NCBI GenBank assembly: GCA_020348305.1
Contig: CP070746.1
Location: 3,713,675 to 3,777,674, forward strand
Direction: 5' to 3'
Source of the DNA: Desulfobacterales bacterium
Lineage (GTDB): Bacteria > Desulfobacterota > Desulfobacteria > Desulfobacterales > JAHEIW01
DNA length: 64,000 nt
Shown here: positions 1 to 64,000 of the stretch, one piece after another
How positions within the stretch are numbered: position 1 is the stretch's first letter
How the letters are laid out: each line of letters begins with the position of its first letter
The notes under the pieces: generated by a model
What the model was told of the DNA's origin: nothing
Databases searched by the model: none
What the model saw: the letters and a program-made list of their open reading frames with translations, nothing else
Position numbers and translations under genes: made by a program

Positions 1-183
1 TATATCCCGAGAGGAGATGAACAGTTGATCGTGGGCGGATGGCCTGCACCTCCTGAGATCGGCGCTGAAATATACAATCAGTATATCATTCCAACAATGG
101 TGGCCAAAGCAACCACCGGAGAAATGTCTCCGAAAGAGGCCATGAAATGGGCCGCCGGCGAGCTCGAGATGATCGTAGGATAG
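1..183 (+). CDS. Extracellular solute-binding protein, C-terminal fragment
   Basis: The reading frame is open from base 1 to a TAG at 181-183 (60 codons), so the gene begins upstream of the window. The visible tail, with GEMSPKEAMKWAAGELE near its end, is the usual closing helix of family 1 (sugar/oligosaccharide type) ABC substrate-binding proteins, in which a '..G..(T/S)P.EA...A..E...' pattern precedes the stop. Role inferred: periplasmic capture of a solute for an ABC importer. No substrate can be named from 60 residues. Confidence 0.6.
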   Translation, partial: YIPRGDEQLIVGGWPAPPEIGAEIYNQYIIPTMVAKATTGEMSPKEAMKWAAGELEMIVG

Positions 184-581
184 TACAGAATCCTACCTGT
201 CGAAAAAGTCCAAAACTGGCGATTATAATAATTTCGTATGTAATAAAATCAACAACTTACGATCATCAAATTCACAGATTTAGGGTTTTCGACAGTCTCT
301 GAGATAATCCAAACTCTGCACAAATTACAGGTTTCAAACTGATATCGCAAGGTTTTTTAGAGGATGATTTTGCGTGGGCCCGATAAAGATGTCCTGAATT
401 ATGCAATCATTCTTCAATTGTATCTAATGCTTTTGCAGTTTACACAATGACAAATACACACTTTCGATATCAGAATGAAATTATTATAGAATTGTAACGG
501 CAATCTCAAAAATTCCGCTCTTCCCCGATATTCCTAATTTGACAATAAAAATTAGAAAAGCGATTTCAAAACAAGCTTTAT
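184..581. other. Gene-free, AT-rich stretch with a MITE-like inverted-repeat element
   Basis: No convincing ORF. Bases 197-206 (CTGTCGAAAA) and 286-295 (TTTTCGACAG) are perfect inverted repeats bounding a 99-bp segment. The left end, TCGAAAAAGTCCAAAA, resembles TCGTAAAAAGTCCGAAA at about 11591-11608, so the two may be ends of one dispersed non-coding repeat. The rest (296-581) shows nothing recognisable. Confidence 0.45.
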
Positions 582-836
582 TCACTGCTGTGTCAGGTGT
601 ATCCCAAAATAATTTTGTAACTTCAGTCTAAAATCCTGAGATGAAATTACCTTGATTTTTCTTTTTGTGCCTCCTTCTGTGATCGTCAAATAATCATCAG
701 AATCGAAGTTTTCAAAAGGCACAGTCAGCAAATGCTGTAACTGTAATTTTGATAGAAACGAATAGCTTGGCTTTTCAATCTCGTATATCTGGATGCGTTC
801 AAGGAATTGGGAGATATTCATGAATAGGTTTATCAT
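582..836 (-). pseudogene. Arylamine N-acetyltransferase, internally deleted remnant
   Basis: This 84-residue ORF joins the two ends of an arylamine N-acetyltransferase (NAT), a cytosolic acetyl-CoA-dependent enzyme normally of about 250-280 residues. Residues 6-45 match the NAT N-terminus, with FLERI and the VPFENFD signature (VPFENLD in the family). From SDDYLTITEGG onward it matches the C-terminal strand and helix that ends in YFGI. Roughly 160 residues are missing, including the whole Cys-His-Asp triad, so it cannot acetylate. The frame is kept across the junction. It lies 3 bp behind the CMD gene on the same strand. Start could also be the Met at 821. Confidence 0.7.
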
Positions 837-839
837 TTG

Positions 840-1235
840 TCAGGTTGAAATAGCCTGCTTGCTTTTTTCAAAGACACGCTTGGCAATATCCAGTCCTTCA
901 ATACATACCGGCATCCCGCCATAAGTTGACATTTGAAGAATTACCTCTGCTATCTCCATCTTAGTTGCTCCGGCGCGAATGGCAGCAATAATATGGCTTT
1001 TTAATTCATTGGTGCGGTTTAGAACGCACAAAGCCGCTACGGCACACAGTTCGCGCTCTCGCTGAGTCAGGATATCACGTGCGTAAAGGTTGCCAAATAC
1101 ATGCTCGATAAATTCGATCGGAATTTCAAAGAAGTTAAATAGCTCTCTTAATAATTTCGTACGGGTTCGGCCCACCAATTTCTCAGAAATCTCAAACGGA
1201 TCATCTCCCGGGTGAATATCAGACGCAATACCCAT
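840..1235 (-). CDS. Carboxymuconolactone decarboxylase (AhpD-like) family protein
   Basis: About 131 residues forming one CMD-family all-helical domain. The core ERELCAVAALCVLNR, then GAT..EIAEVILQM and YGGMPV, is the standard CMD pattern. There is no CxxC pair, so it is of the gamma-carboxymuconolactone decarboxylase type rather than a peroxidatic AhpD, and the true substrate is unknown. The ATG at 1235 is chosen over the upstream one at 1289 because AAGGAGGGATAT sits directly before it. It heads a short minus-strand unit with the NAT remnant 3 bp downstream. Confidence 0.75.
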   Translation of the reverse strand: MGIASDIHPGDDPFEISEKLVGRTRTKLLRELFNFFEIPIEFIEHVFGNLYARDILTQRERELCAVAALCVLNRTNELKSHIIAAIRAGATKMEIAEVILQMSTYGGMPVCIEGLDIAKRVFEKSKQAIST

Positions 1236-1406
1236 ATATCCCTCCTTTATGTTATGTCCTAATTTCAATAAGACATCGTTGCGCATCAACTATAAGGAAC
1301 AACTTTTGTGCTTGTCAAAGAGCAATAAGGAACAAACACGAGTATCATTTACCTTAATCCAATTAAAAATAATCTTTGAGATAATTTATTGTAAAAGACA
1401 GATTGG

Positions 1407-1838
1407 TTAATGGTAAGAGTTGCCATTTATGCACGAATCAGCCCTGACCGGGGAGAGAAGAATATCAAGCAGCAAGTTGCCTATGGAGAATGCCGCTGAT
1501 TTGTAATGGCCAAAATTAGCTTCACCTCTCCAATATGTTGTATCTCTTAAGGTATAGACCCTGACACCAATAGCTCTTCTGATGTTTTTCTTGCCTTGGC
1601 TGGCATCAGCAAACACATATGTATCTGCTTTAAGTCGGCCTTGAATAACACCTTCAACGGTATCGACTGTACCTTTAGCGTCAATATCACCAATAAACTC
1701 AAAGCTCTTGTCAATTCCTAGCTGGTAAGAACCAAAATCAAGGTAATTGTAATTAGTGCTTTGACGGTATGTTACACTGTCAGCAGCGCAACCGAAAACT
1801 AGGGCCAGAGTTAAAATGATCTCTATTTATTTTTTCAT
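1407..1838 (-). pseudogene. Hypothetical lipoprotein with stop at codon 4
   Basis: Reading the minus strand from ATG 1838-1836 gives M-K-K-stop (TAA at 1829-1827), then an uninterrupted frame of about 140 residues to the TAA at 1407. The part after the stop begins with a hydrophobic run ending in LVFGC, a lipobox, so the original product was probably an exported lipoprotein with the signal peptide starting MKK. No later in-frame ATG precedes the lipobox. An internal ATG at 1616 would give a 69-residue product without export signal. The mature part has no family I recognise. Confidence 0.5.
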
Positions 1839-2241
1839 AGTCTTATGCCCCATTGCAAGAGAGGTTGAATCAATCACATTCATAATAAAAAATTCAGAAA
1901 CTTCGGGTGAGAATTGTCCAAATATCAATTTTGCTAAAATCATTCCAGATACAAAACCGATACATGCAACCTATCGCATATTGAAAGTTGGTGTCAAACT
2001 GTAGGGCCGAAAAATGCGGATTTTGGCAAATAAAGGACAAATCCATAGGTTCTTATTCACCCCTCTAAGTTGTGATTAAAGATGAAATATGAAATTTTGA
2101 ATCTGTTTTGAACCGGAGATAATAAATCGCAGTTGAACACTCCCCGATTCCATTTAAATCAATAGATCTGTTACATTTCGAAAAACCATTATAATGAATG
2201 CCCTTCAAAATGTGCATATGGAAAAGAAAATAAAAAAATTA
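1839..2241. other. Gene-free stretch upstream of the TetR gene
   Basis: AT-rich. A 62-codon plus-strand ORF at 1816-2004 overlaps the lipoprotein remnant and has no ribosome site or recognisable family, so it is not called. Nothing else identified. Confidence 0.4.
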
Positions 2242-2277
2242 TTGACAAAATTAAAGATTGAAAAGTAATACTTACTT
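2242..2277 (+). promoter_or_regulatory. Promoter with overlapping palindromic operator for the TetR-liv operon
   Basis: TTGACA (2242-2247) is a perfect -35 box. After a 17-18 base spacer comes GTAATA/TAATAC (2265-2271) as a likely -10. The -10 is embedded in a perfect inverted repeat AAGTAA-TAC-TTACTT (2263-2277). A short palindrome over the -10, next to a TetR gene, is the usual geometry of an autorepressed TetR operator. Binding by this TetR is inference. Confidence 0.5.
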
Positions 2278-2405
2278 ACCTTTTATTTCCCATAACAAAT
2301 TCTCTATCTAGAACGGATAACTCAAATTTTGTATCTGAATTGTATAACGATTTATTGTCGACTCATAAGATTGAAGCTTGCAAGCAGAGCCAGATAAACG
2401 CTAAC

Positions 2406-3038
2406 ATGACCACTCGCTTAAGAGAAAATGGGATCCTACGTTATTCACGTCAGAGTGACCCTCCTGGCAAAATTAAGATTGCAAACGCCCTATTATCACT
2501 TATCGATAAAAAAGAATTCAATGCAATCACAACAGCTGAGATTGCAAGAGTCTCTGGAGTCAATGAAGCTCTAATTTACAAGTACTTCAAAGATAAGAGG
2601 GGTTTGCTTCACGATGTGCTGGCAGATTTCATTGAAGATTTTATGCCCCATATAGAAACTGAGCTTCTGGATGTTAAAGGGGCGATGGATAAGCTAAAAA
2701 AGCTTCTTTGGAACAGCATCGATTTCTATAACCGAAATCACGTCTGCGCCAAAATTCTTTTGCTGGAGGTTCGAAATTTCCCAAGATATTTTGAGAGTCC
2801 CACCTACCATCTTGCACGTTCCTATGCCCATTTGCTTTTAAAGATTATTGAGGAAGGCATCGAGGCCGGTGAATTCCGTGATGATATTCCCCCGCGGGAT
2901 ATCATGCAAATTATTTTAGGTGGGATGGAGCATCTTTTATTGCCTGGGATAATTTTCGGCAAAAAAGTAAACACAGATTCCCGCACCGAATCTCTGTATG
3001 ACATCATATTAAACGGTATTGCAAAACCAAAAGGATAG
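2406..3038 (+). CDS. TetR/AcrR family transcriptional regulator
   Basis: About 210 residues. The N-terminal helix-turn-helix (about residues 22-68 from the ATG at 2406) contains ITTAEIARVSGVNEALIYKYFKDK, the classical TetR recognition helix with YKYF. The remainder is the helical ligand-binding domain. A TTG at 2340 in the same frame would add 22 residues. The ATG at 2406 gives the usual TetR length, though neither start has a strong ribosome site. It directly precedes livHMGF and acyl-CoA ligase genes on the same strand. It probably represses them and releases on binding an acyl-CoA or the imported acid. That is inferred from the neighbourhood and the 2263-2277 palindrome. Confidence 0.85.
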   Translation: MTTRLRENGILRYSRQSDPPGKIKIANALLSLIDKKEFNAITTAEIARVSGVNEALIYKYFKDKRGLLHDVLADFIEDFMPHIETELLDVKGAMDKLKKLLWNSIDFYNRNHVCAKILLLEVRNFPRYFESPTYHLARSYAHLLLKIIEEGIEAGEFRDDIPPRDIMQIILGGMEHLLLPGIIFGKKVNTDSRTESLYDIILNGIAKPKG

Positions 3039-3113
3039 AGAAGGCTATCATGCAGCGCGCTGGTGCCACAAAATGCACAAAATTTCTAACGAATTAATTG
3101 TTTTGAGGTATTC

Positions 3114-4001
3114 ATGGAATTGGTGAATGAGATCTTGCAAACCGTTCTTTCCGGAATCTCCATTGGGTGCGTTTATGGACTGGTGGCGTTGGGCTTTGTA
3201 CTAATCTTTAAAGCCACGGAAGTGATCAATTTCGCCCAGGGCGAGCTATTGATGCTCGGGGCGTTTATCAGCTACAGCCTGATTACCATGCTAAATTTTC
3301 CTTACTGGACCGCACTGCTGGTGACTGTAATATTTATGGGTTTTTTCGGTACGTTGCTGGAACGGACGGTCTTGCGATCCCTGGTGGGGGAGCCGGTTTA
3401 CGCCATCGTAATCGTTACTATTGGTATCTCCTTTTTCCTTCGAAGCGTCGTCAGCATGGTTCCAGGCTGGGGGACAGATACATACGGGTTTCAAACGCCG
3501 TTCACGGAAAAGTTCGTCCGAACTGGTGAGTTGGTTGTCTCCTGGGAATATTTAGCCATCGTTCTGATTACCACCGCCCTTATTTTAGTTCTTTTTGCTT
3601 TCTTTCGATTTACACGGGTCGGCACTGCCATGCGGGCGACATCACAAAATCAATTGGCCGCCGTATATATGGGTATCAGTGTTACACGCGTTTTTTCACT
3701 TACCTGGACGATTGCCGCAGCATTAGGGGGAATCGGCGGCATCCTGCTTTCTCCGATTACATTTGTGCATATGAACATGGGATTTATTGGGCTCAAAGCC
3801 TTCCCGGCTGCCGTATTGGGAGGATTTGGCAGCCTTCCCGGCGCGATTGTCGGTGGGCTCATTATCGGCATCACTGAAAGCCTGGCCGGCTTTTATTTGC
3901 CGGAAGGCTGGAAAGACATTGCCGCGTGGATTATCCTCATCGGCGTTCTGGTAATTCGACCGCAGGGTTTGTTTGGCATTCAGGAAAAGAAAAAAGTATA
4001 G
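3114..4001 (+). CDS. livH: Branched-chain amino-acid-type ABC transporter permease (LivH-like)
   Basis: Inner-membrane permease of the HAAT/LIV family, 295 residues with about eight hydrophobic segments. It has the family signatures GLVALGFVLIFKATEVINFAQGE near the N-terminus and PAAVLGGFGSLPGAIVGG near residues 235-255. It pairs with LivM downstream to form the channel driven by LivG/LivF. The association with acyl-CoA ligases rather than amino-acid genes suggests the cargo is an organic or fatty acid, as for many LIV-type systems in acid-degrading bacteria (inference). Start ATG 3114 is preceded by TGAGG. Confidence 0.9.
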   Translation: MELVNEILQTVLSGISIGCVYGLVALGFVLIFKATEVINFAQGELLMLGAFISYSLITMLNFPYWTALLVTVIFMGFFGTLLERTVLRSLVGEPVYAIVIVTIGISFFLRSVVSMVPGWGTDTYGFQTPFTEKFVRTGELVVSWEYLAIVLITTALILVLFAFFRFTRVGTAMRATSQNQLAAVYMGISVTRVFSLTWTIAAALGGIGGILLSPITFVHMNMGFIGLKAFPAAVLGGFGSLPGAIVGGLIIGITESLAGFYLPEGWKDIAAWIILIGVLVIRPQGLFGIQEKKKV

Positions 4002-4006
4002 GTATC

Positions 4007-5080
4007 ATGCGCTTTATAATGAAAACAGACTATAATGAGGACATCCGGCTTTTCAAGTACCGCAGCACCTTTTTCTGGTACCTGGCTTTAGTCATCGGAT
4101 GTCTCATCCTCCCTCTGCTGTTGGATGAATATCTGATTTCCCAGCTGACGTTTATCTGCATGTACGCTGTTGCGGCCGTGGGACTGATGCTGTTGACCGG
4201 CTACACCGGCCAGATATCCATAGGGCATGCCGCCTTCTTTGCCATCGGCTCTTATACATCCGCCATACTGACCGCCAAAGGGGTGCCGTTCATTCTGGCA
4301 TTGCCGGCTGCGGGTATTTTGGCCGGCTTCGTCGGGGTCATTATCGGACGGCCTATTCTTCATCTGACCGGGCTTTACCTGGCGATTGCCACCATGGGGT
4401 TTGCTTTCATAGTTGATGAAATCCTGGTACGCTGGGAGAGCCTGACCCAGGGGAACATGGGATTTTATGTGGACCCTCCTTCTATCGGACCGTTTATAAT
4501 CGACACAGAGTTGCGTTATTATTATCTGACGTTGGTTGTGCTAATCCTTACCCTTTTTGCTGCCAGAAACATCTTACGCTCACCCACCGGACGGGCCATG
4601 ATTGCCATTCGCGACAGTGAGGTGGCGGCCGAGGCCATGGGAATCAATCTGGCCAAGTTTAAAACCATCGCCTTTGCTGTCAGTGCTTTTTTTGCAGGGG
4701 TTGCGGGCAGCTTATATGCCCACAAACTGTTTTTTATCAATCCGGAAAGCTATACTATCCTTCTCTCCATAGAACTTCTGGCCATGATCATCATCGGTGG
4801 TCTGGGCAGTCTGCATGGTGCGGTGTTTGGAGCGGTTTTTTTCATATTTCTTCCTCAAGTAATTATTATGACCAAGGACTATATGCCGGTGTATATTCAA
4901 AATCAAACGGGTCTTGAACCGGCATTATTCGGATTGCTGATCGTTTTGGTGATGCTCTTTGAACCGATGGGGATATACGGCCGGTGGTTGAAAACCAAAT
5001 TTTATTTTGAAATGTTTCCGCTCTATAAAAAAGATTCGTTCAAGCGGGAAAAGAAATACCAGAAAGCAGAAAGGCATTAA
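4007..5080 (+). CDS. livM: Branched-chain amino-acid-type ABC transporter permease (LivM-like)
   Basis: Second LIV permease, about 357 residues, multi-spanning. Signature LMLLTGYTGQISIGHAAFFAIG about 80 residues in, and the EAA-like loop DSEVAAEAMGINLAKFK followed by GGLGSLHGAVFGA. The frame stays open back into livH (to 3926), but the ATGs at 4007 or 4019 give a normal N-terminus, and 4007 follows an AGG. It is followed immediately by livG, whose ATG starts at the base after this stop. Part of the TetR-liv-ligase operon. Confidence 0.88.
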   Translation: MRFIMKTDYNEDIRLFKYRSTFFWYLALVIGCLILPLLLDEYLISQLTFICMYAVAAVGLMLLTGYTGQISIGHAAFFAIGSYTSAILTAKGVPFILALPAAGILAGFVGVIIGRPILHLTGLYLAIATMGFAFIVDEILVRWESLTQGNMGFYVDPPSIGPFIIDTELRYYYLTLVVLILTLFAARNILRSPTGRAMIAIRDSEVAAEAMGINLAKFKTIAFAVSAFFAGVAGSLYAHKLFFINPESYTILLSIELLAMIIIGGLGSLHGAVFGAVFFIFLPQVIIMTKDYMPVYIQNQTGLEPALFGLLIVLVMLFEPMGIYGRWLKTKFYFEMFPLYKKDSFKREKKYQKAERH

Positions 5081-5860
5081 ATGGCGTTTTTTAGAGCTGA
5101 AAACATCTCCATCAGTTTTGGCGGGCTAAAGGCATTAAATGGCGTCAGTTTTGATGTCCGCAAGGGAGAAATCTTTTCCGTTATCGGTCCGAACGGGGCG
5201 GGCAAAACAACGATTTTTAATTGTATCAACAGATTTTATGATCTGGATGAAGGAGCCTTTGTTTTAGAGGATCACGTTATTTCAAAGATCAAACCCCATG
5301 AAGTGGCTGAAATGGGTATCGCCCGCACGTTTCAGAACATCGAGCTTTTTAAGAACACAACGGTTCTTGATAATCTCATCCTGGGAAGGCACCGCCGCCG
5401 CCGGTCGAATGTCTTCACCGAAATCCTTTTTAGTCGTTCCGTTCAGAAACAGGAGCTTGAAAGCCGCGAAAAGGCGGAAGAGATCATTGACTTTCTGGAC
5501 CTGGAAGCCTACCGGGAGCAACGGGTCATCAATCTTCCCTATGGAGTACAAAAAACTGTGGAATTGGGTAGAGCCCTGGCCATGGATCCTAAATTGCTGC
5601 TGCTCGATGAGCCCTCTTCCGGCCTGAATGTGGAAGAGACCGAGGATCTATCCTTCTGGATGAGTGACATCAAAGAAGAACTGGGTATTACCATCCTGTT
5701 AGTCGAACACAACATGCGATTTGTGCAACAGGCTTCGGATCGTATTCTGGCTCTGGATTTTGGGGAAATCATTACCCAGGGGAACCCAAAAGACGTGTTG
5801 AACCATCCGGAAGTAATGAAGGCCTACTTGGGAGAAGAGGATGTCTTTACTCAAAGTTAG
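5081..5860 (+). CDS. livG: LIV-type ABC transporter ATP-binding protein (LivG-like)
   Basis: 259-residue cytoplasmic ATPase. Walker A GPNGAGKTT near residue 40, the LivG-specific GIARTFQNIELF, a degenerate ABC signature region (LPYGVQKTVELGRAL), Walker B LLLLDEPSSGL and the switch histidine in LLVEHNM. The C-terminal tail NHPEVMKAYLGEE is typical of LivG. Start abuts the livM stop, and livF starts 20 bases before its end, implying translational coupling. Confidence 0.92.
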   Translation: MAFFRAENISISFGGLKALNGVSFDVRKGEIFSVIGPNGAGKTTIFNCINRFYDLDEGAFVLEDHVISKIKPHEVAEMGIARTFQNIELFKNTTVLDNLILGRHRRRRSNVFTEILFSRSVQKQELESREKAEEIIDFLDLEAYREQRVINLPYGVQKTVELGRALAMDPKLLLLDEPSSGLNVEETEDLSFWMSDIKEELGITILLVEHNMRFVQQASDRILALDFGEIITQGNPKDVLNHPEVMKAYLGEEDVFTQS

Positions 5861-6608
5861 AAATATCGAAACCTATTACGGACCCATCATGGCCATCAAA
5901 GGCATATCTTTCGATGTGCAAGAAGGTGCCATCGTAACCATATTAGGCGCCAACGGTGCCGGTAAAACCACCATTTTAAAGACCATATCGGGGGTGATGG
6001 ATCCGGAAAAAGGCACCATCGAATTCATGGACCAGAGAATCGAAGGGATGCCTCCCGACAGGGTCGTTCGCATGGGAATCTCTCAGGTGCCCGAAGGAAG
6101 AGAAGTGTTTCACGATCTGACGGTAAAGGAAAACCTGATGATGGGGGCCTATGTCAGAAAAGACCGGGCAGGTATTCAAAAAGATCTTCAAATGGTTTAC
6201 GACTATTTCCCCATTCTCGGAGAACGAACCGCCCAATATGCCGGAGATATGAGTGGGGGCGAGCAACAGATGATCGTCATTGCTCGGGCCTTGATGGCGA
6301 GACCCAAACTCATGCTCCTGGATGAACCATCACTGGGGCTTTCGCCGCGTCTGGTGAAGGAGATTTATGAGATCATCGTCCGAATTAATAAAGAACAAAA
6401 AACAACCCTCCTGCTGGTCGAACAAAACGCCCCCATGGCGCTGTCCGTGGCCAGCCACGGATTTGTGCTTGAGCTGGGGCGAATCGTCATGGACGACACC
6501 TGTGAGGAGCTGTTGGCCAACGAAGATGTTAAAGAATTTTATTTGGGTATCAAAGAAGAAAGTGTCCGAGGTAGCCGGCGGTGGAAGAGGAAGAAAAAAT
6601 GGAGATAG
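5841..6608 (+). CDS. livF: LIV-type ABC transporter ATP-binding protein (LivF-like)
   Basis: 255-residue ATPase partner of LivG. Walker A GANGAGKTT, the Q-loop region MGISQVPEGREVF characteristic of LivF, signature MSGGEQQMIVIARALM, Walker B LMLLDEPSLGL, and LLVEQNA. The C-terminus is extended by a basic tail (RRWKRKKKWR) because the frame runs into the start of the next gene, overlapping it by 10 bases. Confidence 0.92.
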   Translation: MSLLKVRNIETYYGPIMAIKGISFDVQEGAIVTILGANGAGKTTILKTISGVMDPEKGTIEFMDQRIEGMPPDRVVRMGISQVPEGREVFHDLTVKENLMMGAYVRKDRAGIQKDLQMVYDYFPILGERTAQYAGDMSGGEQQMIVIARALMARPKLMLLDEPSLGLSPRLVKEIYEIIVRINKEQKTTLLLVEQNAPMALSVASHGFVLELGRIVMDDTCEELLANEDVKEFYLGIKEESVRGSRRWKRKKKWR

Positions 6609-8440
6609 CGAAAGGTCCACAGTTGCAAATAAGCCTTTTAGAGTCAGAAGCAAACACCGTTCCACGTTTATTTTGGCGCAGGGTTAAAGAGTGGCGTGAT
6701 CAAACAGCCATGCGCAAAAAAGAATATGGTCTCTGGAAAGATATTTCGTGGCGGACATATGGTGAAAAAGCCAAATATACGGGGTTGGGACTGATTGAGC
6801 TGGGTCTGGAAAAAGGAGATCGGGTAGCTATCATCAGCGAAAACAACCCTGAATGGCTTTATAGCGACATGGGCATTCTGGCCGTGGGGGGTGTGAGCGT
6901 TGGTATCTACCCAACAGATTCCCCAAATCAGGTTGAGTATGTGGTCAAGCATAGTGGGGCTAAGTTTTATATCGCCGAAGACGAGGAACAACTCGACAAA
7001 ATATTGGAGGTCAGAGAAAATCTTCCCAACCTTAAAAAGATCATCATCATGGACATGGAAGGTCTGCGGCATTTTTCGGATCCCATGTGCATGAGCTTCG
7101 ACGATTTGTTGGCGTTGGGCATACAACTCGACGAACGGGACCCCGCCCTGTTTAAAAAGCGCCTCCAGGAACCTCAGCCCGATGATCTCGCCATCCTCAT
7201 CTATACATCCGGTACCACCGGTCCACCCAAAGGAGCCATGATTTCCCATCGAAACATCCTCAGCGTTATGGAAATGCAAAATGAGGTTTACCAAGGATAT
7301 CAAACCGATGAAATCCTTTCCTTCCTACCCCTCTGTCACATTGCCCAGCGCACAGTCTCTACGTTCAACCCTCTAATAGCGGGATATAGGGTCAATTTTG
7401 TTGAAGAATTGGACACCATTCCGGAGAATATGCGTGAGGTTTCACCAACTGTTTTTTTCGCCGTGCCGCGCATATGGGAAAAGTTTTATTCTGCTCTGGT
7501 GCTCACAATGATAGACTCCACCCGTCTGGAAAAGCTGGCCTATAAGTGGGCTACGGGCATCGGTCAGAAATGTTCAGACTACAGATTAAACGGATCCGAG
7601 CCACCTTTTCATTTAAGGGTTTTATTTAAACTGGCGGACTGGATCGTTTTGCGAAATCTAAAAAAGGTCATCGGACTCGATCGGGCACGATACTGTCTTT
7701 CCGGAGCTGCTCCGATTTCCCCTGAGCTTTTGAAGTTCTACCATGGACTGGGCGTGGACATCGGAGAAGTCTACGGGCAGACCGAGAATTGCGGACCCAC
7801 TTCGATTCATTATGAAAACGATGTGAAATTCGGTACGGTTGGTACACCTTTGCCGGCAGCGCAAATACGAATTGCCGAAGACGGTGAAATTCTCCTCAAA
7901 GGTCCCCATATTTTTATGGGTTATTTTAATGATCCGGAAAAGACCCGGGAGACCATTGTTGACGGCTGGCTGCATACCGGTGATGTGGGCCGCATTGATG
8001 AAGACGGTCATCTTATCGTCACCGACCGAAAAAAAGACATTATTATCACTGCCGGCGGGAAGAATATCACCCCTTCGGAAATCGAAAACCAGCTTAAATT
8101 TAGTCCATACATAAATGATGCGGTGGTTATTGGAGACGGCAGAAAATACCTGACTGCACTGATTATGATCGATGATGAAAATGTAATGAAGCATGCTCAG
8201 GACAACCGGATTCCATTCACCACGTATGCAAGTTTGACGAAAGCGCCGGAAATTAATAAGTTGATCGAAAAGGAAGTGGATAAAGTCAACAAAAAATTTG
8301 CCAGAGTGGAAACGATAAAAAAGTTTCGTTTAATTGACATTCAACTGACTACCGATGATGACGAGATCACACCCACTATGAAACTTAAACGGAAGTTTGT
8401 TAATGAGAAGTTTAAGGAGGTGATAGAATCCATGTACTGA
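6599..8440 (+). CDS. AMP-dependent long-chain acyl-CoA synthetase
   Basis: About 613 residues, adenylate-forming (ANL) superfamily. It converts a carboxylic acid, ATP and CoA to acyl-CoA, AMP and PPi in the cytosol. P-loop YTSGTTGPPKGAM near residue 200, the Y-GQTE motif, GWLHTGDVGRIDEDG and the hinge DRKKDIIITAGGKNITP are all intact. Its length and the final helices are those of long-chain (FadD15-like) ligases. ATG at 6599 is preferred to the GTG at 6581 because GAAGAGGAAG precedes it. It overlaps livF by 10 bases, so import and activation are probably coupled. The chain-length class is a family inference. Confidence 0.88.
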   Translation: MEIAKGPQLQISLLESEANTVPRLFWRRVKEWRDQTAMRKKEYGLWKDISWRTYGEKAKYTGLGLIELGLEKGDRVAIISENNPEWLYSDMGILAVGGVSVGIYPTDSPNQVEYVVKHSGAKFYIAEDEEQLDKILEVRENLPNLKKIIIMDMEGLRHFSDPMCMSFDDLLALGIQLDERDPALFKKRLQEPQPDDLAILIYTSGTTGPPKGAMISHRNILSVMEMQNEVYQGYQTDEILSFLPLCHIAQRTVSTFNPLIAGYRVNFVEELDTIPENMREVSPTVFFAVPRIWEKFYSALVLTMIDSTRLEKLAYKWATGIGQKCSDYRLNGSEPPFHLRVLFKLADWIVLRNLKKVIGLDRARYCLSGAAPISPELLKFYHGLGVDIGEVYGQTENCGPTSIHYENDVKFGTVGTPLPAAQIRIAEDGEILLKGPHIFMGYFNDPEKTRETIVDGWLHTGDVGRIDEDGHLIVTDRKKDIIITAGGKNITPSEIENQLKFSPYINDAVVIGDGRKYLTALIMIDDENVMKHAQDNRIPFTTYASLTKAPEINKLIEKEVDKVNKKFARVETIKKFRLIDIQLTTDDDEITPTMKLKRKFVNEKFKEVIESMY

Positions 8441-8825
8441 AGTGGTTTAAAAACCTCATCTAATGTCCGTTAGTCCCGCTCACAGCGGGATTGCAATCCG
8501 GCTCAAAATGATCACGTACCAGCGTGTATGCTCCGCTTTTTCGCCGGGTTGCGCCTTGCTATAAAACATGATCTAAGCTTTTGAAACCACTTCCATTGAG
8601 TATCACTAGCGAAAGTGCCTTTATGTGGTTAGTATTAGAGCAATATCGTGGGAGCGGTTTCCAGCCGCGATTAATAAGGCTAAGTGGCTTGTCTATCGTG
8701 GCTGGAAGTTACTCCCACAGAGAGGTAGATGTAAAATTACTGATATTGATTTCAAATTTTTCACCCGAAGCTAATTCTGCGTGAAGTTGTAAATTAGAAC
8801 CCTTTAAAACGTAAGGAGGTACATC
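8441..8825. other. Gene-free stretch between the ligase and the binding-protein gene
   Basis: Contains a 7-bp perfect hairpin (TCCCGCT, loop CAC, AGCGGGA at 8474-8490) without a following T-run. It also contains a REP-like inverted doublet at 8648-8718 and a strong ribosome site before 8826. An ORF at 8581-8784 covers the REP doublet and is not considered real. Confidence 0.5.
8648..8718. repeat. REP/BIME-like inverted doublet
   Basis: Arm 1 (8648-8671, GTGGGAGCGG...CCGCGAT) and arm 2 (8695-8718) are inverted copies with a 23-base spacer. They agree at about 19 of 24 positions, including GTGGGAG, TTCCAGCC and CGAT. Arm 1 also contains its own small stem, GCGG...CCGC. This GTGGGAGCGG-TTCCAGCCGCGAT type is the layout of REP sequences mobilised by RAYT transposases in many bacteria. 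No RAYT gene is in the window. Confidence 0.65.
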
Positions 8826-10013
8826 ATGAAAAAAACACTATTGGCAGGATTTTTTATCTTTTTGTTGGGGTTGGGTTTTTCGGGTCCTGTGAATGCCGAA
8901 GTGGGCGTCTCGGATACCGAAATTGTCATCGGCTCCCATCAGGATTTGAGCGGGCCCATCGCCGGCTGGGGCACACAGGTCAAAATGGGACTGGAAATGC
9001 GAGCCAGGGAAATCAACGAAGCTGGAGGAATCCATGGGAGAAAAATCCGGATGATCGTTGAGGATAGTGCCTATGATCCCAAAAAAGCCATCATGGTCAC
9101 CAACAAGATGATCAGCCGGGATAAGGTCTTTTGCTTTATCGGAAACATGGGATCTCCGACTGCCGGGGCTACCAAACCCATCATTTCAAAAAAGAAGATC
9201 CCTCAAATGTTTCCGCTGACGGCAGCCTCGTTATTTTTCGAACCTTACGATCGATACAGCTTTGGCGGATTTACACCCTATTACGATCAGGCACGCTCTC
9301 TTGTGAAGTATTTCAAAGAAACTAAGGGATATTCAAAGTTTGGTCTCATGTACCAGGACGACGAAATGGGCGCCATCATGAAAAAAGGGGTCGAAGATCA
9401 ATTGGCTGTTTATAACATGAAACTGATGGCTGCGGAATCCTATAAACGAGGTGCGACGGAGTTCAGCACTCAGATTTCAAAATTGAAAAAGGCCGACGTC
9501 CAACTCGTGGTACTGGCCACTGTCATCCGGGAGACGGTCGGCGCCTTGAAGGAAGCCAATAAGCTTGGCTGGAAAGTGGACATGGTCGGCATGACACCAG
9601 CTCAAACAAAAGTTGTTATTGGATTAAGTATGAAAGCGGGTTTCTCGCCCGATGGATTTTACTGCGCCTCCCAGACGCCTTACCCTTATCCCGATAGTTC
9701 CCGACCATCAGTTCGAGAGTGGTGGAAGAGGCATGTCAAGATGTTTGGCAAAGACCCCGACTTCCCTACCGTAGCAGGATATGCCGGGATCGAGTTTTTC
9801 AGGATAGCCGCTGAAAAGGTGGGTCGCGATTTGACACGCGAGAAATTGATCGATGCGCTGGAAACCTTTCGGAACGTTCCGGATGAAACCTTCGGGGGAG
9901 CGCCGATTACATTTACGTCCACCTCCCATCAGGGTGCTTATGATGTCTTTATGACCCAGGTCAAAGGAGGGAAATTCGTCAAGATATCTGATTTTATTGA
10001 TTTCAGGAAATAG
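8826..10013 (+). CDS. livK: Periplasmic LIV-family substrate-binding protein
   Basis: 395 residues, type I periplasmic binding fold (Peripla_BP_6). A clear signal peptide ends at VNAEVG (about residues 1-25). The mature start VSDTEIVIGSHQDLSGPIAGWG is the family opening, followed by NEAGGIHGRKIRMIVEDSAYDP. No lipobox, so soluble periplasmic. Strong ribosome site AAGGAGG before ATG 8826. It lies after livHMGF and the ligase and ends in a Rho-independent terminator at 10082-10117. Ligand unknown; probably the acid activated by the adjacent ligase. Confidence 0.9.
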   Translation: MKKTLLAGFFIFLLGLGFSGPVNAEVGVSDTEIVIGSHQDLSGPIAGWGTQVKMGLEMRAREINEAGGIHGRKIRMIVEDSAYDPKKAIMVTNKMISRDKVFCFIGNMGSPTAGATKPIISKKKIPQMFPLTAASLFFEPYDRYSFGGFTPYYDQARSLVKYFKETKGYSKFGLMYQDDEMGAIMKKGVEDQLAVYNMKLMAAESYKRGATEFSTQISKLKKADVQLVVLATVIRETVGALKEANKLGWKVDMVGMTPAQTKVVIGLSMKAGFSPDGFYCASQTPYPYPDSSRPSVREWWKRHVKMFGKDPDFPTVAGYAGIEFFRIAAEKVGRDLTREKLIDALETFRNVPDETFGGAPITFTSTSHQGAYDVFMTQVKGGKFVKISDFIDFRK

Positions 10014-10081
10014 CTTGTATTTGCATTTTCCTGATAGATCTACTATTTTTTTTATGTCAACACAAAAATAAACCACATATG

Positions 10082-10117
10082 AAAGGGTTTCCGCAGTGTC
10101 ATCCGCGGAAACCTTTT
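10082..10117 (+). terminator. Rho-independent terminator after the binding-protein gene
   Basis: AAAGGGTTTCCGC (10082-10094) pairs with GCGGAAACCTTTT (10105-10117) with one mismatch around a 10-base loop, and the T-run is part of the 3' arm. It closes the liv-ligase-binding protein operon. A GTG inside the loop (10096) would extend the next gene but is implausible as a start. Confidence 0.75.
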
Positions 10118-10137
10118 CTAATAGGAGCAATATTTAT

Positions 10138-10893
10138 ATGAACAAACTTGTATTGCGGGAAGATAAAGACGGCATCAGCATCCTTACGCTGAATCGCCCG
10201 GAATCTTTAAACGCCTTAAGTCCATCCCTGTTTGTCGAGTTGCGGGATCATGTCGACAACATCGCACAGTCCTGCGATGATATCGGATGTGTGATCCTGC
10301 AGGGTTCCGGGCGATCGTTTAGTGCCGGCAATGACTTAAAGGCCTTGCAAAAAGGGGAGACAGCGCCCAGTGAACATTTTCAGGCCGAGACCATTGAAGC
10401 ATTGGAAGCCATGCCCCAGCCGGTGATTGCTGCTGTTCAAGGCAACTGCTATACCGGTGCACTGGAACTGGTGCTGGGCTGTGATCTGTTGATTTGCGCT
10501 GAAAACGCAAAGTTTTTTGATACCCATGCTAAATGGGGGCTATCATCCACCTGGGGCATGAGCCAGCGGCTGCCGCGGCGAATAGGATATTTAAGAGCCA
10601 AGGAAGTCATGTATACGAGTCGCGAGATTTCCGGCAAAGAAGCGGAAGCTATCGGACTTGCCAACCGATGCGTACCGGATAATGAATTAACCGAGGCCGT
10701 GATGAAACTCGCGCGAGCCATTGTTGAAAATTCCTGGTTTACTTTGCGCACTTACAAAATGCTGATGCGAGAGGGGAGCAGACGGACCCTTTCTGATGCG
10801 CTGGCATTTGAGCGCGAAAACAGTCCTGGCATCGGACCGGATACGTTACAAAGGCTCGAAAAATTTTTTAAATCCAGAATGAATGAAAAATGA
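10138..10893 (+). CDS. Enoyl-CoA hydratase/isomerase (crotonase) family protein
   Basis: About 251 residues. Crotonase fold with the oxyanion-hole segments FSAGNDLKAL and NCYTGALELVLGCD. The first catalytic glutamate (ELVLGCD) is present. The second, normally PE in 'PEi.lG', is replaced by DTHAKWGL, so classical hydration is doubtful; isomerase, hydrolase or other crotonase chemistry is possible. The STWGMSQRLPRRIG segment is typical of a subgroup with DTHA. ATG 10138 follows TAGGAGC. Its stop overlaps the DUF2889 start by 4 bases, so the two are co-translated. Confidence 0.85.
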   Translation: MNKLVLREDKDGISILTLNRPESLNALSPSLFVELRDHVDNIAQSCDDIGCVILQGSGRSFSAGNDLKALQKGETAPSEHFQAETIEALEAMPQPVIAAVQGNCYTGALELVLGCDLLICAENAKFFDTHAKWGLSSTWGMSQRLPRRIGYLRAKEVMYTSREISGKEAEAIGLANRCVPDNELTEAVMKLARAIVENSWFTLRTYKMLMREGSRRTLSDALAFERENSPGIGPDTLQRLEKFFKSRMNEK

Positions 10894-11462
10894 TCAAACT
10901 TGACAAAAGCAAACACGAGAAAATACATACGCGTCAGATCGAAGTTGCTACCTATGATTGCGGTGAGAATGTTATCATATTGGAAGGAAAACTAAAGGAT
11001 GAGCGGTTAAAGGATATATACCGTCCGACCGGTGAGAATGTGCCGCCCGGAACTGTTCACCATATGATTATCCGGATGAAGGTCCGGAGGCCGGAATTGA
11101 TCATAGAAGATATCGATGTGGACATGCCCACGGTGCCCCATGGCGAATGCTGGGAAACCCGGACATCCCTTGAACCGGCCAAAGGAATGCGAATTACCTC
11201 TGGATTTACCGCCAGCGTCAAAGATCTGGTTGGCGGAGCCAAGGGGTGCGCCCATCTGGTGGCCCTGCTGATGAGCATGGCGTCGGCGGCCGTTCAGGGG
11301 GCCTGGACCGCATTGTCTCGAAATTCCGAGCAACCGTCCGGGTATTTGACCAAAGCAATGAATGCGATTGTCGACACTTGCAGGGTCTGGCGCAGAGATG
11401 GTCCGAAGTTGGCAGAGCACCGGGCAAAGCTTAAAGCTCGAGTCGCCAATAATAAACAATAA
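10890..11462 (+). CDS. DUF2889 domain-containing protein
   Basis: 190 residues. The pattern H-x-R-x-I near residue 14, GTVHHMIIRMKVR, the central DIDVDMPTVPHGECW and especially GGAKGCAHLVALLMSMASAAVQ near residues 112-133 match DUF2889. This family is often found beside acyl-CoA dehydrogenase, crotonase and thiolase genes, but no reaction is established. No signal peptide, presumably cytosolic. Starts within the end of the crotonase gene (ATGA overlap), implying a shared pathway. Confidence 0.75.
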   Translation: MIKLDKSKHEKIHTRQIEVATYDCGENVIILEGKLKDERLKDIYRPTGENVPPGTVHHMIIRMKVRRPELIIEDIDVDMPTVPHGECWETRTSLEPAKGMRITSGFTASVKDLVGGAKGCAHLVALLMSMASAAVQGAWTALSRNSEQPSGYLTKAMNAIVDTCRVWRRDGPKLAEHRAKLKARVANNKQ

Positions 11463-11795
11463 AATATGTCCAACATTTCGTTTATACAGTTTACAAAAAG
11501 GTTTCAGGTTTCACGTGTCAGCTCGGCCGCTGGGCGCCGAAGCGGCTAGTTTGATTGAAGAAGAAACTTTGGTAATAAAGTTTTGATGGTCTCGTAAAAA
11601 GTCCGAAATCCCTAAATTCGCAATACCTCAATTATTGATTGCTGACACCTAAGCCCGAAACCTGAAACCAAGTGAAACCTGGCACCTGAAACCAAGAAGA
11701 CGAAGTCTTCTGGATGCCCGCTTCCGCGGGCATGACGGCTTCTGTGATGTCCTTTGATTCAACCAAAACACTAAATCGCTGTTAGATATTCAATC
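11463..11795. repeat. Gene-free stretch with heptad arrays, a dispersed 52-bp repeat and a hairpin repeat
   Basis: Three sorts of repeat. (1) Heptad units GGTTTCA, GGTTTCA, CGTGTCA at 11500-11520, and complementary units built on TGAAACC at 11643-11693. (2) A block at about 11519-11570 with CGAAGCGGCTAGTTTGAT that recurs at about 13300-13351. (3) An ATGCCCGC/GCGGGCAT hairpin (11714-11733) of the common 'TGGAT-CCCGC-loop-GCGGG-ATGAC' kind. No gene. Confidence 0.6.
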
Positions 11796-13235
11796 ATGTT
11801 AAACCAGACAGATATTCAAAAATTTTTCAAACCCAGACATATCGCCATTGTTGGTGTTTCTGCAGGTGAATATAAATTCGGCGGTATGAGTTTTTTAATG
11901 AAACTTCAGGATGGCGGCTATCCGGGAAGGCTCTATCCAATTAACCCTAAGGCTAAAGAGATCAGGGGGCTCAAGGTCTATCCGGACATATTGTCATTGC
12001 CGGAAGTTCCGGATCTGGCCATGGTGTGTGTGGCGGCAAAGTTTGTTCCCTCAGTTCTTGAACAGTGCGCCCGCATCGGGCTGAGACACATCCACATCTT
12101 CACCTCCGGTTTCAACGAAACCGGATTGGAAGAAGGAAAAAAACTTGAAGGGCAGATAGCTTCGATTGCAAAAGATAAAGGCTTAAAAATCATAGGTCCC
12201 AATTGCATGGGTCCGTATTGTCCTTCCTCGCAGCTCACAGCATGGGGTGCAATACCGGGGCTGAGTGGAACGCTGGGAATCATTTCTCAAAGTGGAGGAC
12301 TTACCCAGCGCCTCACCGAATACACCGATTCCCTTGGTATCGGTGTTGGCAGGGCAGTTAGTTTCGGAAATGGAACGGTTCTCAACGCTTTGGATTTTCT
12401 CGAAGCCATGGCGGAGGATGAAAGTATTCGCGTCATCGCCATGTATCTTGAAAGTGTCATGAATGGTAGCAGGTTCTTGCAAATTGCCAGGCATGTCAGC
12501 AACAATAAACCGATTGTCCTGTGGAAAGGTGGAGAAAGCAGCGCGGGGGCGGCCACCGCGGCCTCACATACCGGAGCTATGTTCGGTGAACAAAGGTTAT
12601 GGGAAGCCTTCTTTCGCCAAACAGGAGCAATTCATGTGCGCTCGATGAATGAATGGGTGGATATCATCATGGCGTTGAGCATGCTTTCTGCGCCCGCAGG
12701 AAAAGGTGTGTTTCTCATAGGCGGTGGGGGAGGAAACAGTGTGGCTTATGGTGATCTCTGCATTCGAGAGGGGCTTGAAGTACCACAATTGTCTGAATCT
12801 ACCATGGAGAGTCTTCGACGGAGTGTGCCGGTGGCGGGTTCAATTGCCGGAAACCCCCTCGATATGTGGCTGACATTTACTGATCCCGGTTATCTGGCTG
12901 ATGTGCTGGACCTGGCCTACAAGGATCCTTCTGTTTCTATGGTCGTTGTGGATCGACTCATCCCCAGAAAAGCCTTTCATATGCCGGACATGATCGATCC
13001 GACACCGGAAATAATTGAATTTTTAAATCATAATGATCATGCCAAACCAACCGTTTTTACGATAGATTCTGATGGCGGGGATTTGGATCTGACTGAAAAA
13101 GGAGTGGCATTAAGGGCTCATTTTTGCAAAGCCGGAATACCCGCCTTTCCGTCGTTCAGGAGAGCGGCAAGGGCTCTTTCCCATCTTTACAGCTATCATA
13201 ACTTTAGAAAAACATGTGAGTCATCACGAAAATGA
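11796..13235 (+). CDS. NDP-forming acyl-CoA synthetase, alpha (CoA-binding) subunit
   Basis: 479 residues, succinyl-CoA synthetase-like superfamily (ADP-forming acetyl/acyl-CoA synthetase). Order: CoA-binding Rossmann domain (FFKPRHIAIVGVSAGEYKFGG, YPINPKAKEIRGLKVYPDI), then the succinyl-CoA ligase-like flavodoxin domains with IIGPNCMGPY, ISQSGGL and AAASHTGAM. The histidine of SHTGA is the conserved second phospho-site of this family. The ATP-grasp beta subunit is not fused and is not in this window. It could supply or recover ATP from acyl-CoA, or activate an acid. Preceded by about 330 bp of repeats. Confidence 0.8.
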   Translation: MLNQTDIQKFFKPRHIAIVGVSAGEYKFGGMSFLMKLQDGGYPGRLYPINPKAKEIRGLKVYPDILSLPEVPDLAMVCVAAKFVPSVLEQCARIGLRHIHIFTSGFNETGLEEGKKLEGQIASIAKDKGLKIIGPNCMGPYCPSSQLTAWGAIPGLSGTLGIISQSGGLTQRLTEYTDSLGIGVGRAVSFGNGTVLNALDFLEAMAEDESIRVIAMYLESVMNGSRFLQIARHVSNNKPIVLWKGGESSAGAATAASHTGAMFGEQRLWEAFFRQTGAIHVRSMNEWVDIIMALSMLSAPAGKGVFLIGGGGGNSVAYGDLCIREGLEVPQLSESTMESLRRSVPVAGSIAGNPLDMWLTFTDPGYLADVLDLAYKDPSVSMVVVDRLIPRKAFHMPDMIDPTPEIIEFLNHNDHAKPTVFTIDSDGGDLDLTEKGVALRAHFCKAGIPAFPSFRRAARALSHLYSYHNFRKTCESSRK

Positions 13236-13287
13236 ACTTTGCGTTGACTTTGTATATCAAGATACTTTAACGTAATATCAAATTAAC

Positions 13288-13395
13288 GGTTCAGAGTTCA
13301 GCCCAGCCTCTAGCCATCGAAGCGGCCAGTTTGATCGAAAAAGAGACTTCTGCTTTGCGAAGTCTCATAAGAGGTTCAGGGTTTATGGCAAAGAT
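13288..13395. repeat. Second copy of the dispersed intergenic repeat, flanked by TTCAG words
   Basis: About 13300-13351 aligns with 11519-11570: both carry CAGC-C-GCC and CGAAGCGGC-AGTTTGAT-GAA-AAGA-ACTT. GGTTCAG/AGTTCAG words precede it (13289 on) and GGTTCAGGGTTTA follows (13375 on). A GACTTC...GAAGTC stem lies at 13346-13365. In one frame both copies read as A-(R/Q)PL..EAASLIE(E/K)ET, so it may descend from coding DNA. No ribosome site or longer ORF supports a gene. Confidence 0.5.
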
Positions 13396-13489
13396 GGAGC
13401 GCGACCGAATAACGATTGACGAAATCCGGCACTTACTTTACTAGGTTATCTGTTAAATATTTTCTGACTTCTGTTCTCTGAGAGGGAAT

Positions 13490-14137
13490 ATGATTAAGGC
13501 TATTTTCTGGGATTTTGGCGGGGTACTTACCACAGGCCCGTTTGGCGCTTTTAAGAAATTTGAACACGAAAATAATCTGCCCGAAAACTTCATCCGTAGG
13601 GTGAATGCCACCAATGCGGACACCAATAGCTGGGCCAGATTAGAACGGGGCGAAATCAGCCTTGAGGAATTTGATCGAGAATTTGAACAGGAAACCCGAT
13701 TAGCCGCTCATCCCATTTGAGGATTTCAGGTTTTGCAGCTTATCGCAGGGGATTTGCGTACGGATATGGTAGACGTGTTGCGTCGATGTAAGCAGCACTA
13801 TTGCAATGCCTGTCTGACGAATAATATAAATATTGGTGATGGTTCCGAAAAACAGCTGGTCGATGAACGTACAGCCGAATTTCAGAAGGTAATGGAATTG
13901 TTTGACTATGTCATCGAATCAAGTAAAGTAGGGGTACGCAAACCGGATCCCCGCTTTTACTTTTATAAGATGGCCTGTGAAATTGTGAAGGTGGATCCCC
14001 ATCAGGTGGTCTTCCTCGATGATCTCGGAATCAATTTGAAACCGGCGCGTGCGATAGGGATGACCACTATTAAGGTAACCGATCATCAAGGGGCGATAAA
14101 TGAACTGGAAGATGTTCTGGGAATAGAACTTACTTAG
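13490..14137 (+). pseudogene. HAD-IA family hydrolase with in-frame TGA
   Basis: Two ORFs (13490-13720 and 13733-14137) are in the same frame and separated only by a TGA at 13718-13720. Joined, they give about 215 residues of one HAD hydrolase. The first part carries FWDFGGVLTTG (motif I, nucleophile Asp) and ARLERGEISLEEFD. The second carries the motif II region CLTNN and motifs III-IV around KVGVRKPDPRFY and VVFLDDLGINL. The TGA stands where relatives tend to have a non-catalytic Arg/Asp before a Gly, consistent with CGA to TGA. No obvious SECIS-like hairpin follows, so I treat it as a nonsense-mutated or read-through gene rather than a selenoprotein. GAGAGGG precedes ATG 13490. Confidence 0.7.
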
Positions 14138-14170
14138 TATAAATTAAATTTCGGAAAGAAAGGAGGACCT

Positions 14171-15628
14171 ATGGCCGGAATATGTTCGTATGGCGGTTAC
14201 GTACCGCGTTACCGTTTAAACCGGATGCTGGTTTATCAAGCCATGGGCTGGATGAATCCGGCCAATATTGCCAATGCAGGCGGCGAAAAGGCAGTAGCTA
14301 ATTTTGATGAAGACAGCATTACCATGGCTGTGGCCGCTGGTCTCAATGCTCTGAATGGAATGGATCGTTCAGAAGTACAGGGTGTTTATTTCGCTTCGAC
14401 CACCATGCCGTACAAAGAAAGACTCAATTCAGGTATTGTATCGGCTGCCCTTGGCCTCAACGATCACATTCGCACGGCTGATTTCTCAGGCGGCCTCAAA
14501 GCCGGCACAACGGCGCTGTTGTCCGCCCTGGACGGGGTAGAGGCCAAAAACTTAAATAATGTTGTTGTTACGGCATCTGAGTGCAGGCTGGGAAAGCCGG
14601 CATCTCCCCAGGAGTTGATTTTCGGTGATGCGTCGGCAGCCCTTGTGATCGGGGATGAAGATGTGATTGCCGAATTCAAGGGATCCTATTCCGTAACCCA
14701 TGATTTTGCGGATCATTACCGGGGACAGTCCGCAAAATACGACCGCCAGTGGGAAGATCGCTGGATCCGGGATTTGGGCTTTGATCAGTTCATTCCCGAG
14801 GCAATTAATGGTCTTCTGAATAAGTACAGCCTAAAAAGCGATGATTTCGCCAGAGTCATTTACGACTGCCACTATGCGGCTGCCCGCAAGAAACTCGGCA
14901 AGGTATTGGGTATTGCCCCGGAGACAGATCAGACTAATTTACAGGCGGAAGTCGGGCAAAGCGGCACCGCTCAATCGCTGGTGATGTTGGTCAATGCGTT
15001 GGAAGAGGCCAAACCGGGAGACAAGCTTCTGGTAGTCAGTTTCGGCAGTGGATGCGATGCCCTTTATTTTGAGGTAACCGCAAATATTGAAAAGAGAACG
15101 GATAGGGAAGCGATCTCCGCTTGTCTGTCCAATAAGGCTGAACTGGATAATTACACCAAGTATCTCGTCTGGCGCAATATCTTGCCGGGTGATGCCGGCT
15201 TGCGCTCTGAAGAAGATGTTTGGACGCGCTGGTCGGCGCTGTGGCGTTCGCGCAAAACGGTTCTGGGTCTTTGGGGCACAAAGTGCAAAAAATGCGGTAC
15301 CGCTCAGATTCCGCCACAAAATGTATGCGTCAATCCCGAATGCGGGGCAATTAACCAGATGGATGATTATCTTTTCTCAGATAAAATCGGACATATCGCC
15401 AGTTTTACCGGCGATATGCTGGCTGCATCTTTAAATCCGCCGGCTGTTTACGGCCAGATCGAGTTTGAAGGCGGCGGCAAGATGATGTTTGACTTTACCG
15501 ATTGTAATCTTGATGAGCTGGAGATCGGTATGCCGGTTTCAATGAGTTTTCGTAGGAAATACTATGATGAGAAACGGGACATTTCAGGATATTTCTGGAA
15601 AGCGGTCCCCGTGAAGGAGGTGAAATAA
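14171..15628 (+). CDS. HMG-CoA synthase-like protein fused to a DUF35 zinc/OB-fold domain
   Basis: 485 residues. Residues 1-310 are a thiolase-fold HMG-CoA-synthase-like domain (ICSYGGYVPRYRL opening, ELIFGDASAALVIGD near 148-161, VVSFGSGCDALYF near 288-300). Residues 345-485 are DUF35: a zinc ribbon with Cys372, 375, 386 and 391, then an OB fold. Compared with HMG-CoA synthase, the catalytic Cys before KAGT is Leu109, the Glu of the '(S)ES.P' motif is Thr77, and the His region reads YDCH (231-234). The condensing triad therefore appears lost. It is followed 0 bp later by a thiolase, matching known DUF35-thiolase partnerships. Strong site AAGGAGG before ATG 14171. Confidence 0.8.
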   Translation: MAGICSYGGYVPRYRLNRMLVYQAMGWMNPANIANAGGEKAVANFDEDSITMAVAAGLNALNGMDRSEVQGVYFASTTMPYKERLNSGIVSAALGLNDHIRTADFSGGLKAGTTALLSALDGVEAKNLNNVVVTASECRLGKPASPQELIFGDASAALVIGDEDVIAEFKGSYSVTHDFADHYRGQSAKYDRQWEDRWIRDLGFDQFIPEAINGLLNKYSLKSDDFARVIYDCHYAAARKKLGKVLGIAPETDQTNLQAEVGQSGTAQSLVMLVNALEEAKPGDKLLVVSFGSGCDALYFEVTANIEKRTDREAISACLSNKAELDNYTKYLVWRNILPGDAGLRSEEDVWTRWSALWRSRKTVLGLWGTKCKKCGTAQIPPQNVCVNPECGAINQMDDYLFSDKIGHIASFTGDMLAASLNPPAVYGQIEFEGGGKMMFDFTDCNLDELEIGMPVSMSFRRKYYDEKRDISGYFWKAVPVKEVK

Positions 15629-16834
15629 ATGGCAGATGGTATCAAAGATAAAGTCGCTATATTAGGCATGGGATGCACCCGCTTTGGTGAGCGCTGGGAA
15701 GCGTATGCGGAAGATCTGGCTACCGAAGCCTTTGTCGAATGCTTGGAAGATGCCGGAATTGAGAAAAAAGAGATTCAGGCGGCCTATATCGGCACCCATA
15801 TTGATGAAATCAACGTAGGAAAAGCTGCCGTTCCTTTAGGCGTTGCTTTAAAATTACCTTATATTCCGGTCACCCGAACCGAAAACTATTGCGCCACAGC
15901 CACGGAAGCTTTCAGAGCGGCCTGCTATTCGGTGGCGGCTGGCGTTTACGATATCGTCCTGGCGTTAGGGGTAGAAAAATTAAAGGATACCGGTTACGGT
16001 GGTTTGCCATCAGGCGGATCAATGGGTGTTAAACCCTTTATGATGGGCGCCAACATGACCGCACCGGGCATGTTTGCTCAGCTGGCGACCGCTTACAGCG
16101 CCAAGTGGGGTGTGCCTATGGAAAAGATAAAAGATGCCATGGCCCATGTTTCAGCCAAGAGCCATGCCAATGGTGCGCTCAACCCCAAAGCTCATCTGCG
16201 AAAGGTGGTTTCCGAAGATCAGATTAAAGCCGCCCCTATGATTGCCTATCCTCTGGGACTTTTTGACTGCTGTGGGGTGAGTGACGGGTCGGCGTGCGTC
16301 ATCGTCACCACACCGGAGATCGCAAAGAGTCTGAAAAAGAACCAAGATATCGTTAAGGTAAAGGCGTTGTCGGTATCCGTAAGCTCGGGTGAAGAAGCCA
16401 TCGGAAATACCTGGGATGGCGCTCATTTTGTTACCACTCGCATTGCGGCCACCAACGCATACGAAGAGGCCGGTATTAAAAATCCCAGAGAAGATCTGAG
16501 TATGATGGAAGTGCATGATTGTTTTTCTATTACGGAGATGGTCACCATGGAAGATTTGCACATTTCACCGAAAGGCGGTGCCTATGATGATATCATGGGC
16601 GGGTTTTATGATCTTGATGGAAAGGTGCCCTGCCAGGTGGACGGTGGTTTGAAATGCTTCGGCCATCCCATCGGCGCTTCGGGATTGCGCATGCTTTATG
16701 CCATGTATGAACAATTGCTGGATAGAGTGCCGCAAGAAAGAAAAGTCAAGAATGCGCATCTGGGGCTAACCCATAATTTAGGAGGCATGCCTCATTCAAA
16801 TGTGGCTGCGATTTCAATTATTGGAATCGATTGA
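15629..16834 (+). CDS. SCP-x-type thiolase
   Basis: 401 residues, thiolase superfamily of the SCP2/SCP-x branch. The reactive Cys is in ENYCATATEAF near residue 89, the active His in EVHDCFSITE near 292, and GHPIGASGLR near 345. The usual C-terminal Cys motif is replaced by NLGGMPHSN, which is common in this branch. It would catalyse thiolytic (or retro-aldol) cleavage of a beta-keto/hydroxy acyl-CoA in the cytosol. Its ATG lies right after the stop of the HMGCS-DUF35 protein, which suggests the two proteins form one complex, as for other thiolase/DUF35 pairs. Confidence 0.85.
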   Translation: MADGIKDKVAILGMGCTRFGERWEAYAEDLATEAFVECLEDAGIEKKEIQAAYIGTHIDEINVGKAAVPLGVALKLPYIPVTRTENYCATATEAFRAACYSVAAGVYDIVLALGVEKLKDTGYGGLPSGGSMGVKPFMMGANMTAPGMFAQLATAYSAKWGVPMEKIKDAMAHVSAKSHANGALNPKAHLRKVVSEDQIKAAPMIAYPLGLFDCCGVSDGSACVIVTTPEIAKSLKKNQDIVKVKALSVSVSSGEEAIGNTWDGAHFVTTRIAATNAYEEAGIKNPREDLSMMEVHDCFSITEMVTMEDLHISPKGGAYDDIMGGFYDLDGKVPCQVDGGLKCFGHPIGASGLRMLYAMYEQLLDRVPQERKVKNAHLGLTHNLGGMPHSNVAAISIIGID

Positions 16835-16850
16835 AAAGGAGATAGAAGTC

Positions 16851-17468
16851 ATGATTGAAGACATATTAAAGAAGATCGTTTGGCTCGGACATGATGGGTT
16901 CCGAATTGATGCCAGCAAGACGGTTTATATCGATCCGTATCAAATTTCAGACGGCCCTGAGGCGGATTTGATATTAATTACCCATGAGCATTTTGATCAC
17001 TGTTCGCCGGATGACGTGGCCAAAGTTCAACATTCCGGCTCGGTGATTGTGACTGAAAAAGATTCTGCCACAAAGCTTTCCGGAGATGTTCGGGTCGTCA
17101 AGGTGGGAGAGACATTATCCATTGATAACGTCAAAATTGAAGCCGTTGCGGCCTACAATACGAATAAAGAATTCCATCCCAAAAGCAATGGCTGGCTGGG
17201 CTTTATCGTCGAAATCGACGGCGTTAAGGTATATCACGCCGGGGATACCGATTTTATTCCTGAAATGAACAATTTCAACACAGACATCGCGCTGCTTCCC
17301 GTCTCCGGAACCTATGTGATGACCGCCGATGAAGCCGTCGAGGCCGCCCTTGCGATCAACCCGAAAATCGCCATTCCCATGCATTACGGTGCGATTGTGG
17401 GCGGAGAAAATGACGCCACTCAGTTTAAGCAAGCTTTGGAAGGGAAGGTAGAGGTTCATATATTTTGA
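16851..17468 (+). CDS. MBL-fold metal-dependent hydrolase (UPF0173-like)
   Basis: About 205 residues, metallo-beta-lactamase fold. Metal ligands visible in THEHFDHCSPDD (HxHxDH) near residue 46, HAGDTD near 130 and MHYGAI near 179. It matches the single-domain beta-lactamase-like hydrolases (UPF0173/YtkL type), substrate unknown. A thioester hydrolase role in the acyl-CoA pathway is only a guess from context. ATG 16851 follows AAAAGGAG; the frame is open upstream into the thiolase gene but no earlier start is better. Confidence 0.8.
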   Translation: MIEDILKKIVWLGHDGFRIDASKTVYIDPYQISDGPEADLILITHEHFDHCSPDDVAKVQHSGSVIVTEKDSATKLSGDVRVVKVGETLSIDNVKIEAVAAYNTNKEFHPKSNGWLGFIVEIDGVKVYHAGDTDFIPEMNNFNTDIALLPVSGTYVMTADEAVEAALAINPKIAIPMHYGAIVGGENDATQFKQALEGKVEVHIF

Positions 17469-17514
17469 ATTTCGTGCTTGGGGTTTCCGGTTTGTCCAGG
17501 TTAGGAGCATACGC

Positions 17515-18645
17515 ATGGGACCACTTCAAGGAGTGAAAATCATCGAGGTTGGGGGCATCGGGCCGGGTCCATTTTGTGCCATGATGCTTTCGGATATGGG
17601 AGCTGAAGTCATCCGAATCGAACGAAAGGGACAGGCTGCATTAACCCAGCCTAAATTTGATGTGATGATGCGAAACAGACGCTCGATGGAAATCGATCTC
17701 AGAAAACCTGAAGGCGTTGCTGCTGTATTAAAAATGGTTGAACAGGTGGATGCCCTGCAGGAAGGCTTTCGGCCGAGCGTGATGGAAAAATTGGGATTGG
17801 GGCCGGATGTATGTCTGCAGCGCAACCCACGGCTTGTTTATGGCAGGATGACCGGTTGGGGGCAGGAGGGACCGCTTGCCAAAGTAGCCGGTCATGATAT
17901 CAACTACATTTCATTATCGGGTGCGTTGCATACCTTTTGTCGCAAGGGTCAAAAGCCGGTGGCTCCATTGAACATGGTGGGGGATTTTGGCGGCGGGGGG
18001 ATGCTACTGGCATTCGGTATAGTCTGCGCTCTTTATGAAGCCCAGAAATCCGGTCAAGGCCAGGTGGTGGATGCGGCCATGGTGGATGGCTCTGCCGCCT
18101 TGATGGCCATGATATACGGTCTGCGAGCGTCAGGATTTTGGAAAGACGAGCGTGGGGCCAACCTTTTGGATAGCGGTGCGCACTTTTACGATACCTATGA
18201 AACAGCGGACGGTAAATATATATCTGTTGGGTCTCTTGAGCCTCAATTTTATGAGCTTTTGCTAAAACATACAGGAGTCGACGATCCGGATTTTAAAAAC
18301 CAGTTGGATCCCAAAAAATGGCCGGAGTTTAAAGAAAAAAATACAGAAATTTTTAAAACAAAAACCCGGGATCAGTGGTGTGAGATCATGGAAGGTACCG
18401 ATGTATGCTTTGCGCCGGTTTTATCTCTTGATGAAGCTCCTGAACATCCACATAATAAGGTGAGAAATACATTCATCGAAATAGAGGGAGTTCGTCAGCC
18501 GGCACCGGCGCCACGCTTTTCACGAACCGCTCCCGAAATAAAAAATCCACCGCCAACCCCCGGAGAGAATACGGAACAAGTTTTATCAGACTTTGGATTT
18601 CACACAGAGGAGATTGAAGCACTAAAGAAAGTAGAGGCGATATAA
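17515..18645 (+). CDS. CaiB/BaiF family CoA transferase, alpha-methylacyl-CoA racemase-like
   Basis: 376 residues, family III CoA-transferase fold. Residues expected for alpha-methylacyl-CoA racemase are present: His in GHDINYISLSGAL (near 128), Asp in NMVGDFGGGGM (near 157) and Glu in YETADGKYISVGSLEPQFYEL. The combination favours racemase over CoA transfer. It would invert the (R)-2-methylacyl-CoA epimer so beta-oxidation can proceed, which is a strong hint that the island handles 2-methyl-branched acids. Starts 46 bp after the MBL gene, with TTAGGAGC upstream. Confidence 0.85.
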   Translation: MGPLQGVKIIEVGGIGPGPFCAMMLSDMGAEVIRIERKGQAALTQPKFDVMMRNRRSMEIDLRKPEGVAAVLKMVEQVDALQEGFRPSVMEKLGLGPDVCLQRNPRLVYGRMTGWGQEGPLAKVAGHDINYISLSGALHTFCRKGQKPVAPLNMVGDFGGGGMLLAFGIVCALYEAQKSGQGQVVDAAMVDGSAALMAMIYGLRASGFWKDERGANLLDSGAHFYDTYETADGKYISVGSLEPQFYELLLKHTGVDDPDFKNQLDPKKWPEFKEKNTEIFKTKTRDQWCEIMEGTDVCFAPVLSLDEAPEHPHNKVRNTFIEIEGVRQPAPAPRFSRTAPEIKNPPPTPGENTEQVLSDFGFHTEEIEALKKVEAI

Positions 18646-18726
18646 ACAAAGCGATTCATGATATGACAAAATGCTCCTTTTGGAACTCAGATTAAATATC
18701 AGTATCTATTAATAACTTTTTTATCA

Positions 18727-18966
18727 TCAAATATTCAACCGATCCCATTCTTTCCTGAGTTTATCAAAGTCGGGCAGGTCATTTCTGTGTTTCCAGATGC
18801 CTGCAACTTTATCTAAAATGTCTTCACGTCTGCTATTGCTAAACTTGGTGATGAAATCGTCAACTGCTTCGCGGATAAGTTCGCTTTGTTTCTTAGCGGT
18901 TTGGGATGAAAGCGATTTTAACGCAGCCATTTCCTCTTCTGTAAGATAAATTTGAGTTCTTATCAT
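18727..18966 (-). CDS. Ribbon-helix-helix (CopG-like) DNA-binding protein, probable orphan antitoxin
   Basis: 79 residues from the ATG at 18966, preceded by GGGGGC (the frame extends to 19005). The opening IRTQIYLTEEEMAALKSLS...SELIREAVDDFI is a textbook MetJ/Arc ribbon-helix-helix. The tail (KVAGIWKHRNDLPDFDKLRKEWDR) resembles antitoxin C-terminal toxin-binding segments of VapB/RelB type. No toxin ORF follows on the minus strand before the racemase gene, so it is either orphaned or acts as a stand-alone regulator. Confidence 0.7.
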   Translation of the reverse strand: MIRTQIYLTEEEMAALKSLSSQTAKKQSELIREAVDDFITKFSNSRREDILDKVAGIWKHRNDLPDFDKLRKEWDRLNI

Positions 18967-19500
18967 ACTTAAGCCCCCAATGTATACATTAGGCAAATAC
19001 CTCACTCAGCAGGTGTCAAACCAAATATAATATCTAATAATTTTTTTCTAACAAATAAGGAACTCTGACTGTTATTTCGCTGGGGCTCATGCCATTGATG
19101 AAATGGGTCACCGGCTTTAAGAAACCAGTGGCCATAAAAGCGGCACCGACTGCGGCAGCGATATATCGGTCCCCATCCCATTACCACCGGAAGCATCAAA
19201 GCGAGCGAGGGCAATCCCTATTTGCAACGGAGAAAGCCTTCAGAAATGTTGGTCTAAGTCGATTTACACATATTAGTTCTCATGGTTTTCAAATCCTTGC
19301 GAAACATAACCTGTCCAACATATTTTTTTAAATGATAAAAAAGATAGAACATTCGCAACAACATTAAAGGGATGTGTGATCTGGATTGGCGCAAATTGTC
19401 GTTTTTGAATTTGAAGGTTGATTAAACAATTGGTTTATTAGTATAAGAAATACAATTTACTTCTATTTATTTTACTTCTAGAAAGGGGGATGATTCAGGC
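18967..19500. other. Stretch with possible gene debris, then promoter region of the ligase
   Basis: On the minus strand, 19180-19034 encodes about 48 residues with protein-like composition (AAAVGAAFMATGFLKPV) between two stops and without start or ribosome site. An adjoining frame reads LSPLQIGIALARFDASG. This could be a frameshifted remnant, but no family is recognised. From about 19320 the sequence becomes AT-rich and leads to an AAAGGGGGATG ribosome region before 19501. Confidence 0.3.
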
Positions 19501-21207
19501 ATGTATGTAGAAAAATTTTGGAAAAATAATTGGGATGCGGGCATAGATGATCTTAAGCCCGAAGAGTATGAGACTACTTATGTTGAAATGATTGAACAGT
19601 CATTTAAAGAGGTGCCGGAAAAAACAGCGCTGGCTTATTTAGGAGTAGATATTGCTTTTAGCGAACTGGATAAATATGCCAATCAGTTTGCCAACATGTT
19701 GAGAGAAAGCGGTTTTGAAAAAGCAGACATTGTAGGAATTAATTTACCGAACATACCGGAATATGTCATCACCGTTATCGGCGCGTTGCGAGCCGGCTGT
19801 ATTATTTCCGGCGTATCTCCACTGCTTTCCGCCGAACAGATCAAGTATCAATTAAACGATTTGGGCAGCACCGGAAAAAAAGTTGCGTTAGTCACCCTTG
19901 ATGCGATATTCGCCGGACATATTGTCAAGACCGCTTCCGACATTCCTCAACTAAAACTTGTTGTAACCACCAGTGTGGCCGGTTTTTTACCGAAAATCAA
20001 ACAGGTGCTGGGAAAACTTCTTAAAAAAATTCCATCCGGCAAGGTAACCCCCTTAGCAGGAAAAACCATTTTAGACTATCACAAAGATGTTCTAAAAAAT
20101 TTCGCTACTGAGCCAGAGAAAGTTGATTTAACACCTGATGATTTGGGATGGATTCAATATACCGGCGGAACCACAGGTGCTCCCAAGGGCGCTATGTTGA
20201 GCCATAGAAATGCGGCCCATAATATTCTAAGCGTTACTAAATGGCTCGGATGGGAATGGGGAAAGGGTGTTTTATTATCTGCATTCCCGATGTTCCACAT
20301 TGCCGGACTTGCGGTTTGTGAGGGCGCTATTTATTTTGGATGGACCCAGGTATTGATTCCCAACCCGCGCGACACCGATCACATCTGCAGCGAAATGGCC
20401 AAATACAAGCCAACTAACCTGGCCAACGTTCCTTCTTTATACCAGATGCTGATGGCCAATCCAAAATTCAAAGAATTGGATCATTCTGGATTAGGCACTT
20501 GCATTTCCGCTGCGGCACCGTTTCCCGCAGAATCCCAGCAGGAATTTGAAAGCATTATCGGAGAGGGGAAATTGTTAGAGCTGTATGGAATGACGGAAAC
20601 ATCTCCTGTCTCTACCATGAACCCCTCAAAGGGCAAGAAAAAATTGGGAAGCGTCGGGATGCCATTTTTAAATGTTGACTGTAAGATGGTGGATCCGGGT
20701 ACCGGTGAAGAGGTGCCGTTAGGCGAAGCCGGAGAAATCTGCGTAAAAGGGCCGCCGGTTATGCAAGGCTATTTCAACAAGCCGCAAGAAACTAAAAATG
20801 CCATTGATCAAGACGGATATATGCATACGGGTGACGTGGGTATTATGGATGAAGACGGATATATACGGATTGTAGATCGGACAAAGGACATGATTATTGT
20901 GGGCGGGTTTAAAGTGTTTTCCAGCAAAGTAGAAGATATCGTATCCAAGCATCCGGCTGTTGGTATGATGGCTCTGATCGGTGTGGATAACCCGGAGCGA
21001 CCCGGCTCCGAGCTGGTAAAAGCGTATGTGCAGATAGACCCTGAGTACATCTTTGATGGTAATCAAGAAGCTTTAAAAGAAGATATTATTAAATTTGCCA
21101 AAGACAAATGCGCGCCCTATGAAGTTCCGAAACTTATCGAATTTTTAGAGGAGATGCCGCTTACGGCGGTTGGAAAAATCGATAAAAAAGTTTTACGTGT
21201 TGAATAA
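19501..21207 (+). CDS. AMP-dependent acyl-CoA ligase (medium/long chain)
   Basis: 568 residues, ANL superfamily. N-terminal MYVEKFWKNNWDAGIDDLKP is typical of a proteobacterial long-chain-fatty-acid-CoA ligase group. P-loop YTGGTTGAPKGAM near residue 222, YGMTETSP, DGYMHTGDVGIMDEDGYI, and the C-terminal GKIDKK with the catalytic Lys are intact. It acts in the cytosol, forming acyl-CoA with AMP and PPi. It stands alone with its own upstream region, 850 bp after the racemase, and is the second AMP-forming ligase of the island. Confidence 0.88.
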   Translation: MYVEKFWKNNWDAGIDDLKPEEYETTYVEMIEQSFKEVPEKTALAYLGVDIAFSELDKYANQFANMLRESGFEKADIVGINLPNIPEYVITVIGALRAGCIISGVSPLLSAEQIKYQLNDLGSTGKKVALVTLDAIFAGHIVKTASDIPQLKLVVTTSVAGFLPKIKQVLGKLLKKIPSGKVTPLAGKTILDYHKDVLKNFATEPEKVDLTPDDLGWIQYTGGTTGAPKGAMLSHRNAAHNILSVTKWLGWEWGKGVLLSAFPMFHIAGLAVCEGAIYFGWTQVLIPNPRDTDHICSEMAKYKPTNLANVPSLYQMLMANPKFKELDHSGLGTCISAAAPFPAESQQEFESIIGEGKLLELYGMTETSPVSTMNPSKGKKKLGSVGMPFLNVDCKMVDPGTGEEVPLGEAGEICVKGPPVMQGYFNKPQETKNAIDQDGYMHTGDVGIMDEDGYIRIVDRTKDMIIVGGFKVFSSKVEDIVSKHPAVGMMALIGVDNPERPGSELVKAYVQIDPEYIFDGNQEALKEDIIKFAKDKCAPYEVPKLIEFLEEMPLTAVGKIDKKVLRVE

Positions 21208-21282
21208 GGCATTTCTAATTCTTCTATAAGTTGTTACAATCACCAATGCATAATTAAGAGTTAATGAAATAGCGGAGCTTGT

Positions 21283-24200
21283 ATGACGCGATATCTGAAA
21301 TTTATGGTTCTGATCGCCCTGGTTACGCTTTTGGATTCTTCTATACCTTCTGCCTTTGACGTTTCAACCTTCAATAACAGCAGCCAGCCGCTGAAGATTC
21401 TGCGAATAACTCCTTCCGGTGCGGATGTACCGCCGGGCCGGCAGATCGTTTTTCAATTCAATCGCCCGGTGGTGCCGGTTGGGCGCATGCAACGGGATGC
21501 ATCTGAAATCCCAATTACGATAACACCAGACGTGAAATGCCAGTGGCGTTGGCTCAACACCAGTGCCCTGGCATGTCAATTGGGTGAAAAAGAGGCCCTG
21601 GCGCCAGCTACCCGTTATGAGATTGTGATCGAGCCCGGCATTAAAACCGAAGATAATACGACTATAACTGAAACCTTGCAGCACAGCTTTATCACCGAGC
21701 GCCCGAAAGTTCGCCACGCTTGGTTTAAAACGTGGAAATCTCCCGGCGTGCCCTATATTCGCATGACATTTAATCAACCTGTCTCGCAAACGTCGGTGCA
21801 AGACCATGTTTTCATAATGGCTTATGGCGAAAAAACCCAACGAATCCCCCTGCGGGTGGAACCCGATCCGAATGATAAAAAAACGCCCTTTATTTTACCG
21901 CTTCCGGGAGAAAAGCTTTTTCTCATCACGGGTTCTCATGACCCGTCAAAACAGACAGGCGAAAAAAAAGAGAAAGCAGACAAAACCCAGGGAGTTGAAG
22001 CCCGACGCGTGTGGCTGGTGTCACCGGAAAATGAGCTTGCGTTAGATTTAAAAGCGGAGGTGAAGATCGAGCCGGGATTGGTTTCTTTCCTTGGGCTGCA
22101 AAAAGGTGCCGAAAACCGCGTTCTGGTCGCGTTTCATACCTTTCCTGAATTTGCCTTCGAAGGGGTTGAATGCACCGACAATAATGACAAAAAGATTTTT
22201 ATCGATTCGGAGAGCGAGCCACCCATGCAATCCAAATGCAATCCGCTTCAAAGCATTGCACTGGTTTTTTCCGCGCCGGTGATTGAAGAAGAAGTGAGAG
22301 ATCATGTAACGATTACTCCTGACCTTGCCGGCGGAAGAACAGATTATAATCCTTGGGCGAATCGCCGGGGATATTCTCGACTGCGCGCGCCCCATCACCA
22401 GGGGCGTAATTACCGCGTCTGGCTACCTGAAGTGTTGAAGGCCTATCAGGTCTACACAGTCCAGAGCGATCCAGCCGACTTTCGGGATGAATTCGGGCGC
22501 ACCCTTTCTGTCCCCGTTGAAATGCAGTTTGCCACGGATCATCGAAAACCCGACTTTACATTGACCCACCATAGAGCAGTGCTTGAGAAGGCCGTCGATA
22601 CGGAGATGCCGCTGGTGGTGACCAACCTGAATAAGGTGACGATTACCTATGATCGTCTTGCTGCAGAAGGCAAACAGCAGACTCAAAAAAAAGAAATTCG
22701 GATAGAAAAAAGCGAGGATGTGGCCTACAGAATTCCTTTGCAGGTCCGTGACATGCTCGACGGTCAATCCGGCGTGATACAAGGTACGATCGATTCGAGC
22801 CCCTTTGTGTCCAAACATCACTGGGAACGCTGGTTCTTTGCCCAAGTAACGCCGTTTCATGTGCATGCAAAGGTGGGGCATTTTAACACGCTGGTTTGGG
22901 TGACCGATTTTGTATCCGGCAAACCCGTGGCCGATGCCAAAGTAATGATTTATAAAGACACTTATGCCGCTTTATCGCAGCAACCCAAGGTACTTGCCCG
23001 GGCAATTACAGACGCCGCAGGCATCGCCGTATTGACCGGGACCAAGGAAATCGACCCGCAATTACAATTCATTCGTGCCCATCAAATGACAGATCCCCGC
23101 CTATTTGTCCGTGTTGAAAAGGCAGCCGACCTAGCGCTGGTTCCTTTGGATTACCAGTTTCAAATTGATACCTATCAGGCCTCACGCTATTCGGTTTCCC
23201 CCTCTATGCGTCGACGCTATGGTCATATTCACACCTGGGGCACAACGGCGCAAGGTGTATACAAAGCCGGAGATTTGATCCAATATAAGCTTTATGTCAG
23301 GGATCAGAATAATGAAACCCTAGTGTCGGCGCCGAAGGAGGGCTACCGACTCAAGGTCATCGATCCTATGGGTAAAACCTTGCATGAGGTCAAAGATATC
23401 GTTTTATCGGGATTCGGCGCGCATGACGGTGAATTTAGCGTACCAAAAACCGGCGCCGTCGGCTGGTATCGGTTCCAACTTTCTGCAAGGTTTTCCCAGT
23501 GGACGTGGGAGCCTATGCGGGTTTTGGTCAGCGACTTCACCCCGGCGCCTTTCCGGGTGACCACCGAATTGAACGGTCAACGGTTTCAACCGGGCGATGA
23601 AATGGAAGTTTCCACCCAGGCCAGTCTCCATGCCGGTGGCCCTTATGCGGATGCGTCCGCCCGGGTTGCCGTTACATTAGCGCGCAGAAGTTTTCAATCG
23701 GATGCGCCGGTGGCCAGAGGATTTCGGTTTGACACCTATGTTCCGGGAAGCCAGCCCAAACAAACGATCCATCAAGCCGAGTCAACGCTCGACAATAAAG
23801 GTCATCTGGAAACCGGCTTCACCATCTCAGAGAGCCAAATTATTTACGGAAATCTGGTTGTCGAAAGTGCGGTGCGGGATGATCGCGGAAAATATATCTC
23901 CAGTCGTGCAACTGCTGAGTATGCAAGCCGGGATCGTCTTGTCGGCCTTCGCAGCACCGAATGGGTTCTGCACGAAGACACGCCCGCAACAGTGGATGTG
24001 CTGGTGGTCGACCGTCAGGGCCAGCCGGTGGCCGGCACCCCTATTAAAGTTAACGTTGAGCGCAGAGAAACAAAAGCTGCCCGGGTAAAAGGTGCCGGCA
24101 ATGCGTATTTGACTCAATATACGCATCAATGGGTGCAAATCTCCGATTGTGAAATCGTTTCGGCCATCGAGGCCGTGATGTGTCAATTTATACCTCAAGA

Positions 24201-27159
24201 TCCCGGATCCTATCGAATTACGGCCAGCATTCAAGATACCCAAGGCCGCGCCCACAGCAGTCAACTCCATCAATGGGTAGTCGGCAAGGGTAGGGTGATT
24301 TGGCATGAAACTGCGGACAATAGTTTGGAAATCATTGCCGAAAAACCAAATTATCGGGTTGGCGAAACCGCGCGTTATTTGGTAAAAAATCCCTTTCCCG
24401 GAGCCCGGGCGCTGATCACCATCGAACGATACGGTGTATTGAAAAACTGGGTGCAAATCCTTGATACCAGCACGTCCATGATCGAATTTGAGGTGCACAA
24501 AGATTATCTGCCGGGCTATTTTTTGTCTGTGATTATAATGTCTCCCAGGGTCAAAAAACCACTGGATGAAAACCAGGTGGATTTGGGCAAGCCGGCCTTC
24601 CGCATCGGTTATGTCAAGGTGCCTGTAATAGATCCTTACAAAGAGATAGATGTCAAGGTTGCGCCTGGCAATGATACCTATAAGCCCCGCGATCGGGTGA
24701 AGGTGCATTTGCAGGCAACCCCCCGCCGTGCAACCAATCATGAACCGTTGGAGCTGGCGGTAGCTGTCCTGGATGAAGCGGTCCTCGATCTGCTTGCTCA
24801 AGGTAAAAATTATTATGATCCGTATAAAGGATTTTACACCATTGATGGCCTTGATTTGGAGAACTTCAGCTTGCTTCTGCGGCTGGTAGGTCGGCAGAAG
24901 TTCGAAAAAAAAGGTGCCAATCCGGGCGGTGGGGGTGGTCCGGATATTGACTTGCGCTCTGTGTTTAAGTTTGTCAGCTATTGGAATCCTTCCATCACCC
25001 CCGATGATCAGGGTAAGGCCACCATTGAATTTGAAGCACCAGACAACTTGACCGGCTGGCGGGTACTGGCCCTGGCGGTTACTCCCGGTGATCGCATGGG
25101 GCTGGGAGACGGCACATTTAAGGTTAATCGACCCACCGAGATTCGTCCGGTGATGCCCAATCAGGTAACCGAGGGTGACAGCTTCCAGGCCGGCTTCAGC
25201 ATCATGAATCGCACGCCTGAGCGCCGTGAGCTGACGGTAACCGCAACAGCAGAAGGAGTGATTGAAACCGAACCCGGACAGACTGTGCAAGAGATAATCC
25301 GAACAGTGACGGCCGAATCTTACAAACGCACCACCGTCTGGCTCCCTTTGAAAACCACAAATGACGGTCAAATAAAATTTTACGCCCGCGGCGGTGATGA
25401 TTTGGACCGGGACGGTGTTGTTCACACCCTGCTTGTTCATAAGCGCTATCGCCTGGAGACGGCTGCCACCTATGGTACCACGGTATCCGATTCGGTGACC
25501 GAACGGATTCATTTTCCTCAAAACATTCGAACCGACGTGGGACGGGTAAGTGTGGTGTTGGCTCCATCCGTCATCGGCAATCTTGAAGGCGCTTTTCGAT
25601 ACATCCGCAATTATTCCTATATTTGTTGGGAGCAGGTTCTCACCAAAGGGGTGATGGCATCCCACTACCAAAATCTCAAGCATTACATTTCCGATGATTT
25701 TAAATGGCATGGCAGTGAAAGCTTACCGCAAGGCATGCTGGATCGAGCGGCCGCCTTTCAGGCGCCCAATGGCGGTATGGCCTATTATATACCCGAGGAT
25801 CGCTATGTAAGCCCCTACCTGAGTGCGTATACCGCTCTGGTCTTTAACTGGTTGCGGGACAGCGGATACGAAATACCCTCGGTTGTGGAAAATAAACTGC
25901 ACAGCTATTTACTCACATTGTTGCGACGCAATGTAGTGCCGGATTTCTATTCCAAGGGGATGGCTTCCACGGTACGCGCGGTAGCTCTGGCGGCGCTGGT
26001 CAAGCATGCAAAGATCAATCTTTCTGATTTGCAGCGCTACCATCCGCACGTGCCCGAAATGAGCCTTTTTGGCAAGGCGCATTTTTTGACGGCGGCCTTA
26101 GGCGTGTCGGGTTCGGAAACCATGCAAACCGAAGTCTGTAATCTGATTTTGGCGCATGCCAATCAAGCCGGCGGAAAATTTGTATTCAGTGAAATCATTG
26201 ACGACAGCTACACGCGGATTCTTTCCTCGGCCTTAAGGACAAACGGCGCTATTCTAAGTGCGTTGATCGCATTTGGTGAAACATCCGAAGGACAACCGCT
26301 GGTTGGTGATATTCCATTTAAATTAGTGCGTTATATTACTCAAACCCGCAAAAACCGCGATCATTGGGAAAACACCCAGGAGAACATGTTTTGTACGAAT
26401 GCTTTGATCGACTACAGCCGTGTATACGAAAAGGACAAACCGAATATGTCCTTACACGCTCGACTCGATAATAAGGGAATCGGCAAAACCCGTTTCGTAG
26501 ACGTACGGGATGATCCGGTGGAATTTCAGCGACCGATTGAGGCCGATGATCCGGGCCGCAAATCAATCTTAACTTTGCAACGCGTAGGTCAGGGACGCAT
26601 TTACTACGGCGCGCGGTTATTCTATGCGCCTGAGAGCCTGAAGACAGATCCCATTAACGCCGGCGTTGAAATTAACAGGGAATACAGCGTGGAACGTGAC
26701 GGTCAATGGGTGCTGTTGCAAAGCCCTATGGGATTAAGAAGGGGAGATTTGGTGCGGGTGGAGCTTTTTGTGTCTGTGCCCACCGCCAGAAATTTTGTTG
26801 TGGTCAATGATCCGGTTCCCGGCGGTCTGGAACCGGTCAATCGTGACTTGGCAACGACTTCCACCGTAGATGCGGATAAGGGTGAATTCCAACATGCAGG
26901 TGGCTCCTGGTGGTTTCGTTACAGTGATTGGTCCTCCTATGGTGTTTCCCGCTGGAGTTTCTATCACCAGGAATTGCGCAATGACTCGGTGCGCTTTTAT
27001 TCCGAATATCTACCTGGCGGTAATTATCATCTGTCGTATACGGCCCAGGCCATCGCTCCGGGTAAGTTCATCGTCATGCCGGTTCACGCTGAGGAGATGT
27101 ACGATCCGGATATTTATGGAAAAGGGGTAGCGGCGGCATTGTTGGTCAATAGAGAGTAA
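21283..27159 (+). CDS. Bacterial alpha-2-macroglobulin family protein
   Basis: 1958 residues, exported (hydrophobic segment residues 5-20, no lipobox). Macroglobulin-like beta domains occupy most of the N-terminal two thirds. The A2M domain signature FKFVSYWNPSITPDDQGKATIEFEAPDNLTGWRVLALAVTPGDR is at about residues 1230-1270 (shortened pieces: SYWNPSI, PDNLTGWR). The thioester motif CWEQ is at residues 1448-1451 and is followed by the helical thioester domain. A GGGGG linker precedes the A2M domain. Bacterial A2M traps attacking proteases in the periplasm, and is classically encoded with PBP1C, which follows 27 bp later. Confidence 0.93.
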   Translation: MTRYLKFMVLIALVTLLDSSIPSAFDVSTFNNSSQPLKILRITPSGADVPPGRQIVFQFNRPVVPVGRMQRDASEIPITITPDVKCQWRWLNTSALACQLGEKEALAPATRYEIVIEPGIKTEDNTTITETLQHSFITERPKVRHAWFKTWKSPGVPYIRMTFNQPVSQTSVQDHVFIMAYGEKTQRIPLRVEPDPNDKKTPFILPLPGEKLFLITGSHDPSKQTGEKKEKADKTQGVEARRVWLVSPENELALDLKAEVKIEPGLVSFLGLQKGAENRVLVAFHTFPEFAFEGVECTDNNDKKIFIDSESEPPMQSKCNPLQSIALVFSAPVIEEEVRDHVTITPDLAGGRTDYNPWANRRGYSRLRAPHHQGRNYRVWLPEVLKAYQVYTVQSDPADFRDEFGRTLSVPVEMQFATDHRKPDFTLTHHRAVLEKAVDTEMPLVVTNLNKVTITYDRLAAEGKQQTQKKEIRIEKSEDVAYRIPLQVRDMLDGQSGVIQGTIDSSPFVSKHHWERWFFAQVTPFHVHAKVGHFNTLVWVTDFVSGKPVADAKVMIYKDTYAALSQQPKVLARAITDAAGIAVLTGTKEIDPQLQFIRAHQMTDPRLFVRVEKAADLALVPLDYQFQIDTYQASRYSVSPSMRRRYGHIHTWGTTAQGVYKAGDLIQYKLYVRDQNNETLVSAPKEGYRLKVIDPMGKTLHEVKDIVLSGFGAHDGEFSVPKTGAVGWYRFQLSARFSQWTWEPMRVLVSDFTPAPFRVTTELNGQRFQPGDEMEVSTQASLHAGGPYADASARVAVTLARRSFQSDAPVARGFRFDTYVPGSQPKQTIHQAESTLDNKGHLETGFTISESQIIYGNLVVESAVRDDRGKYISSRATAEYASRDRLVGLRSTEWVLHEDTPATVDVLVVDRQGQPVAGTPIKVNVERRETKAARVKGAGNAYLTQYTHQWVQISDCEIVSAIEAVMCQFIPQDPGSYRITASIQDTQGRAHSSQLHQWVVGKGRVIWHETADNSLEIIAEKPNYRVGETARYLVKNPFPGARALITIERYGVLKNWVQILDTSTSMIEFEVHKDYLPGYFLSVIIMSPRVKKPLDENQVDLGKPAFRIGYVKVPVIDPYKEIDVKVAPGNDTYKPRDRVKVHLQATPRRATNHEPLELAVAVLDEAVLDLLAQGKNYYDPYKGFYTIDGLDLENFSLLLRLVGRQKFEKKGANPGGGGGPDIDLRSVFKFVSYWNPSITPDDQGKATIEFEAPDNLTGWRVLALAVTPGDRMGLGDGTFKVNRPTEIRPVMPNQVTEGDSFQAGFSIMNRTPERRELTVTATAEGVIETEPGQTVQEIIRTVTAESYKRTTVWLPLKTTNDGQIKFYARGGDDLDRDGVVHTLLVHKRYRLETAATYGTTVSDSVTERIHFPQNIRTDVGRVSVVLAPSVIGNLEGAFRYIRNYSYICWEQVLTKGVMASHYQNLKHYISDDFKWHGSESLPQGMLDRAAAFQAPNGGMAYYIPEDRYVSPYLSAYTALVFNWLRDSGYEIPSVVENKLHSYLLTLLRRNVVPDFYSKGMASTVRAVALAALVKHAKINLSDLQRYHPHVPEMSLFGKAHFLTAALGVSGSETMQTEVCNLILAHANQAGGKFVFSEIIDDSYTRILSSALRTNGAILSALIAFGETSEGQPLVGDIPFKLVRYITQTRKNRDHWENTQENMFCTNALIDYSRVYEKDKPNMSLHARLDNKGIGKTRFVDVRDDPVEFQRPIEADDPGRKSILTLQRVGQGRIYYGARLFYAPESLKTDPINAGVEINREYSVERDGQWVLLQSPMGLRRGDLVRVELFVSVPTARNFVVVNDPVPGGLEPVNRDLATTSTVDADKGEFQHAGGSWWFRYSDWSSYGVSRWSFYHQELRNDSVRFYSEYLPGGNYHLSYTAQAIAPGKFIVMPVHAEEMYDPDIYGKGVAAALLVNRE

Positions 27160-27186
27160 AATTTACCTCCAACGAATAACTCCACC

Positions 27187-29406
27187 ATGCTTTGGATGTG
27201 TATCAAATCAACCACACGAAATCATGTGATCGCAACTGCGGTGATATTATTAACTATAACCATTGGGGTATTTGTCTGGAAAACCTACGCTGATCTTTTG
27301 CCAATAGCTGATACACTTGCCCCGGATAGCTCCAACGTACGCAAGGTTCAGGTGCTGGATCGCAATAATAATCCATTGACGGTTACCTATCAAAACCGCT
27401 GGAACATCCATGATTGTTTACCCCTGCACGATATTCCGCTATTTCTTCAACAGGCCTTTGTGATTTCCGAGGATCAACGGTTTTACACGCACAATGGGGT
27501 GGACTGGATCGCTCGACTGCATGCGCTTTGGCAGAATATAAAAGCCTTGTACCCGATTCGGGGTGCCAGTACCATCAGCGAACAGGTCGTTCGGATGCGG
27601 CATCCGCGACCGCGCACAGTGTGGTCCCGCTGGCTGGAGGGACTCGAGGCCTTGCAGCTCGAAAAAAAATTTTCAAAGATTGACATTTTAGAATTTTATC
27701 TCAACCAGGTTCCATACACAGGGCAGCGCAGAGGAGTGGCGCAAGCCTCCCGCTATTATTTCGACCGTGCTCTGGATACACTAAACCACAAAGAAATGCT
27801 GGCTCTGGTTGTCTTGGTTCGAGCGCCGAGCCGGATGGATTTGCACAATGGTGCGCATGGAATCAACCAACCCATACACAGACTTGCCGACCGGCTTTCT
27901 GAGCTGAAAATAATCGATCAAAAACAATATGCTCAGATTGAAACGACCGGGATTCAGATTCAAAAATCTCAGCTTACGGTTTACGCCGGCCATTTTATCC
28001 ATCATCTTTACCAGCAACTATCGCCTCGTTATTTGCAAACCACGCGTCGATTGCGAACGACGTTGGATGCTGCTGTTCAGACCAAAGTCCAGAGCATTTT
28101 AAACCATCGTTTGAAAGCGCTACGGAAATACCGAGTCAAAAATGGCGCCGTATTGGTAATCGACCACCAAAGCCATGAGGTGCTCGCCTGGGTAAATGGA
28201 GGTGAAGAAATTGACGGTATTCCGGCAGGGTGGATTGATGCGGTCACCACGCCCAGACAACCCGGATCCACCCTTAAACCCTTCCTTTATGCCTTGGCAT
28301 TAGAAAAAGGATGGACCGCAGCGACCCTGGTGGATGATCGTCCGCTGATCGAACCGGTTGGCTCTGGATTGCATTCCTATCGCAACTACAGCCGCATCCA
28401 TTATGGTCCGCTGGTATTGAGAGATGCGCTTGGGAATTCTTTGAATATTCCGGCAATCAGAACGATTCAATTTGTTGGTGTAGACAACTTCTTGGATTGC
28501 CTGCATGATCTGGGTTTTTTCAGCCTGCAGCAGCATCCGGATTTTTACGGCGACGGGCTGGCCTTAGGCAACGGTGAAATAACCTTATTTGAGCTTGTGC
28601 GCGCATATGCCGCCTTGGCCGACAATGGAATATATCATCCCCTGACATTTCTGCTGGATGACATATCCGGACAGCATTATTCTCGAAATATATTTTCTCC
28701 GGCGTCGGCTTCTCTGATCGCCAATATCCTCTCGGATCCGGATGCCCGCCAGCTTGAGTTTGGCCAAGGAAACCTGTTGCACTTGCCGGTGCAAACTGCA
28801 GTTAAAACCGGAACCTCCAGTGATTACCGGGATGCCTGGGCCATTGGTTTCAATCATCGATTTGCAGTCGGCGTCTGGATGGGTAATCTGGACCATTCGG
28901 CCATGAACGGTATTACCGGATCAAAAGGGCCGGCTTTGGTGTTGCGATCGGTATTTGCAGAGCTCAATCGTTATCGAGATACGCGGGCGCTTTATTTGAG
29001 TCCACGTTTGGTGAAAGTGAAGGTTTGCCGGAAAACCGGGCTGGTGGCAAATGATGAATGCCCCAGTTACAGTGAGTGGTTTATTCCCGGCACTGAACCC
29101 AAACGCGCTGAAACACGAGAAAAGGCCGGCCAACCAATTTGCCTGACCCGCCCGACCAACGGGCTGCAGCTGGCGATGGATCCTAGAATTCCGGACGATC
29201 GGGAAGCATTTTTATTTGCAACATCACCATTGCCATCGGGATCAAATGTTAATTGGTATATTGATGACGAATTGATTGGGACTACATCCGTCGGTGAATA
29301 CGCATGGCCGATGCAGCGCGGTACGCACATTATTAGGGCCAGAATATGGCTAAATAGTCAGCGTCATCCTGTGGCGACGCCACCGGTAAAATTAACTGTA
29401 AAATAA
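27187..29406 (+). CDS. pbpC: Penicillin-binding protein 1C
   Basis: 739 residues, class A PBP anchored by one N-terminal membrane segment (about residues 13-33). GT51 domain: EDQRFYTHNGVDW near 97, RGASTISEQ near 125, FYLNQVPY near 173. Transpeptidase domain: PGSTLKPF (catalytic Ser, SxxK), SLN in GNSLNIPAIR, and KTGTSSDYRDAW. The C-terminal PBP1C-specific domain (CRKTGL, BiPBP_C-like) is present. With A2M it is thought to repair the wall at sites of attack. Starts 27 bp after the A2M stop, with a weak ribosome site. Confidence 0.93.
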   Translation: MLWMCIKSTTRNHVIATAVILLTITIGVFVWKTYADLLPIADTLAPDSSNVRKVQVLDRNNNPLTVTYQNRWNIHDCLPLHDIPLFLQQAFVISEDQRFYTHNGVDWIARLHALWQNIKALYPIRGASTISEQVVRMRHPRPRTVWSRWLEGLEALQLEKKFSKIDILEFYLNQVPYTGQRRGVAQASRYYFDRALDTLNHKEMLALVVLVRAPSRMDLHNGAHGINQPIHRLADRLSELKIIDQKQYAQIETTGIQIQKSQLTVYAGHFIHHLYQQLSPRYLQTTRRLRTTLDAAVQTKVQSILNHRLKALRKYRVKNGAVLVIDHQSHEVLAWVNGGEEIDGIPAGWIDAVTTPRQPGSTLKPFLYALALEKGWTAATLVDDRPLIEPVGSGLHSYRNYSRIHYGPLVLRDALGNSLNIPAIRTIQFVGVDNFLDCLHDLGFFSLQQHPDFYGDGLALGNGEITLFELVRAYAALADNGIYHPLTFLLDDISGQHYSRNIFSPASASLIANILSDPDARQLEFGQGNLLHLPVQTAVKTGTSSDYRDAWAIGFNHRFAVGVWMGNLDHSAMNGITGSKGPALVLRSVFAELNRYRDTRALYLSPRLVKVKVCRKTGLVANDECPSYSEWFIPGTEPKRAETREKAGQPICLTRPTNGLQLAMDPRIPDDREAFLFATSPLPSGSNVNWYIDDELIGTTSVGEYAWPMQRGTHIIRARIWLNSQRHPVATPPVKLTVK

Positions 29407-29537
29407 TCGCTAAATTTATTGGACAACTGATGTTCTGAAAAGTAAAATCTATAATGGTAAAAACCCTTGACTTATAAATAAAAATTCTTCACTTATAACG
29501 TAATATAAGAGATTCACAACCAACTAAAGGAGGCTGT

Positions 29538-30065
29538 ATGCTTAGGAAAGAAAAAAAGTTTGAAAAGGACAAAACCCCTGCTTCCAGTGAGATCACAGGG
29601 GAAGAAAAATCTTTATTGGTCTCAGGTGCTGTTGCCCGGGATGAAAAAACAATCATCGGTGAACATATTACGATTGAAGGCCGCATTTACGGCAAGGAAC
29701 ACCTGGTCATTCATGGATCAATGAAGGGAACCATAGAACTGGAAAAACATAATTCTGATATAGGTACCAAAGGACGGTTTGAGGGCGAAATCCATGCGCA
29801 AAATATAAGGATCAGAGGGCAGATGAATGGGAACATTAAAACTCAAGGCAAAGTAGAAATTTCAAAAGAGGCTGATTTTATCGGTGAGATTAAGGCGAAA
29901 AGCATTTCGATAGAGGATGGTGCTTATTTCAAAGGGGCTATTGAGCTGGAACGAGAACCCAATCGGAAGTTAGCGGTGACAAAAAAAGAAAATACTATAA
30001 GTGCCTCTCTGCCGGATAAGGAATCAAAGGTTCTTCCGGGAACAGAAGCCAAGAAAGGGAGTTGA
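29538..30065 (+). CDS. Bactofilin (polymer-forming cytoskeletal protein)
   Basis: 175 residues. A DUF583/bactofilin beta-helix core spans about residues 38-135: VARDEKTIIGEHITIEGRIYGKEHLVIHG, then repeated G.i....i.i.G...G.i turns. Flanking tails are charged and disordered. Bactofilins polymerise without nucleotides and scaffold envelope or morphogenesis enzymes, which suits the preceding PBP1C. Strong site AAAGGAGG before ATG 29538. The next gene begins 4 bases after its stop. Confidence 0.9.
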   Translation: MLRKEKKFEKDKTPASSEITGEEKSLLVSGAVARDEKTIIGEHITIEGRIYGKEHLVIHGSMKGTIELEKHNSDIGTKGRFEGEIHAQNIRIRGQMNGNIKTQGKVEISKEADFIGEIKAKSISIEDGAYFKGAIELEREPNRKLAVTKKENTISASLPDKESKVLPGTEAKKGS

Positions 30066-30068
30066 TTT

Positions 30069-30674
30069 TTGGACAACTATACAGCTCCACTTCCTAACAA
30101 CGCAAAAGCTTTATCCTATCCTGCTGAGTATACCAGCACGTTGCTGCAGCTGTTCATCGAGAATCTCGGGCAAGACAGACGGCAACAGATACTCGATATG
30201 GGACCTGTTTGTGAAGAAAACATCATGTTCTTCGCGCAGCTGGTAAAAAGGCATAATGTTTGTGACATGTTTATCCGGCTGGACCGGAGTCGACGTAAAG
30301 ATTTACCCTCAAAACATTTATGGAACCATTTGGACTATCCGCACCAGAGCTTTAACGGGATTCATCTCTGGGATTTGGTTGATCATTTGAATGACAATGA
30401 GGTCAGCAAATTGATAGAATTGTGTCATTTCATGCTGAAGCCGCAGGGCATGGTAATGGCACTTACCTTTGAAGCGTATTCGACACCATCGTTAATACAC
30501 TCTTTTGTTATCCAGAGAAACTACCGTATAGCCGTCCGGCCTCAATATCACTTAGATCTTCCGTGGTATTACCGCAGTAACAGAGAACTGACATTGCTGC
30601 TGGCAACATTTCGATTCGTCAAGTCTTTCCTCTATCGAAATGGTATCAGGGAGTTCCTTTTTCAGCGGGTTTGA
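30069..30674 (+). CDS. Methyltransferase-like protein lacking the SAM glycine motif
   Basis: 201 residues starting at a TTG (30069) with GGGAG seven bases upstream. The arrangement ILDMGPVCEENIMFFAQL near residue 40, FNGIHLWDLVDHLND near 98 and MLKPQGMVMAL near 123 follows the order of class I methyltransferase motifs I, IV and V. Motif I, however, has G-P-V-C instead of GxGxG, so SAM binding is doubtful. The 4-bp spacing to the bactofilin gene suggests it partners the cytoskeletal protein. Function unknown. Confidence 0.6.
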   Translation: MDNYTAPLPNNAKALSYPAEYTSTLLQLFIENLGQDRRQQILDMGPVCEENIMFFAQLVKRHNVCDMFIRLDRSRRKDLPSKHLWNHLDYPHQSFNGIHLWDLVDHLNDNEVSKLIELCHFMLKPQGMVMALTFEAYSTPSLIHSFVIQRNYRIAVRPQYHLDLPWYYRSNRELTLLLATFRFVKSFLYRNGIREFLFQRV

Positions 30675-30806
30675 ATTTTCCCGGCGTCATAGCCGACTCC
30701 AATTCAATATACCACCAATTCATTATCTCTCAACAAAATTAATACCATTGCCCTTGAGTGAATATTTTTCGGTCCAATTCGTGTGGTAACATGTTTATTT
30801 AAGAGA

Positions 30807-33338
30807 TTATGGCTTTATAATCTGATTCTTTAGCATCTCGGGCCCAAACGGTTTAAAAACGACTAATAATTGGGGCAGAACCGTCAGTGCGGCAATTAAG
30901 GCGATGAACATGGCCAATCCTGTCAGCAGACCGAAATAGATACTGGGGATGAAATTGGAAAGTGCCAAGATTGAGAAACCAATGATGATCGTTAATGACG
31001 TATAATACAGAGCATAGCCGATGCTTGTGTGACATTGATGAATGGTTTTTATATAATTCCCGACAACATTAAACTCATGTTTGAATCGATAAATATAGTG
31101 AATCGTGTTATCGACACCGATTCCAATACTGATTGCCGCGATGGTGATGGTCATCATGTCAAGTGCAATACTTAGCCAGCCCATTACACCCAGGACAACT
31201 CCAATGGCAAGCAGATTGGGTGTAATAGCGATCAATGCGAGTTTCAAAGACCGAAACAGAATCATAAACATGCCCATGAGGGCCAGAATGACTACACCGA
31301 GAGTCAGAATTTGCGAATTGAAAAGACTCTGCAGCATGTTGTTATACAGCAACAGCAAACCGGCTAAATGGACATGCTCTGCCTTTAAACCGAATTGGCT
31401 GGTCAGATCATGGCGTATTTTTTTCAGCAGTGCATTGCGTTTCAATGTTTTTTCGGAATCCTTGACACGAATTGAGAAACGAAGCTGATTATATTGCGGC
31501 GAAACATAAGGTTTGATCAACATACGCTTAAATCTATCAGGCAACTCGCTATGCAGCATGGCTAGTTGAAAATTGTCTAACGGTTTGCCGTTATTCAACT
31601 TATCAGCAATCTTCATCATCGTTCCCAGTGACAGGATTTTTCCTGTTTCCGGTAAGCTATCAAGATAATCATGAATCTTCGTCACCAATTCCATCTTGGC
31701 AGCGGTAAACCAGTATTTTTCATCATCTTCCGGTTCATCGAATTCATCAAACTCGTCAAATGCATCGTCTTTTTCCACATTCTTTTTGGCGTTAACGACT
31801 GGTGCTGATATTTCGGGCATATCAATTTCAATGATGACATCCAGCGGCGTGGTGCCCCCCAGATTCTGATCGATGACTTTCATGCCTTGGTGGATTTCGG
31901 TTGTGTCTTTGAAGTAATTAATAAAACTGTTTTCAACAGAAAGTCTGGCAATTCCGAAGGCACTGATGATAAAAACAATAACGCTTATGGCCAGTATCAT
32001 GTTGCCATGGGTTTCCGTGAAACTGGCTAAAAACGATGTCAACGAGAACTGCGAGTCAGATTTAATCTTAGAAGTTTCTTTGCTCAGCAGTATCAGGCCA
32101 GTGGGAAAGATTAAAAATGTCAATAACAGCGAAACGATGATTCCTGCACTCATCATCCACCCAAAGGTTTTGACAGGCAGGATGTTGCAGAAAAGCAGTG
32201 AACCAAATCCGGCAATTGTCGTTAGTGCGGCATACAGGCATGGCGTCAGCTTCAAACGGACTGCATCGAGGATAAGCTGTCGTTGTTCAGTTTCAGGATT
32301 TTGGGATAAAAGCTCCCTGTAGCGCACAATCAAATGGATCGTAATGGCCATGGTGATGATAAGTTGCAGAGATATGAAATTGGAAGAAATAACCGTTACC
32401 TGCCAGCCAAATGTACCCAAAAGTCCCATCATGGAAATTGCGGAAAATGTACAGCAGATCATCGGTAGCAGAATCCAGCGCTTCTTTTTAAAAATAATGC
32501 CTAAAATGATTACCAGAAAAAATGGAACACCTAAACCAAATGTTTTTAAATCGCTCTTAATGAAGCGGATCAGATCATCTGCGACCATACTGATTCCGCC
32601 CAAAAAAAGTTCAGCGTCCGAACGGTGCTTCTCCATGATTGCACGGATCGCAGCAATATCCTGATGCCGGATCTTCTTCCTCCTATCGCGGTGCTGTTGT
32701 AATTCTTTGTTGACTCTATTGAATTCAGCCTGCTCTGATTCAGTAAGCGGGGCATTGGTCTTTTTTTCCCGAAAATGGTCGCTGCGGGCTAATAATTCCT
32801 GATAAACCTTATCCGTCCGGAATCTGATCTGAAGGGCAGTCGTTTTAAGATCCGGGCTGACCAGCAGGTTTTTATAAAGGGGGCTGGTTCTGAACTCAAT
32901 CCTGGCCAACTTTCGATCAACTGTTGGCGACTCGATCGTATTGATATTGGACACCATTTCCTTAAGCGGCAAAGGTGGGCTTGCCAGCAGAGGGGCATCA
33001 AGTATTGAAACTACCGATGATACCCTTTCCAACTGTAATAGTTCATCCCGCAGTCGGACTATCTTTTTCAAAGTCTTATCTGAGAACAAATCGTTTTTAG
33101 GCATATAGGTTATTAATAAATAATCATGCCCCCCATAGCGTGATTTGATCAGTCGCGAATATTGTAAGTCTTCATCAGTTTCGAGAATTAATGTTTCCGC
33201 TGATGCATCAAGCTTAAAGTCCTTTGCCTGATAGCCAAGCAAAGAAACCGCTGCCAGCAAACAAAGTATGGTGATTCCCGGCCGCTTAAGGATGACCTTG
33301 TCGTAAAAAGGTATTATCAAAGCATGTAGCGTTTTCAT
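30807..33338 (-). CDS. RND-superfamily exporter (MMPL/HpnN-like)
   Basis: 843 residues, inner membrane. Topology as two repeats: TM near 18-36, a large periplasmic domain, five TMs at about 250-420, then TM near 438, a second periplasmic domain, and five TMs to the C-terminus. A very acidic strand (DAFDEFDEFDEPEDDEKYW) interrupts the second periplasmic domain near residues 525-545. It is co-transcribed after an MlaC-type gene 27 bp upstream, the same pairing as HpnN with HpnM in hopanoid or lipid transport to the outer membrane. No hopanoid synthesis gene is nearby, so lipid cargo is inferred only. Confidence 0.85.
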   Translation of the reverse strand: MKTLHALIIPFYDKVILKRPGITILCLLAAVSLLGYQAKDFKLDASAETLILETDEDLQYSRLIKSRYGGHDYLLITYMPKNDLFSDKTLKKIVRLRDELLQLERVSSVVSILDAPLLASPPLPLKEMVSNINTIESPTVDRKLARIEFRTSPLYKNLLVSPDLKTTALQIRFRTDKVYQELLARSDHFREKKTNAPLTESEQAEFNRVNKELQQHRDRRKKIRHQDIAAIRAIMEKHRSDAELFLGGISMVADDLIRFIKSDLKTFGLGVPFFLVIILGIIFKKKRWILLPMICCTFSAISMMGLLGTFGWQVTVISSNFISLQLIITMAITIHLIVRYRELLSQNPETEQRQLILDAVRLKLTPCLYAALTTIAGFGSLLFCNILPVKTFGWMMSAGIIVSLLLTFLIFPTGLILLSKETSKIKSDSQFSLTSFLASFTETHGNMILAISVIVFIISAFGIARLSVENSFINYFKDTTEIHQGMKVIDQNLGGTTPLDVIIEIDMPEISAPVVNAKKNVEKDDAFDEFDEFDEPEDDEKYWFTAAKMELVTKIHDYLDSLPETGKILSLGTMMKIADKLNNGKPLDNFQLAMLHSELPDRFKRMLIKPYVSPQYNQLRFSIRVKDSEKTLKRNALLKKIRHDLTSQFGLKAEHVHLAGLLLLYNNMLQSLFNSQILTLGVVILALMGMFMILFRSLKLALIAITPNLLAIGVVLGVMGWLSIALDMMTITIAAISIGIGVDNTIHYIYRFKHEFNVVGNYIKTIHQCHTSIGYALYYTSLTIIIGFSILALSNFIPSIYFGLLTGLAMFIALIAALTVLPQLLVVFKPFGPEMLKNQIIKP

Positions 33339-33365
33339 ATTGTGGCTCGCGGCAGAAAAGTGAAT

Positions 33366-33950
33366 CTATTGGTTGGCAACAGAATTTTCTAGTTTTAGCA
33401 GAAGATCCTCAATGGTCCCGGTTTGCAGTATCTGGATAAATTGAGATCGGTAGCTTCGGATAAGGCTGACGCCCTGAATTTCAATATCATAGATTTTCCA
33501 GTCGTTTTCTGATTTATAAAGCTTGTATAAAATTGATGTCTTTTTGTCCAATGAGATCAAATAAGTTGGGATTTGAATTTTTTTCTTACTCAGGATAGGC
33601 GATTTATACATGATTTTTTCGTTTGTATAGAGAGTCAATTTCTGGAGATATGAACTCTTCAGGAGTTCAGTAAAAAGCTCGGTAAATTTTTCTTTGTTTT
33701 GCGTGGTTAGCTTGGGCCAGTATTTTCTTCCTAAAGTTAACTTGGCCATTAGCGAAAAATCGAACATTGGCGACATGATTTCGTCTATTTCATTGGACTT
33801 TACCTGAAGTGCAGCATTTTTTTTCTGTAAAACTGTGATCGCCGCGTTAAGTTTGCTTTTTAATAATTTTTCAGCAGCAATTTTATCATCTGCCATGACT
33901 GACTGGCTTAAAATGAGCACGCTTAAAACAGCATAAGATAATATTTTCAT
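33366..33950 (-). CDS. MlaC/Ttg2D-family phospholipid-binding protein (HpnM-like)
   Basis: About 194 residues from ATG 33950, with AAAAGGAAT upstream (frame open to 33980). Signal peptide to about residue 21 (SQSVMADDK). The body follows the Ttg2/MlaC pattern: FDFSLMAKLTLGRKYWPKLTTQNKEKFTELFTELLKSSY, IPTYLI, and WKIYDIEIQGVSLIRSYRSQF (shortened marker: DIEIQGVSLIRSYRSQF). Expected role: periplasmic carrier of lipids, handing to or receiving from the RND exporter encoded next. Confidence 0.85.
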   Translation of the reverse strand: MKILSYAVLSVLILSQSVMADDKIAAEKLLKSKLNAAITVLQKKNAALQVKSNEIDEIMSPMFDFSLMAKLTLGRKYWPKLTTQNKEKFTELFTELLKSSYLQKLTLYTNEKIMYKSPILSKKKIQIPTYLISLDKKTSILYKLYKSENDWKIYDIEIQGVSLIRSYRSQFIQILQTGTIEDLLLKLENSVANQ

Positions 33951-34196
33951 ATTGATTCCTTTTGTTGAGTCAATATACATGAGAGACTGGCCGGGGTCAA
34001 ATCCATATTAAATCGCACGTGATGGGCAATCATATTAAAGAACTACAACTATTTTGGATTCACGTCGAACTGCGCCAAATCTGGCGTTTTTGAGATTTAG
34101 CATTTTATTAAATTCGCAGTTATGATATGGTATTTTTTGTTGGGTTAAGCGAGTTTTGTTGATTGAAAAGTGTGGGTTGAAGAAAGGAGGACCGTT

Positions 34197-34652
34197 TTGA
34201 GCCAAAGACGAAGATTGTTTATCTATTGTTTAACCCTATCAGCGGCATCAATTCTGGCGAGCTGTGCAGCGCCCGAATCTAAACCGATACCCGCTTTGGC
34301 TAAATATATTGAAGTAGATTTTAGCAAGTTTACAAAAGAGCTTTTTTTCGATGAGTATAATGAGCAATATGTAAAGCTCGATTGTATCTACAAAGGGACT
34401 GGAATAAAGCCGGTGGGTGGATTGCCAGCCGACCAATATTTAAATTTATCGGTCGGTTCTCCCACTGAGGAATATGCGGACCGAATTACGGTTGTAATTC
34501 CTAAGAATATCGCCGGAATTGTTTCATCACTGAACTATTCAGGTAAAATTAGAATATATGGTCAAGCACGTGCAATAACTGTGACTTACTCTGATACGGG
34601 TGTAAAAAAGGAAAAGCTATTTATTGTGGCAGATTATATCGAAAAATTATAG
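34197..34652 (+). CDS. Hypothetical lipoprotein
   Basis: 151 residues from a TTG at 34197, chosen because AGGAGG lies six bases before it; the GTG at 34170 lacks such a site. Signal peptide with lipobox SILASC ends near residue 24. The mature part (about 125 residues) is a compact beta-rich sequence with VDFSKFTKELFF and KIRIYGQA. Family not recognised; the strand pattern hints at an OB-like or small beta domain. Its stop is followed by a hairpin at 34661-34687. Confidence 0.7.
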   Translation: MSQRRRLFIYCLTLSAASILASCAAPESKPIPALAKYIEVDFSKFTKELFFDEYNEQYVKLDCIYKGTGIKPVGGLPADQYLNLSVGSPTEEYADRITVVIPKNIAGIVSSLNYSGKIRIYGQARAITVTYSDTGVKKEKLFIVADYIEKL

Positions 34653-34660
34653 CTTAAACC

Positions 34661-34687
34661 CTAATTGAGAGATTTTCGATCAATTAG
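34661..34687 (+). repeat. Hairpin with CTAATTGA/TCAATTAG arms
   Basis: Perfect 8-bp arms (34661-34668 and 34680-34687) around an 11-base loop just after the lipoprotein stop. No T-run follows, so terminator function is weak. The arms match those of the hairpin repeat at 40725-40748. Confidence 0.5.
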
Positions 34688-34716
34688 TTGTTCTACGTTG
34701 TCAGGGGTACATAGGT

Positions 34717-34980
34717 TCACTCCCTTTCATAATCAAGATCAAGTTCGATCAAAACCGTATCGAATTTGTCAATCGCTCGCAGATAATCGACTTTTTCAAA
34801 AGACATTTCAGATACAACAGTGCCTTGGTCATGGACGATGTACGCCCATTTTTGGCTGTCGTTGACAATAAGGTGAGAGTAGGAGAAAGCAGAATAGCGG
34901 ATATGCCTTAGACTAAAGCCATTAATACAGCTCATTAGATAATCAAGCTTTTCCCATACGGTGCTCCGAATATGTTTCAT
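34717..34980 (-). CDS. Small hypothetical protein
   Basis: 87 residues with balanced, protein-like composition (SYSHLIVNDSQKWAYIVHDQG, then a very acidic end, IELDLDYERE). Soluble, no signal or membrane segment. No family recognised and no clear ribosome site, but it occupies an otherwise empty gap with no competing ORF. Kept with reserve. Confidence 0.4.
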   Translation of the reverse strand: MKHIRSTVWEKLDYLMSCINGFSLRHIRYSAFSYSHLIVNDSQKWAYIVHDQGTVVSEMSFEKVDYLRAIDKFDTVLIELDLDYERE

Positions 34981-35224
34981 CGGCTAAAAATGATCTATCT
35001 GGTGGAAATTTTGTTTTCCTCTTTTATTACCACTTTTAAATCATATTGACCGCAGGATATCAAACCAAAATTTTGATTTTTTGATAATTCTTCGGCCGCT
35101 GGATAAAACCATTCTTTCACACTTGAAAAAGCGAAAATTTATTGATAAAAAAATTTGATTTCCCTAATAAAATAATTAGCATCCTGAGATGAATATTTTA
35201 AACACGGTATGAAGGAGGTGGAAC

Positions 35225-35725
35225 ATGAAATTAACCCTATATATTATTACTGCATTGGTTCTTTCAGCGTTCCTTGCCGGATCTGTGAATGCCGGAGATT
35301 TTATCGTCTATCCTGCTCAAGGTCAGAGTCAAGATCAAATGGAAAAGGATAAATTCGAGTGTTATTCCTGGGCCAAAAACCAAACCGGCTTCGATCCCAT
35401 GAAAACACCTACGGCTTCAAAGCCCCCGCCTCCTAAAGAGAAGGTAACAGGGGGCGCTGGTAAAGGAGCCGTTGGCGGAGGCTTGCTCGGAGCCGGTATT
35501 GGGGCAATTGCCGGCGGTAAAAAAGGTGCCGGAAGAGGAGCACTCATTGGTGCCGGCAGTGGTGCCGTGGTCGGTGGTATGCGAAGATCGGATCAAAAGA
35601 GGCGCGAAGATCAGAGGCGCCAGCAATGGGAACAAGAGGAGACCCAAAAGTATGCGAGTGGACGCAACCAATACGACCGCGCGTACAGTGCCTGCCTTGA
35701 AGGTCGCGGATATAGCGTGAAATGA
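35225..35725 (+). CDS. Glycine-zipper protein, exported
   Basis: 166 residues, strong site AAGGAGG. Signal peptide to about residue 24 (SVNAGD). A motif YPAQGQSQDQMEKDKFECYSWA is followed by a proline-rich linker and a glycine zipper near 78-118 (GGGLLGAGIGAIAGG, RGALIGAGSGAVVGG). An arginine/glutamine-rich coiled stretch and a C-terminal YDRAYSACLEGRGY follow. The zipper suggests insertion into or spanning of a membrane, as in YMGG/Gly-zipper outer-membrane proteins. A heptad repeat array starts 3 bases after the stop. Confidence 0.8.
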   Translation: MKLTLYIITALVLSAFLAGSVNAGDFIVYPAQGQSQDQMEKDKFECYSWAKNQTGFDPMKTPTASKPPPPKEKVTGGAGKGAVGGGLLGAGIGAIAGGKKGAGRGALIGAGSGAVVGGMRRSDQKRREDQRRQQWEQEETQKYASGRNQYDRAYSACLEGRGYSVK

Positions 35726-35728
35726 TTC

Positions 35729-35791
35729 AGAGGACGGATAACAGAGGACAGAGGTCAGAGGACAGATAAGAGAGGGCGGAGGTTAGAGTAT
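35729..35791 (+). repeat. Degenerate heptad array, consensus AGAGGAC (9 units)
   Basis: Nine contiguous 7-base units without a phase slip. AGA begins seven of nine; units AGAGGAC occur three times, with variants such as AGAGGTC, GGATAAC and AGATAAG. It fills the gap between two small exported-protein genes. Confidence 0.75.
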
Positions 35792-35822
35792 AAATTAGCT
35801 TCTAAATTTAAAGGAGATAGCC

Positions 35823-36257
35823 GTGAAGAGTTTAAAACTACTTGGTTTGATTGCGTTTATCATTTGTATTTTTTCCCTAACAGCTTTAGCCGGAGATTTT
35901 GACGGCTCACGGTCCCTGCTATGTGCAACGATGGATGTTGTCGAATGCGTTCCCGGAGGAAAGTGTCAAAGGGTAACCCACGACAGCATCAATGCCCCAA
36001 AATTTGTAATAATCAACTTTAAGGAAAATAGCATGAGCATCCCGGGGGCCTCTAAAAACAGACCTCCCAGCAAGATCGAGCGAACCGAGAGCGTTGATGG
36101 CAAGCTCATTTTGCAAGGTGCCGAAGATGGAATTGAGGGTGTGAGAGACGGCTTGGGTTGGACCATTGCCATCTCGGAAGAAACAGGCGATATGGTACTT
36201 TCCGCTTCCGGCGACCAGGTGGGATTTGTCGTCTTCGGTGCTTGTACGCCTCAATAA
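35823..36257 (+). CDS. Hypothetical exported protein
   Basis: 144 residues from a GTG at 35823, with AAAGGAGA upstream. Signal peptide ends near residue 23 (LTALAGD). The mature domain has a cysteine pair in CVPGGKC near residues 40-46, plus Cys32 and a Cys near the C-terminus, which could form disulfides. The SASGDQVGFVVFGACT ending suggests a beta-barrel-like or lipocalin-like small domain. No family assigned. It sits downstream of the glycine-zipper gene, separated by the heptad array. Confidence 0.7.
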   Translation: MKSLKLLGLIAFIICIFSLTALAGDFDGSRSLLCATMDVVECVPGGKCQRVTHDSINAPKFVIINFKENSMSIPGASKNRPPSKIERTESVDGKLILQGAEDGIEGVRDGLGWTIAISEETGDMVLSASGDQVGFVVFGACTPQ

Positions 36258-37643
<1,386 letters not shown>

Positions 37644-37649
37644 AAGTGA

Positions 37650-38990
<1,341 letters not shown>

Positions 38991-39002
38991 ATGGAGTCGG
39001 AT

Positions 39003-40661
39003 ATGGAACCTTTAGAAAAGGCAAAAAATTTCAGAGGGCCTGACGGTCCGGTTGTTCTGGTCATTTTAGATGGTGTTGGCATCGGCAAATATGAGGAAGG
39101 CGATATTGTTCGTAAGGCGAATACGCCCACATTAGATTGGCTTTCTCAAAACAGCTTTTTTTCTCAGCTGAAAGCACACGGAACGGCAGTGGGCATGCCC
39201 TCTGATGCGGATATGGGCAACAGCGAGATCGGTCACAATGCCATCGGATGCGGACGCGTTTTTGCCCAGGGTGCAAGTCTTGTCAATAAATCAATAGAAA
39301 CGAGGGCTCTTTTTGAAGGAGACGTTTGGAAAGAATTGATCGAAAACGTGATCAGCCATAATTCCAAGCTTCACTTTATCGGCCTTTTATCAAACGGCAA
39401 TGTTCATAGCCATATCGACCATCTGGAAGCCCTCCTGACGGAGGCGAAAAACGAAGGCGTTAAAAACGCCTGCGTGCATATTCTAATAGATGGCAGGGAT
39501 GTTCCACCAACATCTGCCTTAGAATATGTTAACAGGCTTGAAAATTTTCTTGCTGTGTTGAATAAGGATAGTGATATTGATTTTGCAATTGCTTCCGGCG
39601 GCGGTCGGATGAAGATAACGATGGACCGCTATCAAGCAAACTGGGGTATGGTCGAACAGGGATGGAGCACACATGTCAAGGGAGAAGGTCGAAAGTTTGA
39701 ATCGTCTACTGAGGCTATAAAAACGCTACGTGATGAAAATCCGGGCGTTATCGACCAGGATCTTCCACCATTTGTCATTGGCCGAGGAAATGAACCGCTT
39801 GGCCCAATTGTTGAAAACGACAGCGTCATATTTTTTAATTTCCGTGGCGATAGGGCGATCGAAATGAGTCAGGCCTTTGAAGATGATGAATTTGACAAAT
39901 TTCCCCGTGGACCGAAGCTAAAGGTTAAATATGCCGGTATGATGCAATACGACGGTGATGCGCTCATACCGAAGAAGTATTTGGTTAGTCCGCCGGGAAT
40001 AAATCGTACCATGGGTGAATATCTCGTCAAGGCTGATGTTAAACAGCTTGCCATAAGTGAAACCCAAAAATTCGGCCATGTTACCTATTTTTTTAATGGA
40101 AACCGGTCCGGTAAGTTTGATGATTCTTTAGAAAATTATATTGAGATACCATCTGACATCGTCCCCTTTGAAGAACGGCCCTGGATGAAAGCCGCCGAGA
40201 TAACCGACAAGGTGGTTGAAGCAATTCAAAGCGGTGAATACAAATTCATACGGCTCAATTACGCAAACGGCGATATGGTCGGACATACCGGGGTGACACC
40301 GGCAGTTGAAATTGCTGTCGAAACAGTAGATATGTGTGTCGCCCGGCTTCTCAAGGCCGTTAAAAAAACTAAAGGGATTCTTGTGGTTACGGCGGACCAT
40401 GGAAATGCCGATGACATGTATCAGAGAGATCAGAAGACCGGTGAAATTGTTTTTGATCAGCAAACTGGGAAACCGAAGCCGAAAACTTCCCACTCATTAA
40501 ATCCGGTGCCGGTTTACATTTATGAGCCAACCGGCACAGTAAAAATGCGGCTTTCTGAGCATACTGATCTTGGAGTCAGTAATTTGGCTGCAACGTGCCT
40601 GAAACTTCTTGGTTTTGAACCACCGGAAGGTTATACGCCGAGTATAGTTGAAATCGATTAG
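39003..40661 (+). CDS. gpmI: 2,3-bisphosphoglycerate-independent phosphoglycerate mutase
   Basis: About 552 residues, alkaline phosphatase superfamily, dimetal enzyme. Metal and nucleophile motifs: ILDGVGIG, GNSEIGHNAIG (phosphorylated Ser), IDGRDVPPTSAL, FFNFRGDRAIEMS, NYANGDMVGHTG, and TADHGNADDM. It interconverts 3- and 2-phosphoglycerate without cofactor. An ATG at 38991 (adjacent to the eno stop) would add four residues; 39003 is chosen because GGAG lies six bases upstream. Coupled with eno. Confidence 0.94.
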   Translation: MEPLEKAKNFRGPDGPVVLVILDGVGIGKYEEGDIVRKANTPTLDWLSQNSFFSQLKAHGTAVGMPSDADMGNSEIGHNAIGCGRVFAQGASLVNKSIETRALFEGDVWKELIENVISHNSKLHFIGLLSNGNVHSHIDHLEALLTEAKNEGVKNACVHILIDGRDVPPTSALEYVNRLENFLAVLNKDSDIDFAIASGGGRMKITMDRYQANWGMVEQGWSTHVKGEGRKFESSTEAIKTLRDENPGVIDQDLPPFVIGRGNEPLGPIVENDSVIFFNFRGDRAIEMSQAFEDDEFDKFPRGPKLKVKYAGMMQYDGDALIPKKYLVSPPGINRTMGEYLVKADVKQLAISETQKFGHVTYFFNGNRSGKFDDSLENYIEIPSDIVPFEERPWMKAAEITDKVVEAIQSGEYKFIRLNYANGDMVGHTGVTPAVEIAVETVDMCVARLLKAVKKTKGILVVTADHGNADDMYQRDQKTGEIVFDQQTGKPKPKTSHSLNPVPVYIYEPTGTVKMRLSEHTDLGVSNLAATCLKLLGFEPPEGYTPSIVEID

Positions 40662-40691
40662 TTTTCACAGTTTTCATAATCGATCTTCCAG

Positions 40692-40748
40692 AACCAATAA
40701 CTGATAACCACTAACAAATAACACCTAATTGAGTTCTTACTCAATTAG
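40692..40748 (+). repeat. Heptad array AACnnnT running into a perfect hairpin
   Basis: Six units (40692-40733), five starting AAC and ending T, the last being AATTGAG. The end of the array forms CTAATTGAG-TTCTTA-CTCAATTAG (40725-40748), a perfect 9-bp stem. Related hairpins or half-elements occur at 34661, 49106, 59064 and 60537. Confidence 0.75.
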
Positions 40749-40767
40749 GGCATTAAGGAGGTGAATC

Positions 40768-42794
<2,027 letters not shown>

Positions 42795-42802
42795 AACATG
42801 CT

Positions 42803-42844
42803 GGATGCCGGAAACTGGTTTCTGGTCGCTGGTTTCTGGAAAGT
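42803..42844 (+). repeat. Degenerate heptad array GGnnnCT (6 units)
   Basis: Six contiguous units all beginning GG, with GGTTTCT twice and variants GGTCGCT, GGAAACT, GGAAAGT, GGATGCC. Lies between gap and fba and ends about 50 bases before the fba start. Confidence 0.7.
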
Positions 42845-42896
42845 ATCTGTATTATTCTATCACTCCACGGTTCTATGTTTATATTTAGGAGGCAGT

Positions 42897-43877
42897 ATGG
42901 CTCAGGCACTTCATTACAAAGATTTAGGCTTGGTAAACACCAAAGAGATGTTTAAAAAGGCAATGGACGGGGGATACGCCGTTCCGGCTTACAATTTTAA
43001 TAACATGGAGCAGCTTCAGGGCATCATCATCGGCTGCGTGGAATCCAGATCTCCGGTTATCTTGCAGGTTTCAGGCAGCGCCCGAAAGTATGCCAATCAG
43101 GATTTTTTACCCTATATGGCCATGGGGGCCGTCCAGATGGCGAAAGCGCTCAGTGCAAACATACCGATGGTGCTTCATCTTGACCATGGTGATAGTTTTG
43201 AATTGGCAAAATCCTGCATTGAATCCGGTTTTTCATCGGTCATGCTCGACGGTTCTCATCATCCTTTTGCAGATAATGCAAAGCTCACCAAACAGGTGGT
43301 TGAATACGCCCATGAAAGGGACGTCACCGTTGAAGGGGAGTTGGGGGTGCTGGCAGGTATCGAAGATGAAGTCTCTTCGCAAATCTCTCACTTTACCAAA
43401 CCCGAAGAAGTGGAAGAATTTGTTGAGAAAACCGGTGTTGATAGCCTGGCGATTTCCATTGGCACCTCTCATGGTGCCTATAAATTTAAGCTTAAACCCG
43501 GCGAGGAAGTACCGCCCCTTCGATTTGACATTCTTGAGAAAATCGAAAAACGCGTTCCGGGATTTCCCATTGTTTTGCACGGTGCTTCTACGGTTGTACC
43601 GGAATATGTTGAAATGATAAACGCATTTGGGGGCAAAATGGACAAAGCTGTTGGAATACCGGAAGAACAATTACGGAAAGCAGCCGGCTCCGCGGTTTGT
43701 AAGATTAATATCGACAGCGACGGCCGGCTTGCGATGACGGCGGTGATTCGGAAAATTTTTTACGAAAAGCCGGGAGAATTCGATCCACGTAAGTATTTGG
43801 GTCCTGCTCGGGAAGAACTGATAAAGATGGTTAAGCATAAAAATGAAAAGGTACTTGGCAGCGCCAATAGGATATAG
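42897..43877 (+). CDS. fba: Fructose-bisphosphate aldolase, class II
   Basis: 326 residues from ATG 42897 (TTTAGGAGGCAGT upstream; the longer frame to 42798 runs through the heptad array and is rejected). Zinc ligands and active site: LHLDHGDSFELAK, SVMLDGSHHPF, VEGELGVLAGIED, SIGTSHGAYKF, LHGASTV, and KINIDSDGRLA. It cleaves fructose 1,6-bisphosphate to the two triose phosphates, reversible for gluconeogenesis. Confidence 0.94.
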   Translation: MAQALHYKDLGLVNTKEMFKKAMDGGYAVPAYNFNNMEQLQGIIIGCVESRSPVILQVSGSARKYANQDFLPYMAMGAVQMAKALSANIPMVLHLDHGDSFELAKSCIESGFSSVMLDGSHHPFADNAKLTKQVVEYAHERDVTVEGELGVLAGIEDEVSSQISHFTKPEEVEEFVEKTGVDSLAISIGTSHGAYKFKLKPGEEVPPLRFDILEKIEKRVPGFPIVLHGASTVVPEYVEMINAFGGKMDKAVGIPEEQLRKAAGSAVCKINIDSDGRLAMTAVIRKIFYEKPGEFDPRKYLGPAREELIKMVKHKNEKVLGSANRI

Positions 43878-43911
43878 AACTGTTCTTATGCTTTAAAAAG
43901 GAGAGCATAAA

Positions 43912-45195
43912 ATGGCTGAATGCAAATTTTTCGGGGAAGTAAAGGAAGTCGGATTTATATCGACTCGCCTTGCAGGCACTGACGGGGTCTCGTTGGAAAC
44001 CGAGAAGTGGGCCAGGGTATTCGAGTCTGAAGGTTTCTGTTGTTTTTATTTTGCCGGAGAGCTGGACCGCGAGCCCGAGGTTTCATACTTAGTGCCGGAA
44101 GCGCATTTTACGCATCCGGAAATCAAGGACATCTACAATCATAGTTTTGATGTCACTGTGCGCGATCGACTTGTTTCGGAGCGGATTCATAAGATGGTGC
44201 GGAAATTAAAAGATGAGCTTTACGAATTTATCGATAAATTTAACATTGATCTTCTGATCCCCCAAAATGCGTTGACCATACCGCTGAACATTCCTTTAGG
44301 TATTGCCATCACACAGGTTATCATGGAAACCGGCATTCCGACTGTCGCCCACCATCATGATTTCTACTGGGAGCGCGATCGATTTATGACCAACGCCGTC
44401 TGGGATTATCTGCATATGGCATTTCCTCCGAATCTGCCTACCATCGACCATGTTGTCATCAACTCCTTTGCCGATGAGCAGTTAAGTCTTCGCAAAGGGA
44501 TTTCCGCCACCCTTATGCCCAACATCATGGATTTTGACAATCCTCCCCCTCCGGTTGATGATTACGCGTCCGATGTCCGAGCAGCGCTCGGCGTTGATGA
44601 AGACGAGTTGCTTGTGCTTCAGCCCACCCGGGTGGTGGCGCGCAAAGGCATTGAAATGGCCATTGAACTGGTACACCGGCTGGGTATGAAGGCGAAACTG
44701 GTGATTTCGCATGCATCAGGCGATGAGGGGTATGACTATGAGCAACGCCTGAGAGAATACTCCAAACTCATGAATGTGGATACCATTTTTGTTTCAGACA
44801 TTATCAATGAAAAAAGAGGAACCACAAAAGATGGAAGAAAAATTTACACCCTGGATGACATTTATCCCCATTCGGATCTTGTCACTTATCCATCCACGTT
44901 TGAAGGTTTTGGAAATGCATTTCTGGAGGCCGTCTATTTCCGCAAGCCCATTGTGGTAAATGAGTATTCCATTTACAGCAAAGACATCAAACCGAAAGGA
45001 TTCGACGTCATCGAGTTGCCCGGATATGTCACCGAAGCAGCGGTTCAGAAGACAAAAAAGCTTTTAACAGATTCTACACGGATTGAAGCGGCAGTTGACC
45101 AAAACTATGAAATCGGCAGGCGTTTTTTTTCGTACGATGTCCTCGAACGAGAACTCAAACATTATATTGCCACACACATGGCGCTTCGGGGCTAA
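43912..45195 (+). CDS. GT4 glycosyltransferase, probable mannosylglucosylglycerate/glucosylglycerate-type synthase
   Basis: 427 residues, GT-B fold. N-terminal FISTRLAGTDGVSLETEKWARVF is the acceptor-side loop of a conserved GT4 group. Further on: AHHHDFYWERDRF and LQPTRVVARKGIEMAIEL. The donor-site EX7E motif is FEGFGNAFLEAV near residues 327-338. Cytosolic. GT4 members of this kind are known to build mannosylglucosylglycerate and related solutes. The next two genes encode a GH13_18 phosphorylase and glycerate kinase, which fits that product. Exact donor and acceptor are inferred. Confidence 0.7.
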   Translation: MAECKFFGEVKEVGFISTRLAGTDGVSLETEKWARVFESEGFCCFYFAGELDREPEVSYLVPEAHFTHPEIKDIYNHSFDVTVRDRLVSERIHKMVRKLKDELYEFIDKFNIDLLIPQNALTIPLNIPLGIAITQVIMETGIPTVAHHHDFYWERDRFMTNAVWDYLHMAFPPNLPTIDHVVINSFADEQLSLRKGISATLMPNIMDFDNPPPPVDDYASDVRAALGVDEDELLVLQPTRVVARKGIEMAIELVHRLGMKAKLVISHASGDEGYDYEQRLREYSKLMNVDTIFVSDIINEKRGTTKDGRKIYTLDDIYPHSDLVTYPSTFEGFGNAFLEAVYFRKPIVVNEYSIYSKDIKPKGFDVIELPGYVTEAAVQKTKKLLTDSTRIEAAVDQNYEIGRRFFSYDVLERELKHYIATHMALRG

Positions 45196-45293
45196 AAGCA
45201 ATTATACAAACATTGTAAATTTCACTCCTCCGGGGTGTTCCAAAGCCGGCAGCTCCGGGGTAGGATATTTACTGATTGTAAAGGAGAATTGCC

Positions 45294-46991
45294 ATGGAAG
45301 ATATAGAGAGAATCAAAAAACTACTGCATCGGATTTACGGTGAGAAAGCGGGTAATCAGGCATTGAAAAAAATTCTTCCGTTGATCGAAAATTTTCCGAA
45401 AAAAAAGTCCGAAAAAGATCCGTTTTTTTCTCAGGAAGATGTTGTTTTGATCACCTATGGTGATTCCTTACAAAAAGCAGGAGAACCACCCATTGCTACT
45501 CTGCATGACTTTGCCAAGACTCACCTGAAGGGTGCGATTTCGACTATTCATTTTTTACCCTTTTTCCCGTTTTCGTCTGATGACGGTTTTTCTGTAATGG
45601 ATTTTCATGCCATCAACACGGAACTCGGATCCTGGGAAGATGTCACTGCCATCGGCGAAGATTTTCGGCTCATGTTTGATTACGTGGTCAATCATTTTTC
45701 ATCCAAGAGCCAATGGTTCGAAAATTATTTATGCAGTGAAGCGGGATTTGAACAGTTTGCCATTGAAACTGATCCTTCAACAGATCTATCTAAGGTCACG
45801 CGACCGAGGTCTCTGCCACTTCTCAGCGAATATAAAAAACATGATGGCACCCCTGTGCATCTGTGGACAACATTTAGCGCCGATCAGATTGATTTCAATT
45901 TTAAAAGTCTGGATGTGCTTGAAAAAATGATCGATGTGCTTCTTTTTTATGTAAAGCAGGGTGCCACCATTTTGAGATTGGATGCCATTGCTTATCTATG
46001 GAAAGAAATCGGCACCAACTGCATCCATTTGAGCCAAACCCATGATATGGTAAAACTTTACCGAAGCATTTTGGATATCGTCGCGCCGAATGTTATGATT
46101 CTAACCGAAACCAACGTGCCTCATGCTGAGAACATCAGCTATTTTGGTGATGGCCGCGATGAAGCGCAGATGGTCTACAATTTTACCTTACCGCCCCTGC
46201 TTTTCTATTCCTTTGCAAAAGAGGACGCATCCGTGCTCTCACAATGGGCCAAAGGTCTGAACCTAAAATCTGAGACCACCACGTTTTTCAATTTCACGGC
46301 CTCGCATGACGGAGTCGGGGTACGGCCGCTGGAAGGCATACTGCCGCCGGAAGAAATTAACGGACTCATTGATATTGTCAAAGCCCATGAAGGACAGGTT
46401 TCATATAAGCGCAATCCGGACGGCTCTGACAGCCCTTATGAGCTGAACATCACCTATGTGGATGCGATATTGGCTGATAAAAACGCCAACCAAGCCGAAA
46501 AATTTTTGGCCTCCCAGGCGATACAGTATGCTTTGCCGGGTGTGCCGGCCACATATATTCACAGTTTACTGGGCTCACACAACTGGCTGGAGGGGGTGCA
46601 ACAAACCGGCCGAGCCCGTACCATTAACCGTGAAAAACTTCAGGCTGAGGAGTTAGTGAAAGCGTTAAATGATCCGAATTCGTTTCGAGCAGCGGTTTTC
46701 TTTCCTTATCTCAACTTGATCAAGATCCGTAAAAAACAACCCGCCTTTCATCCGAATGCCGCCTTTGAAATAATAGATGTCGATCCGAAGGTGTTTGCCA
46801 TAAAGAGGTATTCCAAGGATCAAGTTATCTATGCCTTGACCAATATTTCTTCCCAGCAAATTTCCGTCTCTTTGTTAGCAGAGAGAAAACCTAAGAGGAT
46901 GACAGATCTGCTTACCGGGGAAAAGGTTTCTAGCGAATCGTTTCAGCTGAAGCCATATCAGTTTGTATGGTTGAATCCTGAAGTTTCATAA
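45294..46991 (+). CDS. GH13_18 sugar phosphorylase, probable glucosylglycerate phosphorylase
   Basis: 565 residues, alpha-amylase-type barrel related to sucrose phosphorylase. Nucleophile Asp in RLDAIAYLWKE near 225, acid/base Glu in ILTETNVPHAEN near 265, and third acid in TASHDGVGVRPLEG near 338. The HDG-x-G-x-RP loop and the glycerate kinase neighbour favour 2-O-glucosylglycerate as substrate, giving glucose 1-phosphate and D-glycerate, over sucrose. AAAGGAG before ATG 45294. Sucrose(-6-P) phosphorylase is the main alternative. Confidence 0.75.
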   Translation: MEDIERIKKLLHRIYGEKAGNQALKKILPLIENFPKKKSEKDPFFSQEDVVLITYGDSLQKAGEPPIATLHDFAKTHLKGAISTIHFLPFFPFSSDDGFSVMDFHAINTELGSWEDVTAIGEDFRLMFDYVVNHFSSKSQWFENYLCSEAGFEQFAIETDPSTDLSKVTRPRSLPLLSEYKKHDGTPVHLWTTFSADQIDFNFKSLDVLEKMIDVLLFYVKQGATILRLDAIAYLWKEIGTNCIHLSQTHDMVKLYRSILDIVAPNVMILTETNVPHAENISYFGDGRDEAQMVYNFTLPPLLFYSFAKEDASVLSQWAKGLNLKSETTTFFNFTASHDGVGVRPLEGILPPEEINGLIDIVKAHEGQVSYKRNPDGSDSPYELNITYVDAILADKNANQAEKFLASQAIQYALPGVPATYIHSLLGSHNWLEGVQQTGRARTINREKLQAEELVKALNDPNSFRAAVFFPYLNLIKIRKKQPAFHPNAAFEIIDVDPKVFAIKRYSKDQVIYALTNISSQQISVSLLAERKPKRMTDLLTGEKVSSESFQLKPYQFVWLNPEVS

Positions 46992-47050
46992 TGAAGCTTG
47001 AGGCCAAAAGATAGAAGAAAGAAGATGGTTTATTTTAGAGTAGGGAATAT

Positions 47051-48415
47051 ATGAATACACCTGATACTATTGTTAAACTTATGCGGCAGCAAGCCCTTGA
47101 GATTTTTAAAGCAGGCCTGAAAGCCGTGGATCCGATTGAGGCCATTTATCGTCATGTTAAGGTCATGGATGAGGCGATAGTGATTAATGACCAGCGCCTT
47201 GATCTGATGAGTTACGAGCGGATTTTTGTCGTGGGAGCAGGCAAAGCGGTGGCCCCCATGGCAAAGGCTCTGGAAGGTCTTCTGGATGAGCGCATTACCA
47301 AGGGTGTCATTGTAGTCAAAGAAGGCCACGGGCTTCCCTTAAAGCAGGTGAAGATATGTGAGGGAGGTCATCCGGTGCCTGATGAAGGCGGCGTTCGCGG
47401 AACCGAAGAAATTTTGTCCGTGGCTGAAGAAGCCGGTGAGAAAGATTTGGTCATATGCCTGATTTCAGGAGGTGGCTCTGCGCTTTTAATTGCTCCCTCT
47501 GTGGGCATAAGCCTTAAAGATAAGCAGGAGGCCACAAAACTTCTGCTTGCCTGTGGGGCAACTATTCATGAATTAAATACCATTCGTAAGCATCTCTCGC
47601 GTTCCAAAGGCGGTAGATTGGCACAGGCTGCCTATCCGGCCACCGTAATAAGCCTGATCCTGTCTGATGTTGTGGGAGATGATTTGGATGTGATCGGATC
47701 GGGACCGACGGTGCCCGATTCCAGTACCTTTCAAGAAACCGAACAGATTCTTAAACGTTACGGAATATGGGATCAATTGGCGGTTTCTATCCGGGATCAT
47801 ATCCAAAAGGGCGTACGGGGAGAAATCGAAGATACGCCCAAATCCGAAGCTGCGGCCTTCCAGCGCTGTTCCTCGGTTATGGTCGGCACTAATCTTCAGG
47901 CCATGTTGGCCGCCAGCAGTGAGGCTGAGCGCCTGGGATATCGTCCGTTGATTCTATCAACCAAAGTCGAGGGCGAAGCCCGTGAGGTGGCCAAAGTTCA
48001 CGCCGCTATTGCTAAAGAAATTTTGAGTTCGGGAAATCCAATTTCGGCTCCGGCGTGCATTTTATTTGGGGGAGAGACGACGGTAACTCTCCAGGGGGAT
48101 GGAAAAGGCGGTCGTAACCAGGAGTATGCATTGGCTTCTGCCCTCGCTTTAGAAGGGCAAGATAATGTCGTTGTTCTCAGCGGGGGAACCGATGGCACGG
48201 ATGGACCCACTGATGCGGCCGGAGCGATCGCCGATGGCGCCACCGTGGATCGCGCCCGTCATAAGGGTATTGATCCCGGAGAGTATCTTCGCCGAAACGA
48301 TTCCTATAATTTTTTCAAGCAGCTGGATGATCTGGTAATTACCGGGCCAACGCGCACCAATGTGATGGATATCTACATGTTTCTGATACAAAATGAAAAG
48401 GCCACTCAAAGCTAA
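47051..48415 (+). CDS. Glycerate 2-kinase (MOFRL family)
   Basis: 454 residues. N-terminal DUF4147 domain (FVVGAGKAVAPMAKALE, ISGGGSALL, LNTIRKHLSRSKGGRLA) and C-terminal MOFRL domain (GGETTVTLQGDGKGGRNQEYALA, SGGTDGTDGPTDAAGA). It phosphorylates D-glycerate, in this family giving 2-phosphoglycerate, which enolase (encoded in the same block) turns into PEP. It completes the proposed route from glucosylglycerate to lower glycolysis. Start ATG 47051 with TAGGGA upstream. Confidence 0.9.
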   Translation: MNTPDTIVKLMRQQALEIFKAGLKAVDPIEAIYRHVKVMDEAIVINDQRLDLMSYERIFVVGAGKAVAPMAKALEGLLDERITKGVIVVKEGHGLPLKQVKICEGGHPVPDEGGVRGTEEILSVAEEAGEKDLVICLISGGGSALLIAPSVGISLKDKQEATKLLLACGATIHELNTIRKHLSRSKGGRLAQAAYPATVISLILSDVVGDDLDVIGSGPTVPDSSTFQETEQILKRYGIWDQLAVSIRDHIQKGVRGEIEDTPKSEAAAFQRCSSVMVGTNLQAMLAASSEAERLGYRPLILSTKVEGEAREVAKVHAAIAKEILSSGNPISAPACILFGGETTVTLQGDGKGGRNQEYALASALALEGQDNVVVLSGGTDGTDGPTDAAGAIADGATVDRARHKGIDPGEYLRRNDSYNFFKQLDDLVITGPTRTNVMDIYMFLIQNEKATQS

Positions 48416-48706
48416 ACTATTTAAGATTTTCGTTACGAGTATCAAAACGGCTGGAAAGAAACAGAGATAGTCATTCAAGGTTTAACATCGGATTTTTGAA
48501 AACAAATGAAATTAAATTGCGGAGCGGAGCGACATCATTGTTCGATGTTCAACGTTGGAAGTTCGATGTTCGACGTTCATCTTTCAAAACAACCCTGCAC
48601 GGCATAAATGTAACTTGTGAATATTTGCAAAACAACTTAGTGCTTACGGTGCTTGGCCCCTGCCCGATAATCGATGAGATCATTAAGAGCCTATTTTTTG
48701 GAATCG
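48416..48706. other. Gene-free stretch with a heptad array
   Basis: Holds the GTTCGAT array (48540-48588). A 73-codon ORF (48496-48717) runs through the array (reads FDVQRWKFDVRRSSF). The rest of it, with TCEYLQNNLVLTVLGPCPIIDEIIKSLFFGIA, has no start signal or family, so it is not called. Confidence 0.5.
48540..48588 (+). repeat. Degenerate heptad array GTTCGAT (7 units)
   Basis: Seven contiguous units, six beginning GTT (GTTCGAT twice, GTTCAAC, GTTGGAA, GTTCGAC, GTTCATC), with no phase slip. Confidence 0.75.
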
Positions 48707-48743
48707 CTAAAAATTAGAAAAGCAGAGCCATAATTGGCTCTGC
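48707..48743 (-). terminator. Rho-independent terminator of the cold-shock gene
   Basis: Perfect 9-bp stem GCAGAGCCA / TGGCTCTGC with a 4-base loop (48722-48743). Read on the minus strand it is followed by TTTTCTAATTTTT. It sits 40 bases after the csp stop. Confidence 0.85.
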
Positions 48744-48783
48744 CTTGATTGGGTATTACCTTACAGTTTATTCAGACAATTTG

Positions 48784-48984
48784 TTAAAGCCGTTTGACAT
48801 TCACCGCCTGGGGACCTTTGGGGGACTCTTCTATATCAAAGCTGACTCTGTCAGATTCTTTTAGTTTGCGGAATCCATCTCCATCAATCCCTGTATAGTG
48901 CACAAATACATCGCCAACGTCTTCAGCCTCAATGAAACCATAACCTTTTTTTACATTGAACCATTTCACTCGGCCTTCGGCCAT
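48784..48984 (-). CDS. Cold-shock domain protein
   Basis: 66 residues, a single OB-fold cold-shock domain. RNP1 KGYGFI and RNP2 VFVHY are intact. It binds single-stranded RNA/DNA and melts secondary structure. Start ATG 48984 with AGGAGGG eight bases upstream (a TTG directly before is not needed). Monocistronic, with its own terminator at 48707-48743. Confidence 0.95.
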
Positions 48985-49105
48985 CAACAGAGCCCTCCTT
49001 TCTTTTTTTCTTTCCTACAGTGCATTAGGATTTAATATTAAAAAAGCAACATAAAATATCTTAAAAATGGAGTCAAGCAAAACAAACAGCGATTCTGAAT
49101 ATTAG

Positions 49106-49120
49106 ACTCAATTAGGTGTT
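49106..49120. repeat. Half-element of the CTCAATTAGG repeat family
   Basis: ACTCAATTAGGTGTT just past the stop of the minus-strand lipoprotein gene. Its complement AACACCTAATTGAGT is identical to part of 40720-40734. Confidence 0.45.
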
Positions 49121-49125
49121 TTGTA

Positions 49126-49563
49126 TTATCGCCAGCCGATGGGTTCATAGCCTTTATCTCGCAGACATTTTTCGACAAATCGTTTAAACACCGGATCGTG
49201 ATCTCCGGAGCGAAGCGCTTCCCGGGTGCCTGCAGCCGCCGCACCGCCCGCGGCACCGACCGCAGTCCCGCGACCTAAATTGCCTGTGACTGCGCCGACA
49301 GCTGCACCGGTTGCTCCTCCAACGGTTGCACCTTTGGCCGTTTGCTTGGCGATCCTATCACCTGATTTCGAATCAACACCATAATCCTTGGCCAGCTGAA
49401 TGCAGTCATCAATATCGGCTTCTGCAAATTCTTTGCCTACGTGTTTTAAATAGCTGTTCGGGTAAAGTACCGGGCGTTTTTGTGAACATGATAAAAGGGG
49501 TGAAAAAAGAGGTATCATAAAGAGAAAAATGAATATGTTTAACTTTTTCAGTTTTGCTGCCAT
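49126..49563 (-). CDS. Glycine-zipper lipoprotein
   Basis: 145 residues. Signal peptide with lipobox SPLLSC at about residues 21-26. Mature part: YPNSYLKHVGKEFAEADIDDCIQLAKDYG (conserved in such lipoproteins), then a glycine zipper (GATVGGATGAAVGAVTGN, GAAGGAAAAGT) near residues 80-112 and a C-terminal FVEKCLRDKGYEPIGW. Two internal cysteines (in DDC and EKC) could pair. Outer-membrane location expected. Function unknown. It lies 13 bp after alr. Confidence 0.8.
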   Translation of the reverse strand: MAAKLKKLNIFIFLFMIPLFSPLLSCSQKRPVLYPNSYLKHVGKEFAEADIDDCIQLAKDYGVDSKSGDRIAKQTAKGATVGGATGAAVGAVTGNLGRGTAVGAAGGAAAAGTREALRSGDHDPVFKRFVEKCLRDKGYEPIGWR

Positions 49564-49576
49564 TTTTTCATATCCT

Positions 49577-50740
49577 TCAGTATTTTATATAAATCCGTGG
49601 TACGCGTTCCATTACCGTAGAAACGACTTCATAATTGATGGTGTTTAGACGTGAAGCAATTTCGTCGGCGGTAATGGACTCATCGCCTTGCTGCCCAAAA
49701 ATCACGACCTCATCTTCTAAATTGACGTTTGAGAGATCTCTCACATCCAGCATGCTCAGATCCATGCATACCCGGCCGATGATCGGCACCCTTTGGCCGT
49801 GAACCAGCATGTCTCCGCGCGATGAAAGTAAGCGATTAAATCCGTCCGCATATCCGACAGGCACGGTGGCAATGGTGGTTGGTTTTTCAGTTTGATACGT
49901 GATCCCGTAGCTGACGTTAAAACCGGCGGGCACCTGCTTTAAATGAATGATTCTGCTTTTCAATGCCATAACCGGTTTGAGTGTTACCCTTTTTTTATTG
50001 ACTTCATCGGAAGGGTAAAGGCCGTAAGTCGCTATACCGGGCCGCACCAAATCCAGATGAGATTCCGGCAAATCGATTAAAGCTGAACTATTGGCGGCAT
50101 GCTTTATTGGGGGGTCCAACCCTGCTTGCCGCAGCCGGTTTAAAAATTCCAGGAAGATATCTAGCTGTTTATTCGCATAGGACTTATCAGCGCTATCTGC
50201 AGTGGCAAAGTGGGTGAATATGCCCTCGGTTTCAAGGCCGGTAAGCTTTGCAATCGATTCGATTTCACGAACCGGATCGCTTTTTGGATCCTGTGACGCA
50301 GTGGGCGACACCAAAACTTGCGGTAATAGTCCCAGTCTGCCCATGCCGCTGTCTACCTTAATATGAATGCGGATCGTTTTACCCCTTGATTGTGCCTTGC
50401 TGGAGAGTACTTCAGCGGTGGAGTAGCTGTAGACGGTTTGGGTGAGATCAAATTCAATCAGTTTGTCGGCCAGATCCGGCGGTGTGTAGCCGAAAATTAA
50501 AATGGGAGCCGCGAATCCCTCTGTTCTTAATTGAATTGCCTCATTAATTCTGGCAACGCCCAGCCACTCAGCACCGTTTTGCAGCGCTTCACGGGCAACT
50601 ACACATGCGCCGTGACCGTAGCCGTTTGCCTTCACCACGGCCATCAATCGGGCATTCGGATGGGTAATTCTTCTCAGCTCTTTAATATTATGTGCGTAGG
50701 CGTTTAGATCAACTTCGGCCCAAATCAGCGGTTTGTCCAC
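49577..50740 (-). CDS. alr: Alanine racemase
   Basis: 387 residues from a GTG at 50740. PLP lysine in MAVVKANGYGHGA near residue 38; the second catalytic base Tyr is in VSYGITYQTEKPT near 270. Also HIKVDSGMGRLG and GRVCMDLSMLDV. It converts L- to D-alanine for peptidoglycan. Upstream (50741-50985) is only repeat DNA, so it is probably transcribed with or after lipA. Confidence 0.93.
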   Translation of the reverse strand: MDKPLIWAEVDLNAYAHNIKELRRITHPNARLMAVVKANGYGHGACVVAREALQNGAEWLGVARINEAIQLRTEGFAAPILIFGYTPPDLADKLIEFDLTQTVYSYSTAEVLSSKAQSRGKTIRIHIKVDSGMGRLGLLPQVLVSPTASQDPKSDPVREIESIAKLTGLETEGIFTHFATADSADKSYANKQLDIFLEFLNRLRQAGLDPPIKHAANSSALIDLPESHLDLVRPGIATYGLYPSDEVNKKRVTLKPVMALKSRIIHLKQVPAGFNVSYGITYQTEKPTTIATVPVGYADGFNRLLSSRGDMLVHGQRVPIIGRVCMDLSMLDVRDLSNVNLEDEVVIFGQQGDESITADEIASRLNTINYEVVSTVMERVPRIYIKY

Positions 50741-50759
50741 AATGTTTTACTCCATATAG

Positions 50760-50812
50760 CCTGGATTCCTGCTCCCTGATCGGTGTAAGGGACAGGCTTC
50801 GCGGGAATGACA
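50760..50812. repeat. Interrupted copy of the TGGATTCC-GCGGGAATGAC hairpin repeat
   Basis: CTGGATTCC and CGCGGGAATGACAG flank a 25-30 base interior that itself pairs (CCTGCTCCCT with AGGGACAGG). The outer words match the common 'TGGATTCCCGC...GCGGGAATGAC' intergenic hairpin, another variant of which lies at 11711-11738. Confidence 0.45.
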
Positions 50813-50871
50813 GTCATTATTTCAGAAAATCCCCCGACAACTTATCTATTTAAGTTCATTGCACCTAAACG

Positions 50872-50983
50872 CGCAACCCGAATCACGAATCTCGCAACCC
50901 GCACTCAGCAACCCTAACACTCCAACACGCAACGCACAGCGCGTACCGCGCAACCCGCAATTCGTAACGCGTTATCCACAACC
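50872..50983. repeat. Degenerate heptad array CGCAACC (16 units)
   Basis: Sixteen contiguous 7-base units (112 bp) with no phase slip, between alr and lipA. Column 1 is C in 14 of 16 and column 4 is A in 15 of 16. CGCAACC itself recurs three times. It stops 2 bases before the lipA stop codon. Confidence 0.85.
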
Positions 50984-50985
50984 CA

Positions 50986-51870
50986 TCATGCTTTGACTGC
51001 CTGAAAGAGCTCTTTTGCATGATACGAACTGCGCACAAACGGTCCGCTGGCCACTTCAGAAAATCCCATTTTGCGGGCAATGTCACGCCAATGTTCAAAT
51101 TCTTCGGGAGGGATAAACCGTTTGACCGGCAGATGTTTTTTTGTTGGCTGCAAATATTGACCTAAGGTTAAGATACGGCAGCCTACACGCAAAAGATCCT
51201 CAAGCGTTTTTTTAATTTCCTCACGTTTTTCACCGAAACCGAGCATTAATCCTGACTTAGTGGGTATTGAAAAACCAAAGGCTTGGACGCGTTCAAGCAA
51301 TTCCAATGAGCGCTTATAGTTTGCTTCCGGACGTACTAAAGGATAGAGGCGCGCAACCGTTTCAATATTATGATTTAACACATCGGGCCGGGCTTGCAAG
51401 ACAGTTTGAAGCGCTTCGGCACTGCCCTGAAAATCCGGTATTAAAACTTCCACACATGCATCCGGTATTCTCTTGCGTATTTCCTTGATCGTTTTGGCAA
51501 AGAAACCGGCTCCGCCATCCGGCACGTCATCGCGGGTGACGGAGGTCACCACCACATATTTCAATCCTATTCGCTGAGCGACTTCCGCCACCCTAACCGG
51601 CTCATCCGGATCCGGTGGGGTGACAGGTCCTGCATCAACCGAACAAAAGCGACAGTTGCGGGTGCAGCGTGAACCCAGGATGAGAAATGTGGCTGTCTGT
51701 TGGCCAAAGCATTCCCAGATATTTGGGCACTTCGCTTCCTGGCATACCGTATGTAACCGGTCTTTGTTGATCATTGATCTGACATTTTCATAAATCGGAC
51801 CGGTGGGCAGCCGACGTTTTAACCAGCTGGGTTTTTGTACCAAAACGGTGGACTGAGATTGGTGTTTCAT
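50986..51870 (-). CDS. lipA: Lipoyl synthase
   Basis: 294 residues, radical SAM enzyme inserting two sulfurs into protein-bound octanoyl groups. Auxiliary cluster motif CQEAKCPNIWECF near residue 43, radical-SAM cluster CTRNCRFC near 69, and the C-terminal RSSYHA serine ligand. It follows lipB on the minus strand and matures the lipoyl group of GcvH encoded upstream. Its start codon lies inside a heptad array (51856-51918), which makes up its first five codons. Confidence 0.95.
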   Translation of the reverse strand: MKHQSQSTVLVQKPSWLKRRLPTGPIYENVRSMINKDRLHTVCQEAKCPNIWECFGQQTATFLILGSRCTRNCRFCSVDAGPVTPPDPDEPVRVAEVAQRIGLKYVVVTSVTRDDVPDGGAGFFAKTIKEIRKRIPDACVEVLIPDFQGSAEALQTVLQARPDVLNHNIETVARLYPLVRPEANYKRSLELLERVQAFGFSIPTKSGLMLGFGEKREEIKKTLEDLLRVGCRILTLGQYLQPTKKHLPVKRFIPPEEFEHWRDIARKMGFSEVASGPFVRSSYHAKELFQAVKA

Positions 51871-51972
51871 GTCTGTTTGGATGATTGGTGTTTAATATTT
51901 GGTGTCTTGTGTTTAGCCTTTTCATTCAATGTTTGGAAAGATTACCAAACACGAAACACAAAACGCTAAACA
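51856..51972. repeat. Pair of complementary heptad arrays across the lipB-lipA gap
   Basis: Array 51856-51918 (nine units; TTTGGTG and ATTGGTG are typical) overlaps the lipA start. Array 51945-51972 (four units, CCAAACA type) overlaps the lipB stop. They are mutually complementary, so the transcript between lipB and lipA can fold into a long imperfect hairpin. Confidence 0.7.
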
Positions 51973-52829
51973 CGTTCAGCCATTGATTCATGTTTTTGAT
52001 TTCGTAAAATACCTTCCAGCTCAAAATAGCTCTTTGTAAAAAGCGCTACGCCAAAAACCGCCTCTAATTGTTCTTTTAAGACCTCCCGCACGCTGTTCAT
52101 GGATAACTCCTCGGACAGCTCTTGCTTCATGGAGGTCATACGAACATCTTGCATACCGCAGGGTTGGATCCAGGAAAAGGGCTTTAAATCTAAATTAACG
52201 TTTAGGGCCAAGCCGTGAAAGCTGATGCCTCTGCGAAGCGCAATACCGATGCTGCCCATTTTCTTATCACCAACCCAGATTCCGCGGTTGGCGGGATTTC
52301 GTTCGGCCGTAATTCCCCACATCCCAACCGTCTGTAGCATCACTTCCTCTAATGCTTCAACAAAATCAACAACAGCCACCCTGGCGGCTTCCAAATCCAT
52401 GATGAAGTAAACGACGAGTTGTCCGGGGCCGTGATAGGTAATATTGCCGCCGCGTTCGACCTGGATCACCGATATGCCGGATTTCCCCAGATCGGACTTG
52501 GAGACGAACAGGTTCTCACTTGCCCCTCGGCGGCCTAGCGTAAACACACACGGGTGTTCTAAAAGCAAGACAATGTCTGATGTAATGGTTTTATTTATGC
52601 GAGCCTCGACAAGATCGGTTTGCAATTTCCAGGCTGTACGGTAATCAATGAGGCCTAAATCGACACAGAAACATTTATCGAGTTCCGAGTTCCGGGTTTC
52701 GGGTTGCGAGTCACGGGTTCCGGGTTTCGGATTTCGGGTTACGAGTTGCGCGTTTCGAGTTTCTGCTTGAACCTGTGCTATAGATTTTGAATTCGAATTA
52801 CTTACTCTGTTATTGTTACTTGAGATCAT
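51966..52829 (-). CDS. lipB: Octanoyl-(acyl carrier protein):protein octanoyltransferase with repeat-encoded N-terminus
   Basis: 287 residues. The LipB domain starts near Cys53 (CVDLGLIDYRTAW) and has RGGNITYHGPGQLVVYFI, KMGSIGIALRRGISFHGLALNV with the active Lys, and the catalytic Cys in IQPCGMQD. It transfers octanoyl from ACP to GcvH-type domains. Residues 1-52 are extra: residues 23-50 are four heptapeptides (first ETRNAQL, last ETRNSEL) encoded by the DNA array 52680-52763. No in-frame ATG, GTG or TTG lies between the array and the domain, so the array appears to be translated. Confidence 0.92.
   Translation of the reverse strand: MISSNNNRVSNSNSKSIAQVQAETRNAQLVTRNPKPGTRDSQPETRNSELDKCFCVDLGLIDYRTAWKLQTDLVEARINKTITSDIVLLLEHPCVFTLGRRGASENLFVSKSDLGKSGISVIQVERGGNITYHGPGQLVVYFIMDLEAARVAVVDFVEALEEVMLQTVGMWGITAERNPANRGIWVGDKKMGSIGIALRRGISFHGLALNVNLDLKPFSWIQPCGMQDVRMTSMKQELSEELSMNSVREVLKEQLEAVFGVALFTKSYFELEGILRNQKHESMAERV
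52680..52763. repeat. Degenerate heptad array GGGTTTC inside lipB (12 units)
   Basis: Exactly twelve 7-base units on the plus strand: column 1 G in 12/12, column 4 T in 12/12, column 7 C in 12/12, column 5 T in 11/12. On the coding (minus) strand three units make seven codons, giving four TRN/TRD heptapeptides. Confidence 0.9.
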
Positions 52830-52844
52830 ACACGCACCCCGATT

Positions 52845-54302
52845 TCATCCCCTCAAGCAAGGCTTTCTTGCAGCAGCAGTTTCATCCAGCCTTCTTCGTC
52901 TGGAGTTTTTCGGGGCCTCTCGCAACAGCTCTGTGTTTTCCTTGGCTTCGTTGGCAATTGCTTTCATGGAATCAATGAAAAGATCAATATCTTCTTTGGA
53001 CTCGGTTTCGGTGGGTTCGATCATAATCGCTCCCGGAACCACCAGCGGAAAATAAATGGTCGGCGGATGAAAGCCGTAATCCATCAAGCGTTTCACCATA
53101 TCCAAGGTGGTCACTTTGTGGACCTGCTGGTTTTTATCGGAAAATACGCACTCATGCATACATGGGCGGCCATAGGCGAGATGTAACGTATCCTTTAATT
53201 TTTGTTTGATGTAGGCGGCATTTAAGACAGCCAATTGACTGGCCTTTTTTAGATTATCGGCACCCATGCTCAAAATATAACTGTAAGCCCGTATCAGCAC
53301 CCCAACATTTCCGTAAAAGGCGTGGAGTTTCCCGATGGATTCCGGAAAATCTACAGAGAGTAGATGTTGCCCCTCTTTCTCGATAACACGCGGTATAGGA
53401 AGAAACGGCTCCAGATGCTTTCGAACGCACACCGGACCGGAACCCGGGCCGCCGCCGCCATGGGGGGAGGAGAATGTTTTATGGAGATTTAAATGCAGCA
53501 CATCAATGCCGATATCTCCCATGTGAACGATTCCCATTACCGCATTCATGTTGGCCCCATCACAATACACCAGACCGTCTTTGGCGTGAACAATTTCGGC
53601 GATTTCTTTAATATTTTCCTCAAACAATCCAAGGGTGTTGGGGTTGGTGACCATAATACCGGCTGTTTCCTCATCCATTATTTGAGAGACGTCTTCGGGT
53701 GCCAAGATGCCTTTGTCATTGGACTTTATCGTAACAGGTTGGTATCCGCACAATGCGGCGCTTGCCGGATTGGTCCCGTGAGCCGTATCCGGAACGATGA
53801 TTTTCGATCGCGGTGATCCCTTGCTTTTGTGATATGCGTGAAACAGAAGCATTCCGGCAAGTTCGCCGTGGGCGCCGGCTGCCGGTTGTAGAGAAGCTGC
53901 ATCCATGCCGGTGATGTCCACCAGAAATTTTTCCAGCTCAAACATCAATCTGAGTATCCCTTGCGATAGATGGGGGGGCAGTAATGGATGGGCACCGGCA
54001 AATCCGGGTTGGCTCACCTGTCGCTCATTGGTTTTGGGATTATATTTCATCGTACAAGAGCCTAACGGATACATTCCACTATCGACGCTGAAATTCCATT
54101 GGGACAGACGGATATAATGCCGGATGACATCGACTTCACTCAAATCCGGAAAATCAGGGCCGTCACTGACAAATGATTCGTCGACCGGATATGATTCAAC
54201 ATCACGCCGGGGCAGAGAATAGCCGGTTCTGCCCTTTTTTCCTTTTTCCCACAGCAGTGGTTCATTGAGTATTAAGCCGGTTGTGCCAGGGTATTCTTTC
54301 AT
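52845..54302 (-). CDS. gcvPB: Glycine dehydrogenase (decarboxylating) subunit 2
   Basis: 485 residues, C-terminal half of a split P-protein. The PLP lysine is in NLHKTFSSPHGGGGPG near residue 277. Also YPLGSCTMKYNPK and QPAAGAHGELAG. With GcvPA it decarboxylates glycine and loads the aminomethyl group on GcvH. ATG at 54302 overlaps the gcvPA stop by 4 bases. Its stop is 15 bases before lipB. Confidence 0.95.
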   Translation of the reverse strand: MKEYPGTTGLILNEPLLWEKGKKGRTGYSLPRRDVESYPVDESFVSDGPDFPDLSEVDVIRHYIRLSQWNFSVDSGMYPLGSCTMKYNPKTNERQVSQPGFAGAHPLLPPHLSQGILRLMFELEKFLVDITGMDAASLQPAAGAHGELAGMLLFHAYHKSKGSPRSKIIVPDTAHGTNPASAALCGYQPVTIKSNDKGILAPEDVSQIMDEETAGIMVTNPNTLGLFEENIKEIAEIVHAKDGLVYCDGANMNAVMGIVHMGDIGIDVLHLNLHKTFSSPHGGGGPGSGPVCVRKHLEPFLPIPRVIEKEGQHLLSVDFPESIGKLHAFYGNVGVLIRAYSYILSMGADNLKKASQLAVLNAAYIKQKLKDTLHLAYGRPCMHECVFSDKNQQVHKVTTLDMVKRLMDYGFHPPTIYFPLVVPGAIMIEPTETESKEDIDLFIDSMKAIANEAKENTELLREAPKNSRRRRLDETAAARKPCLRG

Positions 54303-55630
54303 GTTACAATCTCCTTAACCAAAGTATCAATGTCTTCCTTCGCCATGGTTTCTGTGACGCACAATAAATAGTGGTTGGCAAGCTCAGGATAATAGCATTC
54401 CAGAGGCAAGCCTGCGATGATGCGTTTCTTCAGCAGGTCTTGGTAGGTCGTCTCAAATCCTTCCGGAAACTGGACGACCAATTCATTAAAGGTCGATTGG
54501 CTAAACGGCAAGCTATAGCCGGCCTTGCGTAGCTGATCTTTCAGATACTCGCACTTATCGTAATTCAACCGGGCGAGTTCTTTAAAACCGCTTCCTCCAA
54601 CCGAAGCCATATAGATACTCGCTGCCAGGGCACACAGGCTGTGGTTCGTACATATATTTGAGGTCGCTTTTTCGCGGCGAATGTGCTGCTCACGAGTGGC
54701 CAGCGTCAGCACAAATCCTCTTCTGCCTTCCACATCTGCGGTCTGACCGACCAGCCGTCCCGGGATATTGCGAACATATTTTTGTTTGGCGGCAAACATC
54801 CCCAGGGCCGGTCCGCCAAAAGTGCGGGGTATTCCTAAACTTTGTCCTTCTCCACAGGCGATATCGGCATCAAAGCTTCCGGGATTTTTATACATACCGT
54901 ATGCCAGCGGTTCGGTGAAGCCCACCACCGAAAGAGCTTTTTTATCATGTGCTTTTTTAGCGCTGGATTGAAGATCTTCAATGCAGCCGAAAAAATTAGG
55001 CGATTGGACGGCTACCGCGGCAAGATTTTCCAAATCATTTATTTTTGACAGATCGGTAATCCCCGCTTCGGTATAGGGTAATTCGATAATTTCACAGTCG
55101 GTGGGTGCGAAATAGGTTTCGATCACCTGGCGGTAGTTCGGATGGATCAGGCGTGAGACGGCCACCTTCTTTTGGCGCGTTATGCGGACGGCCATCAGAA
55201 GGGCTTCTGCAATTGAAGACGCTCCATCATATTGGGAGGCATTGGCCACATCCATACCCAGAAGGCGGGCGGTGAGCGTCTGATATTCAAAAATGGCCTG
55301 AAGCGTCCCCTGACTGATTTCCGGCTGGTAGGGCGTATACGATGTCACAAACTCGGAGCGGGACAGCAAATAAGAAACCGATGCGGGAATATAGTGGTCA
55401 TAACTGCCTGCACCCAGAAATACTCTAAACTCCGGAGATACCGCCATCGTATTGGAAAGCTTGTCAATGTGCTTATTCAATTCCCACTCCGTCAATGCTT
55501 CAGGCAGTTTCAGATCGCCTGTGCGGCGACAATCATAAGGTACGGTGGGGAAAAGATCCTCAAGGGATTTGACCCCAATTGCCTGCAACATGGCCGAAAT
55601 ATCTTCAGGAGTGTGGGGCAAGTAACGCAT
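54299..55630 (-). CDS. gcvPA: Glycine dehydrogenase (decarboxylating) subunit 1
   Basis: 443 residues, N-terminal half of the split P-protein. RYLPHTPEDISAML opening, FLGAGSYDHYIPASV, YTPYQPEISQGTLQAIFEYQT (marker: YQPEISQG), GEGQSLG and TREQHIRREKATSNICTNHSL (marker: IRREKATSNICTN). It forms the heterodimeric glycine decarboxylase with GcvPB. Five bases after the gcvH stop. Confidence 0.95.
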   Translation of the reverse strand: MRYLPHTPEDISAMLQAIGVKSLEDLFPTVPYDCRRTGDLKLPEALTEWELNKHIDKLSNTMAVSPEFRVFLGAGSYDHYIPASVSYLLSRSEFVTSYTPYQPEISQGTLQAIFEYQTLTARLLGMDVANASQYDGASSIAEALLMAVRITRQKKVAVSRLIHPNYRQVIETYFAPTDCEIIELPYTEAGITDLSKINDLENLAAVAVQSPNFFGCIEDLQSSAKKAHDKKALSVVGFTEPLAYGMYKNPGSFDADIACGEGQSLGIPRTFGGPALGMFAAKQKYVRNIPGRLVGQTADVEGRRGFVLTLATREQHIRREKATSNICTNHSLCALAASIYMASVGGSGFKELARLNYDKCEYLKDQLRKAGYSLPFSQSTFNELVVQFPEGFETTYQDLLKKRIIAGLPLECYYPELANHYLLCVTETMAKEDIDTLVKEIVT

Positions 55631-55635
55631 GGATT

Positions 55636-56034
55636 TTATCCTTTCAACTTTTCAAGATAAGCATCATTGGTCAACAATCCATCCATTTCCGATGCATCGT
55701 CGAGTTTAACCTCGATCATCCAGCCATCGGAATACGGACGGTTGTTGACCCGCTCCGGTGAGTCTTCCAGACTCGTGTTTGCGGCAACAATTTCGCCACC
55801 GACGGGCATGTAGAGTTCAGATACAGCTTTGACGGATTCTACTGTTCCGAATTCCTCACCTTTTTCAAAGCTATCTCCAGCTTCCGGCAGCTCGACAAAT
55901 ACAATATCTCCCAATTGATCCTGAGCGTAGTCTGTAATGCCGACTTTCACCTTGTCGCCCTCCGGCTTGGCCCATTCATGGGATTCGGCATAGCGCACAT
56001 CATCGGGTAAATTTAATTCAGAGAGTTCTTTCAT
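55636..56034 (-). CDS. gcvH: Glycine cleavage system H protein
   Basis: 132 residues from ATG 56034 (TAGGAGGCAAAGC upstream; frame open to 56064). Small lipoyl carrier: HEWAKPEGDKVKVGITDYAQ opening, lipoyl-lysine in GTVESVKAVSEL near residue 67, and NNRPYSDGWMIEV. It shuttles the aminomethyl group between P and T proteins. No gcvT or L-protein gene is in the window. Confidence 0.95.
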   Translation of the reverse strand: MKELSELNLPDDVRYAESHEWAKPEGDKVKVGITDYAQDQLGDIVFVELPEAGDSFEKGEEFGTVESVKAVSELYMPVGGEIVAANTSLEDSPERVNNRPYSDGWMIEVKLDDASEMDGLLTNDAYLEKLKG

Positions 56035-56070
56035 TGCTTTGCCTCCTATTGTTGGTTTGCACACGTGAAA

Positions 56071-56514
56071 TTAGAGCACATATGGAACTTTTAAATTGTA
56101 GCTTTTGTAAACCACAAAGGTTTCCACCGATTGTACATCTTTGATCTGAGATACCTCTTCCGTATAAAATTCGAGCAGGCCAAAACCAGGCTTTAAAAGA
56201 ACCACAAGAATCAAGTCAAATCGGCCCGTGACCACACTGACGGATACCACACCTTTCATTTTGCTGAACTCCTGGCCTTTTTTTACCAAATCCATGGTCT
56301 GGAGCTTAACTCCGACCATGACCACGCGATGTCCGTTTATTGCTTGGGGGTCTACCAGGCCGGATATTTCTAAAATACCTTCCGCAATTAATTTGTGGAC
56401 CCGGGCCCGCACCGTATTTTCGGAAATCGACAATTCTGCGGCTATTTTTTTGTAGGATTTTCTACCATTGCGAAGGTGTTTGATGATGGCGAGGTTTGTT
56501 TTGTCTATAAGCAT
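56071..56514 (-). CDS. Lrp/AsnC family transcriptional regulator
   Basis: 147 residues. N-terminal winged HTH (NLAIIKHLRNGRKSYKKIAAELSISENTVRARVHKL; marker: ISENTVRARVHKL) and C-terminal RAM effector domain (VKKGQEFSKMKGVVSVSVVTGRFDL). First gene of the gcv-lip operon, 36 bases before gcvH, and divergent from livJHMGF. An amino-acid-responsive control of both units is likely (inference). An imperfect inverted repeat at 56560-56617 lies in the divergent region. Confidence 0.9.
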   Translation of the reverse strand: MLIDKTNLAIIKHLRNGRKSYKKIAAELSISENTVRARVHKLIAEGILEISGLVDPQAINGHRVVMVGVKLQTMDLVKKGQEFSKMKGVVSVSVVTGRFDLILVVLLKPGFGLLEFYTEEVSQIKDVQSVETFVVYKSYNLKVPYVL

Positions 56515-56830
56515 GAGTTGATATAGCGCTTAAGTTAATAGTATAAATAAAAAATTAGGAATTTTTGATGATTCTGTCAATAATTAATTTATTTTTTTAT
56601 GATTTCATCAAAAAATTATGAATTTTTTTTAATTTTAACAAGATTCTTATATATAGTCCATATTTTTGAAGAATAAAATCAATCGGATGATACCTCAAAG
56701 ATTTTAATGGAGTTGCAAAAATATTTTGCTTGTGTTATGCAGCCCTTCAATTTTTTTGGCGATGAATGTGAAATTTAATTTGGCTGTAATATTAGAAATT
56801 TAAATCAAATGATGGAAAAGGAGATTAGCA
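56515..56830. promoter_or_regulatory. Divergent lrp/livJ promoter region with an inverted repeat
   Basis: 316 bases, about three quarters AT. AATTTTTGATGA (56560-56571) and TCATCAAAAAATT (56605-56617) are complementary except for one extra A, 33 bases apart. AT-rich, spaced inverted half-sites are typical Lrp/AsnC targets. No single promoter stands out. Ribosome site AAAAGGAGA before livJ. Confidence 0.45.
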
Positions 56831-58000
56831 ATGAAAAAGGGATTCGTTTCAGTCGTTATTTTTTCTTGTATTACGATGTTTGTGGCTTTTTATGCCTGTG
56901 GTCCCAGTGGGCCGGAAACCATTAAAATCGGCGTTAACGCTCCGCTCACCGGAGATATTCCAAAAGTCGGTGAGGGTACCAAGTTCGCCGCTGAAATGTG
57001 GCTGGAGGATATCAATGCTGCCGGTGGCATCCAGGTAGGCGATAAGAAATACAAAGTTGAACTGGTGATTGAGGACAATGAGTCCAAAGCCGAATCAGCG
57101 GTTAAAGCCAACACCAAGTTGATCACCGAAGACGAGGTGCTTGCCATTATCGGACCCCAGTCTTCCAAACAGGCGGTGCCGGCTGGTGGCAAAGCCAATG
57201 AACTGGAAACGCCGATGATCAGCCCCTGGTCAACCAACCCCAATACGACCAAGGATCGCCCGTTTGTTTTCCGCGGCTGCTTTCTGGATCCATTTCAAGG
57301 TCCGGTTGTCGCCAACTTTGTCAAAGATGAATTTGGTTTTACGAAGGCCGCCGTACTTTACGACGTGGCCAGTGATTATCCCAAAGGCCTGGCCGAAAAC
57401 TTCAAAGATGCGTGGGAAAAAATTGGCACCATGGCTGCTTACGAAAGCTTTACCACCAAGGACACCGACTTCAGCTCGCAGCTGACCAAGATTAGAGATT
57501 CCGGTGCCGAATTCATTTTTACCCCCCAGTACTATAATGAGGTAGCCTTGATCGTGCAACAGGCCCATCAGCTGGGATGGGATAAACCGATTGTGGGAAG
57601 TGACAGCTGGGGCTCGGCTGAAACGGTGAAACTTTGTGGGAAAGACTGCTACGGTCTTTTCTTCAGTACCCATTACGCTGCTGCCGGTGCCACCGGCGCA
57701 ACCAAAGAATTTATCGATCGCTACAAAGCAAAACACGGTTATGTGCCCGACGACGTCGGCGCGTTGACATGGGATGCGATGCGCATTGTGCAGACGGCCA
57801 TTCAAAACGTCGGTGAGCTTAGCGGTGATATCAAAAAGGATCGCAAAGCGGTGCGTGATGCGCTGGCAAAGATTAAGAAATTTGAGGGTATCACGGGCAA
57901 CATGGACTTCACCGAAGAGGGCGATCCGGTTAAATGTGCCGTCATCGTTCGGATCAGCGATACCGGTGAATTCGAGTTCTACAAATCCGTATGTCCCTGA
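56831..58000 (+). CDS. livJ: LIV-family substrate-binding lipoprotein
   Basis: 389 residues, Peripla_BP_6 fold. Signal peptide with lipobox AFYAC (Cys near residue 23), so probably membrane-anchored, unlike the soluble binding protein at 8826. Mature start IKIGVNAPLTGDIPKVGEGT, then INAAGGIQVGDKKYKVELVIEDNES. Heads the livJHMGF operon. Ligand probably an amino acid, given the divergent Lrp regulator and glycine cleavage genes (inference). Confidence 0.9.
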   Translation: MKKGFVSVVIFSCITMFVAFYACGPSGPETIKIGVNAPLTGDIPKVGEGTKFAAEMWLEDINAAGGIQVGDKKYKVELVIEDNESKAESAVKANTKLITEDEVLAIIGPQSSKQAVPAGGKANELETPMISPWSTNPNTTKDRPFVFRGCFLDPFQGPVVANFVKDEFGFTKAAVLYDVASDYPKGLAENFKDAWEKIGTMAAYESFTTKDTDFSSQLTKIRDSGAEFIFTPQYYNEVALIVQQAHQLGWDKPIVGSDSWGSAETVKLCGKDCYGLFFSTHYAAAGATGATKEFIDRYKAKHGYVPDDVGALTWDAMRIVQTAIQNVGELSGDIKKDRKAVRDALAKIKKFEGITGNMDFTEEGDPVKCAVIVRISDTGEFEFYKSVCP

Positions 58001-58081
58001 GGGGAGCGTTTAATCACACGCTTCAACCTGTTTTGGGGATAATGCACTAGCTGACGAAACTCAGATTATTCCCTTACCAAA

Positions 58082-58118
58082 GGACGGGCGAGGGCCTTGT
58101 GCTCTGCGCCCGCCTTTT
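58082..58118 (+). terminator. Attenuator/terminator hairpin between livJ and livH
   Basis: GGACGGGCG pairs with CGCCCGCC (one bulged A) around a 15-base loop and is followed by TTTTTC. Within an operon such a hairpin lets the binding protein be made in excess over the permeases. Confidence 0.75.
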
Positions 58119-58140
58119 TCAAGAATCCGGAGTAAAATAG

Positions 58141-59061
58141 ATGCAGTTGTTACAAAATCTGATCAATGCCCTGCAATTGGGAAGTTTCTATGCGCTGATC
58201 GCTCTCGGTTATTCGATGGTGTATAGCATATTGATGCTGTTTAATTTTGCTCACGGTGATATCTTCATGGTGGGCGCCTACATTGGATTTGGTGTTGCAA
58301 CGGGACTGATTGCCCTATCCAAAATGGGTGCCCTGGCAATGCCCAATTGGCTGATATTGATGTTAACCGTTATTTTTTCCATGTTTCTGACTTCCTTCGT
58401 CGGTATGTTTGTCGAACGGGTTGGCTATCGGCCGTTGCGGGATGCACCCCGGGCTTCTGCTGCCATTACAGGCTTGATGATTGGTATAATTCTGGAGACC
58501 GGCAATTTAATTTTACTCGGCGCCGAACAGCTAAGCTTCCCTTCTCTGGTTCAAACCGCTACCTATAATTTGGGCGGGATCTATATCACCAACCAGAAAA
58601 TTATGATTGTAGCGCTTTCCATCGGACTTGCCTTTGCACTTCATCAGTTCATCCGCAGAACCAAGTGGGGTATGGCCATGCGGGCCATGGCTTTTGATTA
58701 TGTCGTGGTGCCATTGATGGGAGTGCCGCTTAATAAAATTGCGGCGATGACGTTTGCATTAGGGTCGGCCTTGGCTGCCGCGGCTGGGATCTTCTACGGT
58801 ATCGCTTATCCGGTATTGGATCCTTACATGGGGGTTCTTTTTGGGTGGAAGGCATTTGTTGCAGCAATCCTTGGAGGCAGGGGCTCTGTAGTCGGGGCCA
58901 CACTGGCTGGATTTTTACTGGGCTTTATTGAAATCTTCGTACCCATGATTTTCCCATCGACGATACGTAATTTTATTGCTTACTCAATCGTGTTGTTGAT
59001 TTTAGTTTTCCGGCCCCACGGTTTCTTTGGTGAGCCGTATAGTGCGCGATTGAGACTCTAA
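58141..59061 (+). CDS. livH: LIV-type ABC transporter permease
   Basis: 306 residues, about eight membrane segments. FYALIALGYSMVYSILMLFNFAHGDIFMVGAY opening (marker: LFNFAHGDIFM) and AFVAAILGGRGSVVGATLAG near 238-257, then RPHGFFGEPY at the end. Inner-membrane partner of LivM. Follows the hairpin after livJ. Confidence 0.92.
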   Translation: MQLLQNLINALQLGSFYALIALGYSMVYSILMLFNFAHGDIFMVGAYIGFGVATGLIALSKMGALAMPNWLILMLTVIFSMFLTSFVGMFVERVGYRPLRDAPRASAAITGLMIGIILETGNLILLGAEQLSFPSLVQTATYNLGGIYITNQKIMIVALSIGLAFALHQFIRRTKWGMAMRAMAFDYVVVPLMGVPLNKIAAMTFALGSALAAAAGIFYGIAYPVLDPYMGVLFGWKAFVAAILGGRGSVVGATLAGFLLGFIEIFVPMIFPSTIRNFIAYSIVLLILVFRPHGFFGEPYSARLRL

Positions 59062-59063
59062 TA

Positions 59064-59112
59064 CTCTTGAGTTAAAACTCAAATAGGTGTTATTTGTTAT
59101 CAATTATTCGTT
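59064..59112 (+). repeat. Hairpin plus heptad array in the livH-livM gap
   Basis: TTGAGTTAAAACTCAA forms a stem, then TAGG and four units AGGTGTT, ATTTGTT, ATCAATT, ATTCGTT (59085-59112). The array is the reverse complement in kind of the AACnnnT array at 40692-40733. Confidence 0.65.
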
Positions 59113-59229
59113 TTCAAAAAGGATATATTGGGCTTCGTTTCTCAATCCAGTTTGGTAGAAACAGGCTATACCACAAAGAGGATTTAAAAGGGCGAAACTC
59201 AACCTAACAGACTGAACCTAGGATGTGAC

Positions 59230-60528
59230 ATGGAAGCATCAAGTGAAAAGCTGTCTAACATTACGAGGCTGTCAAAAATAAGTATCCGAACCTTCGTTTC
59301 GCAGGTTCCGCTGCTCGGCTGGCTGCTTGGCGCTTTAATTGCGGTTGCGCTGGAACATTTTGTGGGCACACCCTTTGCCCGGGCACTAGGATTACCCAAA
59401 GCACTCTCTTTATTTGGGTTCCTTATCATTCTTAAAAAACCTTTTCTGATACCCAGCGCAGTCGCGTATGTGCTTTTAATTTATATCTTGCCGATCGGCA
59501 TTGTTGCCCGTTCTAGCGCATCGATAATGAACAAATTGGCAGGCAAGCTTCTTGACTTTCCCATGCTTTTTTCCGTTATAATTCATCTTGGCCTGCTTTA
59601 CGCTGTCGTGCACTGGTGGTCGGATATGAGCCTCTACCGGAACGATGTCGCAAGGTTCATGTTGATCGCCGTCATGGTAACATTGAGTCTAAATATAATT
59701 AACGGTTATATGGGTGAGTTTTCGTGTTCACATCCCGGGTTTTTAGCGTTAGGGGCATATTCGGCGTCGGTTTTCACCGTATTGCTGTTTGTCGATGACA
59801 GGATTTTCGGGTTAGCATGGCTTCCCAAAGCCATCGGTCCGTTATTTTTCCCGATCGCATTGATCATCGGCGGTTTGGTTGCTGCTGTTGGTGCACTGGC
59901 AGTGGCGATCCCGTCGTTTAGGACGCGGGGAGATTATCTGGCGATTATTTCTCTGGCATTCATGTTTATTGTCAAAAGCTTGATCGAGAATCTCGAGGCT
60001 GTGGGCGGTCCTCGTGGATTGAGCAGCCAGCCGAATTGGGCAAGTCTACCGGTCGTTTTCATGTGTGCGGTGTTGGCGGTGTGGATCATTAATAATTTCG
60101 TGCGGTCTACTTTTGGAAAGGCACTGAATGCCGTGCGCGATAATGAGATGGCCGCAGATGCCATGACCGTCAATACCCGGCGTACCAAAATGACGGCATT
60201 TATGTTCGGCGCTTTTTGGGCCGGGGTTGCCGGAGGACTATATGCCCATGTTGTTCGCTATGTGAATCCTGGGGATTTCGACATTAAAAAACTTGCCGAG
60301 GTTCTGGCGATGGTCTATTTTGGCGGGCTGAATTCCGTATACGGTGCCATTGTCGGCGCCTGTGGTATCAGTCTGCTGGGGGAAGCTTTACGGCCGTTGG
60401 CATTGTATAAGTGGGTCATCATTCCGCTGCTGCTTATTCTGGTGATGATTTATCGGCCGACGGGCCTTATCGCATTTAAGGAATTTGATGTCAAAAAGCT
60501 GATCCAGCCGAAAAAGGTATCACCTTAA
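59230..60528 (+). CDS. livM: LIV-type ABC transporter permease with N-terminal extension
   Basis: 432 residues, longer than the 357-residue LivM at 4007. About 115 extra N-terminal residues carry two or three additional hydrophobic segments before the standard core (LSLNIINGYMGEFSCSHPGFLALGAYS). Core motifs RDNEMAADAMTVNTRRTK and YFGGLNSVYGAIVGA are intact. Long LivM forms are known in this family. Confidence 0.9.
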   Translation: MEASSEKLSNITRLSKISIRTFVSQVPLLGWLLGALIAVALEHFVGTPFARALGLPKALSLFGFLIILKKPFLIPSAVAYVLLIYILPIGIVARSSASIMNKLAGKLLDFPMLFSVIIHLGLLYAVVHWWSDMSLYRNDVARFMLIAVMVTLSLNIINGYMGEFSCSHPGFLALGAYSASVFTVLLFVDDRIFGLAWLPKAIGPLFFPIALIIGGLVAAVGALAVAIPSFRTRGDYLAIISLAFMFIVKSLIENLEAVGGPRGLSSQPNWASLPVVFMCAVLAVWIINNFVRSTFGKALNAVRDNEMAADAMTVNTRRTKMTAFMFGAFWAGVAGGLYAHVVRYVNPGDFDIKKLAEVLAMVYFGGLNSVYGAIVGACGISLLGEALRPLALYKWVIIPLLLILVMIYRPTGLIAFKEFDVKKLIQPKKVSP

Positions 60529-60536
60529 GTGAGTGA

Positions 60537-60567
60537 AATTGGTTCTTAACTCAATTGGGGTATTAGA
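60537..60567 (+). repeat. Third copy of the hairpin element, livM-livG gap
   Basis: AAATTG-GTTCTTAACTCAATT-GGGGTATTA aligns with 40727-40753, differing by two one-base indels and a few substitutions. Lies between livM and livG, about 15 bases before livG. Confidence 0.55.
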
Positions 60568-60581
60568 AGAAGAGGTCTAGC

Positions 60582-61352
60582 ATGTCATTGCTTCAAATTG
60601 ATAAGATGACACATTACTTCGGTGGCCTAAGGGCGGTGCATAATTATGAGTTGGATATTAAACCCGGCCAGGTCTGGGGGTTGATCGGACCCAATGGTGC
60701 CGGCAAAACCACCATTTTTAATCTCATCACCGGCATCTACCAGCCGACCGAAGGAAAAATAATCCTAGCGGGAAGTGAGTTAAACGGGCGTTCGCCCCAT
60801 GAGATTGCTTCAATGGGAATCGGCCGGACGTTTCAAAATATGCTTCTGTGGCGTCACATGACGGTGCTTGAGCATGTGAAGATGGCCCGTTATTCAAAGC
60901 TCAGCTACGGCTTGTTCGGCGCTTTTTTCGGTACTCCTCGCCGGCAAAAAGAAGAAGCCGAAAGTGAAGAGAAAGCCTATCAGCTTCTGAGTATAATGGG
61001 GGTGGACCAGTTTGTCGATCAAATTGTGCTCAATTTGCCCTATGGTGCCCAGCGAAGAGTAGAAATGGCCCGGGCGCTGGCCATGGAACCCAAAATTTTA
61101 TTTCTGGATGAGCCCACCGCCGGGATGAACCCTGAAGAACTGGTCCAGATGATGAAGATCATCCGCAACGTCCATAACGATTTTGGATTGGCGATTTTTC
61201 TCATCGAGCACCGCATGAAAGTCGTCATGGAACTGTGTGAACGTATTCAAACCCTTGTGTTCGGCGAGGTGATTGCGGAAGGTACACCCGAAGAAATTCA
61301 AAACAATCCCAAAGTGATTGATGCTTATCTCGGCAAGGAGACAGTGGAGTAA
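60582..61352 (+). CDS. livG: LIV-type ABC transporter ATP-binding protein
   Basis: 256 residues. Walker A GPNGAGKTT, GIGRTFQNMLLW, LPYGAQRRVEMARAL as signature region, Walker B ILFLDEPTAGM and FLIEHRM, with the LivG tail NNPKVIDAYLGKE. Its final base is shared with the livF start (ATGA-type overlap). Confidence 0.93.
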   Translation: MSLLQIDKMTHYFGGLRAVHNYELDIKPGQVWGLIGPNGAGKTTIFNLITGIYQPTEGKIILAGSELNGRSPHEIASMGIGRTFQNMLLWRHMTVLEHVKMARYSKLSYGLFGAFFGTPRRQKEEAESEEKAYQLLSIMGVDQFVDQIVLNLPYGAQRRVEMARALAMEPKILFLDEPTAGMNPEELVQMMKIIRNVHNDFGLAIFLIEHRMKVVMELCERIQTLVFGEVIAEGTPEEIQNNPKVIDAYLGKETVE

Positions 61353-62065
61353 TGCTACTTACGGTTGAAAACTTACGTGTATCGTATGGAAATATTAAAG
61401 CCCTGCATGGGTTGAACTTTCAAATCAATGAGGGAGAAATTGTCTGCATTATCGGCGCCAACGGTGCCGGTAAGAGTACCACTTTAAAAGCGATTTCCCG
61501 CCTGGTTCCGGTAGAGGACGGAACCAAAATGACATACCAGGGCAATGACCTGCTGGATTATCCCGCCGACAAAGTCGTCAGCAAACTGGGGATTTCCCAT
61601 GTTCCCGAGGGCAGACGCCTGTTTGACAACCTGACGGTTATTGAAAACCTCAAATTAGCCACCTTTGCCCGTAAGGATAATGATCAGATTCCAAACGATG
61701 TTCAGCGGGTGTTTTCTATTTTTCCGCGTTTGGAAGAACGTCAAAACCAGAAGGCCGGTACCCTGAGCGGCGGTGAGCAGCAGATGTTGGCGGTGGGTCG
61801 GGCATACATGAGTGGACGTAAGGTCATGCTGTTGGACGAACCGTCCATGGGGTTGGCACCGTTGTTGATGATGAGTATGTTTGATGCGCTCAAGGAGATC
61901 AATCAGGAAGGCACTACCATTCTTTTGGTGGAACAAAATGCGCGCATGGCGCTTCAGTTTGCGCAGCGGGGCTATGTGCTGGAAAACGGAAACCTTGTTT
62001 TAGAGGGGCCCTCTGAAGAACTTCTTGAAAATCCGGAGGTCAAAAAAGCCTACCTGGGTGGATAA
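61352..62065 (+). CDS. livF: LIV-type ABC transporter ATP-binding protein
   Basis: 237 residues. Walker A GANGAGKST, LGISHVPEGRRLF, signature LSGGEQQMLAVGRAYM, Walker B VMLLDEPSMGL, LLVEQNA and tail NPEVKKAYLGG. Last gene of the second liv operon. Confidence 0.93.
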   Translation: MLLTVENLRVSYGNIKALHGLNFQINEGEIVCIIGANGAGKSTTLKAISRLVPVEDGTKMTYQGNDLLDYPADKVVSKLGISHVPEGRRLFDNLTVIENLKLATFARKDNDQIPNDVQRVFSIFPRLEERQNQKAGTLSGGEQQMLAVGRAYMSGRKVMLLDEPSMGLAPLLMMSMFDALKEINQEGTTILLVEQNARMALQFAQRGYVLENGNLVLEGPSEELLENPEVKKAYLGG

Positions 62066-62315
62066 ACTGGTTCCAAAACCCCATCTTTTTCCATTGGGAA
62101 AAGTGAAACTTCGCATATTCCTGCTCTGTAAAAGACTAAATTTTCGATGATTCTTTGGTGGTTTTGATTTTTCTTGAGTTTCCTATCCGAATATGGAACA
62201 TATATCATAAAAATTAGTGAGTCTTTTGGATTTCACAAAATGGCAGGTAATCCAAACTTGCTATGAATTAGATTTCACAAATTAAGACCTATAATTAATA
62301 ATAAAAATCTCATCA
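62066..62315. other. Gene-free stretch between livF and lolC
   Basis: AT-rich, 250 bases. No hairpin with T-run and no clear promoter seen. Confidence 0.4.
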
Positions 62316-63554
62316 ATGTCATTTGAATACTTTATAGGTGGACGCTATCTCAGGGCAAGGCAGAAACAGGCATTTATTACCCTGATTACCATTCTTTCCA
62401 TCGCCGGAATAACGGTCGGCGTTATGACATTGATCGTTGTCATTGCGGTGATGACCGGCTTTGAGGCCGACCTTAAGACACGCATTCTGGGCGGTCAATC
62501 CCATGTGGTATTGAGGCACGAGGGCGGAGCATTTACCGGGTATCGCCGGCTTGTTAAAGAAGTTGAGAAAATAGATGGCGTTGAAGCCGCAACGCCTTTT
62601 AATAATGTTCTGGGAATGCTGCGATCAAAATCCGGTGTCTCTCCAGCCATGATAAAAGGAATCGACCCCGCAACAGCCGGTCGGGTGATTAAAACGCTCA
62701 AAGATGTTTCTTTGCCGGACCATTCGAATTTAACTAACCTTAAAGACAATTTCTCTGCAGCCCCTGCTATCGTACTGGGTAAAGAGCTTGCAAGCAATTT
62801 AGGGGTTATTGAAGGTAATATCATTTCCCTGTTATCTCCTGGCGACATGCGTTCATCGATCGTTCAAATACCAATGATGAAGCAGTTTAAAGTAAGTGGT
62901 TTTTTTCGATCCGGCATGTACGAGTTTGACAGCTCCTTTGCCTATATCCATTTAAAGGATGCTCAAAAAATTTTACGCATGGGAGATTCGGTTACAGGTA
63001 TTGAGGTGCGGATAGAAGATATTTATAAAGCTAAGGAGATTGCAAAAAAAATAGATGCCAAACTGGGTCACCCCTTTTTGACGCAGGACTGGATCCAGAT
63101 GAATCAAAAACTTTTTGAGGCGATGAAGAATGAAAGGATTGCGATGTTCATTATTTTAACCCTTACCATTCTCGTTGCCGCATTTAGCATTGCCAGTTCC
63201 CTGATCATGCTGGTCATGGGAAAGATCCGGGATATTGCTATCCTGAAGGCCATGGGATCTACGAATCAAAGTATCCGCAAGATTTTCATTTTCAACGGTA
63301 TGGTTATTGGTCTGATTGGCACCGTGCTGGGTCTCGGCTTGGGAATTTTGTTGTGTACGATACTGAAACACTACGATATTTCCGAGCTGACAAAAAATAT
63401 ATATTATTTTACCACCACACTACCGGTAAAACTTGAGATTTTTGACGTCATTTCGATCGTATCTTCTGCTTTGGTCATCTGCTTTCTTGCTACGCTCTAT
63501 CCCGCCCATCAAGCAGCCAAACTCAATCCTGTGGACGCGATTCGCTATCGTTAA
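62316..63554 (+). CDS. lolC: Lipoprotein-releasing system permease (LolC/LolE family)
   Basis: 412 residues, FtsX/MacB-type permease with four membrane segments (about residues 23-48, 270-300, 317-345, 378-400) and a periplasmic domain between the first two. N-terminal FIGGRYLRARQKQAFITLITILSIAGITVGV (marker: YLRARQKQAFI) is the LolC/E signature. It extracts lipoproteins from the inner membrane for transfer to LolA. The LolD ATPase is expected downstream but is not in the window. Whether C or E cannot be told; many relatives have a single homodimeric subunit. Confidence 0.88.
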   Translation: MSFEYFIGGRYLRARQKQAFITLITILSIAGITVGVMTLIVVIAVMTGFEADLKTRILGGQSHVVLRHEGGAFTGYRRLVKEVEKIDGVEAATPFNNVLGMLRSKSGVSPAMIKGIDPATAGRVIKTLKDVSLPDHSNLTNLKDNFSAAPAIVLGKELASNLGVIEGNIISLLSPGDMRSSIVQIPMMKQFKVSGFFRSGMYEFDSSFAYIHLKDAQKILRMGDSVTGIEVRIEDIYKAKEIAKKIDAKLGHPFLTQDWIQMNQKLFEAMKNERIAMFIILTLTILVAAFSIASSLIMLVMGKIRDIAILKAMGSTNQSIRKIFIFNGMVIGLIGTVLGLGLGILLCTILKHYDISELTKNIYYFTTTLPVKLEIFDVISIVSSALVICFLATLYPAHQAAKLNPVDAIRYR

Positions 63555-63602
63555 TTCGAATGTATTTTTAAACTTTGCCATTTGCTATTCATAGTATTCT
63601 AT

Positions 63603-64000
63603 TTACTGCTTTGATTTTGGTTTTTGCGGTTCGGATTTTTTTTCGTCCGTCTGGGCCTTTTTGAGCAGTTCAGTGGGGTCTTTTATAATTCCATCCGCTT
63701 TGCTTTTTGATAGATAGAATGGATAGTCACTTCCGGAGGATGTGGCTGGGTATTGGGTATCCTCTTCATTTAGTTTGGCAAAAATAGACAGATTGTAGTC
63801 TTGGGCGCTCTTCAACTGAATGGTATAAAGAGGCGCGATGAATGATTCTTTTTTACGATCATCGATGAATTTTTCGCATCGCAGGTTGGAGAGTATGGAA
63901 AGCAGACGATTCACACTGGTGCTATCACCCATTTTCCCATCAGTGCTTTGCCACACGGTTTGTGTTGGTTGGGAAGCAGATGCGTCAGCTTGATCTTCTT
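63603..64000 (-). CDS. DUF4340 domain protein, C-terminal part
   Basis: The minus-strand frame is open from the window edge (E-D-Q-A-D-A-S...) to the stop at 63603, about 131 residues, so the gene is cut at its 5' side. VWQSTDGKMGDSTSVNRLLSILSNLRCEKFI (marker: NRLLSILSNL) matches the repeated unit of DUF4340, often encoded after GldG/ABC-2 transporter genes. A lysine- and proline-rich tail ends it. Function unknown. Confidence 0.65.
   Translation of the reverse strand, partial: EDQADASASQPTQTVWQSTDGKMGDSTSVNRLLSILSNLRCEKFIDDRKKESFIAPLYTIQLKSAQDYNLSIFAKLNEEDTQYPATSSGSDYPFYLSKSKADGIIKDPTELLKKAQTDEKKSEPQKPKSKQ

Follow-up and report, generated by a model that had tools for sequence, protein, structure and literature searches.

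Catalysis by HMG-CoA synthase (HMGCS) requires a cysteine, a glutamate and a histidine, all three. In the archaeal complex of HMGCS, DUF35 and acetoacetyl-CoA thiolase (6esq), the catalytic residues of the synthase include Glu82 and Cys114 (PMC6392133). In PhlABC, the corresponding sites of PhlA hold Cys83 and Gly115, and acyl transfer is described as involving residues of PhlC only (PMC6392133). PhlABC assembles as Phl(A2C2)2B4, each kind of subunit contributes to the walls of its cavity, and its function needs all three: subunits made separately and then mixed are inactive (PMC6392133). The PhlC cavity residues named in that report include no second cysteine. CsATase is described as being of the same kind as PhlABC (PMC12955522).

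In benzoylsuccinyl-CoA thiolase (BbsAB), the thiolase is partnered by a DUF35 protein that is not known to carry an HMGS-like domain. In the Sal-Shy system, DUF35 is described as the docking part; ShyMaoC remains functional when DUF35 is missing, and DUF35 is a sufficient partner for Sal (PMC11321319). Each of Sal and Shy can thus do without the other's non-DUF35 domain, so that fusion to DUF35 may have no bearing on activity; this counts against the complex reading proposed below. Structural homologues reported for Sal are 6ESQ, PhlABC and benzoylsuccinyl-CoA thiolase; the aldolases are described as carrying a YDC(Y) or YDHF motif, and CtSal has a glycine at the nucleophilic cysteine (PMC12329534).

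Here we describe a gene pair, A and B, from a stretch of 64,000 nucleotides (the window) of a 6.97-Mb genome whose closest named relatives are Desulfobacterales assemblies. A encodes an HMGS-like domain fused to DUF35, and B encodes a thiolase. Their closest precedent is PhlABC, which the sequence-only reading of this DNA had not named. Like A and B, PhlABC (PpATase) and CsATase (5m3k, 9skh) combine an HMGS-like protein that lacks the Cys and Glu, a DUF35 protein and a catalytic thiolase fold. Unlike A and B, PhlABC is encoded by three separate genes and carries out CoA-independent acyl transfer in DAPG biosynthesis, and PhlA falls in the HMGCS group, outside the A family. The archaeal complex contains the same three folds and shows the highest structural similarity to both halves of the pair, but it differs in its active HMGCS, its place in the mevalonate pathway and its separate subunits. 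BbsAB (7pxp) resembles the pair as a catabolic CoA thiolase with a DUF35 partner. ChsH1-ChsH2-Ltp2 and Shy-Sal resemble A in using DUF35 as a fused docking domain, and ChsH2 is described as having a non-catalytic domain; in these systems, however, a MaoC, dead or live, takes the place of HMGS, and an aldolase that of the thiolase. The MucABC acyltransferase (9vbo) likewise has HMGS-like and thiolase-fold subunits, but is described as a streptococcal multi-component acyltransferase. No title or opening abstract found in our search, which lay mostly within freely accessible literature, names the fused HMGS-DUF35 family.

A fused HMGS-like/DUF35 gene abuts a thiolase gene

A (485 aa; 14171..15628, + strand) and B (401 aa; 15629..16834, + strand) are co-directional and abut: the TAA stop of A occupies 15626-15628, and the ATG of B begins at 15629. 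A Shine-Dalgarno-like AGGAGGT for B, read from the sequence, lies within the 3' end of A (15615..15621, + strand). Both open reading frames are real, in agreement with the original proposal that an HMGS-like/DUF35 gene adjoins an SCP-x thiolase gene. Directly upstream, at 13733-14137, is a HAD-like gene that an in-frame stop makes shorter than its copy in L056, from a genome of the same genus; it is either a pseudogene or an assembly error.

The fusion within A was also borne out. The DUF35 part, a ChsH2-type zinc ribbon plus OB fold, spans residues 358-483 (15242..15619, + strand) and was recognised by Pfam and by its match to 6esq_E (4.2e-13). Both PF12172 (zinc ribbon, residues 367-393) and PF01796 (OB fold, residues 407-461) scored above cut-off, and the four zinc cysteines (Cys372, 375, 386 and 391) are complete in 149/151 homologues.

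The catalytic triad is absent throughout the A family

The HMGS-like domain (residues 1-338; 14171..15184, + strand) matches the archaeal synthase chain 6esq_I (phmmer, 1.6e-28). In this alignment, together with a tally of residues across homologues, Glu82 corresponds to Thr77 (codon 14399..14401), Cys114 to Leu109 (14495..14497) and the catalytic histidine to Asp232 of a YDCH motif (14864..14866; all + strand). We found that none of 151 distinct full-length A homologues has C109, E77 or H232; this set omits A matches that do not span residues 25-460 as well as the HMGCS loci L126/L161. Position 109 is occupied by L in 78, I in 25, T in 16, Q in 13, A in 5, P in 4, M in 4, V in 3, R in 1 and S in 1, with 1 gap, and position 232 by P in 78, Y in 20, D in 15, Q in 12, A in 11, S in 7, C in 3, N in 2, T in 2 and G in 1. 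By entropy rank, these two positions exceed 67% and 70%, respectively, of the domain columns in variability. Position 77 is rather conserved as Thr (132/151; otherwise S 5, V 5, D 5, N 2, M 1, L 1), which could reflect a reused pocket and counts against a purely non-catalytic reading. In the same alignments, the intact archaeal HMGCS of locus L161 retains all three triad residues. Because no homologue keeps these residues and the control keeps them all, the loss is neither chance nor a sequencing slip. The NCBIfam models for HMGCS score below cut-off on A (NF003274, 216 of 244 bits; TIGR00748, 163 of 353 bits). The replacements that had been read from this one sequence thus hold across the family, and the residues support the view of a seemingly dead synthase domain; an intact Cys-His-Glu set elsewhere in the domain, sought through conservation, was not found.

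A and PhlA were also compared by maximum likelihood, in a tree of 53 rows that took 48 of the 116 A representatives and used Cys-bearing, KAS III-type outgroups. PhlA clusters with HMGCS (99/96), and none of the 48 A rows falls within that cluster; the outgroup branch of this tree is very long and its root is unsure. Given this grouping and the cysteine of the outgroups, two losses of the triad, one in the A family and one in PhlA, would be the simplest account.

Despite the missing triad, the HMGS-like domain is not decaying. Nei-Gojobori dN/dS over residues 1-338 was 0.077, 0.069 and 0.087 against homologues L031, L032 and L056, the comparisons with the least saturated synonymous sites. Values of 0.036 (L004) and 0.065 (L035) came from comparisons with near-saturated synonymous sites, and the ratio for L034 was not computable. 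These low ratios indicate strong purifying selection on the domain. Mean identity over 129 pairs was 0.57 for the thiolase, 0.45 for the HMGS-like domain and 0.46 for DUF35; B is therefore the slower-evolving part.

B is an intact thiolase that accompanies A

B scores 648 bits against a cut-off of 403 on NCBIfam NF004810 and matches 6esq_A. It contains the nucleophile Cys88 (codon 15890..15892), the motif His296-Asp-Cys298-Phe (16514..16525) and His346 of GHPIG (codon 16664..16666; all + strand). Cys88, HDCF and the His of GHP are kept in 85/85 B representatives, a count that leaves out the 86th row of the alignment, the outgroup archaeal thiolase L128/L161. The score and these residues confirm that the partner of A is an intact SCP2-type thiolase. 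The BbsB equivalog model gave 143 bits on B against a cut-off of 750.

We examined the 135 distinct A genes that are followed by 1150 nt or more of sequence. In 131 of them, B lies on the same strand, no more than 400 nt downstream, counting the split B of L003/L056 as present. The four genes with no B in the available sequence (L153, L156, L180 and L181) count against the reading of A and B as a complex; two of these, L180 and L181, are A-SDR fusions of the window's own genus, on stretches that contain N runs. At the expected place of the thiolase after the fusion of L180 (3347-4519) is a transposase, with N runs nearby. In locus L056 (7459-8661; L003/L056, from a genome of the same genus), B is disrupted after codon 122, through an assembly fault or in reality, and this too counts against a complex.

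Across 129 pairs, distances among HMGS-like domains follow those among B proteins with a correlation of 0.87, against a maximum of 0.17 after shuffling; the correlation is in part due to common descent. Paralogues of A, about 48% identical, run on into an SDR dehydrogenase; one of them is in this genome (C1:329772), and two of three scanned with Pfam end in an SCP2 domain. Long frames of HMGS-like domain, DUF35 and SDR occur in L011, L012, L014-L016, L018, L027, L028 and L182-L189, and the A-SDR(-SCP2) frames are candidates for a multi-enzyme polypeptide that carries out the final steps of beta-oxidation. B lies downstream of the A-SDR fusions in 8/10 stretches, the two without it being those of the window's genus. 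Among the long open frames of L175-L179 there was no single-chain A-B fusion; A and B are separate there.

The folds of A and B match subunits of one kind of complex

Structural comparison with VIA-align matched the predicted A to 6esq_I with Z 43.4 and rmsd 2.3 over 336 aligned residues, followed by 9skh_C (Z 42.3) and PhlA, 5mg5_A (Z 42.0); A thus has the overall HMG-CoA synthase fold. The matches of B were 6esq_A (Z 55.3), BbsB 7pyt (54.0), zebrafish SCP2 thiolase (52.6) and PhlC, 5mg5_C (51.4). The best matches of A and of B are therefore subunits of one kind of complex. The match lists for A and B hold no DUF35 chains, which is uninformative because larger domains fill the lists.

When A and B were predicted as one read-through chain, 30 paired rows gave pLDDT 77.0 and pTM 0.77, and 119 paired and unpaired rows gave pLDDT 88.6 and pTM 0.59. 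The predicted folds of A and B are sure but their mutual arrangement is not, and with the two pTM values in disagreement the A-B interface stays putative.

The surroundings of the pair suggest beta-oxidation-like catabolism

In the window, the pair is accompanied by genes for an enoyl-CoA hydratase/isomerase (10096..10893), a family III CoA-transferase (17515..18645) and a FadD-like acyl-CoA ligase (19501..21207), all on the + strand, and by a gene for a YsiA-like TetR regulator. A DUF2889 gene (10890-11462) lies between the hydratase and the alpha part of an ADP-forming acyl-CoA synthetase (11796-13235; Succ_CoA_lig and CoA_binding); no beta part is among the window neighbours scanned. Across the family, we scanned 128 neighbouring genes in two sets of 64, from 189 listed. 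Acyl-CoA dehydrogenases made up 12-13/64 and 8/64 of these, and the sets also held SDR (8 and 6), MaoC (4 and 5) and ECH (3 and 4) proteins as well as CoA ligases and CoA-transferases.

The immediate neighbours in the window are not conserved beyond the genus, which counts against the complex reading. We thus rejected a conserved operon around the pair, and no substrate can be read from its surroundings; analogy with SCP2 and branched-chain thiolases would be only a lead to the substrate. We also rejected a mevalonate role for A, as it lacks the triad and as HMG-CoA reductase (PF00368) is absent from this genome, which is 92.2% complete (controls found in 5/14). From the fusions, the neighbours and the missing reductase, we conclude that B is most likely the thiolase of a beta-oxidation-like route.

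A as a probable non-catalytic partner of B

With its triad lost, its DUF35 fused and an intact thiolase nearly always adjacent, A is probably the non-catalytic half of a partnership. We consider it likely that A is a pseudoenzyme-DUF35 subunit that holds the beta-oxidation thiolase B and completes its CoA/substrate cavity. The residues and their conservation, the pairing of the genes, the folds, the selection on the domain, the fusions and the neighbours are observed; the physical complex, the shared cavity and the thiolytic direction we infer. In our model, A would be the pseudoenzyme subunit and B the enzyme. The DUF35 of A would dock onto a B dimer, and the dead HMGS-like domain would pack against both DUF35 and B, in the manner of PhlA and PhlB around PhlC. 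A common CoA/substrate cavity would be formed by the three folds, and the only site at work in it would be that of B, Cys88/His296/Cys298/His346, where B would cleave 3-ketoacyl-CoA thiolytically in a beta-oxidation-like catabolic route; A would stabilise B and probably shape or gate its pocket. Of the functions first suggested for A, that of a scaffold fits the conserved pairing, the purifying selection and the PhlA/PhlB/PhlC precedent. Channelling from thiolase to synthase, as in archaea, is at odds with the presence of only one intact active site.

A further suggestion was new catalysis. The HMGS-like domain might use other residues, such as Cys233, beside the lost histidine site and the most notable cysteine of the domain (96/151), or a set of Arg139, Asp153 and Trp194-Glu195-x-Arg197, of which Arg139, Asp153, Trp194 and Glu195 are more than 90% conserved in the A family and differ in archaeal HMGCS. 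However, Cys233 is replaced by A, G, S, Q and others in 55/151, no Cys or His of the domain exceeds 90% conservation in the homologue alignment, and Arg139 is common to A and the non-catalytic PhlA. At two of the three former catalytic positions, 109 and 232, variation exceeds that of two thirds of the domain columns, and no Cys or His has taken over as a conserved substitute; we therefore regard a new activity as unsupported and unlikely. Another account, that the domain is an evolutionary relic whose role is limited to carrying DUF35, draws on the missing catalytic residues and on the reported function of ShyMaoC without DUF35 and of Sal with DUF35 alone (PMC11321319). A relic would not be expected to show such strong purifying selection, or to keep R15, D48, G152, R197, G262 and G294 invariant in 116/116 representatives, and we judge this account quite improbable.

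Other activities can be asked of the pair as a whole. A PhlABC- or MucABC-like acyltransferase, performing C- or N-acylation rather than thiolysis, is suggested by the best PDB sequence matches of A, which are to PhlA (5.8e-35 and 1.5e-34), and by MucABC chains that match both A and B. Yet in sequence and, slightly, in structure, PhlC is more distant from B than are archaeal acetoacetyl-CoA thiolase, BbsB and SCP2 thiolases; B retains the second cysteine (HDCF) that is missing from the PhlC cavity residues given in PMC6392133; PhlA falls with HMGCS in the tree; and the neighbours are beta-oxidation genes. We therefore give this possibility little weight. Least plausible is a retro-aldolase like Sal-Shy or Ltp2-ChsH2: the DUF35-thiolase-fold architecture is common to both, and 6ok1 and 9myr match B, but Cys88 and HDCF stand in B against the aldolase YDC(Y)/YDHF and the glycine of CtSal described in PMC12329534, making it very unlikely indeed.

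Distribution and naming of the A family

A thiolase-partner role for A would have consequences for annotation. What appears to be an HMG-CoA synthase, common in sulfate reducers and present also in Dehalococcoidia and actinobacteria, is likely a non-catalytic thiolase partner; the A family is likely misnamed in many genomes, and their pathway annotation would lose a mevalonate or HMG-CoA step. A dead synthase as scaffold is already known from PhlABC, but the A-B lineage is separate, fused and, in our reading, catabolic. Its many members are natural examples of a dead enzyme fold that selection maintains next to one live copy of a related fold, so that the service of a pseudoenzyme subunit to its partner becomes testable by domain deletion. 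More tentatively, the pairs may form a class of two-headed thiolases that is large, old and so far unrecognised, in which a dead HMGS-DUF35 protein, sometimes extended by SDR and SCP2, supplies half of the substrate cavity. If so, the dead half would determine the choice of bulky or branched acyl-CoA for cleavage, as a parallel to the dead MaoC half of ChsH1-ChsH2; the triad would have been lost at least twice (A family and PhlA); and the gene name 'HMG-CoA synthase' would be mistaken in a great number of cases.

Searches with A at E<=0.001 gave matches in 23/58 relatives, 100/247 genomes of the phylum and 38/149 genomes in the phylum of an Acidimicrobium-labelled genome, counts that include short DUF35-only or KAS III-like matches. 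The named loci, mostly from metagenome assemblies, belong to Desulfobacterales, Dehalococcoidia, Nitrospinae, Actinomycetota, Peribacillus asahii, a Caulobacteraceae and a short Thermoplasmata-labelled contig. In a Thermoplasmata-labelled genome (L161, 1543-2706; G061:C257), an HMGCS with an intact triad stands beside a thiolase that has Asp for the nucleophilic Cys, Ser for the Cys of HDCF and Phe for the His of GHP. Judged by these residues, L161 looks like the mirror case, in which the thiolase, not the HMGCS, appears dead.

Follow-up and report, generated by a model that had tools for sequence, protein, structure and literature searches.

The lipA–alr gap and its heptad array

The array described here is a tandem run of 7-base units (heptads) between the genes for lipoyl synthase and alanine racemase in a Desulfobacterales genome of 6.97 Mb (G000), the nearest named relative of which is the MAG CP070694.1. 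Coordinates refer to the window, the whole 64-kb stretch of DNA that was analysed. The features needed below are as follows.

35728–35797, plus strand: heptad array, unit CAGAGGA, which also flanks IVP genes in the genomes G001, G003 and G004
48535–48586, plus strand: heptad array with the unit TGTTCGA/TGTTCGAC, belonging to a dispersed element also found in G001
49577–50740, minus strand: alr, alanine racemase (Pfam PF01168 and PF00842), downstream of the target array in the direction of transcription
50741–50867, minus strand: remainder of the lipA–alr gap, with neither heptads nor an inverted partner of the array
50868–50985, minus strand: target heptad array, 16–17 units of the CGGGTTG family read from lipA to alr
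50986–51870, minus strand: lipA, lipoyl synthase (Pfam Radical_SAM and LIAS_N), upstream of the array
51887–51974, minus strand: ORF-less heptad hairpin in the lipB–lipA gap, arms GTGTTTN/NAAACAC, at the same place in G001–G004
52679–52763, plus strand: second array of the target's unit family, 12 units, CGGGTT on the plus strand and so inverted relative to the target

The target array adjoins the lipA stop codon and is slightly longer than the interval 50872–50983 first noted in a sequence-only reading of this DNA. On recounting, that interval holds exactly the 112 bases and 16 heptads without a slip that had been claimed, with C in column 1 of 14 of the 16 units and A in column 4 of 15. Identity at lags of 7, 14, 21 and 28 bases is 0.56, 0.56, 0.55 and 0.56, compared with 0.19–0.35 at other lags. 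The four-lag mean (0.558) lies above the maximum of 0.404 found in 100 Markov-1 shuffles of the whole window, and the target shares its level of scoring with one other stretch of the 64 kb, 52646–52802. TRF at a score of 30 does not list the target because its units are too diverged. The flat profile implies that the units stand at about the same distance from a single consensus and gives no hint of recent local duplication over lags 7–28. The absence of slips, on which the sequence-only reading leaned, is real but is weaker evidence than it seems: other arrays here shift phase or unit, and the eye, or an ungapped score, favours slip-free stretches.

Read as sense RNA, the target is predicted to form one long stem with many G–U pairs (−46.2 kcal/mol, z = −2.95 against dinucleotide shuffles). 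The predicted fold ranks in the best 3–6% of heptad-preserving shuffles and is at most suggestive of a real stem. Between the array and alr, at about 50760–50813, lies a REP-like palindrome (GGATTCCTGC ... GCGGGAATGACAG); the gap has gathered two kinds of repeat, heptad array and REP-like palindrome.

At its annotated 5′ end lipB overlaps the other array of the target's unit family. As an inverted repeat the two arrays score 26, against at most 12 in shuffles. The lipB ORF extends 5′ into heptads (52679–52829), its first ~30 residues (QAETRNAQLVTRNPKPGTRDSQPETRN) being repeat-encoded, and the true start of lipB probably lies further in than annotated.

Comparison with relatives

Gaps were compared within the syntenic cluster gcvPA–gcvPB–lipB–lipA–alr. 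The lipA–alr gap measures 245 bp here, 13 bp in G001 (same genus), 38 bp in G002 and about 111 bp in G003 and G004. A heptad array is absent from this gap in the relatives compared, including the gaps of about 111 bp, which makes the target specific to its own lineage.

The ORF-less hairpin in the neighbouring lipB–lipA gap is kept in all of G000–G004, with approximately four to eight heptads per array and unrelated loops. Most of its 27 predicted pairs are retained, several through G–C/G–U changes, and the comparison indicates that the number of heptads and the loop can alter without loss of the unit or the pairing. Two stronger claims for this hairpin were set aside: covariation is weak, with one two-sided change and most pairs invariant, and conservation does not extend across the order but is as a rule limited to the family of G000.

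Period-7 arrays across the genome

Arrays were scanned for in 464 kb of G000, a sample that takes in the window, and in 400 kb of G001. In the former sample 20 period-7 arrays were found and none in shuffles, while periods 3–6, 8–13, 15, 18, 20 and 22 gave two arrays in total; G001 has 30 period-7 arrays in 380 kb. Most sampled stretches of the G000 contig (G000:C1) contain runs of exactly 100 N, which mark it as a scaffold with joins.

Units vary (CGGGTT, CAGAGGA, GGTGTCA, AAATCCG, TGTTCGA and others), and arrays of different units adjoin unrelated genes throughout the genome. Long ORFs are avoided (7% versus 78% coverage). Many arrays face an inverted partner across a short loop, and some of these pairs are nested within one another and differ in unit. 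Over all arrays, identity drops with lag from 0.60 to 0.50, 0.45 and 0.41, and the drop is weaker if arrays are detected at lag 14 or 21.

Two checks had been proposed together with the first description of the target, and both came out in its favour. Enrichment at lag 7 over shuffled controls is genome-wide and period-specific in the 464 kb of G000, and the orthologous gap of the closest relative, G001, is a 13-bp gap that lacks the array and does not carry the same bases unchanged.

IVP genes between inverted heptad arms

The lead that genes for four-helix-bundle proteins sit among repeats of this kind was tested through Pfam PF05635 (23S_rRNA_IVP, a four-helix bundle), the members of which are called IVP genes here. 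Elsewhere the family has been encountered in split 23S rRNAs and, via Avd, in diversity-generating retroelements. A first set comprised 36 loci of the order and a second, independent set 29 loci from across the phylum.

At 37 of the 65 IVP loci (19/36 in the first set, 18/29 in the second) the gene has an array no more than 200 bp away, compared with 0/19 Y1_Tnp and 5/29 lipA control loci. Array coverage beside IVP genes is 20% in the first 100 bp and 0–3% beyond 300 bp. The two flanks of one IVP gene carry a heptad particular to that locus and are inverted complements of each other (own versus other loci's flanks, p = 1.6e-18), which a mere intergenic preference of arrays does not explain. 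The arm pairs include TCAGTGG/CCACTGA (locus L240), CAGAGGA/TCCTCTG (L243 and L252), TGGTGTT/AACACCA (L260), GGTGTCA/TGACACC (L262 and L263) and, at L248 in genome G049, CGGGTTT/AAACCCG, which is the target's unit. The 5′ arm is G-rich and the 3′ arm C-rich.

A period-7 stretch is present in 88 of 162 IVP flanks and in none of the shuffles. Other flanks have period 8 (31 flanks) or 9 (eight flanks), the rest being rare; seven is thus not absolute and any model of the period must allow for these arms. Some cyanobacterial IVP arms (L302, L305 and others) are of period 8 or 9. Units are common to close IVP proteins and not to distant ones (permutation p = 0.02). Two relatives of the IVP protein in the PDB, 2gsc and 2rld, have five identical chains per entry. 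The corresponding expectation of five heptads per arm was not borne out clearly, the distribution being broad with a median of 7.4 and most often 5–7.

Among 58 genomes, with phylogeny ignored, those with CGRRTT arrays hold more IVP genes (rho = 0.51; for Y1_Tnp counts rho = 0.32). At least four IVP genes occur in 14 of the 17 genomes with CGRRTT arrays versus seven of the 41 others (p = 5e-6, phylogeny again ignored). The association is incomplete: some IVP genes have no array, G011 has arrays but no IVP match, and G000 itself has six IVP matches against approximately 300 arrays by extrapolation.

Filled and empty sites on plasmids

Plasmid-borne relatives of the IVP genes are nearly all cyanobacterial. 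Inverted flanks scoring at least 14 are found in 13 of 16 plasmid IVP regions, many of them heptads (p = 5e-4); the arm units are ACAGGTG in Anabaena 90, AAAAGCC in Pseudanabaena, GGCAGGG in Nostoc, AGGGTGT in Calothrix and GGACAGA in Azospirillum. In two type I-D CRISPR operons the interval between cas6 and cas4 holds an IVP gene with long heptad arms: L308 (Anabaena sp. 90 pANA02) and L311 (Pseudanabaena galeata pPg_01).

Three cyanobacterial plasmid sites have a counterpart on a matching plasmid from which the whole arm–IVP–arm block is missing in one piece. In Nostoc sp. UHCC 0302 the block is present on one plasmid and is represented by 21 bp on two others of the same strain, with flanks 93–98% identical on the left and 92–95% on the right. 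Tolypothrix PCC 7910 and PCC 7601 form a similar pair with flanks of about 90% identity. Between Anabaena 90 and Dolichospermum 0315A (flanks 98–99%) another, hairpin-like sequence replaces the block. The heptad arms lie at or near the block ends and no target-site duplication was seen at these sites. Such cases of presence and absence could be losses and not insertions.

CGGGTT loci in the same genome

Three further loci in G000 share the target's unit and its orientation relative to the downstream gene, which at the target is alr. At L138 an IVP gene with its middle deleted is flanked by a CGGGTT array, for which there is a short inverted partner. L191/L297 (G000:C1 2113682–2113829) has, behind its CGGGTT array, a leader and the opening codons of an IVP-like gene (KSYTDLEIY), joined in frame to a host gene; at L188/L186 (G000:C1 near 145554) the array and a similar leader precede a nitrilase-like gene. 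In both cases array, leader and IVP-type start codon lie ahead of the host gene. The L191 fusion implies that leaders and N-termini can come from elements of this kind. The idea of a whole family of host genes beginning with KSYxDLEIY, the IVP start, was rejected, as it matched twice in G000 and not at all in five relatives. Nor could the target be tied by direct homology to one IVP arm or to the other CGGGTT loci: its similarity to single CGGGTT relatives, the L138 arm included, falls mostly within that of heptad-preserving shuffles.

Interpretation of the target array

We consider that the target is probably what remains, after decay and without an ORF, of a small hairpin element that in full consists of an array, an IVP gene and the inverted array. 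The assignment is made on its unit, its orientation and its lineage-specific presence. The unit family flanks IVP genes at L248 and L138, but the target has neither an inverted second arm nor an IVP ORF, and as a lone array we call it a relic and not a member copy. In our view the array should not be taken for a free-standing repeat; its origin probably lies in an element that in full form holds an IVP gene. Several observations stand against such an origin. No IVP sequence was detected at the target by tblastn of the window or by a PF05635 search of the genome, no IVP leader was found there and no inverted DNA partner lies within 400 bp. Most arrays of the genome are without an IVP gene, and in Coxiella, where the stem-loop has been called selfish, it has been suggested that the IVP protein is not made in vivo (PMC4990558).

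The main rival is plain slippage, in which replication favours 7-base slips, heptads arise between genes and then drift, and IVP genes merely lie in the same places. Heptamers are over-represented in many bacteria and an explanation in terms of the polymerase footprint has been proposed (as cited in PMC4692102); the fall of identity with lag over all arrays is what local copying would give, and orthologous hairpins differ in the number of units. Slippage predicts neither the inverted copies of one unit that flank IVP genes, nor presence or absence as a block, nor units common to related IVP genes. The target shows no decay with lag and its units are degenerate, not near-identical, and periods 5, 6, 10 and 11 are nearly absent. 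It is on the inverted arms and the block-wise presence, and not on the target alone, that slippage fails, and we regard it as unlikely.

That the array is instead a functional repeat of lipA–alr, a regulatory protein-binding or RNA-structure site with its spacing kept by selection, would agree with the z-score of −2.95 for the sense RNA, with the persistence of the lipB–lipA hairpin in G000–G004 and with the regulatory roles proposed for Geobacter and Beggiatoa heptamers. The fold is less exceptional once heptads are preserved (best 3–6%), the array is missing from the lipA–alr gap of all relatives compared, and arrays of unrelated units stand beside unrelated genes genome-wide; a role of this kind appears very unlikely. 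We give hardly any credence to a REP-like or MITE-like repeat moved by a Y1/RAYT transposase. The genome does have 19 Y1_Tnp matches, and the ORF-less hairpins are MITE-like in size, one family having more than 60 matches in G001. Yet REP/RAYT systems place palindromes beside the Y1 transposase gene, and none of the 19 Y1_Tnp loci has a heptad array, on which ground the link was rejected; the correlation across genomes is weaker (rho 0.32 versus 0.51) and target-site duplication was not seen.

Returning to the hairpin element, its complete form would be a heptad array, a PF05635 gene for an IVP/S23-type four-helix-bundle protein and the same array inverted. The target would once have been part of such an element, and most arrays of G000, judging from the 20 in 464 kb, may be ORF-less derivatives. 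On transcription the heptads would form a stem with the IVP ORF in the loop. A ring-shaped IVP protein might bind the stem RNA, or single-stranded DNA, with one heptad per subunit, and a period of seven would then correspond to one heptad for each subunit of a pentameric ring. Such putative binding would hold the spacing while unread bases drift. ORF-less copies could be moved or kept in trans and would then decay into arrays like the target. Conceivably a reverse transcriptase of the host does the copying, given that diversity-generating retroelements include the related Avd proteins. The earlier proposal, that either the period is under selection or copying is active, withstands the checks set for it, among them the change in unit number between the lipB–lipA hairpins of G000–G004, and is partly supported overall. 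On this model both processes would operate, at different stages.

It is possible, if somewhat short of probable, that bacterial heptanucleotide repeats in general, the cyanobacterial STRRs included, are largely the intact or orphaned arms of one class of IVP hairpin elements spreading between genes, with the period of seven set by a ring-shaped IVP protein and each IVP lineage having its own unit.

Relation to known repeats and elements

The closest described system is the intervening sequence (IVS) of 23S rRNA. In Coxiella burnetii, tandem heptamers of GACAGAT lie directly before the IVP ORF in numbers that vary by strain, and a Xanthomonas protein of the IVP family has been called a homopentamer (PMC4990558). 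The likeness to our loci lies in an IVP ORF in the loop of a stem of terminal inverted repeats, which most IVP loci possess, and in heptamers of varying number beside the ORF. Unlike the IVS, the elements here are placed between protein genes, both arms are heptad arrays and many copies are ORF-less; the target itself lies in the lipA–alr gap, not in an rRNA helix, and holds no IVP ORF. Avd/bAvd (PF22296) shares the four-helix-bundle superfamily with IVP, appearing as a secondary match of 24 bits, below the cut-off of 40.

The comparison with STRRs of heterocystous cyanobacteria, offered in the sequence-only reading, proved a good lead, as inverted heptad arms of this kind also border IVP genes of cyanobacteria. 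STRRs, the Nostoc GGGGA(C/T)T and the Xanthomonas GGGAATC repeats (PMC4692102) resemble the arrays of G000 in being dispersed, intergenic, of several unit families and at times in inverted pairs. They have been described as free repeats, often near-perfect and G-quadruplex prone, and no link to IVP is drawn in that account, whereas the target is degenerate and not G4-like and its host is not a heterocystous cyanobacterium. The accompanying remark that this group has no described counterpart is wrong in a wide sense, given the heptamers of Geobacter metallireducens (PMC2700814), the Beggiatoaceae (PMC4679880) and Xanthomonas and Nostoc (PMC4692102). G. metallireducens, of the same phylum in a wide sense, has dispersed arrays of GGGACCG ×4 and MTYCTGA ×5 in 49 and 16 near-uniform copies, proposed to be regulatory (PMC2700814). 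The TAACTGA repeats of Beggiatoaceae, mostly just before start codons and proposed as translational sites, likewise form many intergenic arrays scattered without explanation, but are of one strict unit with few copies per set (PMC4679880).

In the literature searched, with partial coverage, heptamers and IVP are joined only for the Coxiella rRNA IVS (PMC4990558). The over-representation of heptamers, the STRRs, the Beggiatoa and Geobacter heptamers and the rRNA IVS elements were already known; IVP elements with heptad arms that lie outside rRNA, here in three phyla, appear to be new. Bacterial heptanucleotide repeats have been noted for decades and, to our knowledge, have neither an accepted function nor an accepted reason for seven. 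Through the IVP link the repeats acquire a likely source and the four-helix-bundle proteins a likely binding partner, and both questions become testable with one protein and one RNA. It may explain why 7-base repeats are found in so many bacteria and, if true, would account for much intergenic DNA of some genomes as well as for one way in which host genes gain new leaders and N-terminal extensions.

Dispersed and nested hairpins

Positions 48541–48637 of the window match G001:C1 5017370–5017466 at 85% identity over a TGTTCGA array followed by a conserved stretch. The two sites appear to be non-syntenic, consistent with a dispersed element. The ORF-less hairpin family with AAATCCG arms, represented at G001:C1 5047842–5048015, has expanded in G001, with more than 60 further matches there compared with six in G000. 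Nested hairpins at G001:C1 5062913, 5094415 and 5105749 use different heptad families for their stem layers.

Follow-up and report, generated by a model that had tools for sequence, protein, structure and literature searches.

How does a tandem repeat of the kind that mostly lies between genes come to stand within the reading frame of a conserved enzyme, and is it translated there? The question is raised by lipB in the window, i.e. the whole 64,000-nucleotide stretch of DNA analysed here. The gene order at this locus is gcvPA, gcvPB, lipB, lipA, with the following features:

54299 to 55630, minus strand: gcvPA, overlapping the start of gcvPB
52845 to 54302, minus strand: gcvPB, ending with its stop 15 nt upstream of the lipB ATG
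51966 to 52829, minus strand: lipB open reading frame, 287 amino acids, predicted octanoyltransferase, domain at about residues 51-263
52827 to 52829, minus strand: lipB ATG, with no other in-frame start preceding the LipB domain, and with a Shine-Dalgarno duplex of -8.6 kcal/mol
52764 to 52829, minus strand: non-repeat first part of the extension, LipB residues 1-22, predicted disordered
52679 to 52762, minus strand: heptamer array of 12 units, CGRGTTN on the plus strand and NAACYCG on the mRNA strand, equal to LipB residues 23-50
50986 to 51870, minus strand: lipA, the next gene in the set

The protein exceeds the cut-offs of three curated family models, TIGR00214 (168.6 bits, cut-off 83.55), NF010925 (184.4, cut-off 155) and PF21948 (155.6, cut-off 27), and matches three further LipB models below theirs. 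C224 and K190, which we take to be the catalytic Cys and Lys, are invariant across 47 aligned sequences. The solved relatives 2qhs, 2qht and 1w66 align from residue 50-56 onward; in the AlphaFold2 model (mean pLDDT 87), residues 1-47 have low confidence, the domain is mostly above 90, and the first beta strand, at residues 52-60, follows straight after the array. Residues 1-47 are thus predicted to be disordered, and the enzyme domain is intact. The protein departs from the usual short N-terminus before the first strand: 50 residues stand before the domain, versus a median of 7 in 152 loci, although this end is variable and does not define LipB. The enzyme had initially been called essential, which is doubtful: because the same genome encodes, at another place, a 553-residue LipB-LipA fusion (L248:483-2144, minus strand; G000, about 413.5-415.1 kb), the essentiality of lipB is not secure. 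The fusion adjoins a dihydrolipoamide dehydrogenase-like ORF, with which it makes up the genome's second set of lipoate genes.

The array is real and not a chance product. Tandem Repeats Finder delimits it at 52678-52763 with period 7, 12.3 copies and 75% matches; its lag-7 score of 42 is the joint top in the 864 kb sampled from this genome (the 64-kb window plus forty 20-kb stretches), and a three-unit pattern with at most one mismatch has 60 matches in the whole genome versus 0 for the reversed-pattern control. The original prediction had described 84 bases in 12 units, in frame as residues 23-50, which is this array at the same length: its coordinates, 52680-52763, are moved by one base against the unit phase and coincide exactly with LipB codons 23-50. 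All four heptapeptides, ETRNAQL, VTRNPKP, GTRDSQP and ETRNSEL, carry T-R-N/D as described, though their seven-residue period adds no evidence, because every in-frame 7-nt array yields one. Unit identity inside the array at successive lags (7 to 42) is 0.77, 0.71, 0.73, 0.79, 0.80 and 0.71, with no fall. As mRNA, the array forms a weak fold (-14.4 kcal/mol versus -28.4 on the opposite strand), and an RNA element as its identity was ruled out, with 0 Rfam matches in 52500-53000 and no excess of RNA stability over shuffles (z -0.15). A palindromic mobile element was ruled out as well: the scan of 52640-52860 found two inverted repeats, neither inside the array. Rickettsia palindromic elements, which are palindromic and mobile repeat DNA carried in frame within conserved proteins, resemble the lipB array in the latter respect and differ from it in their inverted repeats.

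Arrays of this class have a strict 7-nt period and are dispersed genome-wide: lag-7 segments scoring 13 or more number 58 in the 864 kb, whereas lags 3-6 and 9-13 give 0-6 and lag 8 gives 12. In 40 arrays measuring 49 nt or more, units become less alike with distance, their identity being 0.68 at lag 7 and 0.46 at lag 42, against about 0.26 out of phase; duplication accompanied by divergence would give this pattern. The repeat had been regarded as of a non-coding type, which fits its abundant counterparts: 44 of 48 arrays in the sample of this genome and 45 of 49 in that of a same-genus genome were called intergenic, counts inflated by our own rough gene caller, which penalises arrays and placed even lipB's outside lipB. 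Unlike most arrays of this genome, that of lipB sits in a reading frame. With the same caller, and with a single array possibly counting for two genes, the sense strand is C-rich in 21 of 27 arrays at most 80 nt from a gene start (p 0.006) and G-rich in 35 of 47 arrays at most 80 nt from a stop (p 0.001); a parallel GT/AC orientation measure did not reach significance (p 0.087 and 0.059). The array of lipB has its C-rich strand in sense, the orientation typical 5' of genes. Arrays of three exact units occur patchily in the order, in 47 of 194 genomes.

Further repeats are present in the window. A second array of the lipB unit type, more degenerate, lies between lipA and alr (50867-50972); a CTGGTTT-type array (42798-42839) lies at the 5' end of a fructose-bisphosphate aldolase-like ORF, which probably starts at a Met further on, so that the array would stay untranslated; other units recur at 35727-35788 (CAGAGGA), 48535-48586 (TGTTCGA) and 51947-51974 (AAACACG types); and a 31-nt unit is repeated 2.6 times at 56549-56629. 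Period-8 arrays constitute a second class, with 12 segments scoring 13 or more in the sample of this genome and 13 in the G001 sample.

Among 272 ATG genes called from this genome, 82% have a Shine-Dalgarno duplex no stronger than that of the ATG at 52829, a strength reached by about 2% of random 15-mers. As had been stated, the stretch from the array to the LipB domain has no ATG, GTG or TTG in frame; the starts found there, ATG 52674 and GTG 52666, are in the wrong frame. Also absent in frame, from the array up to codon 60, are CTG, ATT, ATC, ATA and ACG. The next near-cognate start in the lipB frame is the ATT of codon 61, and initiation there would lose the first beta strand, because the AlphaFold2 model places that strand at residues 52-60. 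The original prediction had made translation of the array obligatory unless a rare start were used downstream; the only such codon seen comes too late. Sequence and model support the view that a LipB which keeps its first beta strand cannot be made without translation through the array, and the array is almost certainly translated as a LipB leader. The open frame across the array is by itself weak evidence: in simulated arrays assembled from 224 genomic units, the probability that a chosen frame on this strand stays open over 12 units is 0.32, about one array in three by chance, and the remaining two frames of the actual array contain one stop apiece. That the repeat spares the frame, at first considered notable, is therefore not remarkable.

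An alignment of lipB starts in relatives had been proposed as a check, and array-borne extensions indeed recur in other genera. The 154 loci pooled here comprise the best 80 of one collection, relatives, three whole-genus searches (two in genera already seen with arrays, one in a sister genus) and part of a 194-genome sample of the order, the lipB loci of its weakest-scoring genomes lying outside the 154; loci with a domain match starting after query residue 15 were dropped before the count and duplicates merged. Period-7 sequence lies 5' of the LipB domain in 26 of the 154, a fraction which is not a population rate, because the sources are mixed and include searches of array genera. The obligatory extension, measured to the nearest in-frame start, reaches at least 20 residues in 12 of the 152 loci to which the above median refers, and at least 26 in nine. 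In seven of these nine, the extension holds a significant heptamer array: L201 (62 residues), L203 (51), this genome (50), L033 (34), L039 (34), L217 (30) and L037 (26); in L204 and L036 the long extension has none. The original prediction took an orthologue with an unrelated N-terminal extension of the same length as evidence against it: orthologues with unrelated extensions of 26-62 residues do exist. The seven array-bearing loci span four genera and three families, all have gcvPB directly upstream of lipB, and their units are NAACYCG in this genome, L037, L201, L203 and L217 and ACAACGG-like in L033 and L039.

Other loci show other arrangements. The lipB of a same-genus genome (L032) is preceded by a different array, which ends a few bases before its ATG; in L244 and L262 the nearest start is a TTG at or inside the array; in L202 the array reaches the contig edge, with the lipB start out of view; and L034 has an ATG inside the extension, 12 codons ahead of the domain. 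In a first set with 98 distinct lipB loci, the 160 nt 5' of the domain were periodic at lag 7 (p at most 0.01) in 16 of 98 lipB, 14 of 84 lipA, 0 of 56 gcvPB, 0 of 26 gcvPA and 1 of 11 alr genes; none of the coding-region controls of the five genes showed this signal. A hotspot specific to lipB was ruled out, the rate in the lipA spacer being similar.

Arrays are also found at other protein starts. In the same-genus genome, a TruB gene (L195:13315-14355, plus strand) contains an array at residues 16-40, ahead of TruB_N at 66-214; only its last part must be translated, because starts also fall within the array. Two neighbouring pseudopilin-like genes of this genome (L155:5007-5441 and L155:4223-5053, both minus strand) have heptamer sequence in the leader before a GFTL motif, presumably the end of the leader peptide. 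Several further arrays open into the next gene and need not be translated, because an ATG intervenes.

We hold it very probable that a spacer-type array at the gcvPB-lipB junction is read as LipB residues 23-50 and is tolerated as part of an unstructured tail. Ribosomes would initiate lipB at ATG 52829 right after gcvPB, pass through the 84-base array of intergenic type that occupies the junction, and enter an ordinary LipB domain, the 50 extra residues forming a tail which the enzyme tolerates. Most likely, the array arose or grew in the spacer, possibly by slippage; a nearer lipB start may then have been lost or overrun, and the upstream ATG would have taken over. The array had been proposed to invade the enzyme, but more probably a repeat already present in the gcvPB-lipB spacer was brought into frame when the start moved upstream: recruitment is likelier than invasion because many relatives, including the same-genus genome, hold arrays in lipB/lipA spacers. 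The tree does not decide between gain and loss of the extension: in a fast tree of 151 LipB domains (3 of the 154 rows, with identity under 44% or short, were left out) the label needs 5 changes, and only 2 changes between the array group and other named groups are forced by well supported branches.

The position of arrays upstream of the start in the same-genus genome and many other relatives would also suit a 5' leader RNA, with LipB starting after the array at a rare codon. A comparison of L033 with L034 is relevant here: over extensions of 34 codons each, without gaps, differences by codon position are 14, 14 and 14, versus 24, 17 and 75 over 200 codons of the domain. Selection on the amino acids of the extension was rejected on this evenness; in this sole pair compared, no constraint is seen and the tail is probably free to drift. 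Even differences fit a translated free tail and an untranslated stretch equally, and to that extent favour the leader RNA. Against it stands the lack of any in-frame start, standard or near-cognate, up to codon 60, and the six other array-bearing lipB genes are likewise without a start after the array; we regard such a start as improbable.

Slightly less probable still is that the extension is selected as a functional element, serving interaction, localisation or stability, and that the array is kept for this purpose. Arrays recur in LipB extensions in four genera, and the g18 pair of extensions share their first residues, MNLNLAT, as such selection might produce; however, units and extension sequences vary between genera, the extension is predicted to be disordered, the L033/L034 pair lacks amino-acid constraint, and the same-genus relative manages without an extension. 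Heptamer-type repeats are slippage-prone in principle, and seven is not divisible by three, such that loss or gain of one unit would shift the frame and switch LipB off, but neighbouring units in the lipB array are only 77% alike, which disfavours slippage and makes phase variation very unlikely. Assemblies may contain errors and the LipB-LipA fusion could have put lipB out of use, but a frame artefact or a decayed gene has equally little to commend it, as the domain is open, is 76% identical to the same-genus LipB and retains its invariant residues, and the arrangement is seen at six other loci.

The lipB array belongs to an already known type, heptamer repeats that sometimes enter frames, as in Beggiatoaceae and Xanthomonas; what is new is the recurrence at one enzyme. 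As described in MacGregor 2015 (PMC4679880), TAACTGA repeats of Beggiatoaceae, Cyanobacteria and Bacteroidetes are dispersed and mostly intergenic, often just 5' of start codons, and a few lie inside frames at protein ends (the start of a corrinoid ABC permease, the end of MurG). The arrays studied here are likewise dispersed and mostly intergenic, with a minority at protein ends; the TAACTGA system, however, has one fixed unit, translatable in a single orientation, whereas here many degenerate units occur and the same enzyme is affected in several genera without an alternative start (PMC4679880). The GGGAATC and GGGGA(C/T)T repeats of Xanthomonas and Nostoc, described in Rehm 2015 (PMC4692102), are degenerate, G-rich and mostly intergenic (intragenic copies are rare in Xanthomonas); their G-rich strand is the antisense one in the 50 bp ahead of ORFs and the sense one directly behind stop codons. 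This is the polarity observed here, although their G-runs of 3-4 are quadruplex-capable and the lipB unit has CGGG or CGAG (PMC4692102). Geobacter metallireducens has tandem heptanucleotide elements at 49 places, likewise both between and within genes, which differ from the lipB array in their GC-rich unit (consensus GGACCGG), four copies and proposed regulatory role (PMC2700814). Borg tandem repeats are intergenic or lie in ORFs, where they give disordered protein stretches as predicted here, but within ORFs their units come only in multiples of three and the copies are almost all perfect, in contrast to the imperfect 7-nt lipB array with 75% matches (PMC9879509). In the open-licence literature, no prior report was found of different heptamer arrays being repeatedly captured by the N-terminus of one enzyme, nor any of heptanucleotide repeats in Desulfobacterales, nor anything direct on a LipB N-terminal extension.

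A wider reading, for which we would claim little confidence, is that in these bacteria heptamer arrays are a standing, oriented part of gene boundaries, C-rich and weakly folded on the mRNA at gene starts and G-rich after stops. At starts, a shift of the initiation codon could move them from leader RNA into protein or back, and they would be a regular source of new disordered N-termini such as the LipB, TruB and pseudopilin leaders. A peptide like TRNPQPATRN in a predicted protein is readily dismissed as a wrong start call, and gene callers may misplace starts next to heptamer arrays; the lipB case is testable because no other start exists. Spacer repeats can turn into protein ends, and at lipB the arrangement recurs in several genera with different repeats.
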